DNA from: Hymenobacter edaphi
GTDB lineage: Bacteria; Bacteroidota; Bacteroidia; Cytophagales; Hymenobacteraceae
NCBI RefSeq assembly: GCF_003258365.1
Contig: NZ_QHKM01000006.1
Location: forward strand, 1 to 64,000
Reading direction: 5' to 3'
DNA: 64,000 nt
Program-made: the position numbers and the translations under genes
Part shown: piece by piece, positions 1 to 64,000 of the stretch
Layout of the letters: each line of letters begins with the position of its first letter
Position numbering within the stretch: position 1 is the stretch's first letter
The notes under the pieces: generated by a model
Database searches by the model: none
What the model was told of the DNA's origin: nothing
Seen by the model: the letters and a program-made list of their open reading frames with translations, nothing else

Positions 1-255
1 CGGCAGCGGACGAGGCCGCTGCGGAGCACGCCATTGACTTGCAAGTCATTGCGAAACCCGAAGGGCAGAAAGGCTTTGTGCTGTTGCCACGACGCTGGGT
101 CGTGGAACGCAGCTTTGGCTGGGCCGCACGTTTTCGCCGCCTGGCCCGCGACTACGAGCGCCTGGCCGTGACCATGCAGCAATTTCATTTTTTCGCCTTT
201 GTCACCTTGCTGCTAGCAAAAGGCGTTTTTAAGGCCACCAGTCCATAACAGGCTC
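1..255 (+). mobile_element. Right end of an IS5-family insertion sequence
   Basis: The left edge of the window lies inside a transposase gene. After its stop there are only a few bases before ACAGGCTCTAG. Read outward on the minus strand this gives GAGCCTGTTATGGACT, which looks like the terminal inverted repeat of IS5/IS427-group elements. The boundary at about 255 is inferred, because the left end is outside the window. Confidence 0.6.
3..248 (+). CDS. IS5-family transposase, C-terminal fragment (5' end outside window)
   Basis: The frame is open to the left edge, so this is the last 81 codons of a DDE transposase. The stretch around WVVERSFGWAARFRRLARDY carries the final catalytic glutamate context of IS5/IS427-type transposases (VERSFGW followed by RRLARDYE), which cut and rejoin the element's ends. 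The reading continues without an internal methionine, so the apparent TTG at 39 is not a real start. The stop is close to the putative right inverted repeat, as expected for a compact IS. Whether the full gene is intact cannot be judged here. Confidence 0.8.
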   Translation, partial: AADEAAAEHAIDLQVIAKPEGQKGFVLLPRRWVVERSFGWAARFRRLARDYERLAVTMQQFHFFAFVTLLLAKGVFKATSP

Positions 256-449
256 TAGCTTTGCGGCCGGAAAACCGGATTGCTTGAGTAAGCTGGACTA
301 CCGGCCTAGGCCTCTGAAGCACTGCGCGTTACGGCACTAAACGCGGCCGGGCGCTGTTGCCTCTCTGCTGGCCTTGTGGTATGACAGCACTGAAGTGTAC
401 TTGGTAAGTCACTTATCTTCAACTGATTACATCTTTTTCCTGCCCCACC

Positions 450-833
450 ATGAGTGAAGAAAACCTGCGCTACTCCCGGGAAGAGCTGGCTGAATTTGAA
501 GCCATCATTCAGGAAAAGCTGACCGCTGCCCGGAAAGAAGTATCCTTCATCAAGGAAACCCTGAGCCGCCGCAACGACTCGGGTACCGACACCACCGCCT
601 CACCCAGCAAAGTGCTGGAAGACGGCGCTGACACCGCCGAGAAGGAAAGCCTGAACCAACTGGCCTCGCGCCAGATGAAGTTTATCCAGCAGCTCGAAAA
701 CGCCTTGATTCGCATCAAGAACGGGACGTACGGCGTGTGCATCGGCACGGGCAAGCTGATTCCGAAGGAGCGCCTGCGCGCGGTGCCGCACACCCAGCAC
801 TCCATCGAAGCCAAAATGGCCCGCCGCGACTAA
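450..833 (+). CDS. TraR/DksA-family regulator lacking most zinc ligands
   Basis: A protein of 127 residues with the DksA layout: an N-terminal helix, a long coiled-coil hairpin and a C-terminal globular part. The coiled-coil tip carries D58, D61 and A63, matching the DxxDxA motif that DksA inserts into the RNA polymerase secondary channel. The zinc-finger region is recognisable (NGTYGVC then RLRAVP), but only Cys97 remains; the other three ligand positions are Thr100, Ser118 and Ala121. Family knowledge suggests it modulates transcription initiation by binding RNA polymerase. The gene stands alone between an IS end and the pseudouridine synthase gene. Zn-less versions are common in Bacteroidota, so this is probably functional rather than decayed. 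Confidence 0.85.
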   Translation: MSEENLRYSREELAEFEAIIQEKLTAARKEVSFIKETLSRRNDSGTDTTASPSKVLEDGADTAEKESLNQLASRQMKFIQQLENALIRIKNGTYGVCIGTGKLIPKERLRAVPHTQHSIEAKMARRD

Positions 834-858
834 CACGGCTACGCTACGCTCACCTAAC

Positions 859-927
859 CGCCCGGATTTGCGCGGTCGGTACTCGTCCCGCGAGGGGCGA
901 GGCCGCTCGGCAAGTCCGGGCGCTGTT
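859..927 (+). terminator. Imperfect inverted repeat after the DksA-like gene
   Basis: CGCCCGGATTTGC at 859-871 pairs with GCAAGTCCGGGCG at 910-922 with one mismatch, followed by CTGTTTT. The loop is long (38 nt), so it is only a possible transcription terminator. Confidence 0.35.
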
Positions 928-1037
928 TTGGCTGCCCTGCGGGTGCACCAAAAACATTCGGACGGCGTTGTCCGTCGTACCAGTAAGAACAATAACCACT
1001 GCCCGGCAGCGATGCCGTGCGTCTGAACCACTCCCTC

Positions 1038-2981
1038 ATGGGTAAGCAGCATTCTTCCGGCCCCGGCAGCCGTCGTCCGGGCCGCCCCGATTCCGCCCCG
1101 CAGCGCGGCGGCAAACCCTTTAACTCCTTCGGGGGCAACGACCGCAGCCGCCCCGGCGGCGACGACCGGCGGCCCGCCGGCGGCTACCGCCGCGAAGGGG
1201 GCAACGACTTTCCCTCGCGCCCGGCATTTGGGCGCCCGGCGGGCGGCAGCAAGCCCGGCTTTGGCGGCAGCCGCCCGAGCTTCGGTGGCCGCCCCGGCGG
1301 CGACGACCGGCGCCCGGGTAACCGCTTCGGCGGCGAGGAGCAGCGCTCCGAGCGTCCGCGCCGCGCCTACGACAAGCCGGCGGAGAAAGACGACGCGGCT
1401 GACTTCATGCGCGGCCGCCTGAACAAGCCCGAGTTCCGCAAGGATGAGCGCCCGGAAGGCGAGGCGCCGCGCCGCAGCTTCGGGGGCGACCGGGACCGGA
1501 ACGACCGCGGCGAGCGGCCCAGCTACGGCCGCCGCTTCGAGGGCAACGACCAGGAACGCCCGCGTCGCAGCTTTGGCAATGAGGAGGAGCGTCCGCGTCG
1601 TAGCTTCGGCAACGACCAGGAGCGCCCGCGCCGCAGCTTCGGCGGTGACCGGGACGAGCGGAGCGGCTTCAGCGGCAACCGCCCCGGTGGCTTTGGTGCC
1701 CCGAAAGGCGGCAAGTTTGGCGAAAACCGCTTTGAGCGCGGTGAGCGGCCCGCCCGCCCGTTTAACAGCGGCGGCGCCGAGCGGCCGGAGCGGGGCGGTT
1801 TCCGCCGCCCTGAGGGCGACGAGCGGCCGGCGCGCAGCTTCAATCGGCCGGAAGGCGCTGACACCCGCCCCGTGCGCGGGCAGCGCGGCTCTTTCGCCGA
1901 CGAAACCAAAGCCAAGCGCCGCTTCGACGGTGAGGCGCCGCGCCCCGAGCGTTCGGGTGATGAGCAGCGCGAAATCCGCCCGTACGAGCAGCGTCCCAAC
2001 CGCTTCGAGCGGCCGGAGCGCAACGAGCGGCCCGCCCGCGACAACCGCGGCGAGCGGGCCGACCGGTTTGGGCGCGACGAGCGGCCGGCCTTCGGGCGTA
2101 AGCCGGGCCGCGACACCTTCGCCAGCAAGCCGGGCCTGCAGAAAGGCTCGCGCGATACGCGCTTCGGGCAAAGCCAGGAGCAGAGCGAGGCGCCGGCCTA
2201 CAAGAACCTGCAGTACTACGAGGAGGACAAAACCCGCGGCAACAAGCGCCGCCGCCAGGAGCCGGAAACCGACGGCTCGATTCGCCTGAACCGCTACATC
2301 GCCAACGCGGGCATCTGCTCGCGCCGCGAGGCCGATTCGCTGATTGAGAGCGGGGAAATTCGCGTGAACGGGGAAGTGGTGACGGAGCTGGGCTACAAGG
2401 TGAAGCCTTCCGACACGGTGCATTACGGCAAGACCAACCTCAAGCGCGAGAAGCTGGTGTACGTGCTGCTGAACAAGCCCAAGGACTTCCTGACGACCAC
2501 CGAGGACCCCGAAGGCCGCAAGACCGTGATGGACCTGGTGGCCAACGCCTCGAAGGAGCGCATTTTCCCGGTGGGCCGCCTCGACCGCAACACCACCGGC
2601 CTGCTACTCTTCACCAACGACGGCGAAGTGGCGCAGAAGCTCAGCCACCCCTCGCACCGCAACAAGAAGGTGTACCAGGTGGAGCTGGACAAGCCGCTGG
2701 AAGAAGAGCACCTCGCGCAGATTGCCGCCGGCCTGGAGCTGGAGGATGGCAAAGCCGAGGTCGACGACGTGGCCGTGGTAGCGGGCAACCCCAAGTTCGT
2801 GGGCGTGGAAATCCACATCGGCCGCAACCGCATCGTGCGCCGTATTTTCGAGCACCTGGGCTACGAGGTGAAGACGCTGGACCGCGTGCAGTACGCCGGC
2901 CTGACCAAGAAAGACCTGCCCCGCGGCAACTGGCGCTACCTCAGCGAACAGGAGGTCATCCGCCTGAAATATTTCATGTAG
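1038..2981 (+). CDS. RsuA/RluB-type pseudouridine synthase with a long RG-rich N-terminal extension
   Basis: A protein of 647 residues; I start it at the ATG at 1038 (MGKQHSS), because the upstream in-frame GTG at 1017 has no support. Residues 1 to about 410 are low complexity, rich in Arg, Gly, Asp, Glu and Phe, with tandem units of the form NDQERPRRSFG between about 1540 and 1670. Then follow an S4 RNA-binding domain (IRLNRYIANAGICSRREADS) and the RluB/RsuA catalytic domain, with the active-site aspartate in GRLDRNTTGLLLF. The core would convert a specific uridine in 16S or 23S rRNA to pseudouridine. The disordered extension is far longer than the few dozen residues typical of the family and may bind RNA. 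Substrate (rRNA site) cannot be assigned from sequence alone. Confidence 0.9.
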   Translation: MGKQHSSGPGSRRPGRPDSAPQRGGKPFNSFGGNDRSRPGGDDRRPAGGYRREGGNDFPSRPAFGRPAGGSKPGFGGSRPSFGGRPGGDDRRPGNRFGGEEQRSERPRRAYDKPAEKDDAADFMRGRLNKPEFRKDERPEGEAPRRSFGGDRDRNDRGERPSYGRRFEGNDQERPRRSFGNEEERPRRSFGNDQERPRRSFGGDRDERSGFSGNRPGGFGAPKGGKFGENRFERGERPARPFNSGGAERPERGGFRRPEGDERPARSFNRPEGADTRPVRGQRGSFADETKAKRRFDGEAPRPERSGDEQREIRPYEQRPNRFERPERNERPARDNRGERADRFGRDERPAFGRKPGRDTFASKPGLQKGSRDTRFGQSQEQSEAPAYKNLQYYEEDKTRGNKRRRQEPETDGSIRLNRYIANAGICSRREADSLIESGEIRVNGEVVTELGYKVKPSDTVHYGKTNLKREKLVYVLLNKPKDFLTTTEDPEGRKTVMDLVANASKERIFPVGRLDRNTTGLLLFTNDGEVAQKLSHPSHRNKKVYQVELDKPLEEEHLAQIAAGLELEDGKAEVDDVAVVAGNPKFVGVEIHIGRNRIVRRIFEHLGYEVKTLDRVQYAGLTKKDLPRGNWRYLSEQEVIRLKYFM

Positions 2982-3071
2982 GCACGCAACCCCCGCGCCC
3001 GCGGCCGGGCTCTATACCAATGGCGGTCCGACCCCCGTTTCGGGGCCGGGCCGTCGTTTCTTCCCCCACCC

Positions 3072-3815
3072 ATGATTTCCCTGGTTCTCGACATCGGAAA
3101 CACGGCAGCCAAGTATGGCTGTTTCGACGGCGCGGCTTTGGCCGAAGCCGGCAGCGTGGCGTCGGTGGAGGAGCTGCGGGCGGTGCTGCGGCGCACCCAG
3201 GCTACGCACGTGCTGCTGGCCTCGGTGGCGGTGCCGGCCGAGGAGTGGGCCGCCGCGCTGGTGGGGGAGGAGCTGGAGCAGGTGCTGGTGTTCAAGCCCG
3301 GCACGACGCCGGTGCCGCTGACCAATGCCTACGCCACCCCGCAAACCCTCGGGGCCGACCGCCTGGCCGGTGCCGTGGGCGCGGCGTATCTGCTGCCCGG
3401 CCGGCCGGTGCTCGTCATCGATGCGGGTACCTGCATCAAGTGCGACTTGGTGACGGCCGATGCCACCTACCGGGGCGGCAGCATTGCGCCGGGGCTGCGG
3501 ATGCGGCTGCAGGCCATGCACGCCTTCACGGGGCGTCTGCCCGAGCTGCCGCTGCCTGCCGCGGCCGAGGCCAGCCAACTGGCCCTGTGCGGCAACGATA
3601 CCCGAACGGCCATGCTCAGCGGGGCGCTGAACGGAGCTGCGCTCGAAGTCAACGGCATGATTGCCAGCTACCGGGTCGAGTACCCGGCGCTGGCGGTGGT
3701 GCTGACCGGCGGCGACGCGGCGTTTTTTGAATCGCGGCTCAAAGGCCGCATCTTTGCAGTTTCCGAGCTGATTTTGCTCGGGCTTCACCGAATTTTGGTG
3801 CTTAATGTCGGCTAA
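3072..3815 (+). CDS. coaX: Type III pantothenate kinase
   Basis: A 247-residue member of the CoaX family, which phosphorylates pantothenate with ATP in the first step of CoA synthesis and, unlike CoaA, is not feedback-inhibited by CoA. The three hallmark stretches are visible: phosphate loop DIGNTAAKYGCF near the start, GADRLAGAVGA in the middle (the catalytic Asp is in GADR), and DAGTCIKCDLV. Length is normal for the family. Its last 11 bases overlap the next gene, so the two are probably co-transcribed. Other pantothenate genes (panC and panD) lie 45 kb away. It could be mistaken for an acetate/sugar kinase-fold protein, but the GADR motif is specific. Confidence 0.95.
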   Translation: MISLVLDIGNTAAKYGCFDGAALAEAGSVASVEELRAVLRRTQATHVLLASVAVPAEEWAAALVGEELEQVLVFKPGTTPVPLTNAYATPQTLGADRLAGAVGAAYLLPGRPVLVIDAGTCIKCDLVTADATYRGGSIAPGLRMRLQAMHAFTGRLPELPLPAAAEASQLALCGNDTRTAMLSGALNGAALEVNGMIASYRVEYPALAVVLTGGDAAFFESRLKGRIFAVSELILLGLHRILVLNVG

Positions 3816-5139
3816 TAACCTGACCGCTCTGGGCTTACTAAGCCTGCTGGCAGCCTCTTCCGCTGCGTACGGGCAAGGACTGGGCAACTCGCCCTACTCC
3901 CGCCTGGGCCTGGGCGAATACAACCCCAACACCGGCGGGATTCGCCAGCAAGGCATGGGCGGCGTCGGGCTGGCCGCACCCAACGCGGTGCAGGTCAACG
4001 ACCTGAACCCGGCCCTGGTGTACTACAGCAACCGCACCACCTACGAGGCGGCCTTTACCGGACAGATAAAGCAGCTGCGCAGCGCGACGGCCGCGCAGCG
4101 CACCGGCAGCGGCAACCTCGGCTACCTGGCCTTCAGCGTGCCGATTTCGCGGCGCTGGGCTACGGCCGTGGCGCTGCGGCCCGTTACTACCGTCGACTAC
4201 AAGTCGCAGCAGGTGAGCACGCTGCCCAGCGGCAGCAGCTCGGCCCAGGTGCTGACGGAGTACACCGGCTCGGGCGGGCTCACGGAAGTGGCCCTGTCGC
4301 AGGGGGTGCGCCTGGCCAAGGGCCTGACGGTGGGCCTGACCTCGTCGTACGTGTTCGGCTCCATCGACCGGACCACGTCGGCGCTGGTGTCGCCGGATAA
4401 TGTGCCGGTGACCGAGTCGCTGAAGAAGGTGGCCCTCAACGACCACGTGCAGTACAACGACTTCACCTTCCGCCCGGGCCTGCACTACCGCTACGACGCG
4501 AGCAAGAAGCTGGCCATCAACGTGGGCGGGGTGTACACCTTCCAGACCAACCTGAGCGGCACGCGCACCCAGGAGCAGGACGAGCAGGACGTAAACGGCA
4601 CCTCGATACTGACGACGCCGGTGCAGCTGAGCACCGCCTCGGGCAGCACCGTGCTGCCCGGCGGCTGGCAGGCCGGCATCAGCCTCGACAACAACAAGAA
4701 CTGGAGCGTCAATGCCGACGTGGCGCAGCAGCAGTGGTCGAAGTTCCGTGACTTCGGCGTGGCCAACAGCCTGGCGCTGTCGGACACCTGGCGCGCAGGC
4801 GTGGGCGGTGAGCTGACGCCGGACCCGACTTCGGTGACCAACTACTTCCGGCGCGTGTCGTACCGCGTGGGCCTGAGCATGGCGCAGGTGCCCTACCGCC
4901 CCGGCGGCGAGACGCTCTACGACCGGGCCGTCAGCTGGGGCTTCAGCTTTCCCTTCCCGACGTCCAGCCCGCTGGATGCCACCACGCTGAACCTTGCGTT
5001 TACCTACGGGCAGCGCGGCAACACCAACGTCGTTGGCAGCGGCAGCGACCGGCAGTCCAACATCAAGGAAAATTACCTGCGGGCGCAGGTCGGCGTGTCG
5101 TTGAACAACCGCTGGTTCCTGAAGCGCCGCATTGAGTAG
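3805..5139 (+). CDS. Outer membrane protein, probable beta-barrel
   Basis: A protein of 444 residues with a signal peptide (LTALGLLSLLAASSAAYGQG, cut near residue 24). A glycine-rich start NSPYSRLGLGEYNP and the GGVGLA...NDLNPAL pattern follow, as in FadL/PorV-like Bacteroidota outer membrane proteins. The remainder alternates polar and aromatic residues in strand-like segments and ends in an aromatic-poor but amphipathic strand. No substrate can be named. It overlaps coaX by 11 bases, and its end overlaps the possible TTG start of lptC, so the three genes form an operon. In many Bacteroidota such a protein sits between coaX and lptC, consistent with an envelope-assembly role. Confidence 0.75.
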   Translation: MSANNLTALGLLSLLAASSAAYGQGLGNSPYSRLGLGEYNPNTGGIRQQGMGGVGLAAPNAVQVNDLNPALVYYSNRTTYEAAFTGQIKQLRSATAAQRTGSGNLGYLAFSVPISRRWATAVALRPVTTVDYKSQQVSTLPSGSSSAQVLTEYTGSGGLTEVALSQGVRLAKGLTVGLTSSYVFGSIDRTTSALVSPDNVPVTESLKKVALNDHVQYNDFTFRPGLHYRYDASKKLAINVGGVYTFQTNLSGTRTQEQDEQDVNGTSILTTPVQLSTASGSTVLPGGWQAGISLDNNKNWSVNADVAQQQWSKFRDFGVANSLALSDTWRAGVGGELTPDPTSVTNYFRRVSYRVGLSMAQVPYRPGGETLYDRAVSWGFSFPFPTSSPLDATTLNLAFTYGQRGNTNVVGSGSDRQSNIKENYLRAQVGVSLNNRWFLKRRIE

Positions 5140-5146
5140 TACCGTC

Positions 5147-5722
5147 GTGAACACCCGGACTGGCACGCGAGGTACGGCAGCGGGCGTGGCGCTGCTTTTG
5201 CTGGGCGCCGCGCTGCTCGGCGGCTGCCAGGACAAATCGACCGCGCCCAAGAAGAAGGTGGAGTACAAGGGCCCCACGCTGGAGACGACCAACGTGCTGA
5301 CCCTGTTCAGCGACTCGGCCCGCCTGCAGGTGCGCCTGACGGCCAAGCTGGAGCAGACCTTCGAAAACGGCGACCTGGTGTACCCCAAGGGCGTGGACAT
5401 GAACTTCTACGCCAAAGACGGCTCGCTGGTGAATACCCTGCGCGGCGACTACGGCAAGTTTACCCGCGCCGACAACAAGTACGTGGTGCGCGGCCACGTG
5501 CGCGTGCACAACCAGGCAAAGCAGCAAAAGCTGGAAACCGAGGAGCTGTTCTACGACAAGCCGCGGGCGCGCATCTACAACGACACGACCACGGCCGTAC
5601 GCATCGAAACCCCGACGGAGGTGCTGACGGGCTTCGGCATGGAAGCCAACGAGGACTTCTCGCGCTACAAAATCCGCAAGCCCGTAGGCGTCTTCTCCGT
5701 CAACGAAGCGCCGACCAACTAA
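5147..5722 (+). CDS. lptC: LPS export protein LptC (lipoprotein)
   Basis: LptC bridges the inner membrane LptBFG transporter and the periplasmic LptA chain for lipopolysaccharide export. The N-terminus is a lipoprotein signal (LLLLGAALLGGC). The rest has the LptC/OstA fold signature: a segment DSARLQVRLTAKLEQTF, then FYAKDGSLVNTLRGDYGKF, and a final stretch of alternating beta residues. I start it at GTG 5147; TTG 5132 is an alternative that overlaps the upstream gene. Most proteobacterial LptC have a transmembrane anchor, so a lipid anchor is the Bacteroidota version. LptB is encoded 31 kb away. Confidence 0.85.
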   Translation: MNTRTGTRGTAAGVALLLLGAALLGGCQDKSTAPKKKVEYKGPTLETTNVLTLFSDSARLQVRLTAKLEQTFENGDLVYPKGVDMNFYAKDGSLVNTLRGDYGKFTRADNKYVVRGHVRVHNQAKQQKLETEELFYDKPRARIYNDTTTAVRIETPTEVLTGFGMEANEDFSRYKIRKPVGVFSVNEAPTN

Positions 5723-5798
5723 GCCCCGCCGCCCGCCGGGCCCCGCACGCTGGGGCCGTGGGCCGTGGGCCGGCGGGCGGCCCTTTTCCCATTCTCCC

Positions 5799-6056
5799 AT
5801 GAAATTCCCGGCGTTTGACCGCGACCTGGCCCGCACCGTGCTCTTTTCGGTGGCGGTGGTGCTGGTCGTTATCGGCATCTACCAGAGCATTCTGCAAAAC
5901 AGCGTGCTGCGCAACTACGAGCTGTTCATGCTGGCCATCATCTGCCTGCTGCTGTACCGCTACCTGCGGCTGCCCGAGAAAGCCGATTCGCCGGCCGCAC
6001 CGGCCAAGGCCCAGCCCGCCCGCAAGCCCGCCGGCAAAGCCAAGAAGCGCCGCTAG
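5799..6056 (+). CDS. Small membrane protein of unknown function
   Basis: An 85-residue protein with two hydrophobic helices (about residues 13-29, FSVAVVLVVIGIYQSIL, and 41-54, LFMLAIICLLLYRY). A short proline/alanine-rich cytoplasmic tail ends in KKRR. I do not recognise a family. It lies 76 bases after lptC and 83 bases before the foldase gene on the same strand, so it may belong to the same envelope operon. The Lys/Arg tail suggests the C-terminus is cytoplasmic. Confidence 0.65.
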   Translation: MKFPAFDRDLARTVLFSVAVVLVVIGIYQSILQNSVLRNYELFMLAIICLLLYRYLRLPEKADSPAAPAKAQPARKPAGKAKKRR

Positions 6057-6139
6057 CCGCCGATGCTTTTGTCCGTTGGCTTAAAAAGGGTTATTTTGCG
6101 CGACTTACTGCGTTTTCTTTGCTGCTTACTTTCAACTAA

Positions 6140-8248
6140 ATGGCTTTAATCAACACCATCCGCGAAAAATCAGGCTGGGCCGTTGGCACCGTAGCCGTCG
6201 GGATGTTGCTTTTCATCGTGGGCGGCGACCTGATCGGCGGAAACAACCGCCTGTTCAATCGTCAGGATACCACCGTCGGCGAAGTCAACGGCGACGACAT
6301 CAGCATTGAAGAGTTCAACGCCGCAGTGGAGCAGGCCAAGGGCAGCTACGTGGCGCAGAACGGCCGCCAGCCTTCGGAGCAGGAGCTGCAAGGCATCCGC
6401 GACCAGGCCTGGAACCAGATTGTGTTCAAGCGCGCCTTCCAGCCGCAGTTCGACAAGCTGGGCCTGAAGGTGACCGACGAGGAGCTGACCGACATGGTGC
6501 AGGGCAAAAACATTCACCCCACCATCAAGCAGGCCTTTACCGACCCGCAGACCGGACAATTCGACCGCGCCAAGGTGATTGAGTACCTGCGCAACCTCGA
6601 CAAGATGCCCCCGCAGCAGCAAGTTGCGTGGTACACCTTCGAGCAGAACCTGCCGCAGGACCGCATGGGCAGCAAGTACTACGCCCTGCTGAAAAACACC
6701 GAGTACGTGACCACGGCCGAAGCCCAGCGCTTCGACGCGGCCCAGCAGACCAAGGCCAACGTGCGCTACCTGTTCGTGCCCTACTTCAGCATCTCCGATT
6801 CGGCCGTGAAAGTATCGGACCCGCAGCTGCAGGAGTACATCACGCGCCACCAGTCGCGCTACAAGGTGCAGGACGGGCGCGACCTGGAGTACGTGGTGGT
6901 GCCCGTGACGCCCTCGAAGGAGGACTCGGCCGCGGTGCGCCAGACGGTGGACCAGCTGACCACGCAGTTCCGCACCGCCCCGAACGACTCGCTGTTCGTG
7001 CGCCTGAACTCCGACCAGCCCTACAACGGCCGCTTCCTCTCGCCGGCTGATCTGCCCGAGAAGCTGCGCCAGCAGGCCCCGCTGCAGCCCGGCCAGGTGT
7101 ACGGTCCCTTCGCCGAAAACGGCACCTACTCCATTTACAAAGTGATGGGGGCCAAAGCCGGCGCCGCTCAGGCCGCCCGCGCCAGCCACATCCTGATCAA
7201 GCCCGAAGGCACCACGCCCGAGGCCGATGCCGCTGCCAAAGCCAAGGCCCAGGGCATCCTGAACCAGATCAAGGCCGGGGCTGACTTCGCCGCCATGGCC
7301 CGCCAGCACGGCACCGACGGCACCGCCCCGCAGGGTGGCGACCTGGGCTGGTTCAGCAGCGGCCGCATGGTGCCCGAGTTCGAGAAGGCCGTGTTCGGCG
7401 CTTCGTCGGCCGGCCTGCTGCCCACGCTGACCAAAACTTCCTTCGGCTACCACATCATCAAGGTGACGGCGGCGAAAACCAACCAGACCTATCAGGTAGC
7501 CACCGTCACGAAGAACATCACGCCTTCGGACGCGACCAACGAAGCCGCCTACCAGCGCGCCCAGGACCTGAAGGCCAAGGCCACCGACCTGGAGTCGTTC
7601 CGCAAGGCCGTGGCCGCCGACAAAACCCTGCAGAAGCAGGAAGCCAAGGGCGTGGATAAGTCTTCGGCCAACCTCGGCAGCCTGCCCAACGCCCGCGAAG
7701 CCGTGCGCTGGGCCTTCAACAAGGACACTGAAATCGGCGCCGTATCGGACGTATTCACGGTGAACGACCAGTACGTGGTGGCCGTGCTCACCGGCACCCG
7801 CAAGGAGGGCACCGCCGACGTGGCCGCCGTGAAGCCCGAGGTATCGACCTACGTGCGCAACGAGGAAAAAGCCAAGCAGATCATGGCCAAGCTGAAGGGC
7901 AACACCCTGGAGGCCATGGCCGCCGCCTACGGCCCCAACGCCCAGGTGAAGGACGCCAATGACTTGGTGCTGGGCCAGGGCGTGATTCCGGGCGTGGGCA
8001 GCGAGCCCGTCGCCGTGGGCACCGCCTTCGGCCTGAAGCCCAACCAAATGTCGGCCCCGATCCAGGGCGAGCAGGGCGTGCTGGTGATGCAGCTGGTGAG
8101 CAAGACCGAGCCCGCCGCGCCCTCGCAAGACCTGAAGGCCGTGCGCACGCAGCTGCAATCGACCCGCGGCAACCGCTCGAGCGGCTCGATCTACGAGGCC
8201 GTGCGCAAGCAAGCCGAGGTGAAGGACGAGCGGGTACGCTTCTTCTAA
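6140..8248 (+). CDS. PpiD/SurA-like peptidylprolyl isomerase foldase
   Basis: A protein of 702 residues anchored by a single N-terminal helix (about residues 13-33, around GTVAVGMLLFIVGGDLIGG), as in PpiD. A SurA-type chaperone segment follows (GEVNGDDISIEEFNAAVEQ). A parvulin domain spans about residues 348-445 (ASHILIKPEG, GGDLGWFSSGRMVPEFE, GYHIIKV), which matches the active parvulin core. The C-terminal third has a second rotamase-like half without clear catalytic residues. The likely role is to help newly exported outer membrane proteins fold at the periplasmic face. It is about 80 residues longer than E. coli PpiD. A hairpin terminator follows directly. Confidence 0.9.
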   Translation: MALINTIREKSGWAVGTVAVGMLLFIVGGDLIGGNNRLFNRQDTTVGEVNGDDISIEEFNAAVEQAKGSYVAQNGRQPSEQELQGIRDQAWNQIVFKRAFQPQFDKLGLKVTDEELTDMVQGKNIHPTIKQAFTDPQTGQFDRAKVIEYLRNLDKMPPQQQVAWYTFEQNLPQDRMGSKYYALLKNTEYVTTAEAQRFDAAQQTKANVRYLFVPYFSISDSAVKVSDPQLQEYITRHQSRYKVQDGRDLEYVVVPVTPSKEDSAAVRQTVDQLTTQFRTAPNDSLFVRLNSDQPYNGRFLSPADLPEKLRQQAPLQPGQVYGPFAENGTYSIYKVMGAKAGAAQAARASHILIKPEGTTPEADAAAKAKAQGILNQIKAGADFAAMARQHGTDGTAPQGGDLGWFSSGRMVPEFEKAVFGASSAGLLPTLTKTSFGYHIIKVTAAKTNQTYQVATVTKNITPSDATNEAAYQRAQDLKAKATDLESFRKAVAADKTLQKQEAKGVDKSSANLGSLPNAREAVRWAFNKDTEIGAVSDVFTVNDQYVVAVLTGTRKEGTADVAAVKPEVSTYVRNEEKAKQIMAKLKGNTLEAMAAAYGPNAQVKDANDLVLGQGVIPGVGSEPVAVGTAFGLKPNQMSAPIQGEQGVLVMQLVSKTEPAAPSQDLKAVRTQLQSTRGNRSSGSIYEAVRKQAEVKDERVRFF

Positions 8249-8270
8249 GCCAACGCGGTTTCAAGCCTGA

Positions 8271-8308
8271 AAAACGGTCCCTGCCACGCGGCGGGGACCG
8301 TTTTTTGT
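8271..8308 (+). terminator. Rho-independent terminator after the foldase gene
   Basis: AACGGTCCC and GGGACCGTT pair across a loop of about 12 bases, followed by a run of six T. It closes the coaX-to-foldase gene run. Confidence 0.85.
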
Positions 8309-8499
8309 TGGGGCACCGGCGAAAGTGGGCCGCGCCGGCATCGGCCGAGGGGTATCGGTACGTATCTTCACCGGGTAGGGCCCGGGCCAAGGCGCAACGC
8401 CCGCCGGCCGCCACGGTCTTTGGGCCGGCTGCGCCGCGTGAATGAAACGCGGCCCGGCGTTGTTCTGCCCCCGCCCGCGCGGCCGTAGCGGCCGGCGTT

Positions 8500-8507
8500 T
8501 ACTTTCG
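8500..8507 (+). promoter_or_regulatory. Possible -7 box for the TPR gene
   Basis: TACTTTCG differs from the Bacteroidota -7 consensus TAnnTTTG at one position and lies 12 bases before the chosen ATG. It supports that start and implies a very short leader. Confidence 0.35.
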
Positions 8508-8519
8508 TTTCTGACTGCC

Positions 8520-10358
8520 ATGAGCCTCCTGCCCTCCGCCCTGTGGAAGAAAAGCCGAATCAGCCTGCTGGGGCTACTGCTGGCCACCGGCCCGGCCCTG
8601 GCCCAGGATGGAGGGGGGCTGGTAAACGTAGCGCGTGAATACGGCCGCAAAGGCGAGTGGCTGAAGGCCGAGGCCCTCTACCACGACCTGCCCACCGACG
8701 TGCAGCTGGCTCCCAACGTGCTGCCCGACTACCTGCGCGCCCTGCTGGAGCTGAAGAAGTACAAGGACGCGGAGAAGCTGGCCCGCAAAGCCGTGAAGCG
8801 CAGCCCCAACGAGCCCGCGCTGGGCGTGGCCCTGGGCGGCGTGTACACGGCCGCCGGCGACACCACCGCGGCCCGCAAGCAGTACGAGAAGGTGGTGGCC
8901 GCCCTCACGCCCGAGCAAGTGCAGCCCATTGCCCAGGAGTTTCAGCAGCGGCAGCTGCCGCGCTGGGCCGAGCGGAGCTACCTGCGCGGCCGGGCGCTGG
9001 CCAAAAACGAGTCGGAGTACAGCGCCCAGCTGGTGCAGCTCTACACCGCCGGCGGCCAGAAGGAAGGCGTGCTGAAGGAAACGCTGCGCATGGCCGAGCA
9101 GAACCCGGACCGGGAGCAGCTGACCTTTGTGCGCAACATGCTGCAGAACGCGCTGAAAACCGACGCCGACTTCGACACGCTGGAAAAGCTGCTGCTCACC
9201 CGCACCCAGCAGCAGCCGGAGCAGGTTACCTGGAGTGAGCTGCTGCTGTGGCTGTACCTGCAGCGCCGCGACTTTGCCGGGGCCCTGGTGCAGGCCCGCG
9301 CCCTCGACCGGCGCCAGCGCAGCGAGGGCAGCCGGGTGATGGACCTGGCCGCCATTGCCCAGTACAACAAGGATTACGAAACCGCCATCGAAGGCTACCA
9401 GTACGTGGCCCAGCAGTACCGCGGCGGGCAGTACTACCAGACCGCCCGGCAGCAGTTCATTGCCGCCCGCGAGGAGCAGGTGCGCAACACCTTCCCGGTG
9501 GACCAGGCCAAGCTGCGGGCCCTGGTGGGTGATTACCAGCAGCTGCTGACCGAGGCGGGCCGCACGGCCCAGACGGCCGGGGTGCTGCGCAACATGGCTT
9601 TGCTCTACGCCTTCCAGCTCGACGAGAAGGACAAGGGCATGCAGCTGCTGCAGGAAGTCATAGCCCTGCCCCGCGCCGACGCGCAGCTCGTCGACGAGGC
9701 CAAAATTGCGCTGGGCGACATTTACCTGCTGCGCGCCGAGCCCTGGGAGGCCACGCTGCTGTACTCGCAGGTGGAGAAGTCGCGCAAGGACTCGCCGCTG
9801 GGCTACGAGGCCAAGCTGCGCAACGCCCGCCTGAGCTACTACGCCGGGGACTTCAAGCTGGCCCAGTCGCACCTCGACATTCTGAAGCAGGCCACCAGCC
9901 GCGAAATTGCCAACGACGCCATGCAGCTCAGCCTGCTCATCGGCGACAACACGGCCATGGACACCGCCGGCGTGGCTTTGAAGGACTACGCCGCCACCGA
10001 GCTGCTGGTGTTTCAGAACAAGGTGCCGCAGGCCATCAAGAGCCTCGACCAGCTGCTGACCAAGTACCCCGGCCACGCCCTCACCGACGAAGCCTGGTTT
10101 TTGAAGGGCCAGCTGCAGCGCCGCTCCGGCGACTACGCCGGGGCCGTGGAAACGCTGGCGCGCATTACCTCGAACCCCAAGTACGACATCCTCTCCGACG
10201 ACGCGCTGTTTCTGACCGCTGAAATCGAGGAGCAGAACCGCCAAGACAAAGCCAAGGCCCAGGAGCTGTATACCCAGCTGCTGACCAAGCACGCGGGCAG
10301 CATCTACGCCGCCGAAGCCCGCAAGCGGGTGCGCAAGCTGCGCGGAGAAGCCATGTAG
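8520..10358 (+). CDS. Secreted tetratricopeptide-repeat protein
   Basis: I start this 612-residue protein at the ATG at 8520, because a signal peptide begins there (SRISLLGLLLATGPALAQ). Most of the chain is helical TPR-like repeats, for example AREYGRKGEWLKAEALYHDL, the segment with Q-Y-E-K-V-V near residue 125, and a clear array towards the end (YPGHALTDEAWFLKGQLQRR and the following AQELYTQLLTKH). The latter resembles the outer-membrane lipoprotein BamD/YbgF type of repeat. It is probably periplasmic and scaffolds envelope proteins, but no enzyme motif is visible and the partner is unknown. A 270-base gap with a terminator separates it from the foldase gene. Confidence 0.8.
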   Translation: MSLLPSALWKKSRISLLGLLLATGPALAQDGGGLVNVAREYGRKGEWLKAEALYHDLPTDVQLAPNVLPDYLRALLELKKYKDAEKLARKAVKRSPNEPALGVALGGVYTAAGDTTAARKQYEKVVAALTPEQVQPIAQEFQQRQLPRWAERSYLRGRALAKNESEYSAQLVQLYTAGGQKEGVLKETLRMAEQNPDREQLTFVRNMLQNALKTDADFDTLEKLLLTRTQQQPEQVTWSELLLWLYLQRRDFAGALVQARALDRRQRSEGSRVMDLAAIAQYNKDYETAIEGYQYVAQQYRGGQYYQTARQQFIAAREEQVRNTFPVDQAKLRALVGDYQQLLTEAGRTAQTAGVLRNMALLYAFQLDEKDKGMQLLQEVIALPRADAQLVDEAKIALGDIYLLRAEPWEATLLYSQVEKSRKDSPLGYEAKLRNARLSYYAGDFKLAQSHLDILKQATSREIANDAMQLSLLIGDNTAMDTAGVALKDYAATELLVFQNKVPQAIKSLDQLLTKYPGHALTDEAWFLKGQLQRRSGDYAGAVETLARITSNPKYDILSDDALFLTAEIEEQNRQDKAKAQELYTQLLTKHAGSIYAAEARKRVRKLRGEAM

Positions 10359-10474
10359 CGCGGGCTTGAGCCCGCGTCCGTCTGACAGTAACCCAACGGA
10401 TGATACCACTATCTGACCAACGCGGGCTGAACCGCAAGTCGGCGTAGCCAAGCCCGCGCTACCTGGTCCCGGTC

Positions 10475-10516
10475 TACACGCCGAAGCCGCTCCATTTGGG
10501 GCGGCTTCGGCGTGTA
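10475..10516. terminator. 16-bp perfect hairpin between convergent genes
   Basis: TACACGCCGAAGCCGC at 10475-10490 pairs perfectly with 10501-10516 across a 10-base loop. It lies between the converging TPR and kinase genes and probably ends transcription from both sides, although the T-tract is weak. Confidence 0.6.
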
Positions 10517-10533
10517 CATGAATGGCGGGGCGG

Positions 10534-10944
10534 TTATCGTTGGCTACTTAGGGCCAGGGCCTTCGCCCACAGCGGCGGGCCCAGCACCAGCAGGCCCACC
10601 ACCACGGCCGCCAGGGCCATCAGCAGCACGGCGCCAGCGGCCACGTCCTTGGCGCGGCCGGCCAGCGGGTGAAAATCGGGCGAGACCAGGTCGATGATGG
10701 TTTCCACGGCGGTGTTCAGCAGCTCGGCCGTCCACACGGCCCCGACGGCCAGGGCCAGCAGCGCCCAGTCGTGGCGCGGCACCCGCAGCCAGAAGCCGAG
10801 GGCCACCACGGCGGCCGTGGCCAGGGCGTGGAAGCGCAGGTGTGGCTCCGACAGCAGGGCCTCGCGGATGCCTTGCAGGGCGTAGCCGAAGGACGCTATT
10901 TCGTGGCGCCAGCGGGAGCGGTGGCGTTGCGGGGCCTTAGCCAC
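10534..10944 (-). CDS. dgkA: Diacylglycerol/undecaprenol kinase (DgkA family)
   Basis: A 136-residue integral membrane kinase with three hydrophobic helices. The family signature is plain: AELLNTAVETIIDLV followed by FHPLAGRAKDVAAGAVL. It holds the catalytic Glu (VE) and the Asn and Lys residues that bind substrate and ATP-Mg. DgkA phosphorylates diacylglycerol in Gram-negatives and undecaprenol in others; the sequence cannot tell which. The start overlaps the end of the upstream GNAT gene by 8 bases, so the two are translationally coupled. Confidence 0.9.
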   Translation of the reverse strand: MAKAPQRHRSRWRHEIASFGYALQGIREALLSEPHLRFHALATAAVVALGFWLRVPRHDWALLALAVGAVWTAELLNTAVETIIDLVSPDFHPLAGRAKDVAAGAVLLMALAAVVVGLLVLGPPLWAKALALSSQR

Positions 10945-11533
10945 GGGCGTCGAACTGGCTGAAGACCGAGCGGCGCAGCTTTTCCCACTCGGGCCGCAGG
11001 ATGCTGAAGTACACCGTATCGCGGCGCTGGCCGCCCTGGGTGTAGCAGTGGCTGCGCAGCGTGCCCTCCTGCACCGCGCCCATGCGCCGCATGGCCTCCT
11101 GCGACTGGAGGTTGCGGGCGTCGGTTTTCAGCTCCACCCGCTCGCAGCCCAGCTCCCCGAAGGCGTACTGCAGCAGCAGGTGCTTGGCGGCCCGGTTCAG
11201 GCCGGTGCGCTGAAAGTCCCGGCCCAGCCAGGTCCAGCCGATTTCCAGGCGGCCGTCGGGCAGGGCGAAGCTGCCGTAGCTGGTGCTGCCCGCCAGCCGG
11301 CCGGTATCCAGGTCGATGATGGCAAAGGGGTAGCGCGTGCCGGCGGCGCGCTCCTGCAGGGTCTGGCTGAGGTAAGCGGCCAGGCCCACCGCGTCCTGGG
11401 GGGCGGGGGCGAGGGTGTAGCGCCAGATGTCGGCGTCGAAAGCAATCTGCTTGAGGTCCTCAAAGTCACTGGCTTCGAGGGGGCGCAGCCGGGCGCGGCG
11501 GTTTTCGAGCGTAATCGGGCGGGTGCAGTCCAT
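10937..11533 (-). CDS. GNAT family N-acetyltransferase (RimJ/RimL type)
   Basis: A 198-residue protein with the RimJ/RimL acetyltransferase pattern. It starts with the strand TLENRRARLRPLEASDFEDL, and then comes the acceptor-site segment RLEIGWTWLGRDFQRTGLN. In the last the usual G-x-G/A acetyl-CoA loop is RTGLNRAA. The terminal motif FGELGCERVELKTDARNLQS is typical, as is the later AMRRMGAVQEGTLR. These enzymes transfer acetyl from acetyl-CoA to protein N-termini or small amines. The true substrate is not predictable. It precedes and overlaps dgkA. Confidence 0.85.
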   Translation of the reverse strand: MDCTRPITLENRRARLRPLEASDFEDLKQIAFDADIWRYTLAPAPQDAVGLAAYLSQTLQERAAGTRYPFAIIDLDTGRLAGSTSYGSFALPDGRLEIGWTWLGRDFQRTGLNRAAKHLLLQYAFGELGCERVELKTDARNLQSQEAMRRMGAVQEGTLRSHCYTQGGQRRDTVYFSILRPEWEKLRRSVFSQFDARG

Positions 11534-11716
11534 CGGGGCGGGCAGAAGGCAGACGAGCTACGAAGATGGTAAAAAGTCTGTCGCCCGGCGCCGCGTGCAG
11601 GCAGCAGTAGCCGGCCGGTCGTCGCCTGGATATTTTCCACGCTTACCAGCCTCACCCCCGAACTGGCGGTTCCGTAACTGGTCCAACGGCTACCACCGTC
11701 AGACCGCGGGAATGGT

Positions 11717-13129
11717 TCAGAGCCGAAAATTCACCGACACCAGGGCCCGGTTCTCGGTCTGGCGCAAATCGGGCTGCCAGCCGGCGGGCAGGGGCTGGTC
11801 GGCGTAGCCCGAGGGCGAGGTAGTGCCGCCGGGGCCGGCGAAGTAGGGCACATTGGCGCGGCGGTGGAGGTATTCGAGGCGGAAAGTGACAAAGTCCGAG
11901 GGCATCACGTCGAAGGTGACGGTGGCTTCCCGGGCGGTGAGGCGGCTGGATGGATCGGTGAAGCCCACGGCGGAGGGCGAGAAGCTGAGGTAGCGCGAGG
12001 GGTTCTTGACGAAGCCCACGCGGGTAGTCAGGGCCAGCCGGTTCTTGGCAAACCAGAGCCGGTTGGCCAGCGAGGAGCCCAGCATGTACGCTTCGCGGCG
12101 CGGCAGCCCGCCCCCGCCATTTTCGAAGCCGTAGTGGTTGTTGAGGCTGAAGGCGGCCTGGGTGATGCCGCGCAGCTGATTTTTCGGCTTGTGGTAGTAG
12201 CGGTACACCACCGAGTGGTCGTGGTGAAACCGCGCGCGGCCGGGGTAGGCAGCCGGGCCCTGGGCGGCAGAGCCGGCGGTGGGGCGGGAGTCCTTGCCGT
12301 AGTAGAAATTGGCCACCAGCTGCAGGTTTTCGGAGGGGCGGTAGTAGTTCGAGGAGCCCACGCCGGGCTGGCGGTTAAACGCGTTGTAGGTCTGCCAGCC
12401 GTTCATCAGCCACAGCTCGGTGCGGAAGTTGCGCGTCGGGAACCACTGGGCCCGGGCGCCCTGGAAGTAAAACGGTGTGAAGTCGCAGACCAAGCTGCGC
12501 TGGTAGCTCCAGTTTTCCTGCATCACGTAGCTTTCCAGCCCGATGTAGGACATGAAAATGCCCAGCTCCAGGTTCAGACCGTAGTTCGGGCGGAAGTGGT
12601 AGCCAGCGGCGGCTTCGCGGATAAACTTCAGGTTGCCGGTGCCGGTGTTGCGGCCGCGCTGCACCGAGCCGTCGGTTTCCTGCACCAGGTGCAGCATGGA
12701 GCCCGTTTGCAGCCACAGCCGCCCGATAATGTTCTTATAATTCGACTCGATGCCGATGCTGGCCAGGGCCAGGGAAAACTCCCCGCTGCGCCCCGTCACG
12801 GCCGAAATCGTCTGGGTATGGTCGAGCGGCCGGGCGAAGTTGTAGTTGAAGTAGCCGTCGAGCAGGGCCACGCCGGTCAGCACGGTTTCGCCGTCGGCAT
12901 CCCGGAGCTGCAGCGGGAAGTTGCGCTGCCGGTTCTGCCCGTTCACCCAGGTCAGGTCCATCCCGTCGAAGGGCACTTTGGCGGGGGCGGTGGTGTCGGG
13001 CGAGGCTGGGGCGGGGCGGTTTTCGGTGGTCTGGGCCCGCGCCGGTGAAGTCAGCAGGCAAGGCACGAGCAGGGCGGGGGCGAGCAGGCCGGGCAGCAGG
13101 GTGCGGCGGCAGGTAGATAGGGTACGCAT
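11717..13129 (-). CDS. Outer membrane beta-barrel porin (BBP2-like)
   Basis: A 470-residue protein with a signal peptide ending near ARAQ (residue 33). A barrel with many aromatic-capped strands and a terminal strand ending VSVNFRL follows, typical of outer membrane proteins with a C-terminal Phe-x-Leu. A feature of the putative beta-barrel porin-2 group is DGYFNYNFARP near residue 90, followed by a long run of paired strands. In Bacteroidota related porins accompany potassium transport genes. Here it is the last gene in a minus-strand run after Kup, a sensor kinase and a sigma54 regulator, so passage of K+ through the outer membrane is the likely role. That function is inferred from context only. 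Confidence 0.75.
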   Translation of the reverse strand: MRTLSTCRRTLLPGLLAPALLVPCLLTSPARAQTTENRPAPASPDTTAPAKVPFDGMDLTWVNGQNRQRNFPLQLRDADGETVLTGVALLDGYFNYNFARPLDHTQTISAVTGRSGEFSLALASIGIESNYKNIIGRLWLQTGSMLHLVQETDGSVQRGRNTGTGNLKFIREAAAGYHFRPNYGLNLELGIFMSYIGLESYVMQENWSYQRSLVCDFTPFYFQGARAQWFPTRNFRTELWLMNGWQTYNAFNRQPGVGSSNYYRPSENLQLVANFYYGKDSRPTAGSAAQGPAAYPGRARFHHDHSVVYRYYHKPKNQLRGITQAAFSLNNHYGFENGGGGLPRREAYMLGSSLANRLWFAKNRLALTTRVGFVKNPSRYLSFSPSAVGFTDPSSRLTAREATVTFDVMPSDFVTFRLEYLHRRANVPYFAGPGGTTSPSGYADQPLPAGWQPDLRQTENRALVSVNFRL

Positions 13130-13217
13130 AGGGCAACAGGGCGCTAGCCGGGCCGAAAAACGCCGGCCGGCGCGGGAGAAAGGATGGGGAAATGATTCGG
13201 GTGGAAAGAGCCGGCGG

Positions 13218-15251
13218 CTACACCGGGTGCGTGAGCTGCTCGGCGGCCAGGGCGCGGGCGGGCACCGGGTCGGAGGCGGTTTCGGAGGGCAGGCGGAGCA
13301 GATCCAGCCGGCCCGCGGGCTGAATGGTCAGCGGCACGTGCTCCACGGCCACGTCGCTGGTATCGAGGCCGTAGGCTTTCTGGTCGCTGATGGCCAGCTG
13401 GTTGAACAGGAAGTAGCCGCGCAGGATCAGCCGGTCCCGGAACGAAAGCTGGTTGTCATAGCTGAGCACTTTGTCGAGCACCACGAAGCGGAAGTCGCCG
13501 GGCAGGTGGTGGCGCTGCAGCGAGGCGTAGCGCGAGGTAATGTCGATTTCCCGGCGCTCGGCCATGTCTTCGAGCACCCGGCGGAACAGCAGGTTGATGC
13601 GCGGCTGAATGCGGAAGCCCAGGCGGAAGTTGATTTTGTAGGCCACATCGGGCACCAGCGTCTCCACCGTGTACTGCATCCCGAAGGGCTCGGGCAGCAG
13701 GGTGATGTTCAGAAACCAGTACCGGTCGGCGCGCTTGGGCTTTTTGCGCAGGATGGAGTAGAGGATGCGCGACTCAATCTCGCGGGCGTTCTTGCTGCGG
13801 GTGAGGTACACCAGGTTGGAGGCGTACTTGCTCACCGTCGCATCCTGGCTCAGCTCCCGCAGCAAGGGCAGGTTGTCGGTCCAGGCGGTCATGTCGAGGT
13901 AGCGGTTTTTGATCTGCCGCCCCTTGTAGCCCACCCACATGCCCAGAATCAGCAGCCACTCGAAAACCAGGATGCCGAGGCGGTTGAGCAGCTTGGTGAT
14001 GTTGGCAATGAGAAACGACAGCTCCACCGTCAGAAACACCGTCATCAGGGCCAGCACCGCCACCAGGGCCCAGCGGCGCACCCCGCGCAGGTACTGCGAG
14101 AGAAGGATGCTGGTCATGAGCATGGCCACGGTGATGCTGAAGCCGTAGGCCCCCTCCATGTTCGACGACTCCTGAAACCACAGCTGCACCGCCACGCAGC
14201 CCAGCCACAGCAGCCAGTTGATGCTCGGCACGTAGAGCTGCCCGCGCTGGTCGGTGGGGTAGAGGATGCGCACCTTGGGCCAGAAGTTGAGGCTCACGGC
14301 CTCCGAAATCAGGGTGTAGGAGCCCGTAATCAGCGCCTGCGAGGCAATGATGGTGGCGGCCGTAGCCAGCAGAATCAGCGGCAGAATGGCCCAGTGCGGG
14401 GCAATCAGGAAGAACGGGTTCTGCCCCTCGGCCAGGGGCTGGCCCAGGTGCTGCATGGCCCAGGCGCCCTGGCCCAGGTAGTTGAGCACCAGCGCGGCCT
14501 TCACGTACAGCCAGGCCGCCCGGATGTTGCGCCGCCCGCAGTGGCCCAGGTCGGAGTACAGCGCCTCGGCCCCGGTGGTGCACAGAAACACGGCCCCCAG
14601 CAGCCAGAACCCCTGCGGGTACTCCGTCAGCAAAGCCAGGGCGTAGTGCGGACTCAGCGCCCGCAGAATGCCCGGCTCCTGCGCCACCTGCCACACGCCC
14701 AGCGCCCCGATAACGCTGAACCACAGGAGCATAATCGGCCCGAAAGCCCGGCCGACTATCTGGGTGCCGAACTGCTGAAACGTGAACAGCAGCGTGATGA
14801 TAACCAGCACGATGCCCACGATGGTGGAGCCTTCCAGCGTCGGATCGAGGATTTTCAGCCCCTCGATGGCCGACGACACCGAAATCGGCGGGGTGATGAT
14901 GCCGTCGGCCAGCAGGGTGCCCGCGCCGATGATGGCCGGCCACAGCAACCACTTGCCGCGCTGCCGCACCAGGGAGTACAGCGAGAAAATGCCGCCTTCG
15001 CCGTGGTTGTCGGCTTTCAGCGTGAGCCAGATGTACTTGATGCTGGTTTGCAGCGTGAGCGTCCAGAACACGGCCGAGATGCCGCCATACACCAGCAGCT
15101 CGCTGATGGGCCGCGGCCCCAGGATGGACTTGAACACGTACAGCGGCGAGGTGCCGATGTCGCCGAAGATGATGCCCAGCGTGACGAGCAGGCCCGCCAC
15201 GGTCACGCGCTGGCGGTGAATGTTGGGTTCGGAAAGGGCAATAGCAGCCAT
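13218..15251 (-). CDS. kup: Kup-family potassium uptake transporter
   Basis: A 677-residue KUP/HAK/KT symporter that imports K+ with protons across the inner membrane. The start matches the family (VAGLLVTLGIIFGDIGTSPL), and the next hallmark, NHGEGGIFSLYSLVR, is present. About 12 hydrophobic helices cover residues 15-450. The cytoplasmic tail of about 200 residues follows. Length is normal. The gene lies 114 bases after the sensor kinase and 88 bases before the porin gene. This arrangement replaces the KdpFABC pump that often accompanies a similar kinase/porin set in relatives; kdp genes are absent from the window. Confidence 0.95.
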   Translation of the reverse strand: MAAIALSEPNIHRQRVTVAGLLVTLGIIFGDIGTSPLYVFKSILGPRPISELLVYGGISAVFWTLTLQTSIKYIWLTLKADNHGEGGIFSLYSLVRQRGKWLLWPAIIGAGTLLADGIITPPISVSSAIEGLKILDPTLEGSTIVGIVLVIITLLFTFQQFGTQIVGRAFGPIMLLWFSVIGALGVWQVAQEPGILRALSPHYALALLTEYPQGFWLLGAVFLCTTGAEALYSDLGHCGRRNIRAAWLYVKAALVLNYLGQGAWAMQHLGQPLAEGQNPFFLIAPHWAILPLILLATAATIIASQALITGSYTLISEAVSLNFWPKVRILYPTDQRGQLYVPSINWLLWLGCVAVQLWFQESSNMEGAYGFSITVAMLMTSILLSQYLRGVRRWALVAVLALMTVFLTVELSFLIANITKLLNRLGILVFEWLLILGMWVGYKGRQIKNRYLDMTAWTDNLPLLRELSQDATVSKYASNLVYLTRSKNAREIESRILYSILRKKPKRADRYWFLNITLLPEPFGMQYTVETLVPDVAYKINFRLGFRIQPRINLLFRRVLEDMAERREIDITSRYASLQRHHLPGDFRFVVLDKVLSYDNQLSFRDRLILRGYFLFNQLAISDQKAYGLDTSDVAVEHVPLTIQPAGRLDLLRLPSETASDPVPARALAAEQLTHPV

Positions 15252-15365
15252 GTCAGACGGGAAAACGTCGAAAAAAGAAGTCAGGAAAGGGCAGGGGCGG
15301 GCCGCGGAGCTACGGAGCCGTCAGGGCCGGCCGTGGGAATGGCGGCGGGTGGCCGCCGGGCGGAA

Positions 15366-17144
15366 TCAGGCGGGCGGGGCGGCCACGGGCAGGGTGAAGT
15401 AGAAGGTGCTGCCCGCGCCGGGCGTGCTTTCCACGCCCAGCTCCCCGCCCTGCGGCTCGATGAAGGCCCGGCTGATGCTCAGGCCCAGGCCGCTGCCGCC
15501 CCGGGCCGGCTGCCCATCGGCGGCGGGCAGCTGCACGTACCGCTCGAAGATGCGCTGCTGCTGCTCCGGCGCAATGCCCGGCCCGTCGTCCTGCACCAGC
15601 ACGCGCACGGACTGGCCATCGGGGGTGGCGGCGGCGCGCACGCGGATGCGGCCCTCGGCGGGGGAATAGCGGATGGCGTTGCTGAGCAGGTTCAGCAGCA
15701 CCCAGGCGGTCTTTTCCAGGTCGGCGCGCACCAGGGGCAGCGCGGGCGGCAGCTGCACGTCGAGGGCCAGGTTCTTGGGCGCCAGCTGCAGGCGAATGGG
15801 CTCGGCGGCCGTTTCCACCAGCGCGGCCACCGCCACGGCCCGCGGCTGCAGCGGCACCGCCGCCCCGGCCTCCAGGCGCGACACATCCAGCAGCGTGGTG
15901 GCCAGGCCGCGCAGCCGGTCGTTTTCGCCCCGCAGCGTCGCCACGATGCGCTGCTGCTCCTCGTTGAGCGGGCCGATGCGGCCGTCCTGCAGCAGCTTGA
16001 GCTGGAAGTTGATGCTCGACAGCGGGGTTTTCAGCTCGTGGGTAGCCGTGGCCAGGAAGTCGGTTTTGAGCTGGTCCTGCCGCTTGAAGGCCGACACGTC
16101 GTGCAGCACCAGAATGGAGCCCACGAACTCCATCCGGTCGGTAGCCGCGTTGTAGAGCACGGCCTCGTGCAGGGCCAGCCGGTAGTAAGTCTCCAGCTGC
16201 CCGGCCCGCGCCACCGGAATTACCGGCTCGACCGGGCGCTGAGCCGCTGGCAGCTGGGCGTAGTGCAGCAGCTGGGCCAGCAGCGGGTTATCCGCCGCCA
16301 GGGCTGCGGCCGGCTGGCCCAGCAGCTGCTTTTCGGGGAGGCCCAGCAGCGTGCAGGCCAGCGGGTTAGCCACGATGATGCGGCGGTCGGCGTCGAGCAG
16401 CAGCAGGGCTTCGTCCAGGGTCTGCACGATGCTCAGCACGCGGTTGCGCTCGGTCAGCAGCTCGGCTAGGTTGGCGCTGCGCAGCTCGTTGAGGTGGGCG
16501 AGCAAGGCGTTGAAAGCCTGAGCTACGCGGCCGAACTCGTCGCGGCTTTCCACCGGGATGCTGGCGGCAAAGTCGCCGCCGGCCGCGTGGCTGATGCTGG
16601 CCGAAAGTCGGCGCAGGCCGCTCACCGCCGCTTCGGGCACGCTCAGCACCAGGCCCAGGGCCACCAGCGTGCCCACGCTCAGCCAGGCCAGCAGCAGGTA
16701 CCGGGCCTGGGTGGCGGCGGCGTTGGACTGGGTATTCCGGCGCGTCAGGGCCCGCATGTTCAGCCCCACCATGCGGTGCGTGAGTTGGCGCAGCTCCGCC
16801 ACGGCCGCTGCCTGGCCGGCGGGCACCGCGGCGGCTTCGTAGCGGGCCACGGCCTGCATCATGCCGTCGACCAGCTGCTGCTCCCCGGGCTCGGTCACGT
16901 TGCCGGCTTCGCGGGTGAGGGCCCGGCGCAGGCGGGGCAGGGCAGGGCCGGCAGGAGTGGCGGCCAGCTCGTCCAGGGCCTGCAGCATCTGCTGGCCCAG
17001 CGCCACCGAGTAGAAGTTGGCCTGCAGAATGCGGTGGGCGCGCTGCTCCTGCCGCTGCACCGTGGCGTAGGCGTAGGCGCCCAGCCCCACCAGCAGGACC
17101 AGCATGGCCAGCAAGCCCACCGTAATTTTTGCTTTGATGCTCAT
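15366..17144 (-). CDS. Membrane sensor histidine kinase (HAMP-PAS-HisKA-HATPase)
   Basis: I take the start at 17144 (MSIKAKITVGLL), which opens directly with a transmembrane helix; 18 further upstream codons look unreal. The 592-residue protein has TM1 (residues 6-26), a periplasmic helical sensor segment of about 120 residues, TM2 (near YLLLAWLSVGTLVALGLV), a HAMP region and a PAS domain. The phospho-acceptor box is HELKTPLS near residue 370, and the ATPase has N-box LLNLLSNAIRYS, G1 DDGPGI and G2 GGSGLGLSI. This resembles the NtrB-like kinases paired with sigma54 regulators. It would phosphorylate the regulator encoded just upstream. A sigma54-type promoter lies in front of it. Confidence 0.92.
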   Translation of the reverse strand: MSIKAKITVGLLAMLVLLVGLGAYAYATVQRQEQRAHRILQANFYSVALGQQMLQALDELAATPAGPALPRLRRALTREAGNVTEPGEQQLVDGMMQAVARYEAAAVPAGQAAAVAELRQLTHRMVGLNMRALTRRNTQSNAAATQARYLLLAWLSVGTLVALGLVLSVPEAAVSGLRRLSASISHAAGGDFAASIPVESRDEFGRVAQAFNALLAHLNELRSANLAELLTERNRVLSIVQTLDEALLLLDADRRIIVANPLACTLLGLPEKQLLGQPAAALAADNPLLAQLLHYAQLPAAQRPVEPVIPVARAGQLETYYRLALHEAVLYNAATDRMEFVGSILVLHDVSAFKRQDQLKTDFLATATHELKTPLSSINFQLKLLQDGRIGPLNEEQQRIVATLRGENDRLRGLATTLLDVSRLEAGAAVPLQPRAVAVAALVETAAEPIRLQLAPKNLALDVQLPPALPLVRADLEKTAWVLLNLLSNAIRYSPAEGRIRVRAAATPDGQSVRVLVQDDGPGIAPEQQQRIFERYVQLPAADGQPARGGSGLGLSISRAFIEPQGGELGVESTPGAGSTFYFTLPVAAPPA

Positions 17145-17266
17145 AACGCAGCCCGACCGCAGCAACCGCCGCGGCACGACGCAGGGGCCAGTTGCCAATG
17201 CTAGTCCAGCCGCGGCGCTTTGCGGTAGCTTGGCTGATTACTTATTGATTATCAGCTAGAATAATT

Positions 17267-17282
17267 TGCAATGCCGCTGCCA
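17267..17282 (-). promoter_or_regulatory. Sigma54-type (-24/-12) promoter for the kinase-kup-porin run
   Basis: Read on the minus strand the site is TGGCAGCGGCATTGCA. Against the RpoN consensus TGGCACrnnnnTTGCw it matches every fixed base except C6, with the invariant GG and GC correctly spaced. Transcription would begin near 17256, about 110 bases before the kinase start. The gene next upstream encodes a sigma54 activator, which makes a chance match unlikely. Confidence 0.75.
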
Positions 17283-17307
17283 GAGCAGCCGCTACGCCGC
17301 CGGCGCC

Positions 17308-17331
17308 GGGTCAAAATGACCCGCTACCCGG

Positions 17332-17343
<12 letters not shown>
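17308..17343 (-). promoter_or_regulatory. Two palindromic enhancer-like sites, 21 bp apart
   Basis: GGGTCAAAATGACCC at 17308-17322 and CGGTCAGGCTGACCC at 17329-17343 share the form GGTCA-N3-TGACC. Their repeat distance is 21 bp, two helical turns. They lie 26-61 bp upstream of the -24 element, and the second overlaps the stop codon of the regulator gene. They are probable binding sites for the sigma54 response regulator. Confidence 0.7.
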
Positions 17344-18690
<1,347 letters not shown>

Positions 18691-18772
18691 GGCGGGAGAG
18701 GTGTGCGGGTTAAGGACAGGAGGCTGATGCGTCGACGCAGCTGCAGAAAAGAACGTGCAACGCCCAAAAAAG

Positions 18773-18857
18773 ACCGTCATGCTGGGCTTGCCGAAGCATC
18801 TCCACCAAACGACCAAGCGGCGCGGTAGAGATGCTTCGGCAAGCTCAGCATGACGGT
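18773..18857. repeat. Dispersed palindromic element (GTCATGCTGRGC family)
   Basis: Arms of 34 bases (18773-18806 and 18824-18857) pair with two mismatches around a 17-base loop. The arms read GTCATGCTGGGCTTGCCGAA and its complement. A second, shorter relative (GTTCCTCGACTTCGCTCGGAATGAC form) follows at about 18870-18895. A cousin occurs at 26689-26815. This looks like a mobile or REP-type intergenic repeat between the sigma54 regulator and prfA. Confidence 0.75.
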
Positions 18858-18920
18858 TACTATTTGTCGTCGTTCCTCGACTTCGCTCGGAATGACGTTC
18901 TGGGTAGTTGCAGCCGAATC

Positions 18921-19994
18921 TTACGCCGTGGTGCCTTCCTTGAGGCGCTCGGCGTTTTCGGCGATGCGCAGCTGCTCGATGAAGTCCTCGATGCCGCCGT
19001 CCATCACCGCGCTCAGGTTGTACACCGTGTAGCCGATGCGGTGGTCGGTCACGCGGCCCTGCGGGTAGTTGTAGGTGCGGATTTTGTCCGACCGGTCGCC
19101 GCCGCCAATCATGCTCTTGCGGGCAGCGCCTTCGGCCTCGTTCTTCTTGGCCAGCTCGATTTCGAAAATGCGCGAGCGGAGCACCGCCAAGGCCTTATCG
19201 AAGTTCTTCAGCTGCGACTTCTGGTCCTGGCACTGGGCCACGATGCCCGTGGGGATGTGCGTGAGGCGCACGGCCGAGTAGGTCGTGTTGACCGACTGCC
19301 CGCCCGGGCCCGACGACATGAACAGGTCCTTGCGGATGTCGTTCATATCCAGCTCGATGTCGAATTCTTCCGCCTCGGGCATCACCACCACCGAGGCCAC
19401 GGAGGTGTGAATGCGGCCCTGGGTTTCGGTGGCCGGCACGCGCTGCACCCGGTGTACCCCCGATTCAAACTTCATCTTGCCGTACACGTCTTCGCCGCGC
19501 ATGGCCAGGATGATTTCCTTGTAGCCGCCGGCGGTGCCTTCCATGGCATCCACCAACTCCATCTTCCAGCCCTGCTTTTCGGCGAAGCGCATGTACATGC
19601 GCTGCAGGTCGCCGGCAAACAGCGCGGCTTCGTCGCCGCCGGCGCCGGCGCGGATTTCGATGATGATATCCTTGGAGTCGTTCGGGTCCTTGGGAATCAG
19701 CAGATCCTTGATGACAGCTTCCAGCCGCTCCTGCTCCGGCAGCAGCGTGTCCAGCTCGTCCTTGGCCATCTGGCGGAAATCCTCATCCTTCTCGGTGGCA
19801 ATGACTTCGCGCGCCCCGTCGATGTTGGAGAGGACGCTCTGGTAAGCCTTGTACTCGACCACAATCTTGTTGAGGTCTTTGTATTCTTTGTTCAGGGCCT
19901 TGTAGCGCTTCATGTCGCTCATCACGTCCGGGTCCAGCAGTTGCTGGCCCACGTCGTTGAAGCGCTGGTTGATAGCCTCTAATTTGTCAAGCAT
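18921..19994 (-). CDS. prfA: Peptide chain release factor 1
   Basis: RF1 reads UAA and UAG stop codons and triggers peptidyl-tRNA hydrolysis on the ribosome. The tripeptide anticodon is seen in VQRVPATETQGRIHTS (PAT, specific to RF1; RF2 has SPF). The catalytic GGQ is in SSGPGGQSVNTTYSAVRL. The RF1-typical RSDKIRTYNYPQGRVTDHRI follows. At 357 residues the length is normal. A perfect TAnnTTTG box on the minus strand lies about 35 bases before the start. The gene is divergent from the CxxCH protein gene, with which it shares a short promoter region. Confidence 0.97.
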   Translation of the reverse strand: MLDKLEAINQRFNDVGQQLLDPDVMSDMKRYKALNKEYKDLNKIVVEYKAYQSVLSNIDGAREVIATEKDEDFRQMAKDELDTLLPEQERLEAVIKDLLIPKDPNDSKDIIIEIRAGAGGDEAALFAGDLQRMYMRFAEKQGWKMELVDAMEGTAGGYKEIILAMRGEDVYGKMKFESGVHRVQRVPATETQGRIHTSVASVVVMPEAEEFDIELDMNDIRKDLFMSSGPGGQSVNTTYSAVRLTHIPTGIVAQCQDQKSQLKNFDKALAVLRSRIFEIELAKKNEAEGAARKSMIGGGDRSDKIRTYNYPQGRVTDHRIGYTVYNLSAVMDGGIEDFIEQLRIAENAERLKEGTTA

Positions 19995-20000
19995 CGGTCG

Positions 20001-20029
20001 TTGGGGTCCGGAATTGGGCGGTACTTTTG
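20001..20029 (+). promoter_or_regulatory. Promoter for the CxxCH protein gene (TTG ... TACTTTTG)
   Basis: TACTTTTG at 20022-20029 is a perfect Bacteroidota -7 box. A TTG at 20001-20003 sits 18 bases upstream, which fits the -33 element. Transcription would run toward the gene at 20089. Confidence 0.65.
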
Positions 20030-20037
20030 CAAAGGTA
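20030..20037 (-). promoter_or_regulatory. prfA: -7 box for prfA, back-to-back with the divergent promoter
   Basis: Read on the minus strand CAAAGGTA gives TACCTTTG, a perfect TAnnTTTG. It directly abuts the opposite-strand box at 20022-20029, so both polymerases would compete for one 16-base palindrome-like site. Confidence 0.65.
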
Positions 20038-20088
20038 CAAAACCCGCCGGGGCCATGGGAGGTTCCGCGTGCATTGTCCGAAACCTAT

Positions 20089-20736
20089 ATGCGCCGAAGC
20101 CTATCGTTGCTGGCCCTGCCGCTGCTGCTGGCCGCCTGCCGCCCCGAAGACGTCGAGCACCTCGACAATACCAAGGACCTGGCCCGCGAAGCCGAGAACT
20201 TCCAGCCCAAGCTCATCAAGCCCGCCCAGCTGCTGCAAGGGGCGCGCTGGGCCGCCGATTCCCTCATCCATACCGCCGACCGCGGTTGGCGCGCCCAGCT
20301 GAACGAGCGGCTGGCCGCCGGGGGCGTGGCCGCCGCGCACCCCTACTGCCAGCCCGAGAAGCTGCCCGCCGTGGTGAAGCTGGCCCGCGAGCTGGAAGCC
20401 CAGCCCACGCGGGCGCTGGTTACACCCGCGCGCTTTATCACCGAGGACGACTCCGTGCAGACCACCCGCCCCAGCCAGGACCAGTTTCTGGTGCAGGAGC
20501 CCCTGGTGCTGCTGCCCACCGACGCCACCTGCCTGCGCTGCCACGGCCAGGTGGGCCCCGACGTGCAGCCCGCCGACGCCAAGCTGCTGGCCGCCAGCTA
20601 CCCCGGCAAAACCCTCACCGGCTACCAGCCCGGCCAGCTCATCGGCCGCTGGACGGTGCCTATGACGCGCAAGGGCGTGGCCGAGTTCTACACCCAGAAG
20701 ACGCGCAAGGTGATGAAGCGGCGCCGGCTGTGGTAA
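20089..20736 (+). CDS. DUF3365/Tll0287-like lipoprotein with CxxCH motif
   Basis: A 215-residue protein beginning MRRSLSLLALPLLLAACR, a lipoprotein signal with the lipid-bearing Cys at about residue 17. A single c-type haem attachment motif CLRCH is placed in PTDATCLRCHGQVGPDV. The segments FQPKLIKPAQLLQGARWAAD and GYQPGQLIGRWTVPM match the Tll0287-like (DUF3365) haem-sensor fold. It is probably a periplasmic haem protein, sensing or redox-active. The start is the ATG at 20089, because the signal peptide begins there. The MORN gene follows after 27 bases. Confidence 0.8.
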   Translation: MRRSLSLLALPLLLAACRPEDVEHLDNTKDLAREAENFQPKLIKPAQLLQGARWAADSLIHTADRGWRAQLNERLAAGGVAAAHPYCQPEKLPAVVKLARELEAQPTRALVTPARFITEDDSVQTTRPSQDQFLVQEPLVLLPTDATCLRCHGQVGPDVQPADAKLLAASYPGKTLTGYQPGQLIGRWTVPMTRKGVAEFYTQKTRKVMKRRRLW

Positions 20737-20763
20737 ACGGGTTGTGTGGCTATTGATTTTGTT

Positions 20764-21939
20764 ATGAATAAGTTACGTATGCGTTATTGCTTTTTGCTCC
20801 TCGGCGCGCTGCTGATGGGCAGTGCCCTGACGACCACGGCCCAACAGCGGAACCTGAGCGGCAAGGCCAACCCCAAGGACTGCTACCGCACCTTCGCCGG
20901 CGACAGCGTGGAGCTGTACTACAGCAACTATTATCAACTCACGCCACCGGCCTGCGCCACCATCCGCCGCAACACGCGCCTGGACGCCACCGGTACCTTC
21001 CGCGGGCTGGTGTGCGACTACCGGCTGAGCGACGGCCGCCTACTGAACCGCCAGTTCTACCGCAACGGCAAGCGCAACGGCCTCTACGAGCTGCACCACC
21101 CCAACGGCACCGTGCTCACGCGCGGGCAGTTTCAGGACGGGCTGCCGACGGGCGTGTGGCAGTTCTGGTACGCCAACGGTCGGCCCCGGCAGACGCTGAT
21201 GTGGGGCGAAGACCTGAGCAAGCCGTTTCGCATCCTGGCCTACTGGGACTCCACGGGCACCCAGCTCTGCAAGAACGGCAACGGCACCTGGCGCGGCGTG
21301 CACAGCAACCGCTACATCCGCTTCGGCGGCCCGGTGGCCGATGGGCTGGCCCAGGGCACCTGGACCAGCGAGGTCATCGGCACCGGCGCCCCGTTCAGCG
21401 AGGAACGCTACGAATGGGGCCGCTTTATCGAGGGCTTCGACCTGGCCAACAAGCGCCGCCGCTACCCCGGTCCGGCCGGCCTGCAGCCCACCGTGGACCT
21501 GCCGACCAGCGCCGCCGAGGCGTTTGAGCTCAACCAGCCCTGCGAGGAGCTGCTGGCCGAGGCGGGCCGCCGCAACCTGCGCGCCGTGGCCCCGCAGGCC
21601 GTCGGGGGGCTGGCCAACTACAACAGCCGCCTGCTGCTGCTGCTGCGCAAGCACGCCGAGGAAGCCAACTGGGTCACGGGCATGAATGGCCGCATCACGC
21701 TGCTGGTGAACGTGGGCAAGAGCGGGCAACTCACCCTCGACGAGAGCAGCCGCGACGTGCAGTACGCCCGCCCCATTATGGACATGCTCAACCGGATGCC
21801 GCAGTGGCAGCCCGCCACCGTCGACGGCCAGCCCGTGCCCGGCCAGCTGGAGGTGGAAATGGAAGTCGGCAGCACCACGGTGTCGTCGCGGGTGCGGCCG
21901 ATGGTGAAGCCGCAGGCGCAGCAAACCGTTAAGAACTAA
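20764..21939 (+). CDS. Secreted YwqK/MORN-repeat protein with a TonB-C-like tail
   Basis: A 391-residue protein with a signal peptide (CFLLLGALLMGSALTTTAQQ). MORN-like toxin-antitoxin YwqK repeats follow, for example RNGKRNGLYELHHPNGTVL and GQFQDGLPTGVWQFWYANG. The C-terminal part (VTGMNGRITLLVNVGKSGQL and GQLEVEMEVG) resembles the energy-transducing TonB C-terminal domain often fused to such repeats in Bacteroidota. It is probably an envelope protein of unknown ligand. I begin at ATG 20764 rather than the earlier TTG. The following frameshifted gene begins only 8 bases later. Confidence 0.75.
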   Translation: MNKLRMRYCFLLLGALLMGSALTTTAQQRNLSGKANPKDCYRTFAGDSVELYYSNYYQLTPPACATIRRNTRLDATGTFRGLVCDYRLSDGRLLNRQFYRNGKRNGLYELHHPNGTVLTRGQFQDGLPTGVWQFWYANGRPRQTLMWGEDLSKPFRILAYWDSTGTQLCKNGNGTWRGVHSNRYIRFGGPVADGLAQGTWTSEVIGTGAPFSEERYEWGRFIEGFDLANKRRRYPGPAGLQPTVDLPTSAAEAFELNQPCEELLAEAGRRNLRAVAPQAVGGLANYNSRLLLLLRKHAEEANWVTGMNGRITLLVNVGKSGQLTLDESSRDVQYARPIMDMLNRMPQWQPATVDGQPVPGQLEVEMEVGSTTVSSRVRPMVKPQAQQTVKN

Positions 21940-21947
21940 ACCCCGCC

Positions 21948-22573
21948 GTGGCAGCAAGCCTGACGCCCAGCCTGTTGAGCCGCCTGGCCGCGGCTACCCA
22001 CCGCGGGGAATACCTGTGCCTGGACGAGTCGTTGCTGGTGCTGCCCCTCGTGGCCGAGCCGCCGGCCTCCTGGGACTTGCTCGACCGTCGTGAGCCAGGA
22101 CTGCTGGAGGACTTGCGGGACCTGCTGCGGGACGTGGAAGATTGGTGGCTGAGCTTGCAGAATATGTTTTCCGATGCGGCCCGGCCGGTGGTCATCGGTA
22201 CCCTGGTGCTGAGCCCGGAGGCCGCCTACCGGGAGCTGGACGGGCAGTGGGAGCAGCAGCTCTTATCTGCCGCCACGCCGCTGCGCCTGGGGTACTACGG
22301 TTATTCGCCCGAGCCTTACCAATCCGCCCGCTACGGCAGCGGGCCCCGGTAGCCAACCGCCTGCAGATCGGCCCCTGGCCCGCCTACGGGGTGCTGGTGC
22401 GGCAGCGCGCCGATGAACGGCGGCTCGGGCGGCTGTTGCAGGCCTGGTACGAGCGGCGCCTGCCGCTGCGGGAAACCTACCGGGGCCAGCCGGCCCTGCT
22501 GCTGCGCCACAATCTGAGCTACGAAGACCTCCAGGCTTTCCGGCAGCGCTACGGCGTGAAGCTCTCCGAATAG
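21948..22573 (+). pseudogene. Frameshifted gene of unknown function
   Basis: Two overlapping frames make one plausible protein. The first (21948-22352) begins at GTG and has residues such as LLSRLAAATHRGEYLCLDES; it stops at 22352 in GGGCCCCGGTAG. The second frame continues from about 22331 (LRQRAPVANRLQIGPWPAYG) to 22573 with similar composition. The join needs one missing base in the G/C homopolymer near 22341-22349. No slippery heptamer in the correct phase is present, so programmed -1 frameshifting is unlikely. The product would be about 208 residues. I do not recognise the family. A sequencing error is as likely as a genuine mutation. Confidence 0.6.
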
Positions 22574-22613
22574 AAGCCCAACCTTCGCGGCGGTTTTGCA
22601 GTTTGGGCAGGGT

Positions 22614-23897
22614 ATGAACGCCGTCGACTCCACTCCGCAAGCTCCCGTCCTCATCATCGGTGCCGGCATGGCCGGGCTCACCTGCGCCTGCTACCTGCAC
22701 CGCGCCGGGCGCCCGGTGCAGGTGCTCGAAGCCGCCGACGCCGTGGGCGGCCGCGTGCGCACCGACCTTACGCCCGACGGCTTCCGCCTCGACCACGGCT
22801 TCCAGATCCTGCTCACCCGCTACCCCGAGGTGCAGCGCCTCATCGACTACGGCGCCCTGCAGCTGCAGCCCTTCACTTCCGGCGCCGTCATCCGCCTGCC
22901 CGATGGCCGGCAAACGACCTTGCGCAACCCGCTGCGGCAGCCGCTGCGCGGTATAGCGGCGGCTACCGCGCCCATCGGCAGCTGGGCCGACAAGCTGCGG
23001 CTGGTGAGCCTGGCCCAGCACGTGAAGCAGCACCGCGCGGAAGAACTGCTGGCCCGCCCCGCCACCGACACGCTTACCTTCCTGCGGCGCTACGGCTGGA
23101 GCGAGCAGATGATTGAAACGTTCTTCCGGCCCTTCTTCGGCGGCATCTACCTCGACCGGGAGCTGACCACGGCCAGCAACTTCTTCGAGTTCGTGTTCAA
23201 GCAGTTCGTGGAGGGCGACGCCGCCCTGCCGGCCCGCGGCATGCAGGAAATTCCGCGGCAGCTGGCCGCCCGCCTGCCCGCCGAGGCCGTGCAGCTGCAC
23301 ACCCGCGTAGCCGCCATCGAAGGCAATACGGTGCGCCTCACCGACGGCCGCACGCTGCAGGGTAGCGCCGTGGTGCTGGCCACCGACGGCCCCGCCGCCT
23401 ACCAACTGCTACCTGCCCTGACGGCCAATGAGCCCACCGCCTCGCGCCGCACTACCTGCACTTACTTCGCCGTTGATGGCCCTTCGCCCGGGCGCGGCGA
23501 CAAGCTGCTGCGCCTCAATGCTGCCCCCGGCGCCCTGGCCCACAACGTGGCCTTCCCCAGCGACGTGGCTCCCGAGTACGCCCCGGCCGGGCAGGCCCTG
23601 ATATCGGTGAGTACCCACGGTGCCCACGGCCTCAGCGACGACGCCCTGGCCCAGCGGCTGCGGCAGGAGCTGACCAACTGGTTCGGGGCGGCGGCCAACA
23701 GCTGGCGTCGCCTGGGCACCTACCACATCGAGCACGCGCTGCCGGTGTACGAGGCCGGGCCGGCACGCGAAACGGCCCAGCAGCCGCGGCGGCTGGCCGA
23801 GGGCCTCTACCGCTGCGGCGACTGGGCCGCCTATCCGTCGCTAAACGCCGCTATGGCCACGGGCCGGGAAGTGGCCGAAGCTATTCTGGGCGCCTAG
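22614..23897 (+). CDS. FAD-dependent amine oxidase-like oxidoreductase
   Basis: A 427-residue flavoprotein. The N-terminus has the dinucleotide-binding VLIIGAGMAGLTCACYLHRA followed by the second ADP-ribose contact VLEAADAVGGRVRTD. The FAD C-terminal motif is present at the end (LYRCGDWAAYPSLNAAMATG). The layout is that of the protoporphyrinogen oxidase/phytoene desaturase superfamily. Substrate is not predictable; I see no carotenoid or haem genes around it. I start it at ATG 22614. It follows the frameshifted gene by 40 bases and converges on the DUF5872-like gene. Confidence 0.85.
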   Translation: MNAVDSTPQAPVLIIGAGMAGLTCACYLHRAGRPVQVLEAADAVGGRVRTDLTPDGFRLDHGFQILLTRYPEVQRLIDYGALQLQPFTSGAVIRLPDGRQTTLRNPLRQPLRGIAAATAPIGSWADKLRLVSLAQHVKQHRAEELLARPATDTLTFLRRYGWSEQMIETFFRPFFGGIYLDRELTTASNFFEFVFKQFVEGDAALPARGMQEIPRQLAARLPAEAVQLHTRVAAIEGNTVRLTDGRTLQGSAVVLATDGPAAYQLLPALTANEPTASRRTTCTYFAVDGPSPGRGDKLLRLNAAPGALAHNVAFPSDVAPEYAPAGQALISVSTHGAHGLSDDALAQRLRQELTNWFGAAANSWRRLGTYHIEHALPVYEAGPARETAQQPRRLAEGLYRCGDWAAYPSLNAAMATGREVAEAILGA

Positions 23898-23903
23898 CGG
23901 GGC

Positions 23904-24362
23904 TTATTCGTCTTCGTCGGTAGCTTTGCGGCTCGCCTTGCGGGCGGCCTCGGTGTTGGGCACGTGCTGCTGCCCGGCGCGGGAGCCGGCCTGTTTTTTC
24001 TCGTTGGTGGCCTTGCGTTGGTTGGGCGTGAGGTCGGTCCAGGCCTGCTTGGGCAAGTAGCGGGTGGTGCCGCCCTCGCGCTCGGCGGGTTTGCCATCCG
24101 ATGTCTGCCAGTCCTGCTGGGTCCAGTCCTGCAGGTGCTGCTGCCCGGCGCTGCGCTTGGCGAAGGTGTAGCCCCCGCCGGACTGCCGGTATTCCTGGGC
24201 CAGCAGCTGGGCTTTGCGGGCGCTCCACTCGCCGGGGGCGCCGCCCCGGTCACCGGCCATTATTTCGTCTTTCAGTCGCTCACGCAGCTCGGGATGGGTG
24301 TAGATGCGGGCGGTCGGGGAGGCCTTGGCGTGGTGGGCGGAGGCGGAATGCTTCTTATCCAT
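23904..24362 (-). CDS. Basic DUF5872-like protein of unknown function
   Basis: A 152-residue charged protein with no membrane segment. The core APGEWSARKAQLLAQEYRQS followed by LQDWTQQDWQTSDGK and RYLPKQAWTDLTPNQRKAT resembles DUF5872 as I recall it. In that family, repeated ARK/Q and WTxxxW elements recur. A basic tail rich in Lys/Arg and Glu follows. Function is unknown; the charge suggests nucleic acid or stress association. It is convergent with the FAD gene, only 6 bases apart. No regulatory site was seen in front of it. Confidence 0.6.
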   Translation of the reverse strand: MDKKHSASAHHAKASPTARIYTHPELRERLKDEIMAGDRGGAPGEWSARKAQLLAQEYRQSGGGYTFAKRSAGQQHLQDWTQQDWQTSDGKPAEREGGTTRYLPKQAWTDLTPNQRKATNEKKQAGSRAGQQHVPNTEAARKASRKATDEDE

Positions 24363-24485
24363 GCGGCTTGGCTGAAAATAGTGAGGGAGTAGTTAACGCA
24401 TTGATGAATAATTGGTTGCTGCAGGTGGTGGCAATGGCTTAGCCGGGCATAGCCCAAGCTCAACCATTGCGGCGGGCTGTTTTGC

Positions 24486-24532
24486 GCACCGCCCAAAGCC
24501 CGGCCTGAGGCAGGCCGGGCTTTGGGCGGTGC
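24486..24532. terminator. Perfect 21-bp hairpin, bidirectional terminator candidate
   Basis: 24486-24506 (GCACCGCCCAAAGCCCGGCC plus T) pairs perfectly with 24512-24532 across the 5-base loop GAGGC. It sits just after the esterase gene stop and upstream of the DUF5872-like gene. It lacks a T-tract but is very stable. Confidence 0.7.
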
Positions 24533-24541
24533 GGCGTTGAT

Positions 24542-25828
24542 TTACACGCCCCAGGGGTACAAATCCGGCGGCACGTGCTCGTTGGCAGGGGTGGGCAGGG
24601 GGTGCAGGGCCCGGGTCTGATCGAGGTAGAGAAAGGCGTCGTAACGTTCGGGCACCACGGTGGGCACGTAGTTGCCGTACTTCTCGCGCTCGGGCCGGTA
24701 CACTACGCCGATGGCGCGGTGGTTCAGGTGGTCTTGCAGGGCCGGCAGCGGGCGCAGCTCCGAGGAAAGCAGCAGCGCGTCCTTGCCGATGTCGGTGTGC
24801 AGCAGCGCTTCCCAGGAGTTGGGCCGGGCCTCGGGTACGCGCATCTGCTCCAGCGGCGCGCCCCAGCTTTTGCCCGCAATGACCGAGCCCTGGTACGAGC
24901 CGAAGCCCACGATGTACACGTTGTCGCGGCCGAACTGCTGGCGGGCCAGCTGGCCCACGTTCACCATGCCATCGGCCACCATGTCGGTGTAGCGCGCGTC
25001 GCCCACGTGGGTGTTGTGCTCCCACACAATGGCCTTGCTCTCGGGGCCGTGCAGCTCCAGCAGGCGAGTGAGGGTTTCCATCATGTGATGGTCGCGCACG
25101 TTCCACGACGAGCCGCCGCCGCGCAGCATGGCCTTGTAGTAGCGCTCGGCATTCACGGCCACCAGTGCGTTCTGCTCGGCGGCAAATTCGATTTCCACGG
25201 CCAGCCCGTCGGGGTTGGTGGCGGGCGTGCGGCGCTGCAGGGTGCGCAGCATGGTCAGCACTTCGTCTTCGCAGTCCTTGCTCACGAAGGCCACGGCCTC
25301 GGCGTACTCCTGCGGGTCGGCGCTGTAGGGCTCGAAGCACTTGTAGGCCCGCTGGGCGGCCAGCGCGGCGGCGTCGCCCTTGCGCCCGGCGTACTGCATG
25401 ATCTGCTCCAAGGACTCCCAGAGCGAGTACACGTCGAGGCCGTAGAAACCGGCCTTCTGCGGGGGCAGCAGCGGCGAGTTGTGGCGCCACAGCCAGTCGA
25501 CCAGCGCGGCCGTTTCCCAGTTGCCCCACATCCAGGTGGGCCAGCGGTTGAAGGTCTGCAGCAGCTGCGCGGGCGGTTGGCCGTCGTGGGGCTGCTTGAT
25601 GGCCACGTTCACCTCGAAGCAATCGGGCCAGTCGCCCTCCACGGCCACGAAGCTGAAGCCCTTCTCCTCGATCAGGCGCCGGGTAATGGCCGCCCGCCAG
25701 GTGTAGTACTCGTGGGTGCCGTGGGAGGCTTCGCCCAGCAGCACCACGCGGGCGTCGCCGATCTGGGCCAGCAGCGGGTCGAGGTCGGCCGCCGAGTGCA
25801 GGGGATGGTGTGGTAATTGGGTTGGCAT
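24542..25828 (-). CDS. Erythromycin esterase family protein
   Basis: A 428-residue protein of the Ere/EreA-like esterase family. The family signature GEASHGTHEYYTWR (residues near 32-45) contains the catalytic Glu and His. Further family features are FVAVEGDWPDCFEVNVAIK, the helical segment with AFGxxEYTW-like pattern, and IVWEHNTHVGDARYTDM with a second active-site His. True Ere proteins open the macrolide lactone; most chromosomal homologues hydrolyse unknown esters. Nothing in the context indicates antibiotic resistance. Length is normal and no signal peptide is visible, so it is probably cytoplasmic. Confidence 0.85.
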   Translation of the reverse strand: MPTQLPHHPLHSAADLDPLLAQIGDARVVLLGEASHGTHEYYTWRAAITRRLIEEKGFSFVAVEGDWPDCFEVNVAIKQPHDGQPPAQLLQTFNRWPTWMWGNWETAALVDWLWRHNSPLLPPQKAGFYGLDVYSLWESLEQIMQYAGRKGDAAALAAQRAYKCFEPYSADPQEYAEAVAFVSKDCEDEVLTMLRTLQRRTPATNPDGLAVEIEFAAEQNALVAVNAERYYKAMLRGGGSSWNVRDHHMMETLTRLLELHGPESKAIVWEHNTHVGDARYTDMVADGMVNVGQLARQQFGRDNVYIVGFGSYQGSVIAGKSWGAPLEQMRVPEARPNSWEALLHTDIGKDALLLSSELRPLPALQDHLNHRAIGVVYRPEREKYGNYVPTVVPERYDAFLYLDQTRALHPLPTPANEHVPPDLYPWGV

Positions 25829-25859
25829 AACTCGGAAAGCAATAGGTGATGAACGCGCA

Positions 25860-25918
25860 AGCCGCGCCGCCCACGGCGCCTTCCCTGGCGGGAAAACACA
25901 TCCGGTGGCGGCGCGGCT
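25860..25918. repeat. 12-bp inverted repeat
   Basis: AGCCGCGCCGCC (25860-25871) pairs with GGCGGCGCGGCT (25907-25918). It lies in the gap between two same-strand genes and may be a weak terminator for the upstream gene at 25950. Confidence 0.35.
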
Positions 25919-25949
25919 AGGCTAAAAAGGCGGGTAAGGGAGCGGGCGG

Positions 25950-26291
25950 CTACTTGTGAGCCTTGTCGAGGTTTTTGCCCAGGTCCTCGACCCGGCGCAG
26001 AAACGCATCGGTGTCGGCGTCGGCGTAGGTGCCGAAGCCGTTGGAAATGGTGCCGCGGGTGCCGTCGTGGGCCTCGATGGCGTAGAGAATCGACATGTCG
26101 TCGGGGTCCGACTCGCCCTCGAAGCGGTAGAAGTCCACGATGGTTACTTCCTCGGCGCTGTAGGTCTTCTGGCTTTCGTCGTCGATGGTTTGCAGGCGCC
26201 CGTCGGTTACTTTAAAATCCTTGACGAAGCCGTCGTCGCACAGTTTTTTCTCGACGTTGACGAGCGACCGTTCTTGCTCTTTGTCTTGCAT
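25950..26291 (-). CDS. Conserved small protein of unknown function
   Basis: I start this 113-residue protein at MQDKEQERSLVN (26291), because the upstream codons are proline- and arginine-rich leader sequence. The stretch CDDGFVKDFKVTDGRLQTID and the tail FLRRVEDLGKNLDKAHK are distinctive. It has an acidic, soluble character. The name phosphoribosylpyrophosphate synthetase is attached to such Bacteroidota proteins in some annotations, but the phosphate-binding motifs of that enzyme are absent, so I reject it. Context gives no clear clue. Confidence 0.65.
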   Translation of the reverse strand: MQDKEQERSLVNVEKKLCDDGFVKDFKVTDGRLQTIDDESQKTYSAEEVTIVDFYRFEGESDPDDMSILYAIEAHDGTRGTISNGFGTYADADTDAFLRRVEDLGKNLDKAHK

Positions 26292-26431
26292 AACGTGGGG
26301 TGCTTTGGAGTAGGGAATTTGAGAGAAGGAAGCCGGGCGGGCCCGAAAACGCCCTGCCCCGCCCGGGCTATACGCAGCCACAGGCGGGGCGGGTTATATG
26401 GACGAATTAAAATGTTTAACCGTCCGCGGCG

Positions 26432-26620
26432 TCAGCGCTGATGCTGAGCTTTTTCGATGGTGCGCTGCAGCGCCTCCACGTCGATGGCGCTGCAGGCCCC
26501 GCCGCAGCCCTTGGGGCAGCCGCCCTCCGATTTGGCGAAGAAGCTCTGCCACAGGCGCCGGCCCATGTAAAAGGCCGCCCCGAGGAAGAGCGCGAGGATG
26601 ATGAATTGTTGGACGAGCAT
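26432..26620 (-). CDS. FeoB-associated Cys-rich membrane protein-like
   Basis: A 62-residue protein with one transmembrane helix (VQQFIILALFLGAAFYMG) and a cytoplasmic or periplasmic Cys cluster SEGGCPKGCGGACSAIDVE. This form, helix then C-x3-C-x3-C, is typical of the FeoB-associated Cys-rich family (FeoB_associated). Such proteins normally sit beside feoB; none is seen here, so the iron link is only inherited from the family. The start at 26620 gives MLVQQF, because the 40 upstream codons overlap a repeat. A dispersed repeat lies immediately upstream (26689-26815). Confidence 0.6.
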   Translation of the reverse strand: MLVQQFIILALFLGAAFYMGRRLWQSFFAKSEGGCPKGCGGACSAIDVEALQRTIEKAQHQR

Positions 26621-26688
26621 AACGAGCACAAAACTAGCCAGTAGCCGGAAAAGTTGCCGAATTGCTGAGGCTGTGTGGACAGTAAGCC

Positions 26689-26815
26689 AAAAGCACGTCA
26701 TGCTGAGCGAAGTCGAAGCATGACGTGCTGGAGGAATCATTCAACGTCAGCACGCGAGATGTCTCGATCCTTGCTTGATGCGCAACATGCTCGACATGAC
26801 GTGCCTTTTCAGGCG
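26689..26815. repeat. Dispersed palindromic element (GTCATGCTGAGC family)
   Basis: A perfect palindrome GCACGTCATGCT ... AGCATGACGTGC occupies 26693-26728 with a 12-base loop. The outer ends (AAAAGCACGTCATG and CATGACGTGCCTTTT) form a larger imperfect inverted repeat. It belongs to the same family as 18773-18857. Confidence 0.75.
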
Positions 26816-26822
26816 GACCGTA

Positions 26823-27533
26823 TCAGTGATTGATCGGCGCCTCGATGATCAGGAACTGGCTTTCCTCGGTGCATTCAATGCGAAACTCGCTGGTGCCCCA
26901 GATGCCCAGCGCGTCGCGCCGCGGCACTACTTCGCCCTCGATGCGCACTTCGCCCTCCATCACGAACACGAACACGCACTTGTTGGTCGGGTTCAGAGCG
27001 TAAGCCACCGCGTTGCCGGCCTCGAAGTAGCCCAGGCTCAGGCGGGCGTTCTGGTTGATCCAGCAGTGGGCCTGGCCTTCCTCGTTCGAGACGATGGTGG
27101 TGAGCTGGTTGTGGCGCTTCGCGCGCGGGAAGGCGCGGCGCTGGTAGCGCGGGTTGATGTTCTGCAGCTTGGGCTCAATCCAGATCTGCAGGAAGTTCAC
27201 CTCGTCGTCGCCCACGTTGTGCTCTTCGTGGCGCAGCCCCGCGCCGGCACTCATGATCTGCACCCAGTCCTGCTCCACCACTTCCTTGTAGCCCAGCGAG
27301 TCGATGTGGTTCATCTTGCCCGCCAGCATCACCGAAATGATTTCCATGTTCTGGTGCGGGTGAATACCGAAGCCGCCCGCGGCCTGCACGTAGTCGTCGT
27401 TGAACACGCGCAGCAGCCCGAAGCCGGCGCGCACCGGGTTGGGGTAGGAGCTGAAGCTGAACGTGAAGTTGCTCTGCAGCCAGCCGATGTCTTTCAGGCC
27501 GCGCTCGGCCGCGGGGAAGCGTTGGAAGTGCAT
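26823..27533 (-). CDS. Pirin family protein (quercetinase-like bicupin)
   Basis: I start this 236-residue protein at MHFQRFPAAERG (27533). The N-terminal cupin carries the metal site in GGFGIHPHQNMEIISVM, with His, His and Glu as usual. LRHEEHNVGDDEVNFLQIWI supplies another His and the second cupin signature (PRYQRRAF region). These proteins bind Fe, Cu or Ni; some degrade quercetin, others act as cofactors of transcription. It follows the nitroreductase gene on the same strand after 109 bases. Which activity applies here is unknown. Confidence 0.85.
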   Translation of the reverse strand: MHFQRFPAAERGLKDIGWLQSNFTFSFSSYPNPVRAGFGLLRVFNDDYVQAAGGFGIHPHQNMEIISVMLAGKMNHIDSLGYKEVVEQDWVQIMSAGAGLRHEEHNVGDDEVNFLQIWIEPKLQNINPRYQRRAFPRAKRHNQLTTIVSNEEGQAHCWINQNARLSLGYFEAGNAVAYALNPTNKCVFVFVMEGEVRIEGEVVPRRDALGIWGTSEFRIECTEESQFLIIEAPINH

Positions 27534-27641
27534 AGGGTTGGGGGCTAGGAAACGATGCAGAGACGCGCCTTGGCGTCTTCCCGCGTTGGGGTAGGAGTTT
27601 GGGAAGTTACGGCCCTGCATCGGCGACGCAAGGCTACGTCC

Positions 27642-28232
27642 CTATTGCGGCAGCTGATTTTCGAACACAAACTCGCTGAGCGGCTTGCGGGAGCGGGGCG
27701 CCAGCTCGCGCGAGCGGAAGGGCTCTTCGAGCTGCTCGGCCTCGCCCACGTAGCCCAACGCCAGGAAGGTGGCCGGCTCCAGGTCGGCGGGCAGGTGCAG
27801 GGCCTGCTGGGTCTTGGCCAGGTCGAAGCCGCCCATCACGTGGCCGTGAATGCCCATGCTGGCGGCCTGCAGCAGCAGGTTGGCGGTGGCCAGGCCGGTG
27901 TCGTGCAGGTAGTGACGGTTAGGGGCATTGTTGGCGCCCATGGTTTTGCGGGCCAGCACCACCACCAGCACGGCGGCGTGCTGAGCCCAGGGCTGGTTGC
28001 CGGGCAGCAGGCAGTCCCATAGCTTCTGAAAGGCCTCCGTCTGCTCGCGGTGGGCGTAAATGAAGCGCCAGGGCTGCTCGTTCATGGCGCTGGGCGCCCA
28101 GGCCGCGGCCTCGAAGAGGGTGCGCAGGTCGTCGTCATTGAGGGGCTGCGCGGTGAAGGCCCGCGGGCTCCAGCGGTGCTTAATCAGGTCGACGACGGGG
28201 TAATGGGTTTGGGCGTGCTTGTGAGCAGACAT
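27642..28232 (-). CDS. Nitroreductase family protein
   Basis: A 196-residue FMN enzyme of the NfsB/NfnB-like family, which transfers hydride from NAD(P)H to nitroaromatics or other acceptors. The signature start is present (LIKHRWSPRAFTAQPL), followed by the FMN-binding RWSPRAF and the segment APSAMNEQPWRFIYA, where Arg, Ser and Asn contact FMN. Further conserved features are the region DTGLATANLLLQAASMGIHG and GYVGEAE near the end. Length fits. It is first in a minus-strand pair with the pirin gene. Confidence 0.88.
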   Translation of the reverse strand: MSAHKHAQTHYPVVDLIKHRWSPRAFTAQPLNDDDLRTLFEAAAWAPSAMNEQPWRFIYAHREQTEAFQKLWDCLLPGNQPWAQHAAVLVVVLARKTMGANNAPNRHYLHDTGLATANLLLQAASMGIHGHVMGGFDLAKTQQALHLPADLEPATFLALGYVGEAEQLEEPFRSRELAPRSRKPLSEFVFENQLPQ

Positions 28233-28297
28233 GCAGAAAAGAAAAGGCGGTAGCCGGAGCGGCCCGCCGGTAAACGTCGGAAAAAAGAACGGGGTGC

Positions 28298-28930
28298 TTA
28301 CGCGAACTGCCGGAGCAGGCCCACCAGCTCCTGCTGGGTGCTGCGGGTTTTGTCTTTGGCGTACCAGGCATGCACGCGCTCGGCGTACTCTTCGTGGGTA
28401 GCGCCCTGGGCCTTAAGCTCCAGCAACAGCGCCTGGGCTTCGGCCGGGCGCGGGCCCCAGTGGGTTACTTCGGTCAGCGTATCGGCCCGCAGCACCACCA
28501 GCTTCGGAATGGAGCGGCTGACGCCGCCGGTGAGGTAGCGGTCCATCAGGTCCGGGTGTTCGTCGCGCAGCAGGTAGCGGGTGCTCAGGTGGCCGCCGCT
28601 GGCCCGGGCAATGGCGTCGATGACGGGCACCAGCTGGGCCGCGTCGCCGCACCAGCCCTCGGTAATCACCAGCCACACGTACCGGCCCTGCAGGCGGGCC
28701 AGCTCGGTCGTCACCTCGGGCAGCAGCTGCACCGTCTTGTCGAGGCGCGACATGCGCTGCTCGTTCAGCTTGGCGTAGTGCAGCAGCGCCTCCGACTGGT
28801 GGGGGCCGGTGGTGCGGCCCTGGGCCAGCAGCTCGTCGATCAGCTGGCGGTAGGCGGCGTAGGAGTAGGCCGAAGCCAGGCGCTCGGGTGTGAGCACGGC
28901 CGGGGCGGCGGAAGCAGGCGAGGAGGACAT
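28298..28930 (-). CDS. Thioredoxin-like protein with a single Cys
   Basis: A 210-residue protein with a thioredoxin fold signature TEGWCGDAAQLVPVIDAIAR near residue 110. Only one Cys is present: the usual WCxxC is WCGDA, so it cannot form the normal disulfide. A long helical N-terminal region precedes it. Similar Bacteroidota proteins are annotated thioredoxin family. The likely role is in thiol or glutathione-type chemistry, or purely structural. I see no signal peptide, so it is cytoplasmic. Confidence 0.75.
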   Translation of the reverse strand: MSSSPASAAPAVLTPERLASAYSYAAYRQLIDELLAQGRTTGPHQSEALLHYAKLNEQRMSRLDKTVQLLPEVTTELARLQGRYVWLVITEGWCGDAAQLVPVIDAIARASGGHLSTRYLLRDEHPDLMDRYLTGGVSRSIPKLVVLRADTLTEVTHWGPRPAEAQALLLELKAQGATHEEYAERVHAWYAKDKTRSTQQELVGLLRQFA

Positions 28931-29026
28931 AGGCGAAGCGGCGGCGGGTCGGGGTAAGTCAGCAAAAAACCCTTCCGGGGGCGGAAGGGTTTTGGCCGGG
29001 CGGTGAGCTGCAGGAAAGCGCGGCGG

Positions 29027-29506
29027 CTAGGCCTGCCCGGCCAGCTCGCGACAGTAGGTAATAAAGTCGGTGTTGATGGGCTCCAGGCCGCTTTCGCGCA
29101 GGGTGGTGGCCACCTGGGCGCGGTGGTAGTTGGCGTGCACGCACACGTGGGTCAGGATGTCCGATACCTGGCTGTCGTAGCTGTTGCCCTGCGAGTTGGC
29201 GTAGCTGATCATGCGCGTCATTTCCGCATCGTCGGCCTGTTGCATGTATTGGTGCAGCGAGGGCGACGTCCGCTGGTGCAGCTTGTGCAGGCCGGCCAGG
29301 TCGTGCTCCTGCCACACCTTCACCGGGCTCTGGGTGCCGGTAAGGCGGGCCAGCCAGATGGCTTGCGCGTTGAGCAGGTGCGAGAACAGGCGCAGCGCCC
29401 GGGCCGGCAGCTCGGCGCCGGTGGCCACAATGCCGTCGAGGTGCGTGAGCAGCTTGGCGTTGGCCCACACGTTGTAGGCACCGAGCTTTTCGATGGTGTT
29501 GATCAT
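29027..29506 (-). CDS. DinB family metal-dependent helical protein
   Basis: A 159-residue DinB/YfiT-like protein, a four-helix bundle with a metal site. It starts MINTIEKLGAYNVWANAKLL and shows the family's first His at LRLFSHLLNAQAIW, and the second pair at VSDILTHVCVHANYHRAQVA (H-x3-H-x3-H form). Family members are often thiol-dependent (bacillithiol or mycothiol) S-transferases. The upstream codons to 29569 are repeat sequence, so I place the start at 29506. Confidence 0.82.
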   Translation of the reverse strand: MINTIEKLGAYNVWANAKLLTHLDGIVATGAELPARALRLFSHLLNAQAIWLARLTGTQSPVKVWQEHDLAGLHKLHQRTSPSLHQYMQQADDAEMTRMISYANSQGNSYDSQVSDILTHVCVHANYHRAQVATTLRESGLEPINTDFITYCRELAGQA

Positions 29507-29594
29507 ATGTGAAATAGTGAAATGGTGAGATGGTGAGTTTGATGTTCGGGAGGTCAGCACGACACTCACCAGTTCACCATCTCACCAGTTCACC
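29507..29594. repeat. GGTGA-type palindromic repeat, copy 1
   Basis: Left arm GTGAAATAGTGAAATGGTGA begins just upstream of the DinB start. The core TTTGATGTTC follows, then the right arm CACTCACCAGTTCACCATCT, whose end is one base from the stop codon (29596) of the next gene. It is related to 42822-42916. Confidence 0.75.
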
Positions 29595-29595
29595 G

Positions 29596-30066
29596 TCAGC
29601 GCGGGTCTTGCCAGATGAGTTGTTCGGCGGTTCGGTTTTTTTCAAAGTCGGCGCATTTCCCGTCGCCGCGGCCGGTGATGCCGCCGTCGGGGGCGCAGAG
29701 CACGTTGCCTTTGGCGTCGTAGAGCGTCGTGTACTGGTCGCAGCAGGGCGACGTCTCGTAGTACACCGTCTGGCCGCGGTACTGGTAGCTCAGAATGCGG
29801 ATGCGTGGGTTTTCGGCCTTGGCGTTCAGGTGGGCCTGAATCTTGTCGTCCAGCCACTTGGGCCGGTTGCGCTGGTCGAAGGGAATGTCCTTGACGCTGG
29901 TTTCGGGCACGGGCACATTGGTGGGCGTGGTCGTCGGGGCGGGCGTCGAGGGGTTGGCCGTGGCCCGCGGCTCCGAGGTATCGGTGGGCGTGGTCAGGTC
30001 GACATGGCGGGCGCAGGCACCGGTCCACAGCAGGGCGGCGCAGGCTAAAGCGGCAACGGAGCGCAT
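29596..30066 (-). CDS. Lipoprotein of unknown function with paired Cys
   Basis: A 156-residue protein whose start at 30066 gives MRSVAALACAALLWTGACA, a lipoprotein signal with the lipid Cys at about residue 18. A threonine/proline-rich linker follows (PSTPAPTTTPTNVPVPETS). The folded domain contains the segment YQYRGQTVYYETSPCCDQYT with an adjacent Cys pair, and ends in CADFEKNRTAEQLIW. This core pattern recalls a small Bacteroidota domain family (I believe DUF6970), function unknown. It sits in the outer membrane or periplasm. The downstream repeat follows its stop after one base. Confidence 0.7.
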   Translation of the reverse strand: MRSVAALACAALLWTGACARHVDLTTPTDTSEPRATANPSTPAPTTTPTNVPVPETSVKDIPFDQRNRPKWLDDKIQAHLNAKAENPRIRILSYQYRGQTVYYETSPCCDQYTTLYDAKGNVLCAPDGGITGRGDGKCADFEKNRTAEQLIWQDPR

Positions 30067-30167
30067 AGGCTTCTGGCGAGGAAAGGGCGGCAAATGTACA
30101 AGCGGCGGGTAAAAGAAACCGACCCGCGCTTACCTTACGGCAGTTTGCCTACGTAATTCCGCCCCGC

Positions 30168-30722
30168 ATGGCTACTTCCGCCGCCCCCGACCCGCTGCGC
30201 CACCTCAGCAAGTTTCTCTCCCTGGTCCTGCGCCACCAGCCCCAGACCATCGGCCTCTCCCTCGACGCGGCCGGCTGGGCCGACGTCGACGACCTGCTGC
30301 AGCGCCTAAGCCAGCACGGCCACCCCACCGACCGCGCCCAGCTGCAGCAACTGGTGGCCGGCAGCGACAAGCAGCGCTTCGCCCTCAGCCCCGACGGCCG
30401 GCGCATCCGCGCCAACCAGGGCCATTCGGTGCCGGTGGAGCTGGGCTACACCCCCCAGGCGCCGCCCGAGCTGCTCTACCACGGCACCGCCACCCGCCAC
30501 CTGGCGGCCATCCGGGCCGAGGGCCTGCGCCGCGGCGAGCGGCACCACGTGCATCTCTCGCCCGACGCCGACACGGCCCACCGCGTGGGCCAGCGCCACG
30601 GCAGCCCGGTGGTTCTCACGGTGCGCGCCGGCGACCTGCACCGCCAGGGCCATCCGTTCTTCGTGTCCGACAACGGGGTGTGGCTCACCGAAGCCGTGCC
30701 GCCGCAGTTCTTGGGGGAGTAG
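30168..30722 (+). CDS. kptA: RNA 2'-phosphotransferase (KptA/Tpt1 family)
   Basis: A 184-residue homologue of Tpt1, which removes a 2'-phosphate from RNA by transferring it to NAD+. The N-terminal winged helix has the conserved LSKFLSLVLRHQPQTIGL. The NAD-binding part contains LLYHGTATRHLAAIRAEGL, then HVHLSPDADTAHRVGQRHG. The conserved Arg, His and Arg residues of the tetrad are in those segments. In eukaryotes the enzyme completes tRNA splicing; bacteria have no such step and the physiological substrate is not settled. Nothing related to RNA repair lies nearby except RecJ at the DNA level. Confidence 0.92.
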   Translation: MATSAAPDPLRHLSKFLSLVLRHQPQTIGLSLDAAGWADVDDLLQRLSQHGHPTDRAQLQQLVAGSDKQRFALSPDGRRIRANQGHSVPVELGYTPQAPPELLYHGTATRHLAAIRAEGLRRGERHHVHLSPDADTAHRVGQRHGSPVVLTVRAGDLHRQGHPFFVSDNGVWLTEAVPPQFLGE

Positions 30723-30757
30723 CCGGAAGCCGCTGGCGCCCAGGCGCGCGGCTGAAG

Positions 30758-30935
30758 TGCACAGCGCGTGACTCGTGCCTTTTAATGAATGGGTGGAAGT
30801 CTCCGGACTCCCGGCCGCTAGCGGCGGCCATTCGGAACCGGGCCTTTGGAATGGTTAAAGTAACTCCTTCAAGTCGTTCCGGAGCCGGGAGTCGCAGACT
30901 CCCCTGCATCGGACGACACGAGTCGCGCGCTGCGC
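30758..30935. repeat. Long imperfect inverted-repeat element
   Basis: Outer arms (30760-30780 CACAGCGCGTGACTCGTGCC type, and its inverted partner at 30914-30934) and inner arms (GGAAGTCTCCGGACTCCCGG at 30794, partner GCCGGGAGTCGCAGACTCCC at 30884-30904) form nested imperfect hairpins. The element is about 175 bp, without a coding frame. It fills the gap between kptA and the 37-residue gene. Confidence 0.7.
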
Positions 30936-30976
30936 GCGGCAGACGCGCGCCAGCACCGAGCGTTGTTCAGCCGGGT

Positions 30977-31090
30977 CTACCCGAAAAACACAAACATCAG
31001 CCCCAGGGCTACGATGAACACCAGGTACATCAGCCCATCGGTGAGGATGTACTGCCGATAGCGGCGGTAAAAGTCGCGGAGGCGTTGCAT
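30977..31090 (-). CDS. 37-residue single-pass membrane microprotein
   Basis: MQRLRDFYRRYRQYILTDG... begins with a basic amphipathic segment. A hydrophobic helix (LMYLVFIVALGLMFVFFG) ends the protein at the C-terminus. Bacteroidota have similar tiny proteins with the form FYRxYRxYxxTDxLMY. A perfect TACCTTTG box (31116-31123, minus strand) lies 26 bases upstream of the ATG, supporting expression. Function is unknown. Its small size means it would be missed by automatic annotation. Confidence 0.6.
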   Translation of the reverse strand: MQRLRDFYRRYRQYILTDGLMYLVFIVALGLMFVFFG

Positions 31091-31115
31091 AACGAGAGAG
31101 GGGCGGGGCGAGCGG

Positions 31116-31123
31116 CAAAGGTA
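31116..31123 (-). promoter_or_regulatory. -7 box for the 37-residue microprotein gene
   Basis: CAAAGGTA on the plus strand reads TACCTTTG on the minus strand, a perfect TAnnTTTG. It is divergent from the recJ box at 31178. No -33 TTG was found at the proper distance. Confidence 0.55.
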
Positions 31124-31177
31124 CGCCGCCCGGGCTGCGAGCGGGCCCCGGGCGGTGGAATCCCAAGGTTTTCTTCT

Positions 31178-31185
31178 TACTTTTG
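31178..31185 (+). promoter_or_regulatory. recJ: -7 box for recJ
   Basis: TACTTTTG is a perfect TAnnTTTG, 22 bases before the recJ ATG at 31207. Confidence 0.6.
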
Positions 31186-31206
31186 AAGATAACGCCGTCC
31201 CCACCC

Positions 31207-32949
31207 ATGCTGAAACGTTGGATTCGTAAGCCCACGCCCGACCCGGAACAGGTCCGTCACCTTTCCGAGGCCCTGCGCGTCAACGAAGCCATTATCAGCC
31301 TGCTGTGTCAGCGCGGCATCGGCACCTACGCCGAGGCCAAATCCTACTTTCGCCCCGACCTGGCGGAGCTGCCCGACCCCATGCTCATGCGCGACATGGA
31401 CCGGGCCGTGCAGCGCCTGACTGACGCGCTGTTTCGGGAGGAAAAAGTGCTGGTGTACGGCGACTACGACGTGGACGGCACCACCTCCGTGGCCCTGGTC
31501 TACTCGTACCTGCGCACCCTGTTCGGCCCGGCCCGCATCGATTACTACATTCCGGACCGCTACCTCGAAGGCTACGGCATTTCAACCATCGGCATCGACT
31601 GGGCGGCCAAAAACGGCTACAAGCTCATCGTGGCGCTGGACTGCGGGGTGAAGTCGGTCGACAAAATCAGCTACGCCGTGGAAAAGGGCGTGGACTTTAT
31701 CGTGTGTGACCACCACTTGCCCGGCGACGAGCTGCCGCCGGCCGTGGCCGTGCTCGACCCCAAGCGCCCCGACTGCCCGTACCCCTACAAGGAGCTGTCG
31801 GGCTGCGGCGTGGGCTTCAAGCTGATGCAGGCCCTGTGCCAGAGCCAGGGCTTCGACGAGCAGCCGCTGCTGGAGCTGCTGGATTTGCTGGCCGTCAGCA
31901 TCGCCGCCGACATCGTGCCCATCACCGGCGAAAACCGCCTGCTGATGTACCACGGGCTGCGCCGCCTGAACGACCCGACCATCGAGACGCGGCCCGGGCT
32001 GTACGCGCTGCGGCAGCTGGCCGGCCTGCGCGAGGGGCCGCTGAACGTGAGCAGCCTGGTGTTCGGCTTCGCCCCGCGCATCAACGCCGCCGGCCGCCTC
32101 GGCGACGCCAAACGCTCGGTGGCCATGCTGCTGAGCGAAACCGCCGAGCAGGCCCTGGCCACCGCCAGCGTGGTGGACCAGACCAACACCGAGCGCCGCG
32201 GCTTCGATACGCGCATCACCGAGGAGGCCCTGCAGATGATTGAGCAGGACGAGCTGCTGCGCACCTCCCGCTCCACGGTGCTCTTCAAGCAGGACTGGCA
32301 CAAGGGCGTCATCGGTATCGTGGCCTCGCGCTGCCTCGACAAGTACTACCGCCCCACCGTCATCCTCACCGAATCCAACGGCAAGGCTACCGGCTCGGCC
32401 CGCTCGGTGGTGGGCTTCGACGTGCACCAGGCCATTGTGGAGTGCTCCGACCTGCTGGAGCAGTTCGGCGGGCACATGTACGCGGCCGGCCTCACTTTGC
32501 CGCTGGAAAACGTGCCCGAGTTCCGCCGCCGCTTCGAGGCCGTGGTGTCGTCGCGCCTCACCGACGAGCAGATGATTCCGCCGGTTGATATCGACCTGCC
32601 CCTGCGCCTGCGCGAGGTGACGTGGGGCTTCTACAACCTGCTGCACCAGATGGAGCCCTTCGGCCCGGGCAACAGCAGCCCGGTGTTTGAGTCGCAGCAG
32701 GTGTACGCGGTGCCCGGCTCGGTGAAAATCGTGGGCAACTCCCACCTCAAGCTCACGCTGATGCAGGAGGATTCCAGCCCCATCGAGGCCATCGGCTTCG
32801 GGCTGGCCGAGCACTTCGCCCGCATTGCCCAGGGCCAGCCCTTCAGCGTGTGCTACAACGTGGACGTGAACGAGTGGCGTGGGCACAAGTCCCTGCAGCT
32901 GCGGTTGAAGGACATCGGCTGGGGCGACGTGGAAGCGTCTGCCTCATAG
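31207..32949 (+). CDS. recJ: Single-stranded-DNA-specific exonuclease RecJ
   Basis: RecJ degrades single-stranded DNA 5' to 3' in recombination and mismatch repair. The first DHH motif block is YGDYDVDGTTSVALVYSYL; the DHH triad is CDHHLPGDELPP. The DHHA1 part has GSARSVVGFDVHQAIVE and GGHMYAAGLTLP. At 580 residues the length is normal. The ATG at 31207 is preceded at a good distance by a TAnnTTTG box. The start MLKRWIRKPT is as in Bacteroidota homologues. Confidence 0.95.
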   Translation: MLKRWIRKPTPDPEQVRHLSEALRVNEAIISLLCQRGIGTYAEAKSYFRPDLAELPDPMLMRDMDRAVQRLTDALFREEKVLVYGDYDVDGTTSVALVYSYLRTLFGPARIDYYIPDRYLEGYGISTIGIDWAAKNGYKLIVALDCGVKSVDKISYAVEKGVDFIVCDHHLPGDELPPAVAVLDPKRPDCPYPYKELSGCGVGFKLMQALCQSQGFDEQPLLELLDLLAVSIAADIVPITGENRLLMYHGLRRLNDPTIETRPGLYALRQLAGLREGPLNVSSLVFGFAPRINAAGRLGDAKRSVAMLLSETAEQALATASVVDQTNTERRGFDTRITEEALQMIEQDELLRTSRSTVLFKQDWHKGVIGIVASRCLDKYYRPTVILTESNGKATGSARSVVGFDVHQAIVECSDLLEQFGGHMYAAGLTLPLENVPEFRRRFEAVVSSRLTDEQMIPPVDIDLPLRLREVTWGFYNLLHQMEPFGPGNSSPVFESQQVYAVPGSVKIVGNSHLKLTLMQEDSSPIEAIGFGLAEHFARIAQGQPFSVCYNVDVNEWRGHKSLQLRLKDIGWGDVEASAS

Positions 32950-33026
32950 CGCGACCGTTCCGTTGGCGTGTCGTTGCTGACTCGTGGACGTTCGTCGTGC
33001 CAGAATACGCGAACGGAAAGCTCGCG

Positions 33027-33431
33027 CTACAAGCGTTGCCGCAGCGCATCCAGGCTCCAAGGGCCGGCGCCGGCGGCTACGTAGTACAGAAACACGAAGC
33101 AGTAGAGTACCGCCAGCTCGCCGCCGTTCTGAATCGGGAGCAGGGCCTGGGCGGCGTGGGCCTGGAAGTAGGCCACGGCCATCGTGCCGGAGAGCAGGAA
33201 GGCCACCGGGCGGGTAAACAGCCCGAGCAGAAACAGCAGGCCGCCCCCGAATTCCAGCACCCCGGCCAGCCCCATCTGCGACAGCAGCTCGACGCTGCCA
33301 TGCTCGCTGGGTGGCAGGTTGAACAGCTTCTGCGAGCCGTGCCACAAAAACAAAAAGCCCACGACGATGCGCAGCACGCTCAGCAGGCGCGGCGCCCAGG
33401 TGGTAACAACGGAAGCATTCAGGGTGGCCAT
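33027..33431 (-). CDS. DoxX family membrane protein
   Basis: A 134-residue protein with four predicted membrane helices. The DoxX landmarks are visible: LRIVVGFLFLWHGSQKLF and, later, GLAGVLEFGGGLLFLLGLF followed by TRPVAFLLSGTMAVAYF. DoxX-like proteins of the inner membrane have been linked to thiosulfate:quinone oxidation or thiol-redox roles, but most are uncharacterised. It is convergent with recJ, stop to stop 77 bases apart. No other sulfur gene lies near. Confidence 0.82.
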   Translation of the reverse strand: MATLNASVVTTWAPRLLSVLRIVVGFLFLWHGSQKLFNLPPSEHGSVELLSQMGLAGVLEFGGGLLFLLGLFTRPVAFLLSGTMAVAYFQAHAAQALLPIQNGGELAVLYCFVFLYYVAAGAGPWSLDALRQRL

Positions 33432-33588
33432 GAGCGGGTGCGGGCTTGGTAGATACTGCCCTGCTACGGGCCACCCGCGGCCGATGTTGGTTTGCCGCCG
33501 CCCCCCCGGTGCAGCAGCTTTGGCCGTTTGTGCGTTATTATAGCCCGCGCCGCCGCCCTACATTAGCCCGCGGCTTATTCTTCTGCCC

Positions 33589-35451
33589 ATGAAACTGACC
33601 TTATTCGGCGCCGGCTTCGGCGCGCTGGTATCCCTGGCCGCGCAGGCCCAAAGCCCCGGCAACTCCTACCGCATCAGCGTGAATACCCAGGCGGCGGCCT
33701 CGGCCGATCAGCTGCGCATCGTGGTGAACACCCCGCCGGTGCGCGAGGAGCAGGTGACTTACGTGATGCCCAGCGTTATTCCCGGCTCGTACTCGAAGAA
33801 GGACTACGGCCGCTTCGTGCAGAACTTCGCGGCCTACGACGATAAGGGCAAGAAGCTGAAGTTCAGGCGCGAAGGCCAGAACCTGTTCGTCATCGACAAA
33901 GCCCAGAAGCTGCGGCGCCTGGAGTACACCGTCGACGACACCTGGGACGCCAAGCAGGACGAGGGCTACATCTTCCAGCCCGGCGGCACCAACTTCGACG
34001 CCTCGCCCCGGCACCCCAACTACGTGCTCAACCACTACGGCCTCTACGGCTACCTCGAAGGCTACAAGATGCTGCCCTACGAGGTGAAGGTGCAGCACGC
34101 GCCCGAGCTGTACGCCGCCACCGGCCTGCCCGCCAGCCGCACCAGCACCGAGGACACCTTCACCGCCGACTCCTACGTGACCCTGGCCGACGGCCCCATC
34201 CTCTACAGCAAGGCCGACACGGTCAGCTTCGTGGCCGGGGGGGCGCGCATCGGCGTGGCGGTGGTGTCGGAAACGGGGAAGGTGCGGGCCCGGCAGGTGG
34301 CCGAAACCGTGCGGCCCATGGCCGAGGCGCTGGGCCGGTTTTTCGGGCAGATGCCGGTGCCGCGCTACCAGTTCCTGATGTACTTCCCCGATTACCAGAC
34401 TTCTACGGTGGTCAACCGCCAGACCGGCGGCTTCGGGGCCATGGAGCACAGCTACTCCTCGGTGTACTTCCTGCCCGAGCGCGACGACCCGACGGCCATG
34501 AACGAGATGGTGCGCGAGGTGGCCTCGCACGAGTTTCTGCACATGCTGGCCCCGCTCAACATTCACTCGCGCGAAATCGGCGAGTTCGATTTCCGCGACC
34601 CGAAAATGTCGCAGCACCTCTGGCTGTACGAGGGCGTGACCGAGTACTTTGCCCACCTGATGCAGGTGCAGGCCGGGCTCACCACGGAGGAGCAGTTTCG
34701 CAAAACCATGCGCGAAAAGGTGCAGGATGCCAGCAAGTACCCCACCGGCGTGTCGTTCACCGAAATGAGCCGGCGCATCCTCGAAAAGCCCTACGACGCG
34801 ATGTACGAGAACGTGTACAAGAAGGGCGCCCTCATCGGCCTGCTGCTCGACATCCGCATTCAGGAGCTGACCAAGGGCCAGAAAAGCCTGCGCGACGTGC
34901 TGCTCGCCCTGCGCCAGAAATACGGCCCCACCCGCTCCTTCGAGGACGCGCAGCTGATTCCGGAAGTGGTGGCCCTCACGCACCCGCAGGTGCAGGAGTT
35001 TTTCGACCGCTACGTCATCGGCACCGAGGCGCTGCCCCTGCAGGAGTACCTGAGCAAAATCGGCTGGAACTACGCCGACCGGGCCCCGGCCAAGGTGAAG
35101 GCCTTCGGGCAGATCGGCTTCGCCTACGACGAGAAAAAGCAGGAATTCAAGGCCGTGAACGTGAAGCCCGAAACCAACGCCTTCGGCCTGCAGCCCGGCG
35201 ACGTCATCGTGGCCGTCGACGGGCGGCCCGTGAGCATGCAGAACGCCGAGCTGCTGCTGCGCCCCCTCGTTGATGAGCCCACCTCCGACGCGGCCGTGCG
35301 CCTGACCGTGCGCCGCGGCACGGCCACCGCCGAGGCCGAAGGCAAGCCCCGCGAGTACGACGTGGAAATTCCGTTCTACCTGGCCCCCAGCGCCACGCCC
35401 ACGCCCGAGCAGCTGGCTCTGCGCCAGCAACTGCTCGGCAAGCGGGGCTGA
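33589..35451 (+). CDS. M61-family metallopeptidase with PDZ domain
   Basis: A 620-residue secreted protease resembling glycyl aminopeptidase. A signal peptide ends near AQAQ (residue 21). An N-terminal beta domain covers about residues 22-200. The zinc site is HEFLH at residues 314-318, followed by the downstream Glu segment WLYEGVTEYFAHLM, where E is the third zinc ligand. A PDZ domain at about residues 510-600 has FGLQPGDVIVAVDGRPV. Such proteases trim periplasmic peptides. It stands alone on the plus strand. Confidence 0.92.
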   Translation: MKLTLFGAGFGALVSLAAQAQSPGNSYRISVNTQAAASADQLRIVVNTPPVREEQVTYVMPSVIPGSYSKKDYGRFVQNFAAYDDKGKKLKFRREGQNLFVIDKAQKLRRLEYTVDDTWDAKQDEGYIFQPGGTNFDASPRHPNYVLNHYGLYGYLEGYKMLPYEVKVQHAPELYAATGLPASRTSTEDTFTADSYVTLADGPILYSKADTVSFVAGGARIGVAVVSETGKVRARQVAETVRPMAEALGRFFGQMPVPRYQFLMYFPDYQTSTVVNRQTGGFGAMEHSYSSVYFLPERDDPTAMNEMVREVASHEFLHMLAPLNIHSREIGEFDFRDPKMSQHLWLYEGVTEYFAHLMQVQAGLTTEEQFRKTMREKVQDASKYPTGVSFTEMSRRILEKPYDAMYENVYKKGALIGLLLDIRIQELTKGQKSLRDVLLALRQKYGPTRSFEDAQLIPEVVALTHPQVQEFFDRYVIGTEALPLQEYLSKIGWNYADRAPAKVKAFGQIGFAYDEKKQEFKAVNVKPETNAFGLQPGDVIVAVDGRPVSMQNAELLLRPLVDEPTSDAAVRLTVRRGTATAEAEGKPREYDVEIPFYLAPSATPTPEQLALRQQLLGKRG

Positions 35452-35514
35452 TACACCGCGGCGGCCGGCCCCGTGGTGGAGCCGGCCGCCGTGGTCAGCG
35501 GGCCGCGCGGAGCC

Positions 35515-36063
35515 CTAGAGCTTGGTGGGTGCGCTGAGCAGGAACTGCTCCCGGCCCCACTGCACGTAGCCTTCGCTGGTGAGCAGGCCCAGGCGGGCGC
35601 GGCCCGTAACCAGGTTGATGCCCGGCACCCGTATCACCCGGTGCAGGCGCACGTAGGTGGTCTGGTGGTTGGTGCGGGTTTCTTCGAGCACCTTCTGCCC
35701 GTCGAGGTAGCCCAGGTACCGCTCGCGCACCACGCCGGTGGCCAGGGTGCGCGTGACGTGCTTCCAGGCCCGCTCCCGCTTGGTCGACACGACGCCGGCG
35801 TTGAGCGAGTTGGGATTGGTGGATTTCTTCAGGGCGTAGCCGCGCACCACGCGGCGGCGCTTGCCGAGGTAGTGCGCCCTCACGTCGAACCGCGCGGCCT
35901 GCTGCTCGATGGTCTGGCGGTAGCTGTTGGCGCGCAGCAGCACCGAGTCGCGGGCCTGGGTGGCGCGGGCGTTGTCGGTAACGAGCTGAGCCTGAGTGAA
36001 GCGGGGCAGCAGGCTGAAGGCGGCGGCCGCGACGGTGGTCAGAAAAATACGGCGGGCGGACAT
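35515..36063 (-). CDS. Exported protein of unknown function
   Basis: A 182-residue protein begun at 36063 (MSARRIFLTTVAAAAFSLLP), where a signal peptide fits; the cut would be near FTQAQ. The mature part is rich in Arg and strand-forming segments, for example YLGYLDGQKVLEETRTNHQT. I recognise no family. It is divergent from lptB and might relate to the envelope. A one-mismatch -7 box (CATTTTTG, minus strand, 36085-36092) lies upstream. Confidence 0.6.
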   Translation of the reverse strand: MSARRIFLTTVAAAAFSLLPRFTQAQLVTDNARATQARDSVLLRANSYRQTIEQQAARFDVRAHYLGKRRRVVRGYALKKSTNPNSLNAGVVSTKRERAWKHVTRTLATGVVRERYLGYLDGQKVLEETRTNHQTTYVRLHRVIRVPGINLVTGRARLGLLTSEGYVQWGREQFLLSAPTKL

Positions 36064-36162
36064 AAAAGTGTTGGGCATGTAGTGCAAAAATGGCGTTTAA
36101 TGCCGTTACAGGCCCATTATTCGTGCCAACTCGCCCGTTTCGGCTGCCGCGGCCGAGAATGT

Positions 36163-36170
36163 TAACTTTG
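36163..36170 (+). promoter_or_regulatory. lptB: -7 box for lptB, near-leaderless
   Basis: TAACTTTG is a perfect TAnnTTTG ending only 7 bases before the ATG at 36178. Transcription would begin at or very near the ATG, so the mRNA may be leaderless. Confidence 0.6.
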
Positions 36171-36177
36171 CCTGCAC

Positions 36178-36909
36178 ATGATCCTGCGCGCCGAACACCT
36201 CGTCAAGAAATACAAGCAACGCACCGTCGTCAACGACATGAGCCTGCACGTGGAGCAGGGCGAAATCGTGGGCCTGCTCGGGCCCAACGGCGCGGGCAAG
36301 ACCACTTCGTTCTACATGACGGTGGGCATGGTGAAGCCCAACGAGGGCCGCATCTTTCTGGACGACGAGGACATTACCTCCCTGCCCATCTACCAGCGCG
36401 CCCGCCGCGGCATTGGCTACCTGGCCCAGGAAGCCTCGGTGTTTCGCGACCTGACCGTGGAGGAAAACATCCTCTCGGTGCTGGAAATGACCAGCTTGCC
36501 CAAGCAAGCCCAGCGCGACAAAGTGGAAGAGTTGCTCAACGAGTTCAGCCTTACCCACGTGCGCAAAAACCTCGGCCGCGTCCTCTCCGGCGGAGAGCGG
36601 CGCCGCACCGAAATTGCCCGCGCCCTGGCCGTCGACCCCAAGTTCGTGCTCCTCGACGAGCCCTTCGCCGGCGTCGACCCCATTGCCGTGGAGGAAATCC
36701 AGGGCATTGTGGCCAAGCTCAAGCACAAGAACATCGGCATCCTCATCACCGACCACAACGTGAACGAGACGCTCAGCATCGTCGACCGCGCCTACCTGCT
36801 CTTCGAGGGCAAGCTGCTCAAGGCCGGCACCGCCGAGGAGCTGGCCGCCGACGAGATGGTGCGCCGCGTGTACCTGGGCAAACACTTCGAGCTCAAGCGT
36901 AAAATCTGA
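36178..36909 (+). CDS. lptB: LPS export ABC transporter ATP-binding protein LptB
   Basis: A 243-residue ABC ATPase that powers lipopolysaccharide transport from the inner membrane with LptFG and LptC. Walker A is GPNGAGKTT, the Q-loop region is [19 protein letters not shown] (typical of LptB), the signature is [15 protein letters not shown] and Walker B is [15 protein letters not shown] switch His is in [17 protein letters not shown]. Length and motifs fit LptB best among ABC families. LptF/LptG are not in the window; lptC is at 5.1 kb. Its stop codon is overlapped by a repeat. Confidence 0.95.
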
Positions 36910-37171
36910 CCACGGATTCAGGCGGATTTTTCGGATGTCCCGGATTTTAGCTTCGCTGACCTTCGGTTGTGGCCGATTAATCCGGGGCAGTGACTTCGCC
37001 GCCGCCAGGCCCAGGCCCCGCCCGAAGGCAGGGCGGGGGAAAGTGGTAATTTGCCCCAAGAGGCCAGACAATAGCCGGCAGTTGATCAGTCCCGTATGGA
37101 GGCTGCTGCCTGAGCTGACGGGAATCGTCCGCAAAATCCGTGTAATCCGCAAAATCCGTCGAATCCGTGGT
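36909..37171. repeat. Inverted-repeat element wedged between lptB stop and GH3 start
   Basis: The left end ACCACGGATTCAGGCGGATT begins on the last base of the lptB stop codon. The right end, read on the minus strand, ACCACGGATTCGACGGATTT, finishes at 37171 and contains the GTG start of the next gene. Between them are CGGATT-type short repeats and a GC-rich middle. A partial copy begins at 54651. Confidence 0.8.
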
Positions 37172-38693
37172 CATTGATACCCTGCTCACCTGGATGGTCA
37201 AGCCCCGCCTCGCCCGGCTGGAGCGCATTCGCACCGAGCCCCACGCCGTGCAGGCCGAGCTGCTGCAGGAGCTGCTGCGCACTGCCCGCCACACCGACTG
37301 GGGCCGGCAGTATGGCTACGCCGACGGCCTCGCCCCCCGCGAGCTGGCCCAGCGCGTGCCCGTGAGCAGCTACGAGCAACTGTATCCGTGGATTGAGCGC
37401 ACCCTGCGCGGCGAGGACGACGTACTCTGGCCCGGCCGCGTGCAGTGGTTTGCCAAGAGCAGCGGTACCACCAACGCCCGCAGCAAGTTTATCCCCGTCA
37501 CGGCCGCCGCGCTGGAAGACTGCCACTACCGCGCCGGCCGCGACATGGTGGCCGTGGCCCAGACGCTCTACCCCGACGCGGGCGTGCTGCGCGGCAAGAC
37601 CCTGGCCCTCGGCGGCTCGCTCGGCCCCAATACCTTCCGCCCCGACGACCCCGCCTCCCACATCGGCGACGTGTCGGCCATCATCATGCACAACCTGCCG
37701 GTCTGGGCCGAGTCGCGGCGCACGCCGCCGCTGGAGCTGGCCCTGCTGGGCGAGTGGGAAGAAAAGCTGGAGCGCATGGCCCGGCACGTGCTCACCGAAA
37801 ACGTGGCCTGCCTGGCCGGCGTGCCCACCTGGATGATCGTGCTGCTGCGGCGCGTGTCGGAGCTGGCCGGCGGGGCGCCCGTTACGGAGGTGTGGCCCAA
37901 TCTGCGCCTGTTTATGCACGGCGCGGTGGCCTTCGGGCCCTACCGCGAACTGTTTCGCCAGCTCATCCCCGACGAGCGGATGCGCTACCTCGAAATCTAC
38001 AACGCCTCCGAGGGCTACCTCGCCTTTCAGGACGAGCCCGACTCCCAGGACCTGCTGCTGCTGCTCGACCACGGCGTGTACTACGAGTTCATGCCCGTGG
38101 AGGAAATCGGGCGGGAGCACCCGCGCACGCTCACCCTGGAAGAGGTAGAAGTGGGGCCCATCTACGCCCTGGTCATCAGCACCAACGCCGGCCTCTGGCG
38201 CTACCAGATTGGCGATACGGTGCGCTTCACTTCGCTGGCGCCCTACCGCATCCGCATTGCGGGCCGCACCAAGCACTTCCTGAATGCCTTCGGCGAAGAA
38301 GTGGTGGTGGAAAACGCCGAAGCCGCCGTGGCCGCCGCCTGCGCCGCCACCGGCGCCCTGGTGCGCGACTACACTGCCGCGCCGGTGTACTTCGGCACCG
38401 GCGCCCACTCCCGCGGCGGGCACCAATGGCTGATCGAGTTTGCGCAGCCGCCCCGCGACGAAGCCCACTTCGGGCAGGTGCTCGACGCCACGCTGCGCCA
38501 GCTCAACTCCGACTACGACGCCAAGCGCTACCGCGACCTGGCCCTGCAGCCCCCGGTGCTGACGGTGGCCCCGGCCGGCACCTTTGAGCGGTGGCTGGCC
38601 CGGCGTGGCAAGCTGGGCGGGCAGCATAAGGTGCCCCGCCTGAGCAATTCCCGCGAACTGCTGGACGAGCTGCTGCGCGAAGCCGCCGAATAA
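37167..38693 (+). CDS. GH3-family acyl-adenylate amido-synthetase
   Basis: A 508-residue GH3 enzyme; plant members join amino acids to auxin or jasmonate, while the bacterial substrates are unknown. Motifs: RVQWFAKSSGTTNARSKFIP (ATP loop), then LEIYNASEGYLAF and, near the centre, GLWRYQIGDTVRF. The tail includes FGEEVVVENAE. I chose GTG at 37167, because MVIDTLLTWMVKPRL matches the usual N-terminus; ATG at 37194 is an alternative. The GTG lies inside a repeat, so the true start is uncertain. Confidence 0.85.
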   Translation: MVIDTLLTWMVKPRLARLERIRTEPHAVQAELLQELLRTARHTDWGRQYGYADGLAPRELAQRVPVSSYEQLYPWIERTLRGEDDVLWPGRVQWFAKSSGTTNARSKFIPVTAAALEDCHYRAGRDMVAVAQTLYPDAGVLRGKTLALGGSLGPNTFRPDDPASHIGDVSAIIMHNLPVWAESRRTPPLELALLGEWEEKLERMARHVLTENVACLAGVPTWMIVLLRRVSELAGGAPVTEVWPNLRLFMHGAVAFGPYRELFRQLIPDERMRYLEIYNASEGYLAFQDEPDSQDLLLLLDHGVYYEFMPVEEIGREHPRTLTLEEVEVGPIYALVISTNAGLWRYQIGDTVRFTSLAPYRIRIAGRTKHFLNAFGEEVVVENAEAAVAAACAATGALVRDYTAAPVYFGTGAHSRGGHQWLIEFAQPPRDEAHFGQVLDATLRQLNSDYDAKRYRDLALQPPVLTVAPAGTFERWLARRGKLGGQHKVPRLSNSRELLDELLREAAE

Positions 38694-38740
38694 TCAACTA
38701 AATCTTTAGTTTAAGGGCTGAAATCTTATTTCCGCCCGCC

Positions 38741-39187
38741 ATGCGCCCGCATTTCCTGGTCCTGAGTGCCCTGCTGCTGACGACCGCCTGCTCCCGCGGG
38801 CACCTGCCCGTGGGGTTTTGGTCGCGCAACCAGGCCCGGGCCGATGGCTCCCGCCAGGGCCCTTGGCGCACTTACTACGACGCGGCCGATACCCGCCTGG
38901 CCACCCGCGGCCACTACCGCCGCGACAAGCCCCGCGGCCACTGGCAGTACTACCGCCCCGACGGCACCCTTGAGCACGCCGAGCAGTACCGCCGCCGCCG
39001 CATCGACATCCGCTATTACCACCCCAGCGGCCAGCTCAGCCGCCGCGGCCAGGCCCGGGTGGTGGTCGAGCCCGACACGGTACGCTTCTACTGGTACGGC
39101 CTCTGGCAGCTCTACGACAGCACGGGCCGCGAGACGGGCTGGGAGCTTTACGACAAAGGCTGGCGGGCTGCCCGCGGCCCGAAATAG
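38741..39187 (+). CDS. Lipoprotein with MORN-like repeats
   Basis: A 148-residue protein. The N-terminus FLVLSALLLTTACSR has a lipobox with Cys at about residue 17. The mature part has YwqK/MORN-like short repeats: SRQGPWRTYYDAADTRLATR, RRDKPRGHWQYYRPDGTLE and YYHPSGQLSRRGQA. These repeats are abundant in Bacteroidota outer membrane lipoproteins. No enzymatic motif is visible. It follows the GH3 gene by 47 bases and might be co-transcribed. Confidence 0.7.
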   Translation: MRPHFLVLSALLLTTACSRGHLPVGFWSRNQARADGSRQGPWRTYYDAADTRLATRGHYRRDKPRGHWQYYRPDGTLEHAEQYRRRRIDIRYYHPSGQLSRRGQARVVVEPDTVRFYWYGLWQLYDSTGRETGWELYDKGWRAARGPK

Positions 39188-39413
39188 GGCTGGCCGGACG
39201 CCTACCAAGGCCCGCCGCAGCCCCCGCCGGCTGCCGGCACCGGATTAGGATGATTTAATGCGAAATGGTACTTATTGGATGAAAAATATATATTAAACTA
39301 ATTTTTTAGTCAAAAAATCCAGAATTGGGAGTAAAAATCGTTACACGTCATTGGATAAATCATGGTAAAATTTATATATTAGTGCATCCCTTCATTCAAC
39401 CCGCCCGTTCGCT
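39188..39413. other. AT-rich intergenic stretch
   Basis: A 226-base gap. From about 39250 to 39400 it is strikingly AT-rich (ATATATATTAAACTAATTTT and similar) compared with the GC-rich surroundings. No TAnnTTTG box stands out. It may hold an UP-element-rich promoter for the 74-residue gene, or be a recently acquired segment. Confidence 0.5.
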
Positions 39414-39638
39414 TTGCCCACTCTTACTGTCTCTGAAGCTGCCACCAAACCGTACGTTTCGCGTCGGAAGCGGCAACGCCGTCGTCAGGGCGTGAAAGAT
39501 TTGCTCAGCACTCGTTCGGTACTCGGCCTGCTTGGGCTGTTGGTGCTGGCGCTGCTGATCAGTCTTGGTATCATCGCCACGCAAATGGATTCCTCCCAGC
39601 CCGAGGAGGGAGCCGCTATAGCGGCCGACGCACTCTAA
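39414..39638 (+). CDS. Small membrane protein of unknown function
   Basis: A 74-residue protein beginning at TTG 39414 (MPTLTVSEAATKPYV); no ATG exists near the start. The region RRKRQRRRQ gives a strongly basic stretch before a hydrophobic helix (VLGLLGLLVLALLISLGIIA) and an acidic tail. It suggests a single-pass inner membrane protein with the basic part inside. Not recognised. A strong hairpin terminator follows directly, and an AT-rich region precedes it, so the transcript is probably monocistronic. Confidence 0.55.
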   Translation: MPTLTVSEAATKPYVSRRKRQRRRQGVKDLLSTRSVLGLLGLLVLALLISLGIIATQMDSSQPEEGAAIAADAL

Positions 39639-39658
39639 CCTTCTTTCCACCACTGCAT

Positions 39659-39694
39659 GCCGGCGGCTCCTTAGCAGGAGTCGCCGGCGCTTTT
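39659..39694 (+). terminator. Rho-independent terminator
   Basis: GCCGGCGGCTCCT (39659-39671) pairs with AGGAGTCGCCGGC (39676-39688) with one G-U pair, followed by GCTTTTT. It sits between convergent genes. Confidence 0.85.
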
Positions 39695-39700
39695 TGCGGG

Positions 39701-40480
39701 TTATTCGTCGAAGATGCGGCCGAGGCCGCCCAGCACGGTGCCGCTTTCCTTCTGGGCGTTGGCCCCGTTGGGCATCAGGGCCTGAATCAGCTTTTTCACC
39801 GGCATCGACTGCAGCCACACGCGGCCGGTGCCGCGCAGGGTGGCCAGCATCAGCCCCTCGCCGCCGAAAATCATCGACTTGAGGTTGCCGGCGCGGGCAA
39901 TGCTGAAGTCAATACCGGGCTCGAAAGCCACCACGCAGCCCGTGTCGACGCGCAGCACCTCGTTGTTGAGGCGCCGCTCGATGACGGTGCCGCCGGCGTG
40001 AATAAACGCCTTGCCGTCGCCGGTGAGCTTCTGCAGAATGAAGCCTTCGCCCCCGAAGAAGCCCGAACCGATGCGCTGGTTGAAGTGGATGGAGAGCTTG
40101 GTGCCGCGCGCGGCGGCCAGAAAGCCGTCCTTCTGCACGATTACGCCCTGGGGCAGGGTGCGCAGGTCCAAGGGCATGATGGTGCCGGGGTAGGGCGCCG
40201 AGAAGCCCACGTGGGCCTTGCCGTGGCTGCCGGCGTGGCTGAAGTGCGTCATAAACAGGGACTCGCCGGTAATCATGCGGGTGCCGGCCTGCAGCAGCTT
40301 GCCGAAAAAGCCCTGATCGGGCTCCGAGCCGTCGCCCATGCGGGTGTCCCAGGCAATGGCTTCTTCCATGTAGACCATGGTGCCGGCCTCGGCAATAACG
40401 GATTCGCCGGGGTCCAGCTCAATTTCCAGGACCTGGATATCGTGGCCTAAAATGCGGTAGTCGACGTCGTGGGAGTTCAT
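39701..40480 (-). CDS. AIM24/TIGR00266 family protein
   Basis: A 259-residue protein with the AIM24 beta-prism fold. I start at 40480 ([20 protein letters not shown]), because further codons up to 40777 read through unlikely Arg/Pro/Ser-rich sequence. Landmarks: [40 protein letters not shown] and [20 protein letters not shown]. The bacterial role is unknown (yeast Aim24 is mitochondrial). It is soluble, without signal peptide. It is convergent with the 74-residue gene. Confidence 0.85.
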
Positions 40481-40598
40481 GCGAAGTGGGAGATGAAAGA
40501 CGCCGGCAAGTATAGTGAAGTCGGTAGTAAAAACGCCGCCGGCCGGGCTTCCCGCAGTGGAAAACCCGGCCGGCGGTGCTGGTATAGCCGCGGGCGCG

Positions 40599-40970
40599 TT
40601 ATTCGTCGGTGTCGGGCGCCAGCGGCTCCTCGTCGGCTTTCTTGGGCTTCTTGGCCTCGCGCGAGCTACGCCGCATGAAGTCCTCGTCGGACTCCTCGGG
40701 CTCTTCGACGCGGCCGTCTTCCAGCGGGAAGTCTTCGTCGTTTTCGATGACGTCGTCCTCGGCGGTTTTCTCGCCAAACTGCCCGTCGCGGTTCACCAGC
40801 TTCTTGTCGCGCACGTGGCGGTTCAGAAACTCGTTGATCTGCTCGATGCTGTAGGTGGAGGTGATTTCGCCCAGCGGGTTCACCTTGATTTCAAAGCCTT
40901 CCAGCTCTTTATGAACCCGGGGCTTTTTCTCGGGGTCCTGCTGCTTCTTTTTGACGGGTTTCTTGGCCAT
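40599..40970 (-). CDS. Acidic protein with basic N-terminus, unknown function
   Basis: A 123-residue protein. Its first 17 residues are lysine-rich ([17 protein letters not shown]) and the last 50 strongly acidic ([20 protein letters not shown]). The middle, [20 protein letters not shown], appears folded. It is conserved in form across Hymenobacter-like genomes to my recollection. Function is unknown. No signal peptide or membrane helix is visible. Confidence 0.6.
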
Positions 40971-41144
40971 GATGCGTCGTGGCTAAAGGGTGGGGCCGCG
41001 GAGCCGGCCAGCCGGGCCCACAAGGCCCGCTGACGCGCCGCACAGCTACCCAACTACGCAAGCACTCGGGCTACGGATGCATCGGGGCGCGGCCGGGGTG
41101 GGCTGGCCGCTCAGCACCGGCCCGGCCCGTCGGTTCGGGAGCAC

Positions 41145-41178
41145 ACAAAACCGCCCGGCCGAAAACGGCCGGGCGGTT
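41145..41178 (-). terminator. Rho-independent terminator for gltX
   Basis: AACCGCCCGGCCG (41149-41161) pairs with CGGCCGGGCGGTT (41166-41178). On the minus strand a TTTT run follows the stem. It lies just beyond the gltX stop. Confidence 0.8.
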
Positions 41179-41204
41179 GAAATCCGAAGCGTGGCGCGCC
41201 TGCT

Positions 41205-42761
41205 TTAGCCGGCGTGGGCGGCCAGCGCAGCCACGGCCGCCTGCAGGCGCTCCGCCGTTTCCTGCGGGCCCAGAATGCTCATAATGTGCATCAGGTCGGG
41301 GCCGGCGCCGGCGCCCGTGACGGCCACGCGCAGGGCCTGCAGCACCTGGCCCAGCTTCATGCCCTGGCCTTCGACCACCTGCGTGAGCAGGGCCTTAATG
41401 CCGTCGGGCGTGGTGTCCTGAGCAGTGGGCAGGGCTTCGGCAAAGGCCGTGAGGGCCGTGGCCACCTGGGCGTTCCACTTCTTGCTGATGATCTGCTCGT
41501 CGTAGCTGGCGGGGCGGTGGAAGAACAGCTGGGCTTCGCGGGCCAGATCGGCCGGGAAGGTGGCGCGCTCCTTCACCAGGCCGGCAATCTGCTCCAGCCG
41601 CTCGGTGCTCAGGTCCACGCCGATGCCCTGCTCGTTCAGTTCCGTCAGCAGGTACTGGGCCAGCTCCGCGTCGGGCTTGGCGCGCAGGTACTGCTCGTTG
41701 TACCAGCGCACCTTGTTCTGGTCGAAGCGGGCCGGCGACTTGCTCACGCGCTCAATCGAGAAGGCCTCGATCAACTCCTCCATCGAGAAGATTTCCTGCG
41801 TGGTGCCGGGGTTCCAGCCCAGGAAGGCGAGGAAGTTGATAAAGGCCTCGGGCAGGTAGCCCGACTCGCGGTAGCCGCTGCTCACGGTCGGCTCGCCGGT
41901 TTCGGCGTCCTTGCCGTGGAATTCCAGCGGGAATACCGGGAAGCCCAGCTTGTCGCCGTCGCGCTTCGAGAGCTTGCCGGTGCCGTCGGGCTTCAGGAGC
42001 AGGGGCAGGTGGGCAAACTGCGGCATGGTGCTTTCCCAGCCCAGGTAGCGGTACAGCAGCACGTGCAGCGGGGCCGAAGGCAGCCACTCCTCGCCGCGAA
42101 TCACGTGGGTAATTTCCATCAGGTGGTCGTCCACGATGTTGGCCAGGTGATAGGTCGGCATACCGTCCGACTTCATCAGCACCTTGTCATCGATGGAGGA
42201 CGAGTGCACCACCACCCAGCCGCGGATCAGGTCGTTGAAGCGCACCTCTTCCTTGCGCGGCACCTTGAGGCGGATGACGTAGGGCGCGCCGGCGTCGAGC
42301 AGCTGCTTTACCTCTTCCTCGGGCAGCGTCAGCGAGTTGCGCATCTGGGCGCGGGTGATGCTGTTGTACTGCGGGTTGGGCACCTTGGCGGCCGTCAGGC
42401 GGGCGCGCATGGCGTCCAGCTCCTCGGGCGTATCGAAGGCGTAGTAGGCGTAGCCGTCCTTGATCAGCTGGTCGGCATACTGGCGGTACATGGGTTTCCG
42501 CTCGCTCTGGCGGTAGGGCGCGTGGGGGCCGCCCTGCTCGATGCCCTCGTCAATCTCGATGCCGCACCAGCGCAGGGAGTCCATGATGTACTGCTCGGCG
42601 CCGGGCACGAAGCGGTTCTGGTCGGTGTCCTCGATGCGCAGCAGCATCTTGCCGCCCAGCTTGCGGGCCAGCAGGTAGTTGTAGAGCGCAGTGCGCACGC
42701 CGCCGATGTGCAGCGGCCCGGTCGGACTGGGCGCAAAACGCACCCGAACTTCTCTTTCCAT
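41205..42761 (-). CDS. gltX: Glutamyl-tRNA synthetase
   Basis: A 518-residue class I synthetase that charges tRNA-Glu. I start at MEREVRVRFAPSPTGPLHIG (42761), which holds the HIGH-like motif. The second motif is LSKRDGDKLG (KMSKS type). The C-terminal anticodon-binding domain is present. A TACCTTTG box on the minus strand (42813-42820) supports a leader of about 45 bases. The 18 upstream codons are rejected. Confidence 0.97.
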   Translation of the reverse strand: MEREVRVRFAPSPTGPLHIGGVRTALYNYLLARKLGGKMLLRIEDTDQNRFVPGAEQYIMDSLRWCGIEIDEGIEQGGPHAPYRQSERKPMYRQYADQLIKDGYAYYAFDTPEELDAMRARLTAAKVPNPQYNSITRAQMRNSLTLPEEEVKQLLDAGAPYVIRLKVPRKEEVRFNDLIRGWVVVHSSSIDDKVLMKSDGMPTYHLANIVDDHLMEITHVIRGEEWLPSAPLHVLLYRYLGWESTMPQFAHLPLLLKPDGTGKLSKRDGDKLGFPVFPLEFHGKDAETGEPTVSSGYRESGYLPEAFINFLAFLGWNPGTTQEIFSMEELIEAFSIERVSKSPARFDQNKVRWYNEQYLRAKPDAELAQYLLTELNEQGIGVDLSTERLEQIAGLVKERATFPADLAREAQLFFHRPASYDEQIISKKWNAQVATALTAFAEALPTAQDTTPDGIKALLTQVVEGQGMKLGQVLQALRVAVTGAGAGPDLMHIMSILGPQETAERLQAAVAALAAHAG

Positions 42762-42812
42762 ACGAAACGACAATTTCGGCCCCCGGCTAACTGCCCGGGC
42801 CCAAACGCGCCG

Positions 42813-42820
42813 CAAAGGTA
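42813..42820 (-). promoter_or_regulatory. gltX: -7 box for gltX
   Basis: CAAAGGTA on the plus strand reads TACCTTTG on the minus strand, a perfect TAnnTTTG, 52 bases before the start codon. Confidence 0.6.
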
Positions 42821-42821
42821 C

Positions 42822-42916
42822 GGAAAGGTGAGATGGTGAGGTGGTGAAATGGTGAGTTTTGATGTTCAGGCTACTAGAACTTCACTCACCACCTCACCAT
42901 TTCACTATTTCACCGC
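42822..42916. repeat. GGTGA-type palindromic repeat, copy 2
   Basis: Left arm GGTGAGATGGTGAGGTGGTG, core TTTTGATGTTC, right arm CTCACCACCTCACCATTTCA. The right arm runs into ridA: the last two codons and stop of ridA (GTG AAA TAG) lie inside the repeat unit. It matches copy 1 at 29507-29594. Confidence 0.75.
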
Positions 42917-43291
42917 AATGCAGGAAATTTCGACCAGCACGTCCTTGGGCAGGCGGCTGACTTCCACCGTTTCGCGGGCGGGGTAGGGGCCCGGGCCGAA
43001 GTAGGAGCCGTAGATTTCGTTGATGACGCCGAAGTGCCCGAGGTCTTTCACGAAGATGCTGCACTTCACCACGTCCTGCAGGGTGTAGCCGCCGGCGGCC
43101 AGCACGGCCTGCACGTTGCGCATCACCTGGTGCGTCTGGGCCTGCACGTCGCCCTCGCCGATGAGCTGCCCGCCCGAGGCGTCCAGCGCAATCTGGCCCG
43201 AGACGTAGATGGTGTTGCCGGCCTGCACGGCCTGGCTGTAGGGCCCGATGGGCGCGGGGGCCTCGGGCGAGTTGATGATGACGTTTGCCAT
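42905..43291 (-). CDS. ridA: RidA family reactive-intermediate deaminase
   Basis: A 128-residue member of RidA/YjgF, which hydrolyses reactive enamine/imine by-products such as 2-iminobutanoate. Conserved points: APAPIGPYSQAVQAGNTIYV, SGQIALDASGG, QTHQVMRNVQAVLAAGGYTL and, near the C-terminus, RETVEVSRLPKDVLVEISCI. The catalytic Arg is in PARETVEV. Length fits. The C-terminal residues V-K and the stop codon derive from the palindromic repeat. Confidence 0.93.
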   Translation of the reverse strand: MANVIINSPEAPAPIGPYSQAVQAGNTIYVSGQIALDASGGQLIGEGDVQAQTHQVMRNVQAVLAAGGYTLQDVVKCSIFVKDLGHFGVINEIYGSYFGPGPYPARETVEVSRLPKDVLVEISCIAVK

Positions 43292-43350
43292 GGGGAAAGG
43301 AAAGAGCGGGCCGCGAAGCCCTAATTTGCGGGCCGAACTTAGCCAAAACC

Positions 43351-44037
43351 ATGCACCTGCTCATCCTCGACGGCGCCCACCTCGAAGCCGAATTCCGCCG
43401 CAAGTTCGGCCTCGCGCACCAGTACTCCTTCGTGCCCGCCACCGCCGGCCGCCTCGTCGACGAAATCGAGGAGGCCATGCCCCTGCTCGACGACGCGCTG
43501 CCCACCGCCGACGTGGTCTTTGATTTTGGCAACTACGGCCCGCTCTACGAGGAAAAAGAGGGCATCGTCGCCTTCGTGGAAGCCGCCACCGAGTCCCTCG
43601 CCGGCCGCTTCGGCAGCGCTGCGCCATCCTACCTGGTGTTCGGCTTCTGCGGGCTGCCCACCCTGCTCGACCGGCCTCTGCTCGAAGTCAGTCTCTACCA
43701 CGACTCCGACTCCGACCAGCTGGCCGATATCTGCGCCCGCCTCGACACGGCCCATTGCCTGGTGGCCGACCGCGTGGGCCTGTTCACGCCCCGGCTGCTG
43801 GCCCTGAGCGTCAACGAGGCCTGCTTTGCCCTGCAGGAGGGCGTGGCCAGCCCACCGGCGGCCGGGCAGGCCCTGCAGGCGGTTTTCGCCAACCTATTCG
43901 TTCAGGCCAATGCCGTCGGCATTGGGCGCATTCACGAGGTGCTCAGCACGCTCTGGGACGATACCCACGACCCGCGCTACCAGGTGTGCCCGCTGCTCAA
44001 GCGCATGGCCCTGCGCGGTGAATCGTTCGAGGTATAG
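43351..44037 (+). CDS. 3-hydroxyacyl-CoA dehydrogenase C-terminal-domain-like protein
   Basis: A 228-residue protein started at 43351 (MHLLILDGAHLEAEF). Its second half (LALSVNEACFALQEGVASPP, then the segment with LFVQANAVGIGRIHEVLSTL and YQVCPLLKRMALRG) closely resembles the 3HCDH C-terminal domain. The N-terminal half does not show the NAD Rossmann GxGxxG, so it cannot work as a normal dehydrogenase. It may be an accessory or structural relative. The gene is divergent from ridA, 59 bases apart. Confidence 0.65.
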   Translation: MHLLILDGAHLEAEFRRKFGLAHQYSFVPATAGRLVDEIEEAMPLLDDALPTADVVFDFGNYGPLYEEKEGIVAFVEAATESLAGRFGSAAPSYLVFGFCGLPTLLDRPLLEVSLYHDSDSDQLADICARLDTAHCLVADRVGLFTPRLLALSVNEACFALQEGVASPPAAGQALQAVFANLFVQANAVGIGRIHEVLSTLWDDTHDPRYQVCPLLKRMALRGESFEV

Positions 44038-44064
44038 CACTGCGGCTCCGACTGCAGCAAGCAC

Positions 44065-44101
44065 AAAAAAGCCGCTCCGAGTTATCGAAGCGGCTTTCTT
44101 T
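44065..44101. terminator. Bidirectional terminator
   Basis: AAAGCCGCT (44068-44076) pairs with AGCGGCTTT (44089-44097) across 12 bases. A-runs precede and T-rich sequence follows. It separates the convergent 3HCDH-like gene and glmS. Confidence 0.75.
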
Positions 44102-44123
44102 ATGGTCAGAGGCCAGCCGAAGC

Positions 44124-45959
44124 TTATTCCACCGTTACCGATTTGGCCAGGTTGCGGGGCTGGTCCACGTTGCAGCCGCGCAGCACCGCAATGTGGTACG
44201 AGAGCAGCTGCAGCGGAATCACCGACACCAGCGGCGTCAGCGCCTCCGAGGTGTAGGGCACTTCCACCACGAACTCGGCCATCGACGGGATGGTCGTGTC
44301 GCCTTCGCTCACCACGGCGATAATGCGGCCTTTGCGGGCCTTCACCTCCTGGATGTTCGACACGATTTTCTCGTACGAGCTGTCGCGCGTGGCAATAACA
44401 ACCACCGGCATGTTCTCGTCGATCAGGGCGATGGGGCCGTGCTTCATTTCGGCCGCGGGGTAGCCCTCGGCGTGGATGTAGCTGATTTCCTTGAGCTTCA
44501 GGGCGCCTTCCAGCGCCACCGGGAAGTTGTAGCCGCGGCCCAGGTATAGGAAGTTGGTGGCGTCCTTGAAGATTTCGGCAATCTGCTGAATCTCGGTGTC
44601 CAGCTCCAGCGCCTTTTCCACTTTCTGCGGAATGGTGTGCAGCTCCATCATCAGCTCGCGCAGCTTCTGGTCGGACAGCGTGCCGCGGCGGTGGCCCACA
44701 ATCATGGCCAGCAGCGTGAGCACCGTCACCTGGGCCGTGAAGGCCTTGGTCGAAGCCACCCCGATTTCCGGGCCGGCGTGGGTGTAGGCACCCGCATCAG
44801 TAGCGCGGGCAATGCTCGAACCCACCACGTTGCAGATGCCGAAGATGGTGGCACCCTTGCTCTTGGCCAGCTCGATGGCGGCCAGCGTGTCGGCCGTTTC
44901 CCCCGACTGCGAAATGGCAATAACGATGTCGCGCTCCGACAGCACCGGGTTGCGGTAGCGGAACTCCGAGGCGTACTCCACTTCTACCGGAATGCGCGCC
45001 AGGTCTTCCAGCAGGTACTCGGCCACCAGGCCGGCGTGCCAGCTGGTACCGCAGGCCACCACGATGATGCGCTGCGCGTTCAGGAACTTCTGCTCGAAGG
45101 CCCGCACGCCGCCCATGTTCAGGTGCGAAGCTTCCAGCTCCAGGCGGCCGCGCATCGAATCCAGAATCGACTTCGGCTGCTCGAAGATTTCCTTCAGCAT
45201 GAAGTGCTCGTAGCCGCCCTTTTCGATGCTGTCGAGCTCCAGCTCCAGCTTCTGAATGTAGGGCGTCTGCTGCACGTCTTCCTTGGTGCGGATGTCGAGC
45301 TTCCCGTCGCGGATAACGGCAATTTCGTAGTCATTCACGTACACCACCTCGTTGGTGTACTCGATGATGGGCGTCGCGTCGGAAGCCAGGAAAAACTCGT
45401 CCTGCCCCACGCCAATAACCAGCGGCGAGCCTTTGCGGGCCGCAATCAGCTGGTTCGGCGAATCTTTGCTGATAACCACGATGGCGTAGGCGCCCACCAC
45501 TTCGTGCAGGGCCAGGCGTACGGCTTCTTCCAGCGAGCAGGCATTCTGCTTCTGAATTTCCTCGATCAGGTTGACGAAGACCTCCGTGTCGGTATCGGAA
45601 TGAAACTCGTGGCCCTGCTGCTGCAGGTGCTTCTTCAGCGCCGCGTAGTTTTCGATGATGCCGTTGTGAATGATGGCAATGCGCTCCGACGTGGAGTAGT
45701 GCGGGTGGGCGTTGACGTCGTTCGGCTCGCCGTGGGTGGCCCAGCGGGTGTGGCCCATGCCCACGTGTGCGTGCACGTTCTTGTCGGCAATAAACGCTTC
45801 CAGCTCGGCTACCTTGCCTTTCTTCTTGAAGACGTTCAGCTCACCGTTGAGCAGGGCAATGCCCGCCGAATCGTACCCGCGGTACTCCAGACGGTGCAGG
45901 CCTTTCAGAATGATGGGACAAGCCTCACGGTGTCCGATGTAAGCTACTATTCCGCACAT
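44124..45959 (-). CDS. glmS: Glutamine-fructose-6-phosphate aminotransferase (isomerising)
   Basis: GlmS makes glucosamine-6-phosphate for peptidoglycan and lipopolysaccharide. I start at 45959 so that Cys2, the nucleophile of the glutaminase domain, is at the N-terminus (MCGIVAYIGHRE). The glutaminase contains GHTRWATHGEPND and the region NAHPHYSTSERIAIIHNGII. Two SIS sugar-isomerase domains follow (VACGTSWHAGLVAEYLL and LGRGYNFPVALEGALKLKEI). At 611 residues the length is normal. It has its own TACTTTTG box, although DUF4270 and the glycogen synthase lie upstream on the same strand. Confidence 0.97.
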   Translation of the reverse strand: MCGIVAYIGHREACPIILKGLHRLEYRGYDSAGIALLNGELNVFKKKGKVAELEAFIADKNVHAHVGMGHTRWATHGEPNDVNAHPHYSTSERIAIIHNGIIENYAALKKHLQQQGHEFHSDTDTEVFVNLIEEIQKQNACSLEEAVRLALHEVVGAYAIVVISKDSPNQLIAARKGSPLVIGVGQDEFFLASDATPIIEYTNEVVYVNDYEIAVIRDGKLDIRTKEDVQQTPYIQKLELELDSIEKGGYEHFMLKEIFEQPKSILDSMRGRLELEASHLNMGGVRAFEQKFLNAQRIIVVACGTSWHAGLVAEYLLEDLARIPVEVEYASEFRYRNPVLSERDIVIAISQSGETADTLAAIELAKSKGATIFGICNVVGSSIARATDAGAYTHAGPEIGVASTKAFTAQVTVLTLLAMIVGHRRGTLSDQKLRELMMELHTIPQKVEKALELDTEIQQIAEIFKDATNFLYLGRGYNFPVALEGALKLKEISYIHAEGYPAAEMKHGPIALIDENMPVVVIATRDSSYEKIVSNIQEVKARKGRIIAVVSEGDTTIPSMAEFVVEVPYTSEALTPLVSVIPLQLLSYHIAVLRGCNVDQPRNLAKSVTVE

Positions 45960-46030
45960 ACGGGGTCTGGGAAAGTAAAAAGTCAGGGAAAATGGAAAGG
46001 CCGGCCCGAGGCAAACCTCGGGCCAGACTG

Positions 46031-46038
46031 CAAAAGTA
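46031..46038 (-). promoter_or_regulatory. glmS: -7 box for glmS
   Basis: CAAAAGTA reads TACTTTTG on the minus strand, a perfect TAnnTTTG. It lies just beyond the stop of the upstream DUF4270 gene, so glmS need not depend on read-through. I saw no glmS ribozyme-like leader. Confidence 0.6.
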
Positions 46039-46041
46039 AGA

Positions 46042-47520
46042 CTAGCGCGCCTTTGTCTTGGAGTAGTATACGCGCAGCTTAATATTCGGGGCATCAATCA
46101 CCGCCCGGTCCAGCGACAGCTCGCCCCCGGCCCGCCGCCGCGTGGGCGAGAGCAAAAACGCTGAGGGCGAGGGCTCGGGCAGCTGGTTTTTGGCGTAGGC
46201 TTGCACGTAGCCCGTCAGCAGGGTGCTGTAATACCTGGTCGTTGCGTTGGCTTCGGTCAGCTGCAGCGCCAGCGGCCGGCCGGCCGTGGGTGCCAGGAAG
46301 CCTTCCTGCTGCACCAGCCGCTCCAGTTGGTTTACCCCGTTCTGGAAGAGCAGGATGCGGTTGTTGACGTTGTTGGCTTCGTAAATGAACAGCTGCGAAG
46401 GCGCCACAAACTGCGCCGTGCTGTACGGCTTCACCGGAATGATCAGCTCCGCCCGGTTGATAATCAGGTTGCTCTGCGCCTGCCGCTGCCGCAGCACGTC
46501 CAGGCCCGGAATGACCAGCTTGGTAACCAGGCCGGTGCCGTCCTGCGAATAGACCGTCTCGTCGGAGGCCGACGACGGGACCGAGGCCTGCCCGTTGTTC
46601 TGCAGTACGTTGAAGGGCGAGCCGGGCGTGTTCAGCGTGTAGCTGATGTTGGTGAAATAGCGCGGGGCCGAGGCCACCTGGTTCGGGTCGCCGTACAGAA
46701 TGCGGTACACCTTGCGCTTGCGGTTGCGCACGCTCTGGTTCGTGCCGTAGGGCAGGTGGTAGTACACGTACACCGCCGACAGCAGCGAGCGGTTGAAGGC
46801 CACGGCCGTGCCCTGCGTGGTGGCCACGAGGCCCATGCCCTTCCACACCGTCCGCAGGTCCGCATCCGAGAGCCGCACCGTCGTGGTCGAGAGCATTTTG
46901 GCGAACAGCTGGCGGGCAAACGCCGTCTGGTTCAGCGTGTCGGTCGACAGCGGAATCCGCAGCGGGCGCACCGTCACGCTGTCCAGCGAGTTGATCCGGT
47001 CCCGGATGGGGCTGTTCAGCTTCACCGGCTTATCGAGAACAATCGGCGTGCTCAACCCAACCACGCTGGTGGAGTTGTAGGTCGTGAAGTCGTCCAGCGG
47101 CTGCTGCAGGTCGTACACGCTCAGGCGCAGCGGCGCGGTGGCGCTGCCGTACACACGGTCGAAATTGGCCAGCACCACCACCGAATCCAGCTTCGGGTTC
47201 TGCGTGGCGTACTGCGAGGGCAGCGAGTCGCTGGAGGCGGCTACCTCCAGAAAGGCCCGGGCCTGCAACAGGCCGCCGGTGTTGCCGTCGGGCAGCTGGC
47301 CCACCAGGAAGTGGTCCTTCTGCGTGGTGGCCAGCGAATCCTGCCGGATGGTGGACGCCGTAACCGGAAATTCCTCGAAGGCGGTGTCGATGGGCGTGGT
47401 GCCCGGCAAATCGACGCCCAACTCGTTGGTGTCCTCGCACGAAGCGAGCGAAAACAATGCGGACGTCAACAGCAGGGCCATCGACGTCCGAACGGGAAAC
47501 AGCCTAGTTGGCCAATTCAT
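46042..47520 (-). CDS. DUF4270 family lipoprotein
   Basis: A 492-residue protein with a lipoprotein signal (LLLTSALFSLASC). The mature part begins EDTNELGVDLPGTTPIDTAF, close to the DUF4270 consensus. Domain features are the segments DHFLVGQLPDGNTGGLLQA and RLSVYDLQQPLDDFTTYNST. The structure is unknown; it is probably surface exposed. Its start overlaps the end of the glycogen-synthase gene by 17 bases, so translation may be coupled. This gene order (glycogen synthase, DUF4270, glmS, diverging from panC) recurs across Bacteroidota. Confidence 0.87.
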   Translation of the reverse strand: MNWPTRLFPVRTSMALLLTSALFSLASCEDTNELGVDLPGTTPIDTAFEEFPVTASTIRQDSLATTQKDHFLVGQLPDGNTGGLLQARAFLEVAASSDSLPSQYATQNPKLDSVVVLANFDRVYGSATAPLRLSVYDLQQPLDDFTTYNSTSVVGLSTPIVLDKPVKLNSPIRDRINSLDSVTVRPLRIPLSTDTLNQTAFARQLFAKMLSTTTVRLSDADLRTVWKGMGLVATTQGTAVAFNRSLLSAVYVYYHLPYGTNQSVRNRKRKVYRILYGDPNQVASAPRYFTNISYTLNTPGSPFNVLQNNGQASVPSSASDETVYSQDGTGLVTKLVIPGLDVLRQRQAQSNLIINRAELIIPVKPYSTAQFVAPSQLFIYEANNVNNRILLFQNGVNQLERLVQQEGFLAPTAGRPLALQLTEANATTRYYSTLLTGYVQAYAKNQLPEPSPSAFLLSPTRRRAGGELSLDRAVIDAPNIKLRVYYSKTKAR

Positions 47521-48316
47521 TATACAGCGCGTAGTAAGAGCTCAGCAGGTTCTCATCGTCAGCCACTTGGCCGAGATTGTGGCGGGTGGCGTACTCCTGA
47601 AACAGGGCATTCAGGTTGTCGCTGAAGTCCTCGTCGGAACGCACCACGGCATCGGCGTACTCCATGCCAATCTTCACGAAGCCGGCAAAGTCAGCCGATT
47701 CCAGGGCGGCCAGCATCGAGTCGTCGATGTCGAGCATCTTCGCCTTTTCGATGATGTTGCCCTCGAATTTGTGGTCAAACTCGTTGTTGTAGACCGTGAA
47801 AATCGACTTGGCGTCCTTGAAAATCGGGTCCTTCTTGTAGGTCGTTTTCAGGTACAGGGGCATCAGGCCCGTCATCCAGTCGTTGCAGTGCACGATGTCG
47901 GGCGACCAGCCGAGCTTCTTCACCGTTTCGAGCACGCCCTTGCAGAAGAAGATGGCGCGCTCGTCGTTGTCGGCGTGGAACTGGTCGTTCTTGTCGCGCA
48001 GCACCGATTTGCGGTGGAAGTAGTCCTCGTTGTCGATGAAGTACACCTGCAGCTTGGCGTTCGGAATCGACGCGACCTTGATAATCAGCGGCTTCTCGTC
48101 TTCGCCCACGGCGATGTTGATGCCGGAGAGGCGCACGACTTCGTGCAGGCGGTTCTTCCGTTCGTTGATGATGCCGAAGCGGGGCACGAAAATGCGGATT
48201 TCCATCCCCATTTCCTGCATACCTTGGGGCAGGCGCCGCAGGAACTCCGCTACCCGGGTCGTTTGCAGAAACGGATTGATTTCCGTGGCAGCGTAGAGGA
48301 TTCTCAGCTTCGACAT
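47504..48316 (-). CDS. Short glycogen/starch synthase-like protein (GT5 N-domain only)
   Basis: A 270-residue protein homologous to the N-terminal half of glycogen synthase. It begins SKLRILYAATEINPFLQTTR; the expected KxGGL of true synthases is replaced (TTRVAEFLRRLPQ). DIVHCNDWMTGLMPLYLKTT and SIFTVYNNEFDHKFEG match the GT5 catalytic-domain landmarks. The second Rossmann domain, which binds ADP-glucose, is absent. It probably cannot make glycogen alone; a regulatory or binding role is likely. Such short forms are standard in Bacteroidota, so this is not a truncation. Confidence 0.87.
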   Translation of the reverse strand: MSKLRILYAATEINPFLQTTRVAEFLRRLPQGMQEMGMEIRIFVPRFGIINERKNRLHEVVRLSGINIAVGEDEKPLIIKVASIPNAKLQVYFIDNEDYFHRKSVLRDKNDQFHADNDERAIFFCKGVLETVKKLGWSPDIVHCNDWMTGLMPLYLKTTYKKDPIFKDAKSIFTVYNNEFDHKFEGNIIEKAKMLDIDDSMLAALESADFAGFVKIGMEYADAVVRSDEDFSDNLNALFQEYATRHNLGQVADDENLLSSYYALYNELAN

Positions 48317-48432
48317 ACGGGGGGAATCGAGAGGTTAGAAAGGAGGTACACCATTGGCTGCACAAAATTAAACAATTTTGCCCGATAAATCCATTATACT
48401 CGCCCCGGAAGTTCCGGGGGCGTCTCGCTGAC

Positions 48433-49281
48433 ATGGAGATACTTGAAACCGCCGCCGCGTTGCAAACCCTCACCGAAACCTGGCGCCGGGAGGGCCGCCG
48501 CATCGGCTTTGTGCCCACCATGGGCGCCCTGCACGAGGGGCATTTACAGCTCGTGCGCACCGCTGCGGCCGAAAACGACGTGGTCGTGGTCAGCATCTTC
48601 GTCAACCCGACGCAGTTCAACAACGCAGACGACTTCAAATTCTATCCCCGCACCCTCGAATCGGACGCAGCGCTGCTGCAGGGCACCGGCGCCACGGTGA
48701 TTTTTGCGCCCTCGGTGGAGCAGATGTACCCCCGCCCCAGCGTGGTACGCTTCGATTTCGGGCCGCTGGAGCGGGTGATGGAAGGCGCCAAGCGCCCGGG
48801 CCACTTCAACGGGGTGGCCACGGTGGTGAGCAAGCTGTTTCACCTCAGCCGCCCGCACCAGGCCTACTTCGGGCAGAAGGACTGGCAGCAGGTGGCCGTG
48901 GTGCAGCAGCTGCTGGCCGATCTGAGCTTCGACCTGAAGCTGGTCAGCTGCCCCACGATTCGCGAAGAGGACGGGCTGGCCATGTCGTCGCGCAACCGGC
49001 GCCTGCGCCCGGAAGCCCGCGCCGTGGCTCCGCGCCTGTACGAGGCCCTGCAACTGACGGCCGCCGCCCTGCGCGAAGGCCTCTCGCCGGGCGAGGCCCA
49101 GCAACAGGGCGCCGAATGGCTGCAGCAGTTTCCCGACATCGAGCTGGAGTACCTGGAAGTGGCCGACGCGCAAACCCTGCAGCCGGCCTGGGCGGGCCCC
49201 TCGGCCGAGCAGCCGCTGGTCATCTGCCTGGCCGCGTGGCTGGGCGGGGTGCGCCTCATCGACAACGTGCTGGTTGAATAA
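48433..49281 (+). CDS. panC: Pantothenate synthetase
   Basis: PanC joins pantoate and beta-alanine using ATP. The 282-residue chain shows the nucleotidyl-transferase motif VPTMGALHEGHLQLV (H34 and H37 in the ATP site), VVSIFVNPTQFNNADDF, YFGQKDWQQVAVVQQL and the KMSKS-like DGLAMSSRNRRL. Start ATG 48433. It is divergent from the glycogen synthase gene, and is followed by panD after a hairpin repeat of 150 bases. Confidence 0.97.
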   Translation: MEILETAAALQTLTETWRREGRRIGFVPTMGALHEGHLQLVRTAAAENDVVVVSIFVNPTQFNNADDFKFYPRTLESDAALLQGTGATVIFAPSVEQMYPRPSVVRFDFGPLERVMEGAKRPGHFNGVATVVSKLFHLSRPHQAYFGQKDWQQVAVVQQLLADLSFDLKLVSCPTIREEDGLAMSSRNRRLRPEARAVAPRLYEALQLTAAALREGLSPGEAQQQGAEWLQQFPDIELEYLEVADAQTLQPAWAGPSAEQPLVICLAAWLGGVRLIDNVLVE

Positions 49282-49391
49282 GGGTAAGCGGGTAAGAGGG
49301 GGGAGTTTAGGAGGCAAAGGGTGAGTTTATCATCCAACTTCGAAAGGCCGTGCGCCCTCAATAACTCCTAAAACCATACCCTCTTACCCTA
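49279..49391. repeat. GGGTAAG-type hairpin overlapping the panC stop
   Basis: Repeats of GGGTAAG begin at the panC stop codon itself (TAAGGGTAAGCGGGTAAGAGG) and pair with CCTCTTACCCTAA near 49380-49391. The shape is like the GGTGA repeats, but the unit differs. The panD promoter begins directly after the right arm. Confidence 0.6.
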
Positions 49392-49397
49392 ACTGTG

Positions 49398-49405
49398 TAT
49401 CTTTG
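49398..49405 (+). promoter_or_regulatory. panD: -7 box for panD
   Basis: TATCTTTG is a perfect TAnnTTTG, 29 bases upstream of the panD ATG at 49435. Confidence 0.6.
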
Positions 49406-49434
49406 CGGCCCAAAATCACCCGCCCGCTTTTGCC

Positions 49435-49782
49435 ATGCACATCGAGGTTCTCAAATCGAAAATTCACCGCGTCAAAGTCACGCAGGCGGAGCTGCACTAC
49501 GTGGGCAGCATCACCATCGACGAGGACCTGCTCGACGCGGCCAACATGGTGGAAAACGAGAAGGTGACGGTGGTGAACGTCAACAACGGCGAGCGGCTCG
49601 AAACCTACACCATCAAGGGCGAGCGGGGCACCGGCATGATCTGCCTGAACGGTCCGGCCGCCCGGCGCGTGGCCGTCGGCGACATTATCATCATCATTTC
49701 CTACGGCTTCGTCGACTTTGCCGAGGCCCGGGCGCACCAGCCCACCGTGATATTTCCCGACCAGCACAACCGGCTGGTCTAA
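49435..49782 (+). CDS. panD: Aspartate 1-decarboxylase (pyruvoyl-dependent)
   Basis: PanD makes beta-alanine for pantothenate by decarboxylating aspartate. The 115-residue proenzyme self-cleaves between Gly24 and Ser25, visible in [18 protein letters not shown]; the new N-terminal Ser becomes the pyruvoyl group. Other conserved residues: the Tyr in HYVGS, and [12 protein letters not shown], which forms the oxyanion region. Length is normal. It lies 153 bases after panC with its own promoter. Confidence 0.97.
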
Positions 49783-49859
49783 CGCGTAGATTCCCCAACA
49801 AGCCAACGACCCGCGTCGTTGGCTTTCTTATGCAACATCATCGATAGCCGCGCCGCCTC

Positions 49860-50927
49860 ATGGGTAAGAAAATACTGAATATCCTCAAATACGCCCTGCT
49901 GCTGGCCTTTTCCGGCGCGTTGATGGTGTACGCCGTGCGCGGGCAGGACCTGAGCCGCATCGGGCAGTACATGCGCGAGGCCAACTACTTCTGGATGGGC
50001 CTGACCATGATTCTGTCGGCGCTGGGCTACTTCAGCCGGGGCTACCGCTGGAAGATGCAGCTCGACGCGGCCGGGCAAAAGGCCGGTTACTGGGACGTGT
50101 ACCACGCCATGATGGTGGGCTACCTGGCCAACCTGGTGCTGCCGCGCATGGGCGAGGTCATCCGCTGCTCGGTGCTGCGGCGCAACGGCGGCGTGCCGGT
50201 GCAGGTGGCACTGGGCTCGGTCATCACCGAGCGCGTCATCGATGTGCTGGTGCTCTTCAGTCTGCTGGGGGCCACGCTGATGCTGGATTTCAACAAGTTC
50301 TGGGCCTTCACCGTCGACAAAATCCTCGGCGGCGGGGCCGCCGTCGATGCCATGGCCCGCAACCGCACCCCGCTGCTGATTGCGGCCGGTATTGCGGTGG
50401 TACTGGGCCTGAGCGTGCTGTGGGCGCTGGTGCGCAATCTGGAGCGCCTGCGGCAGAACGCGCTGTTCAACCGCCTCTTCAACTTTCTGCGCGGCATGCT
50501 GGCCGGCGTGTTCAGCATCCGCCGCATCGAAAACAAGTGGCTGTTCCTGTTCCACACGTTTTTCACCTGGCTGGTATACTTCCTGATGGACTACCTGGCC
50601 TTCTTCGCCTTCCCCGAAACCTACAACCTGGGCTGGCGCGCGGGCCTGGCAGCCCTCACCTTCGGCGCCGTGGGCATGGCCGCCCCGGTGTCGGGCGGCA
50701 TCGGCACCTTCCACCTGCTGGTGCAGAGCATCCTGCTGGCCTTCGGCATTTCGCCCGAAGCGGGTATTGCCTACGCCCTGGTGGTGCACGGTGCCCAAAC
50801 GCTGTTGGTGGTGCTCATGGGCGGCATTAGCTTCGCCATCAGCATGCTCAAGACCGGCAAGGGCCTGCGCGGCCTCACCGAAGAACCCATTCTCGACGAA
50901 ACCACCGTGGTAGCCGATGTGGACTAA
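49860..50927 (+). CDS. Flippase-like/lysylphosphatidylglycerol-synthase TM-domain protein
   Basis: A 355-residue membrane protein with about eight helices, in the UPF0104/YbhN group (lysyl-PG synthase transmembrane region). Landmarks: GYFSRGYRWKMQLDAAGQ, MMVGYLANLVLPRMGEVIRC and ALGSVITERVIDVLVLF. Near the end, GAVGMAAPVSGGIGTFHLLV matches the family. The catalytic lysyl-transferase domain is missing, so it is likely a lipid flippase or envelope protein. The last 11 bases overlap rfaE2, so both are co-translated. Confidence 0.85.
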   Translation: MGKKILNILKYALLLAFSGALMVYAVRGQDLSRIGQYMREANYFWMGLTMILSALGYFSRGYRWKMQLDAAGQKAGYWDVYHAMMVGYLANLVLPRMGEVIRCSVLRRNGGVPVQVALGSVITERVIDVLVLFSLLGATLMLDFNKFWAFTVDKILGGGAAVDAMARNRTPLLIAAGIAVVLGLSVLWALVRNLERLRQNALFNRLFNFLRGMLAGVFSIRRIENKWLFLFHTFFTWLVYFLMDYLAFFAFPETYNLGWRAGLAALTFGAVGMAAPVSGGIGTFHLLVQSILLAFGISPEAGIAYALVVHGAQTLLVVLMGGISFAISMLKTGKGLRGLTEEPILDETTVVADVD

Positions 50928-51414
50928 AGACAAAATCCTGACCCGCGCGCAGCTGCCCGCCGTGCTCGACGCCTGGCGGGAGCACGGCCGCCGCATCGTT
51001 TTCACCAACGGCTGTTTCGACCTGCTGCACCTGGGCCACGTCGACTACCTCGAACAGGCCCGCGCCCTGGGCGACGCCCTCGTGGTAGGGCTCAATACCG
51101 ACCAATCTGTCAGTCGCTTAAAGCCCGGCCGGCCCTTGCAGGACGAAGTGTCACGTGCGCGGGTAATGGCCTCGCTTTTGTTTGTGGATGCAGTAGTGCT
51201 GTTCGACGAGCCGACCCCGCTGGAGCTGATTCAGCTGGTGCGGCCCGATGTGCTGGTGAAGGGCGACGATTACGCCATCAGCGGAATCGTGGGCCACGAA
51301 CTGGTGTTAGCCAACGGGGGGCAGGTACTCACCGTACCCCTGGTAGCTGGTTACAGCACTACGCGCATTGTGGAGCGCGTGCGCCAAACGCTCGGCAACT
51401 CGGCGGGCGGATAG
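50917..51414 (+). CDS. rfaE2: D-glycero-beta-D-manno-heptose 1-phosphate adenylyltransferase
   Basis: A 165-residue nucleotidyltransferase corresponding to the C-terminal (HldE2/RfaE2) half of HldE, which makes ADP-heptose for LPS inner core. The motif VFTNGCFDLLHLGHVDYLEQ carries HxGH; GLNTDQSVSRLKPGRPLQDE and VLVKGDDYAISGIVGHE are also typical. The kinase half (RfaE1) is not nearby. The overlap with the flippase gene suggests linked envelope roles. Confidence 0.93.
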   Translation: MWTKDKILTRAQLPAVLDAWREHGRRIVFTNGCFDLLHLGHVDYLEQARALGDALVVGLNTDQSVSRLKPGRPLQDEVSRARVMASLLFVDAVVLFDEPTPLELIQLVRPDVLVKGDDYAISGIVGHELVLANGGQVLTVPLVAGYSTTRIVERVRQTLGNSAGG

Positions 51415-51498
51415 AGAAGCAGGAGGGAGGAACGACCGGTTTCTTGGCTCCCCGCTTCGGGCGCGAAGGCTCCACCGGCTTTTCAATCTCTCAACCTC

Positions 51499-52191
51499 AT
51501 GATGATCAATCCCTTTTATGCGTTGCTGATCGGGCTGACGCTGGTCAGCTGGCTGATTCAGTGGCGCCTGCGCAGCAAGTTTGCCCAGTACTCGCACATT
51601 GCCCTGCACTCGGGCCTCTCGGGCAAGCAGGTGGCCGAAATGATGCTGGCCGACAACAACATCCGCGACGTGCGCATCATTTCCACCGAAGGCCAGCTCT
51701 CGGACCATTACAACCCGGCGGATAAGACCGTCAACCTCAGCGACGAGGTCTATCACGGCCGCTCGGCCATGTCGGCGGCCGTAGCAGCCCATGAAGTGGG
51801 CCACGCCGTGCAGCACGCCACGGCCTACAGCATGCTGCAGTTTCGCTCGGCCATGGTGCCGGCCCTGAGCGCGGTGTCGCGCTTCATGCCCCTGCTGCTG
51901 TTGGCCGGCGTGTTCTTGTTGCGCTATTCCATTCTGCCGCTGGGTCTGGGCGTGGCGCTGTTTGCCTTTGCCACGTTCTTCAGCTTCGTGACGCTGCCGG
52001 TGGAGTTCGACGCCTCCAAGCGGGCCCTGGCCTGGATGGAGCGCCGCGGCATCGTGTCTTCGCAGGAACACGCCATTGCCAAGGACGGCCTGCGCTGGGC
52101 CGCGCTGACCTACGTGGTGGCGGCCATCAGTTCCCTGGCCACGCTGATCTACTACGCCAGCTTCCTTTTCGGCGGGCGGCGCAGCAGCTAA
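51499..52191 (+). CDS. YugP-type membrane zinc metallopeptidase
   Basis: A 230-residue membrane protein of the zinc_metallopeptidase family (YugP). The zinc motif HEVGH is at residues 98-102 in AVAAHEVGHAVQHATAY. TM helices: one at the N-terminus (FYALLIGLTLVSWLIQ), then two after the zinc site and one at the C-terminus. The conserved SGKQVAEMMLADNNIRDV and TLPVEFDASKRAL segments match. It is a probable inner membrane protease with unknown substrates. A hairpin terminator follows directly. Confidence 0.9.
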   Translation: MMINPFYALLIGLTLVSWLIQWRLRSKFAQYSHIALHSGLSGKQVAEMMLADNNIRDVRIISTEGQLSDHYNPADKTVNLSDEVYHGRSAMSAAVAAHEVGHAVQHATAYSMLQFRSAMVPALSAVSRFMPLLLLAGVFLLRYSILPLGLGVALFAFATFFSFVTLPVEFDASKRALAWMERRGIVSSQEHAIAKDGLRWAALTYVVAAISSLATLIYYASFLFGGRRSS

Positions 52192-52209
52192 GGCGCTGGT
52201 CATTCCCTG

Positions 52210-52242
52210 AAACGCCCGGCGCAGCCGGGCGTTTTGCTTTTT
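52210..52242 (+). terminator. Rho-independent terminator
   Basis: AAACGCCCGGC (52210-52220) pairs with GCCGGGCGTTT (52224-52234), followed by TGCTTTTT. It ends the run from panD to the peptidase gene. Confidence 0.85.
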
Positions 52243-52430
52243 GCCCCGCGGTGCCAACGGGCCGACACACCTGAAAACCGATGGCCGGCGCGGGGTGCGG
52301 CGAATAGCCGGCGACGACGGCGGGGCATTAATCGGCGCGGCCGGTTGATAACCAGCCGGCAACTAATTAATTTCGCGACACGTTTGCCAGGCCTAACGAC
52401 TGTTAGCCACCTCCCAATCCCCATTCCCGC

Positions 52431-53570
52431 ATGAACTTTCAGCTCACCGAAGAACAACTCGCCGTGCAAGCCGCGGCCCGCGATTTTGCCCAGAACGAAC
52501 TGTGGGCCGGCGTCATCGAGCGCGACGAGCACCAGAAATTCCCCGCCGAGCAGGTGAAGAAAATGGGCGAGCTGGGCTTCCTGGGCATGATGGTGAGCCC
52601 CGAGTACGGCGGCGGCGGCATGGACACCGTCTCCTACGTGCTGGCCATGGAAGAAATCAGCAAGGTGGATGCCTCCTGCTCGGTTATCATGTCGGTGAAT
52701 AACTCGCTGGTGTGCTGGGGCCTGGAGAAATACGGCTCCGAGGAGCAGAAGCAAAAATACCTGACCAAGCTGGCCACCGGCGAAATCATCGGCGCCTTTG
52801 CCCTGTCGGAGCCCGAAGCCGGCTCGGACGCCACCTCGCAGAGCACCACGGCCGAGGACAAGGGCGACTATTACCTGCTGAACGGCACCAAGAACTGGAT
52901 TACCAACGGCTCCACGGCTTCGGTATATCTGGTTATTGCCCAGACCAACCCCGAGCTGAAGCACCGCGGCATCAACGTGCTGATCGTGGAGAAGGACATG
53001 CCCGGCTTCGTTATCGGCCCGAAAGAGAACAAGCTCGGTATCCGCGGCTCCGACACCCACTCGCTGATGTTCACCGACGTGAAGGTGCCCAAGGAAAACC
53101 GCATCGGCGCCGACGGCTTCGGCTTCAAGTTCGCCATGCAGGTGCTGGCCGGCGGCCGCATCGGCATTGCAGCGCAGGCCCTGGGCATTGCCTCCGGCGC
53201 CTACGAGCTGTCGGTGAAGTACTCCAAGGACCGCAAGGCTTTTGGCGTACCGATTGCGCAGCACCAAGCCATTCAGTTCAAGCTGGCCGATATGGCCACC
53301 AACATCGACGCGGCCCGTCTGCTATGCCTGCAGGCCGCCCACGACAAGGACGCGGGCCTGGATTACGCCAAATCCGGGGCTATGGCCAAGCTCTTCGCTT
53401 CGAAGACGGCCATGGATACCGCGGTGGAAGCGGTGCAGGTGCACGGCGGCTACGGCTTCGTGAAGGAGTTCCACGTGGAGCGCATGATGCGCGACGCCAA
53501 AATCACCCAGATTTACGAGGGAACCTCTGAGATTCAGAAAATTGTAATCTCGCGGGAAATTCTGAAGTAA
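52431..53570 (+). CDS. Acyl-CoA dehydrogenase
   Basis: A 379-residue flavoenzyme of fatty-acid or amino-acid beta-oxidation. Landmarks: the region FALSEPEAGSDATSQSTTAE binding FAD and substrate, GTKNWITNGSTASVYLVIAQ, LGIRGSDTHSLMFTDVKVPK, and QVHGGYGFVKEFHVERMMRD, followed by ITQIYEGTSEIQKIVISREI. In the last region the catalytic Glu of short/medium-chain enzymes occurs in YEGTSEIQ. Chain-length preference cannot be inferred. A strong terminator closes it. Confidence 0.93.
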   Translation: MNFQLTEEQLAVQAAARDFAQNELWAGVIERDEHQKFPAEQVKKMGELGFLGMMVSPEYGGGGMDTVSYVLAMEEISKVDASCSVIMSVNNSLVCWGLEKYGSEEQKQKYLTKLATGEIIGAFALSEPEAGSDATSQSTTAEDKGDYYLLNGTKNWITNGSTASVYLVIAQTNPELKHRGINVLIVEKDMPGFVIGPKENKLGIRGSDTHSLMFTDVKVPKENRIGADGFGFKFAMQVLAGGRIGIAAQALGIASGAYELSVKYSKDRKAFGVPIAQHQAIQFKLADMATNIDAARLLCLQAAHDKDAGLDYAKSGAMAKLFASKTAMDTAVEAVQVHGGYGFVKEFHVERMMRDAKITQIYEGTSEIQKIVISREILK

Positions 53571-53602
53571 ACGGAATTGCCTTAAAGTCAGAAAGCTTGC
53601 AC

Positions 53603-53640
53603 AAAACCCAGCCAAAAAAATGGCTGGGTTTTCGTTTTTG
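53603..53640 (+). terminator. Rho-independent terminator after the acyl-CoA dehydrogenase
   Basis: AAAACCCAGCCA (53603-53614) pairs with TGGCTGGGTTTT (53621-53632) across an A6 loop, followed by CGTTTTTG. Confidence 0.9.
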
Positions 53641-53727
53641 TGAATTTTTATATCTTAATTTGCATTGTCTAGACGGCGGATGTGGGATAGTCCGCTGATA
53701 GTCAGCCACCCAACACAGTACCGGAAT

Positions 53728-54651
53728 ATGGAGGATTACAATAAAGTGATAGAATCCCTGGGGGTTCGTTACATCAAGGCCAAAAATCTGGTGTTGCAAC
53801 AGCCGTTTACGGTGCGCAACTACTATGATGTTGGTAATAACCTGATTCTGCTGCACAAGGGCCGTATTTCCTTTGGTGAAGAGGATCTGGTGATTGAGGA
53901 AGGGGACATGCTGTTCATCCCGGGCGGCCGCGCCACCCGCGTGAGCTACGGCGAGACGGGCGGCAAGACCATCACCAACGACGACCTGATCAGCAACAAG
54001 GATAAGTTCTTCCATTCCAACGCCGACCTCGACCTGATTTCGGACGCCGACGAGAGCCACTCGTTCGTGTCCTTCGAGGCCAAGGTCTTCGACTCGGTGA
54101 ACTTCTTCGCTTCGCTGGACGTGCCTGCCTTCCTGATCAGCGGCAACTCCAAGCTGGCCAATCTGGTCATCAAGGTAGTGGAAGAGAGCCTGCAGGACCT
54201 GCCGGGCCGGGAGCGTCTGATTTCGATTTACACGGAGAATATCGTCGTGGAAATCATTCGCTACATCCTGAAGAACAAGATGTTCGTGGAGCAGCTGGCC
54301 ACGAACAGCACTTACTTCAAGGACCCGCGCCTCATCGACCTGTTCAACTACATCAAGGAGAATCTGGGCGGTGACCTGTCGAACAAAGTGCTGTCGGGCG
54401 TGGCCAACGTGTCGGAGGACTACGTGGGCCAGTACTTCAAGATGCTGACGGGCATCAACCCGCAGGACTACATCGAGTACCAGCGCATGGAGCGCGCCGT
54501 GTTCCTGCTGCGCACCACCAAGAAGAGCATCCGCGACATCGGCAAGGAAGTGGGCTACAAAGACACCGCGTACTTCTGCCGCCGTTTCAAGATGATGTTC
54601 GGTATTCCGGCCGGTAAGATGCGCCGCCGTGAGTCGGCCATGAACATCTAA
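53728..54651 (+). CDS. AraC-family transcriptional regulator
   Basis: I start at 53728 (MEDYNKVIESLGVRYIKAKN), where translation signals fit; the upstream 21 codons are poor. The 307-residue protein has an N-terminal cupin-like sensor (VGNNLILLHKGRISFGEEDL and EEGDMLFIPGGRATRV). The C-terminal AraC/XylS helix-turn-helix shows SGVANVSEDYVGQYFKMLTG and DIGKEVGYKDTAYFCRRFKM. The ligand is unknown. The stop codon's last base starts a repeat. A strong terminator follows at 54720-54758. Confidence 0.92.
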   Translation: MEDYNKVIESLGVRYIKAKNLVLQQPFTVRNYYDVGNNLILLHKGRISFGEEDLVIEEGDMLFIPGGRATRVSYGETGGKTITNDDLISNKDKFFHSNADLDLISDADESHSFVSFEAKVFDSVNFFASLDVPAFLISGNSKLANLVIKVVEESLQDLPGRERLISIYTENIVVEIIRYILKNKMFVEQLATNSTYFKDPRLIDLFNYIKENLGGDLSNKVLSGVANVSEDYVGQYFKMLTGINPQDYIEYQRMERAVFLLRTTKKSIRDIGKEVGYKDTAYFCRRFKMMFGIPAGKMRRRESAMNI

Positions 54652-54712
54652 CCACGAATTCAGACGGATTTTTCGGATCTGGCTACGCCTTCCTTCGGTT
54701 GTGGGCGATTCG
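54651..54712 (+). repeat. Partial copy of the ACCACGRATTC repeat
   Basis: ACCACGAATTCAGACGGATT begins on the last base of the AraC stop codon. It matches the left part of the element at 36909, then continues with CCTTCGGTTGTGGGCGATT, matching CCTTCGGTTGTGGCCGATT there. Confidence 0.75.
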
Positions 54713-54719
54713 GAACTGC

Positions 54720-54758
54720 GTGGTGCCACGGCTCAAGGCCGTGGCACCACTTTTTTTT
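54720..54758 (+). terminator. Rho-independent terminator for the AraC gene
   Basis: GTGGTGCCACGGC (54720-54732) pairs with GCCGTGGCACCAC (54738-54750) across TCAAG and is followed by eight T. Confidence 0.9.
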
Positions 54759-54790
54759 AGGCTTTCAGCAACGCTTGGGGTATTGACCCT

Positions 54791-54857
54791 ACAGCCTCGG
54801 AACGACGGTGGCGCCACGACTTCGTAAGTCGTGGCGCCACCGTCGTTCCGAGGCTGT
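54791..54857. repeat. Perfect 31-bp hairpin of unknown function
   Basis: 54791-54821 (ACAGCCTCGGAACGACGGTG and following bases) pairs with no mismatch to 54827-54857 across the 5-base loop TCGTA. Each arm contains GGCGCC. No T-tract follows. It is much longer than the neighbouring terminators. Confidence 0.9.
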
Positions 54858-54936
54858 GCAGGCGGCGGGGGCCGCGTTTGTTGTTCTGGAGGCTGCTCGG
54901 CGCGGCGCACTGAAGGCTGAGCCCAGCGCGTAGCAG

Positions 54937-55713
54937 CTAGTTCAGCGCGGCGTCGCTACGGACGGCGTTGAAGGCGCGCACGACGCGCGACACTTCGGGC
55001 AGGAAGTCCGGGTCGCGCTCGATCTGGTTGCCGACCACGATGACGTCGGCGCCGGCCGCGAGGGCCGTGTGGGCTTTTTCGGCGGTATTCAGGCCGCCGC
55101 CGACGATAATGGGCGAGTCTACGGCTTGGCGCACGGCTTTGATCATGGCCGCCGATACGGGCTGCTGGGCACCGCTGCCGCCGTCGAGATAAGTGAGGCG
55201 CAAGCCGAGCTGCTCACCGGCCAGGGCCGTGCAGGCCGCAATGGTGGGCTTGTCGTGGGGCAGGGGCATGGTGCCGCTCATGTAGCTGGCGGTAGTCTGC
55301 CGGCCCGAGTCGACGAGCATGTAGCCTGTGGGCAGGATTTCGAGCTGGCTGGCGCGCAGCAGCGGGGCCGCCACCACGTGCTGGCCAATGAGGAAATCCG
55401 GGTTACGGCCCGAAATCAGGCTCAGCAGCAGAATGGCATCGGCTTGCGCGTCGATGTGCAGGCTGTTGCTGGGGAAGAGCACCACCGGCACCTCGGAGTG
55501 CGCCTTGAGCAAACGCAACAGGGCAGCCTGGTGCTGTGACGTCACCAGGCTGCCCCCTACGAAAAAGTAATCAACGGCATGCGCCGCGCTCAGCGCCAGA
55601 ATGCGCCGCGTACCGGCCTCGTCGAGGTCGTCGGGGTCGAGCAGCACGGCCAGAGACTTCTGGCCCTGATGGCGGCGGTGGCACAGGTCATCGAGCAGGG
55701 GCGTCGGGCGCAT
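54937..55713 (-). CDS. Geranylgeranylglyceryl phosphate synthase-like (GGGPS/PcrB)
   Basis: A 258-residue TIM-barrel protein started at 55713 (MRPTPLLDDLCHRRHQGQKS). The family pattern KSLAVLLDPDDLD, then YFFVGGSLVTSQHQ and VPVVLFPSNSLHI (PSN motif), and finally DSPIIVGGGLNTAEKAHTAL with the phosphate-binding GGG is clear. Archaeal GGGPS makes the first ether lipid bond; bacterial relatives make heptaprenylglyceryl phosphate or related products, and the substrate here is not known. Its start overlaps the next minus-strand gene by 26 bases. Confidence 0.9.
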   Translation of the reverse strand: MRPTPLLDDLCHRRHQGQKSLAVLLDPDDLDEAGTRRILALSAAHAVDYFFVGGSLVTSQHQAALLRLLKAHSEVPVVLFPSNSLHIDAQADAILLLSLISGRNPDFLIGQHVVAAPLLRASQLEILPTGYMLVDSGRQTTASYMSGTMPLPHDKPTIAACTALAGEQLGLRLTYLDGGSGAQQPVSAAMIKAVRQAVDSPIIVGGGLNTAEKAHTALAAGADVIVVGNQIERDPDFLPEVSRVVRAFNAVRSDAALN

Positions 55714-56419
55714 GCGCGTCGTCGTGGTGGATGACAAAGTCGATATCCTTGGTTTCCGGCTCGGGGGCCGAAGCTGCAAGGTCCGAATTTTTGCTTACAT
55801 CCATCAAGTCGTTGAGCTTGCGCGTAACGAGGGCAATGAGAACCCCCGAAACCTGGCCGATAAGCATCTTGCCAGTATTGGAAGCGGCAAACAGCTGCAC
55901 AGCTTCCCACACCACCGAGCTACGCGGCTCGGCCTCGGGCTCCGGAGCGCGGTACGACGCGCGGCGGCCGGCGGCCGGTACCGGGGCCAGGCTCTGCGGA
56001 TTCGTGGCAGGCTGGGGCTCGAAAGCCGGGAACGGGTCGGAGTCGGCAGCCGGAGCGGTAGCGTGGTAGACGGCTGGGGCGAGGTGGGCGCGCGGGTGCT
56101 CATCGGTGCGGCCCGAGCCGAACTCGTAGTCCTCGGACTGGGCTACTAGGTGCGGACGGCGCTTGCCCTTGTTGCCTTTCACCTTGCGGCGCGGGCGGTA
56201 GTCTTCGTCCTCGTCGTCCTCGTCGCCGCGGCCGATGACCTTGCTGACGATCCAGAAGCCGCCCAGCAGGGCCGCGCCGATGGCCACGTACTTGCCAATG
56301 CGGGTGGTTTGGTCTTTGAGGTGGTCCACGTCGCCCAGCAGGGCGCGCTCGTATTCCAGCTTCTGGCGCTCCAGAAACTCCCGTTCGTCGTCGAACAGCG
56401 GGTTGTGTAGTTCGCTCAT
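55688..56419 (-). CDS. Membrane-associated protein of unknown function
   Basis: A 243-residue protein beginning MSELHNPLFDDEREFLERQK, with one hydrophobic segment near residues 44-60 (YVAIGAALLGGFWIVSKVIG). Then comes a charged linker rich in Asp, Glu, Arg and Pro. A second weakly hydrophobic helix is near residues 180-200 (MLIGQVSGVLIALVTRKLND). Not recognised. The gene overlaps GGGPS by 26 bases and follows the holin-like gene by 19 bases, so these three are one operon. Possibly a structural envelope or division-related protein. Confidence 0.65.
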   Translation of the reverse strand: MSELHNPLFDDEREFLERQKLEYERALLGDVDHLKDQTTRIGKYVAIGAALLGGFWIVSKVIGRGDEDDEDEDYRPRRKVKGNKGKRRPHLVAQSEDYEFGSGRTDEHPRAHLAPAVYHATAPAADSDPFPAFEPQPATNPQSLAPVPAAGRRASYRAPEPEAEPRSSVVWEAVQLFAASNTGKMLIGQVSGVLIALVTRKLNDLMDVSKNSDLAASAPEPETKDIDFVIHHDDAHAPDAPAR

Positions 56420-56438
56420 CGCGCTAAAAAGTGTGGGA

Positions 56439-56804
56439 CTATTGGCGCTTGTCCGATTTGTAGATGGTGTCGGTCAGGACTTTATCGGCCAAACCCTGGT
56501 AGAGCTTCTTGCCGACGCCCACCACAAAGATGATGAGCAGCAGCAAATAGAAGCCGGCCACGATGCCAAAGCCCCAGTACGGGCTGTCGAGGGCCGCGTT
56601 GAGGGCCAACCCGGCGAAGATGCTCAGGAACACCACGAACAGCAGGCCCAGGATGGCCAGGGTGGCGCCCTGCGCCACGCCAACGAAGATGGTTTTGACT
56701 TTTTCCTGCACTTCCAGGCGCACCAGATCGATGCGCGTGTCGATGTAGCCCATCAGGTTCTTCATCAACGAGTCGTTGCGGGGCGTAGGATCTTCAGTAG
56801 CCAT
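56439..56804 (-). CDS. Phage-holin-superfamily-like membrane protein
   Basis: A 121-residue protein starting at 56804 (MATEDPTPRNDSLMKNLMGY). An amphipathic segment (DTRIDLVRLEVQEKVKTIFV) precedes two transmembrane helices (ATLAILGLLFVVFLSIFAGLAL and IVAGFYLLLLIIFVVGVG) and a short basic tail. The pattern fits the Phage_holin_3_6 / YqjE group of chromosomal proteins, which are not lysis proteins. First gene in the operon with the unknown membrane protein and GGGPS. Confidence 0.75.
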   Translation of the reverse strand: MATEDPTPRNDSLMKNLMGYIDTRIDLVRLEVQEKVKTIFVGVAQGATLAILGLLFVVFLSIFAGLALNAALDSPYWGFGIVAGFYLLLLIIFVVGVGKKLYQGLADKVLTDTIYKSDKRQ

Positions 56805-56972
56805 GCAGCGGCGAAAAAAGGGGTTGGAACAAGGAATAAGGCGGGGAGCGGGACGGACCGCCGAACCCCGCGCAAAGAAGCGGTGTTTGGCGGGACGCAG
56901 GGTTTCTACGGAAAAGCACCGACCGCGTCTGAACTTCGCCGTACTTTTACCTTCACCCCCGTTGCTGCCAAC

Positions 56973-58115
56973 GTGAGCCAAACTCTTTACCAGGTGCTGG
57001 GCGTCGAGCCTACGGCCCCGCTGGCCGACATCAAGCAGGCCTACAAACAGCTGGCCCTGCGCTACCACCCCGACCGCCACGGCGGCAGCCGCCTCTACGA
57101 AGACCAGTTCAAGGCCGTGGCCGCTGCCTACCAGGTGCTGTCGGATGCCGGCCGCCGCGCCCACTACGACCACCAGCTGCGCCAGGCCCGGCTGCGGGCC
57201 GAGGAAGCCCGGCGGGCCCAGCAGTACCGCCCCCAGAGCCAGCACGTGTACGGCGTGCCCATGCCCCCGCCCGAGCCCCTGCGCACCCGCCCGCCGGCCT
57301 CCTCGGCCGAGCGGCACTACGTGCGCCACCCCAAGCAGGCGCGCTTCACCCGCCGCGACTGGCTGCTGGTTATCGGGGTGCTGGTGGGGCTGCTGCTGTT
57401 TGGGCTGGGCGCCAAGTGGGTGATGGACCGCGTGGCCGCCCGCAGCAACTACCAGGACGGCCTGCGCGCCTACACCCAGCAGCACTGGGGCGCGGCCCAC
57501 AGCTACTTCAGCGAGACGCTGGCCTTCAAGCCCGAGCACGTGGGCGCCCTGCGCCGCCGCGCCGAAATCGAGCAGCTGGTGTACCGCAACTACCCGCAGG
57601 CCAGCGCCGATTACGCCGCGGCCCTGCACTACACGCGCAACCACCGCGCTGCCGCCCAGCTGTACTACCGGCTCGGGCAGTGCGCGGCCGGGCAGAAGCG
57701 CACGCGCCTCGCCCTCGATCAGTTTTCCCGCGCCGTGGTGCTCGATTCGACCTTGAGCGCGGCGTGGCTGGCCCGGGGCGAGCTGCGCCTGTTCGAGCAG
57801 CGGCTGTTCGTGTCGGCGGCCAGCGACCTGAGCGTGGGCCTGCGCCTGCAGGCGGGCAAGCAGGCGCCTTCGGCCAAGTGGCTGACGTACCGCGGACTGG
57901 CCTACTTCAAGGCCGGCGACTACCCGGCCGCCTTGACCGACTACCAGCAGGTGCTGCTGCTGCGCCCCCGCAGCGGGCAGATTTATTTTCTGCTGGGCCG
58001 CGTGGCGCAGAAGCAGGGCCGCCGCGGGGCGGCCTGCGAGCTGTTTCGGCGCGGCTCCCAGCTGGGCTATTTCCCGGCTACCGACGCCCAGCGGCGCGGC
58101 CCCTGCGGCCGGTAG
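56973..58115 (+). CDS. J-domain protein with a membrane helix and TPR repeats
   Basis: A 380-residue protein starting at GTG 56973, because the J-domain begins right there (SQTLYQVLGVEPTAPLADIK) and HPD lies at residues 32-34 in YHPDRHGG. After a Pro-rich linker, a helix at about residues 130-147 (WLLVIGVLVGLLLFGLGA) spans the membrane. TPR-type repeats follow from about 155 to the end, for example YFSETLAFKPEHVGALRRRA and ALTDYQQVLLLRPRSGQIYF. The J-domain would recruit DnaK to the inner face while TPRs lie on the other side. A degenerate box TACTTTTA lies at 56942-56949. Confidence 0.85.
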   Translation: MSQTLYQVLGVEPTAPLADIKQAYKQLALRYHPDRHGGSRLYEDQFKAVAAAYQVLSDAGRRAHYDHQLRQARLRAEEARRAQQYRPQSQHVYGVPMPPPEPLRTRPPASSAERHYVRHPKQARFTRRDWLLVIGVLVGLLLFGLGAKWVMDRVAARSNYQDGLRAYTQQHWGAAHSYFSETLAFKPEHVGALRRRAEIEQLVYRNYPQASADYAAALHYTRNHRAAAQLYYRLGQCAAGQKRTRLALDQFSRAVVLDSTLSAAWLARGELRLFEQRLFVSAASDLSVGLRLQAGKQAPSAKWLTYRGLAYFKAGDYPAALTDYQQVLLLRPRSGQIYFLLGRVAQKQGRRGAACELFRRGSQLGYFPATDAQRRGPCGR

Positions 58116-58192
58116 CAGGCCGGTTTCCGCCAGGATAGTCGGCCGACGGGCCAAGGCACAAACAAAAGCCGGACGTCGCGGATTGCAGGACT

Positions 58193-59224
58193 ATGCAAAT
58201 CGGAATCGACAGCTTCGCCGCGGCGAGTGTGGTAGACAACGGCGTGGGCACCCTGCTGAACGGGGCCGACGCCATTCAGCAACTGCTGGAACGCATTGAG
58301 TACGCCGACCAGGTCGGCCTCGACGTGTTCGGCATCGGGGAGCATCACCGCCGCGAGTACCTCGACTCGGCCACGGCCGTCATTCTGGCCGCCGCGGCTG
58401 CCCGTACCCAGCGCATCCGCCTGACCAGTGCCGTCACGGTGCTTAGCGCCGCCGACCCGGTGCGGGTGTTTCAGCAGTTTGCTACCCTCGACCTGATTTC
58501 GCGGGGCCGGGCCGAGCTGGTGGTGGGCCGCGCCTCGTCGGTGGAGGCCTTCCCGCTGTTCGGCTACGACCTCGACGACTACGACGCGCTGTTTGCCGAG
58601 AAGCTGGAGCTGCTGCTGAACGTGCGCGACAACGAGCACGTGCGCTGGAGCGGCAAGTTCCGCCCGGCGCTGACGGGGCAGGGCGTGTACCCGCGGCCCC
58701 TGCAGCAGCCGCTGCCCATCTGGATTGGGGTGGGGGGCACGCCGCAGTCGTTTGCCCGGGCCGGCACGCTCGGCCTGCCGCTGATGGTGGCCATCATCGG
58801 CGGCGAAACGCACCGCTTCCGCCCGCTCGTCGACCTGTACCGCGAAGCCGGCCGCCGCGCTGGGCACGCCCCCGAGCAGCAGCAGGTGGGGCTGCACTCC
58901 CTGGGCTACGTGGCCGAAACCACCGAGCAGGCTCACGAGGAGTTCTTTCCCGGCTACGCCCGCACGTTTTCGGCCCGGGCCCGGGAGCGGGGCGGCGCCC
59001 CCATCACCCGGCCGCAGTTCGATGCGCAAGCCGGGCCGCTGGGCGCCTTGCTGGTGGGCAGCCCCGAGGAAGTAGCCGCCAAGATTCAGCGGCACAGCCA
59101 GGCGCTGGGCGGCATCTCGCGGGTGACGTTTCAGCAGGACGTGGCGGCCTTGTCGCACGAGCGGATCATGCACTCCATCGGGCTGATCGGCACGCGGGTG
59201 GCGCCCATCCTGCGCGGCGCCTGA
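58193..59224 (+). CDS. LLM-class flavin-dependent oxidoreductase
   Basis: A 343-residue luciferase-like monooxygenase (F420/FMN TIM barrel). The family stretches are FGIGEHHRREYLDSATAVIL, IRLTSAVTVLSAADPVRVFQ, RGRAELVVGRASSVEAFPLF and PIWIGVGGTPQSFARAGTLG. The C-terminal lobe ends IGTRVAPILRGA. Flavin would come from a reductase partner elsewhere; substrate unknown. It stands alone, 77 bases after the J-domain gene. Confidence 0.9.
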   Translation: MQIGIDSFAAASVVDNGVGTLLNGADAIQQLLERIEYADQVGLDVFGIGEHHRREYLDSATAVILAAAAARTQRIRLTSAVTVLSAADPVRVFQQFATLDLISRGRAELVVGRASSVEAFPLFGYDLDDYDALFAEKLELLLNVRDNEHVRWSGKFRPALTGQGVYPRPLQQPLPIWIGVGGTPQSFARAGTLGLPLMVAIIGGETHRFRPLVDLYREAGRRAGHAPEQQQVGLHSLGYVAETTEQAHEEFFPGYARTFSARARERGGAPITRPQFDAQAGPLGALLVGSPEEVAAKIQRHSQALGGISRVTFQQDVAALSHERIMHSIGLIGTRVAPILRGA

Positions 59225-59239
59225 CGAGCCGCAGCCCAC

Positions 59240-60254
<1,015 letters not shown>

Positions 60255-60277
<23 letters not shown>

Positions 60278-61487
60278 GGCTGAGGGGCGGCTGCACGGGC
60301 AGCCGTACGGTGAAAGTGGAGCCCACGTGCGGCTCGCTCAGGTAGCTGATGCGGCCGCCGAGGCGCTCCACGTAGCGCTTGACGAGGTAAAGACCCAGGC
60401 CCGTGCCCTGAATGTGCTCGGCGTTGCGGGCCCGGAAAAAATCGGTGAACAGCCGCGGCTGCTCCTCGTGCGGAATGCCCATGCCTTCGTCCTGCACGAT
60501 GAGCACCAGCTCGGCGGGAGTGACTTCCGAGGTCAGGCGGATTTCCTGGCCCTGGTCGGAGTACTTGCTGGCGTTGGAGAGCAGGTTGAGCAGGATATTC
60601 TTCAGAATCTGCGCGTCGGTGACCACCGCGCCGGACGCGCCCACGTGGGCGTAGCGCACGTGCTGGCCCAGGCGGGCGCCCTGCTGGGCTTCCTCGGCCA
60701 CGTCGGCCACGAAGGCGGGCAGCGGCACGGCCACTGGGTGGTAGGGCAACTTGGCCTGGTTCAGCCCGTCGAGCACCAGGAAGTCGCGCAGAATGCCGTC
60801 GAGGTTGGCCACGGCCGATTTGATGCGCAGCACGTGCTTGCGGCGCTTGGCCTCGTCGGCGCCGTCGTGGTAGCGCTCGATGAGGGCGGCGGAGGAGAGA
60901 ATCGTGCTCATGGGCGTGCGAAACTCGTGCGAGGCCATGGTCAGAAAGCGCGACTTCAGCTCGTTCAGCTCCCGCTCGCGCAGCAGGGTTTGCTGGGCCT
61001 GCGCCGCCTGGGCCTGCCCGCGCAGGGCGCTTTGCTCCAGCTCGTGCGTCTGGCGCTGCACCTGCCGCAGCAGCGCATCGCCGAGCTGGCCCTGGCGCAG
61101 CAGCTCGCGCGCCAGCCGCACCGCGCCGTGCAGCTGCGGCACCAGCGGCCCCAGCGCCAGCTCCCGGATGGGCAGGCCGTAGACCCGGCCGGCCGGGCTG
61201 CCCAGCGGCTCCAGGGCGTAGCCGGGCCGGTCGAGCAGCAGCACAAACGGCCCGCAGCTGCCCTGCCGCAGGGCCTCGCCCACAAACGCCAGCCCGCCCC
61301 GCGGCCCCCAGCGCTGGTCGATCAGGTACACGTCGTGGGCGGCGTAGCGGATGGCGTGCTGGGCGGCGGCGGGCGTGCTGGGGCAGTCCAGCGAGAACGG
61401 CGGGTGCGGGCCCAGCAGCAAGGGGCGCAGCCGCTCGTGGAACGCGGAGCCGGCATCGGCCAGCAAAATGCGGGTGGGGGTGCTCAT
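60255..61487 (-). CDS. Histidine kinase with a degenerate receiver-like N-domain
   Basis: A 410-residue soluble kinase. The first 130 residues look like a receiver (RILLADAGSAFHERLRPLLL and DVYLIDQRWGPRGGLAFVGE) but lack the conserved Lys and Thr, so it is probably a pseudo-receiver sensor. A coiled coil (ELEQSALRGQAQAAQAQQTL) leads to HisKA with SHEFRTPMSTILSS, and then HATPase with LLNLLSNASKYS, DEGMGIPHEE and GTGLGLYLVK. It lacks membrane helices. Its 3' end overlaps the receiver-Crp gene by 23 bases; the pair is clearly one two-component system. Confidence 0.9.
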
Positions 61488-61821
61488 GGTGCGGTGCAGT
61501 ACCGTCTGAGCCCGGCGGTTGGGAAAAGGCTAAACGCGCGTCGGCCGGCTGAAAGGGCGGATGGCGGGGCCGCCCCCCGCCGTCTTATCTGCTGATGACT
61601 GGCATAGCAAGATACTGTATCTCAACGGCTATTACGTACGCGGCACAGGAATAGCCACCCCGGCCGAAGCGGGCCGTCGTCATCCGATGCGCTGCGCAAC
61701 GTCATGGCGCGCCGGGGCGGCTCGGCCTAGCTTAGGCGTAGTCAGCCGTCCCCGCCCGCCGGGGCATACGCCGCCCCGTTTTGCCGCGCTGCTTTGTGCT
61801 TGCCCACTTTTTGTATCGATT
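61488..61821. other. 334-base intergenic region with a palindrome
   Basis: No convincing gene is present. At 61610-61622 AGATACTGTATCT is a perfect palindrome (6-1-6), and at 61560-61581 a GGCGGGGC ... GCCCCCCGCC repeat occurs. The palindrome is a possible operator for the adjacent kinase/regulator operon or the downstream small gene. A CTGCTTTGTGCTTGC stretch precedes the ATG at 61822. Confidence 0.5.
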
Positions 61822-62031
61822 ATGAACAACCTGTACTCCGCCTCTGCGCTGCTCACGGTGGGCAGCCTGGTATTCGACCGCTCCCGCCTCTGCGCCCCCA
61901 GCTCGGTGCTCACGCTGACGCCCAACAGCGTGGAGCTGCGCCTGCTCCGGCACTACCCCGGCGACAACGCCACCCGCCGCTGGTTTACCCGTGCGGCTTT
62001 CGACGCCCGCTTTTCGCTGCTGCCCGCGTAG
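61822..62031 (+). CDS. 69-residue protein of unknown function
   Basis: I place the start at ATG 61822 (MNNLYSASALLTVGSLVFDR). No signal peptide or domain is recognisable; the ending TRRWFTRAAFDARFSLLPA is basic and aromatic. It may be genuine, because the frame is clean and codon usage matches neighbours. It is the first of several tiny genes next to the two-component system. Not recognised. Confidence 0.45.
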   Translation: MNNLYSASALLTVGSLVFDRSRLCAPSSVLTLTPNSVELRLLRHYPGDNATRRWFTRAAFDARFSLLPA

Positions 62032-62206
62032 CCGCTCGGGCCGAGGATGACCACCGTCATCGGTTGTGGTGACGAGGGTCGTGGCGCTGCGCGGGGCAAT
62101 ACCCGATCTTACCAGCAACCCTTACTCCGGGCGGGCTTTCCTGGCCAGCACCGGCCCGCCAATCGGCTGCTTGGCCGCGCGGCGCCCCCTTTTCCACGAC
62201 CACCCC

Positions 62207-62510
62207 ATGACGACCGACGCTCCGTTGCCAGCCCCGCGCACCGACGCCGACGTGCCGATCTGGGTGCAGGCTTTTTACCACAGCATACGCCACGACCCGG
62301 TGCTGCGGCAGGGGGGGCTGCCCACGGCGCCCGCCCGACCCCAGTGGCGCCGCCGCACCATGGCCTTCGGGCACACCGTGCTGCTGCTGCCGCAGCAGGT
62401 GAACTGCTTGCCCACTGGCGCCAGGTTTTCCTGACGACCATGGACGAGCCTTTGGGCGGCCTCGCTACCGCCGAAATCAAAGCGCGGGTGCTTAATCTGG
62501 CTGCTACAGC
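62207..62510 (+). pseudogene. Decayed group-3 truncated haemoglobin
   Basis: Two frames together resemble a truncated haemoglobin. The first (62207-62434) has DVPIWVQAFYHSIRHDPVLR, which matches helix A-B of group-3 globins (FYxxVxxDPxL). It continues with QWRRRTMAFGHTVLLLP, like the W-x2-HL-x2-M-x2-FW-x2-VLL segment. From about 62395 the +2 shifted frame continues with LLAHWRQVFLTTMDEPLGG and ATAEIKARVLNLA, matching the globin C-terminal helices (HFxxWLxLFxxTVDE). The central stretch with the proximal His and the loop is missing or shifted. A frameshift plus deletion is inferred. No intact haem-binding gene remains. Confidence 0.5.
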
Positions 62511-62703
62511 AGTACCACCAAGCCCTGGCGCTACAGTAGTAACGGCCGGTTCTGATGCTGGCGGGCGGCTACAGCCTCCGGGTACTGGTCAGCACAGCGT
62601 GGGCGCCCGGCCGAGGCCAGTTCCGGGCTGCTTTCCGGGCGTGCAGCGCCCTATTGCCCGCGGCTCTTTCCCCTTTTCACTTCCACCCTTGCGGCCCCTG
62701 ATT

Positions 62704-63078
62704 ATGAAAGTCTGTCTGTATAGCGCGTTGCTGGGCCTGCTCACCGGTTGGGCCCTGCCAACCCAGGCCCAAACGCCGGTTGATTCGGCTCGGGCGCGCC
62801 TGCAAACCCAGCAGGAGCGTACCCAGGCGGCCGAGCAGGTGCTGGCCGCTCAGCGCCGCCAAACGGCGGCCAGCCGCGCCACCGCCGCCGAAACCGAAGC
62901 AGCCCTGAAACAGCAGCGCCGCGACCTGCAGACCCAGAAGCGGCAGCTCAAGGACCAGCAGCTAGCTGCCGACGACGACCACGCGCGCGAAAAACTGGCC
63001 CGCGACCAGGTGCGCACCGAAAAGGCGCGTACCCGCGACCAGAAAAAGCAGCTCCGCACCGGTTCCCCGACGCCCTAG
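62704..63078 (+). CDS. Secreted coiled-coil protein
   Basis: A 124-residue protein that begins MKVCLYSALLGLLTGWALPT, a signal peptide cut near QAQ. The mature part is almost entirely Gln/Arg/Lys/Ala-rich coiled coil (TQAAEQVLAAQRRQTAASRA and following). It may be a periplasmic structural or chaperone-like protein. I recognise no family. It follows the globin remains on the same strand. Confidence 0.6.
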   Translation: MKVCLYSALLGLLTGWALPTQAQTPVDSARARLQTQQERTQAAEQVLAAQRRQTAASRATAAETEAALKQQRRDLQTQKRQLKDQQLAADDDHAREKLARDQVRTEKARTRDQKKQLRTGSPTP

Positions 63079-63144
63079 CGCCGGTTCTTTGCTGATTCCC
63101 ATTTCGTTCCCCTGCCCACGCCCGTCCGCCCCCCCCTTCGCCCC

Positions 63145-63423
63145 ATGCCCGTTCCGTACCTCCCCGATGCGCCGCTGCTGTTAGCCCTGGGCTTCGTGCC
63201 GTACCGCTCACCCTCCGGCCAAACCCGCCACAGCCGCCCCAGCGCCTGCGGGCAGGAAACGATAGTGCTCTACGACGACGGCGAGCTGGCACTGCTCGAA
63301 GCCGTCAACGGCCAACTGCTCTACAGCTTCCAGGGCCGCGTCGCGTCCGAAGCCGAGCTGCGGGTGCTGCTGCGCCAGGTCAACTGGGCCACCGAGCCCC
63401 ACGCTTACTCCCTAACCGAATAA
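63145..63423 (+). CDS. 92-residue protein of unknown function
   Basis: A small protein with strand-like pattern (IVLYDDGELALLEAVNGQLL followed by YSFQGRV). The start ATG 63145 is followed by MPVPYLPDAPLLLALGF. No domain is recognised. The next gene starts 9 bases after its stop, so they are probably co-transcribed. Confidence 0.5.
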   Translation: MPVPYLPDAPLLLALGFVPYRSPSGQTRHSRPSACGQETIVLYDDGELALLEAVNGQLLYSFQGRVASEAELRVLLRQVNWATEPHAYSLTE

Positions 63424-63431
63424 CCCTCCCC

Positions 63432-63773
63432 ATGACCGATCAGTACCTGCGAAGCCTCGGCTTTTCGCCCCTGTCCGAAGACGCCCGCACGGGCCGCCCG
63501 GCCTTTGCCCGCGCCTGGCGCTACCAGCACGACCTGCAGGCCCTCGACGGGACGAGCGTGTTCATCGAGCACCCGCTGGGCATCGACCGCTGCCGGCTGA
63601 GCGCCACCCTCGCGCCCCTGCGCAGCGAGGAGGTATTTGCGGATATGGCCCTGCAGGACCGGCCCGCTCTGGAAGCGGCCCTGGCCGCCTTCTACCAGGC
63701 GCACGGCGGGGTGGGCACGCCGCGGCTCGTCGTGGCAACGGATCAGTTCCGGCCCTACTTCCGGCCCCACTAA
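63432..63773 (+). CDS. 113-residue protein of unknown function
   Basis: A small soluble protein. The segments DQYLRSLGFSPLSEDAR and QALDGTSVFIEHPLGIDRCR are strand/helix mixed and could be a small alpha-beta fold. It follows the 92-residue gene by 9 bases and is closed by a strong terminator, so the two make one transcript. Not recognised. Confidence 0.5.
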   Translation: MTDQYLRSLGFSPLSEDARTGRPAFARAWRYQHDLQALDGTSVFIEHPLGIDRCRLSATLAPLRSEEVFADMALQDRPALEAALAAFYQAHGGVGTPRLVVATDQFRPYFRPH

Positions 63774-63814
63774 CCCGGCCGCCGGGGCCCGCCCCCGCCA
63801 GGCTGGTTGAAAAC

Positions 63815-63850
63815 GAAACGGCCTCCGAGCAATCGGAGGCCGTTTCGGCA
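63815..63850. terminator. 14-bp hairpin terminator between convergent genes
   Basis: GAAACGGCCTCCGA (63815-63828) pairs perfectly with TCGGAGGCCGTTTC (63833-63846) across GCAA. It lies between the two small genes and the alcohol dehydrogenase. Confidence 0.8.
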
Positions 63851-63871
63851 GTTAGGGGTAGCGGCAGCGGT

Positions 63872-64000
63872 TTACAGGCTGGCTATGTCGATAACGAAGC
63901 GGTAGCGGACGTCGCCCTTGACCATACGCTCGTAGGCCTGGGTGATGTCCTGAATGTTGATCAGCTCGATGTCGGACACGATGTTGTGCTCGGCGGCGAA
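63872..64000 (-). CDS. Zinc alcohol dehydrogenase, C-terminal fragment
   Basis: The last 42 codons lie inside the window, read on the minus strand with stop TAA at 63872-63874. The sequence ends AYERMVKGDVRYRFVIDIAS plus Leu, the standard C-terminus of NAD(P)-dependent cinnamyl/YahK-type alcohol dehydrogenases (YERMLKSDVRYRFVIDMASL). The upstream part FAAEHNIVSDIELINIQDIT fits as well. The catalytic and zinc domains lie beyond the window edge. Confidence 0.85.
   Translation of the reverse strand, partial: FAAEHNIVSDIELINIQDITQAYERMVKGDVRYRFVIDIASL

Follow-up and report, generated by a model that had tools for sequence, protein, structure and literature searches.

MITEs and ERIC-type elements are non-autonomous inverted repeats of about 100 nt that lie in transcribed gaps. 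The REP elements, including the GTAG- and CGTC-tagged superfamilies, are described in the passages of the source compared here as high-copy palindromic intergenic repeats of 20-40 nt that sit mainly in tandem or convergent gaps near gene 3' ends, with varying distances to the downstream ORFs; CGTC REPs are reported there without a dedicated transposase (PMC3733652). Direct repeats of the heptamer TAACTGA are described, again in the passages compared, from Beggiatoaceae, cyanobacteria and some Bacteroidetes (PMC4679880). The window analyzed here is a stretch of 64,000 nucleotides from Hymenobacter edaphi (genome G000; the sister genomes are labeled G001-G007), and it holds two copies of a palindromic repeat, elements A and B, with the following neighbors.

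29027..29506, minus strand: DinB-family protein gene (PF05163), ATG 1 nt from element B
29508..29594, no strand assigned: element B, a palindrome occupying the whole gap of two tandem genes
29596..30066, minus strand: DUF6970 protein gene (PF22311), stop codon TGA 1 nt from element B
41205..42761, minus strand: gltX, glutamate--tRNA ligase (TIGR00464, 502 bits), next downstream of ridA
42827..42914, no strand assigned: element A, a palindrome with three full and one partial GGTGARNT-type units per arm
42827-42856 and 42885-42914: arms of element A, around a core of 28 nt
42857..42885: core of element A, with inner motifs TTTGATGTTC on the left and AGAACTTCAC on the right
42905..43291, minus strand: ridA, Rid family (TIGR00004, 163.9 bits)

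Both elements are near-perfect palindromes of 87-88 nt in which arms of GGTGARNT octamers flank a TTTGATGTTC core, with inverted-repeat arms of 20-22 nt that are 86-95% complementary. In element A, AGAACTTCAC has one base in common with the right arm. The outer octamers of element A contain the last 10 nt of ridA with its stop codon, and the called start of gltX lies 65 nt from this element. Element B reaches to within 1 nt of both neighbors, namely the DUF6970 stop and the DinB-family ATG. When up to two mismatches were allowed, GGTGARRTGGTGAR matched 13 times in the window, and A and B account for 12 of these matches; shuffled controls gave a mean of 1.7 and at most 5, and 13 was reached in 0 of 100 shuffles. 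The observations of the earlier note at these two sites were thus confirmed: the GGTGA repeat at the ridA end and its second copy near 29507-29594 are real (13 matches against the shuffle mean of 1.7), the final GTG AAA TAG of ridA lies inside the outermost octamers of element A, the second copy ends one base from another gene's stop (that of DUF6970), and the core common to the two is TTTGATGTTC on the plus strand (42858-42867 in A, 29538-29547 in B). The palindromy of each copy and the closeness of B to the next ATG go beyond what that note described.

As RNA, element A is predicted to fold at -53.5 kcal/mol on the plus strand (z -8.8) and at -43.5 kcal/mol on the minus strand, which codes for both neighbors (z -7.0); element B gives -39.1 (z -4.1) and -41.6 kcal/mol (z -5.8), respectively. 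The elements are probably transcribed as hairpins. An Rfam search restricted to positions 42700-43050 returned nine weak miRNA-precursor matches, all far under their gathering scores, such as any long hairpin is expected to give, and copy A had no match in plasmid and phage collections (blastn, E 1e-5). G002 has an element at each of the two window sites, and so does G006, where the form is changed. In G000, G002 and G006 ridA is followed by gltX; the remaining five genomes of the genus have a different gene (MKEL...) there. Gene order is altered just downstream of ridA, which is the location of element A (42762-42905 compared with L032-L038).

The genome-wide count of copies that the earlier note had proposed gave 220 matches of the exact octamer pattern in G000, against 1 for the reversed control pattern. 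Two-armed elements were then defined in two batches: 844 kb of G000 and 480 kb of G002 yielded 28 (17 and 11, respectively), and further G000 stretches yielded 18, from 14 stretches and L168 that were picked for holding the pattern and from C40:64-184 kb, which was chosen regardless of it. The G000 sample is therefore 35 elements (17 + 18), of which 21 lie within 964 kb taken irrespective of the pattern, and this extrapolates to about 130 elements in the 6.04-Mb genome. Clusters with a single pattern match were dropped, and of 30 clusters from batch one and G002 the 28 with both arms caught were kept. The site at X 92137, palindromic by eye, was dropped since it matched in one arm only; some of the one-match clusters and of the eleven uncounted one-arm clusters of batch two may be degraded elements. 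Block coordinates X are G000:C11 minus 360000, and Y denotes the G002 block. Gene borders are codon-usage ORF calls rather than annotation; the stops of these calls are sure and the starts are guesses.

The sampled G000 elements are 76-188 nt long, most commonly 110 nt. Just inside the arms, the core carries a recurrent inner motif, TGAYGTTC / GAACRTCA: with up to two mismatches, TGACGTTC was found on the left in 25 of the 35 elements and GAACGTCA on the right in 23, compared to 1.0 expected in shuffled cores in each case, and these counts are possibly low given that core trimming left arm units on some elements. Three of the six convergent G000 elements have a terminator-like hairpin in the core by eye. 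Hairpins of this kind, GC-rich and separate from the octamer arms that enclose them, were seen by eye in the convergent elements C1 44095, C1 82685 and C2 76279 in G000 and Y 113981 in G002, and also in the core of the tandem element X 250603. Arms can be very long; L262:6284-6376, located in a divergent gap, carries about 12 units of GGTGAGGT and its opposite arm was not caught, and L261:6412-6599 has a 13-unit arm opposite a 4-unit arm, which suggests arm expansion by slippage.

Strong palindromes with other spellings, e.g., AATGGTTAAATGGCTGGTCGTTCTG... and GAATGTGCTTGAATGTGC..., occupy G000 gaps such as X 102238, C1 39496, C1 114457 and X 19637. Some of the other-spelling palindromes carry GTCGTTCT / AGAACGAC near the loop, which by eye resembles the octamer-family core, and they may be sister families. 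Long palindromes at Y 342190 and Y 104351 in G002 and at X 96692 in G000 have (GAA)CGTCAT(G/T)C..GAGC at their outer ends; these three look like CGTC-tagged REPs, by the naming of the REP paper, and resemble the GAACGTCA core motif.

Tandem gaps hold 28 of the 35 G000 elements, convergent gaps hold 6 and a divergent gap holds 1, compared to a background of 117 divergent gaps among the 565 of at least 60 nt in batch one (P 0.003). Neighboring stop codons are either contained in the element or at most 5 nt away in 38 of 40 cases in G000 (19/21 in batch one and 19/19 in batch two) and in 10 of 12 in G002; for two of the 17 batch-one elements the nearest stop is distant (494 and 17 nt). At the other end, the next start is 0-5 nt away in 19 of 28 tandem pairs in G000, with two batch-two start calls inside the element (-81 and -59) scored as not flush. 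Both edges were within 5 nt in 13 of 17 elements of G000 batch one, 6 of 11 of G002 and 11 of 18 of G000 batch two. Because batch two was mostly selected by pattern, the both-edge test was limited to batch one and G002. The chance that a single G000 element has both edges within 5 nt is 0.001 under uniform insertion and 0.03 with one insertion per gap, and the corresponding probabilities of the observed counts are 3e-36 and 4e-17 for G000 (13/17) and 2e-17 and 3e-9 for G002 (6/11).

The spelling of the octamer offers a simple account of the stop codons. Seventeen of the 40 stops in G000 lie inside the element, three of them by an overlap of only 1-2 nt. The 14 deeper overlaps use the TGA of units one, two or three at -5 (6), -13 (1) or -21 (3), and the remainder the TAG of AAATAG at -10 (2) or -18 (2). 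A TGA recurring every 8 bases visits all three frames in three units, and by this arithmetic a gene that enters an arm ends within about 21 nt. Whatever its frame, the gene meets a TGA after at most three units, and this is why the arms end genes.

Tandem gaps holding an element also close end to end when folded more often than shuffled ones do (6 of 13 versus 2.7 in G000, 6 of 9 versus 1.7 in G002). End-to-end closing was rejected as a rule for all tandem gaps, given that 55 non-element gaps closed versus 58.7 expected in G000 and 26 versus 34.5 in G002. For non-element convergent gaps the numbers were 27 versus 21.9 (G000) and 21 versus 12.4 (G002), and for divergent ones 20 versus 12.2 and 12 versus 7.3.

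We considered whether the element supplied the end of ridA itself. The earlier note had read the last codons and the stop of ridA as the product of the repeat, given that GTG AAA TAG falls within the repeat unit, and had asked for the RidA C termini of relatives to see whether the V-K-stop is new. It is not. The same-genus orthologues end in CIAVK in 8 of 8 genomes, with one extra residue in G003, G004 and G007, and the ridA site lacks the element in four of them (G001, G003, G004 and G007). In a wider set of 80 loci, mostly from named genomes, which overlaps the same-genus set (L061 and L097 were judged to be the same genomes as G004 and G001), 13 have an exact V-K-stop, and 10 of these 13 have no octamer repeat within 67 nt after the stop. 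The ridA of Pontibacter flavimaris (L095) uses the identical codons GTG AAA TAG without a repeat, and L083 has GTG AAA TAA without one. The remaining 67 loci have other ends, with 33 different final residue pairs across the set. The V-K ending is thus common near G000, variable at larger distance and not universal. Since orthologues without the element keep the V-K end, the ridA end is native and overlaps an arm of element A, and the RidA protein is unchanged; that the repeat made this end is extremely improbable. Copy B does not include the DUF6970 stop, and the same CGC TGA is present in G005, which has no octamer element there.

The broader claim of the earlier note, that repeats replace or extend coding ends, fails at ridA and holds elsewhere in G000, where the alignments indicate such ends for an aldehyde dehydrogenase, KdtA and a histidine kinase. 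The aldehyde dehydrogenase (PF00171; G000:C11:621081-622448) ends in NQKSVWMER with its stop in the first GGTGA of an element, while in G001, G002, G003, G004, G006 and G007 it reads NQKS(V/I)W followed by a tail of 13-14 residues and a gap of 83-386 nt; these six are the sisters with the gene beside the locus, where it was not shown in G005. In G000, M-E-R-stop and the element occupy the place of the lost tail and the old gap, the distal arm abuts the convergent gene's stop codon, and nothing was seen at this locus of the sister tail or of the 83-nt G002 gap, which by eye contains a different palindrome. KdtA (PF04413) ends in GELVNW in G000, AVNERMSK in G002, GEFVKL in G005 and G006 and GQWMSE in G003 and G007, with other, repeat-free ends in G004 and G001. 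The histidine kinase (PF06580), compared in six of the eight orthologues (all but G002 and G001), ends in GELVKW in G000 and in GEIVQW in G006; the ends in G003, G004, G005 and G007 differ from these. In G000, KdtA and the histidine kinase end within an element arm. A VimE-like protein (NF053580, 112.7 bits, far under the cut-off of 440) ends in ICEMVK in G000 and G002 and ICEMVKL in G006. In the other direction, one G002 protein ends in RMVSW inside an element, and its G000 counterpart, without the element, ends in RAY (by eye from the alignment).

The same gaps are not filled by the same octamer in every species. The ridA, kdtA and VimE-like gaps hold strong hairpins built from other octamers in several sisters, e.g., GTGAARTT in both G005 and G006 or GATGAGTR in G007. 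For ridA, the fold z is -5.0 in G000, -9.3 in G002, -7.7 in G006 and -7.1 in G005, compared to -0.6 to 1.1 in the element-free G001, G003, G004 and G007. At kdtA it is -8.0 in G000, -4.4 in G002, -4.8 in G006, -3.0 in G005, -9.3 in G007 and -3.8 in G003; the gap is without structure in G004 (z 1.3), and the genes overlap in G001. The VimE-like gap gives -5.3 to -7.6 in G000, G002, G006 and G007; the remaining genomes range from -2.6 to 1.1 (0.0 to 1.1 in G003, G004 and G005). Contrast is weak at dinB (-5.0 in G000, -5.6 in G002, -2.5 in G006 and -0.9 to -3.5 in the others), where a fixed 120-nt stretch was folded that in G007 covers another upstream gene. A single genus-wide spelling was rejected, as some species show higher counts of two alternative octamer patterns, in small numbers and partly in single arrays: GTGAARTTGTGAART occurs 22 times in G006, 7 in G005, 4 in G000 and 3 in G002, and GATGAGTRGATGAGT 10 times in G007 (6 in one array), 4 in G003 and 2 each in G000 and G002. 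None of the other spellings comes near the frequency that GGTGARRT has in G000, and a full octamer dialect for each species would be an extrapolation.

The elements could also be host features, that is, stop-proximal RNA structures (termination structures, transcript-end stabilizers or terminators) kept under selection while their sequence drifts by species. The recurrence of strong hairpins at ridA, kdtA and the VimE-like gene despite differing octamers is consistent with this, as are the location of the elements, which with 1 divergent case in 35 is nearly always 3' of a gene, and the terminator-like core hairpin that we noted by eye in three of the six convergent G000 elements. Stable post-stop structures are known across bacteria and linked to re-initiation control in the passages compared (PMC7518266), and the octamer elements, like the ribosome termination structures described there, place a stable mRNA structure directly after the stop codon; those structures are, however, presented as a general class and not as a repeat family. 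Several sisters have no structure at the ridA, kdtA and VimE-like sites, where it would be dispensable, the genes that carry the elements are of unrelated function, and a tandem element that fills its gap is no simple terminator unless a promoter lies inside or upstream. We regard selection on host hairpins as a rather unlikely origin.

Orthologous copies bear on a second alternative, in which each palindrome arises locally: octamer slippage, together with template switching from arm to arm (quasipalindrome correction), would overwrite neutral sequence until coding DNA is reached. Such a process would account for the flush borders, the lack of target duplication and very unequal arms (13 units versus 4 at L261). 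Between G000 and G002, 275 orthologous paired columns are unchanged, 19 have one-sided changes that keep the pair, 6 have two-sided changes, 15 are broken and 39 are gapped; in these alignments the palindromes are mostly kept, without strong covariation. The 6 two-sided changes are the compensatory changes that building in place predicts, but they are exceeded by the 15 broken pairs. Furthermore, unlinked loci of one genome share both the octamer and the core motif (25 and 23 of 35), so that copying or conversion between loci is needed, and we consider construction in place quite unlikely.

Copy number varies strongly between species. Across 150 genomes of the family, pattern counts range from 0 to 386 (the highest in G091, genus g5), with at least one match in 90 genomes, many genomes at 0-3, and counts of at least 20 only in the genus of the window and in g5. 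The reversed control was sometimes not silent (19 in G006, up to 8 + 6 in G091), perhaps through shifted readings of long arrays. In a 400-kb block aligned between G000 and G002, 7 of 12 sites are common, 2 are found in G000 only and 3 in G002 only. The G000-only site X 327960 has another palindrome in G002, as does the aldehyde dehydrogenase site, and a clean empty site was not seen.

We searched for what might move the elements. The Y1/RAYT transposase was rejected as the driver because Y1_Tnp counts do not track copy number in the eight genomes: PF01797 and GGTGARRT matches are 1 and 220 in G000, 2 and 0 in G001, 1 and 223 in G002, 4 and 0 in G003, 1 and 2 in G004, 0 and 50 in G005, 0 and 40 in G006, and 4 and 4 in G007. 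This search, which covered PF01797 (Y1_Tnp), found no trans-acting enzyme. Target-site duplications were absent; the longest flanking direct repeat averaged 1.49 nt versus 1.54 nt when permuted, a value reached in 120 of 200 permutations. Copy number and differences between species are therefore the sole grounds for inferring mobility.

In place, palindromy and the supply of stop codons the octamer elements are like REPs as described in the passages compared, and unlike them they measure 76-188 nt rather than 20-40 nt, have arms of tandem octamers, and in the majority of the tandem pairs sampled also extend to the start codon that follows (PMC3733652). In the wide sense of a high-copy palindrome in tandem and convergent gaps, the family is REP-like (28 tandem, 6 convergent and 1 divergent). 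GTAG stands at one element end in 2 of 35, so the tag of GTAG REPs and REPINs is not a feature of the family, nor does copy number follow the RAYT (Y1 transposase) as in REPINs; CGTC or GACG within 8 nt of an end was likewise found in 2 of 35, so the CGTC REP tag is not one either, and the CGTC-like motif (GAACRTCA) sits inside the elements. We conclude that the family works like REP and is a distinct variant, assigned to neither the GTAG nor the CGTC superfamily.

With TAACTGA arrays the elements share short tandem units, stops in three frames, a location in gaps, often a few nucleotides from start codons, some overlap with upstream gene ends and a patchy distribution (PMC4679880, passages compared). 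TAACTGA repeats are, however, direct heptamers without inverted arms or a predicted hairpin of their own, and the passages compared describe no shared core, which the octamer family has (PMC4679880); the unit here is 8 nt and stands in inverted arrays rather than direct 7-nt ones. Like MITEs and ERIC-type elements, the octamer elements are inverted repeats of comparable size in gaps. Unlike MITEs, they lack target-site duplications, no parent transposase was identified in the PF01797 search, and the DNA at the aldehyde dehydrogenase site is replaced rather than split. A literature search of open-access sources did not find a description of this family.

Taken together, we favor, with a probability of about 0.57, the reading that A and B are members of a high-copy, REP/ERIC-like palindromic repeat family at gene 3' ends that spreads between gene ends and replaces the prior DNA. 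The process that spreads the copies would be trans-acting or recombinational and would not duplicate the target, and the old gap might be replaced in one step or by later deletion. New copies would survive only where the neighboring genes still start and stop, and the mRNA hairpin right after the stop may be tolerated or may serve as a 3'-end or termination-insulating structure. A point against the favored reading concerns translation: with a strong hairpin 1-5 nt ahead of its start codon, the following gene should be translated less efficiently. In a further model, the elements would be gene-end-to-gene-end replacement elements in which a new copy swaps the whole interval, the mRNA stem joins the stop and start codons so that a terminating ribosome crosses the closed hairpin to the next gene, and each species uses its own octamer. 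All of the evidence for stop-start bridging is in the flush borders and in the end-to-end folding excess of element gaps, and we hold this model to be unlikely.

In summary, if the elements do exchange all of the DNA that separates two gene ends, they would be a recurrent natural source of new C termini and rewritten operon spacers and an example of a palindrome that spreads in a compact genome without breaking genes. An octamer with a stop in every frame is a simple reason for arms to accumulate at coding ends. For annotation, short C-terminal tails such as VKW and VNW in these genomes may be repeat derived.
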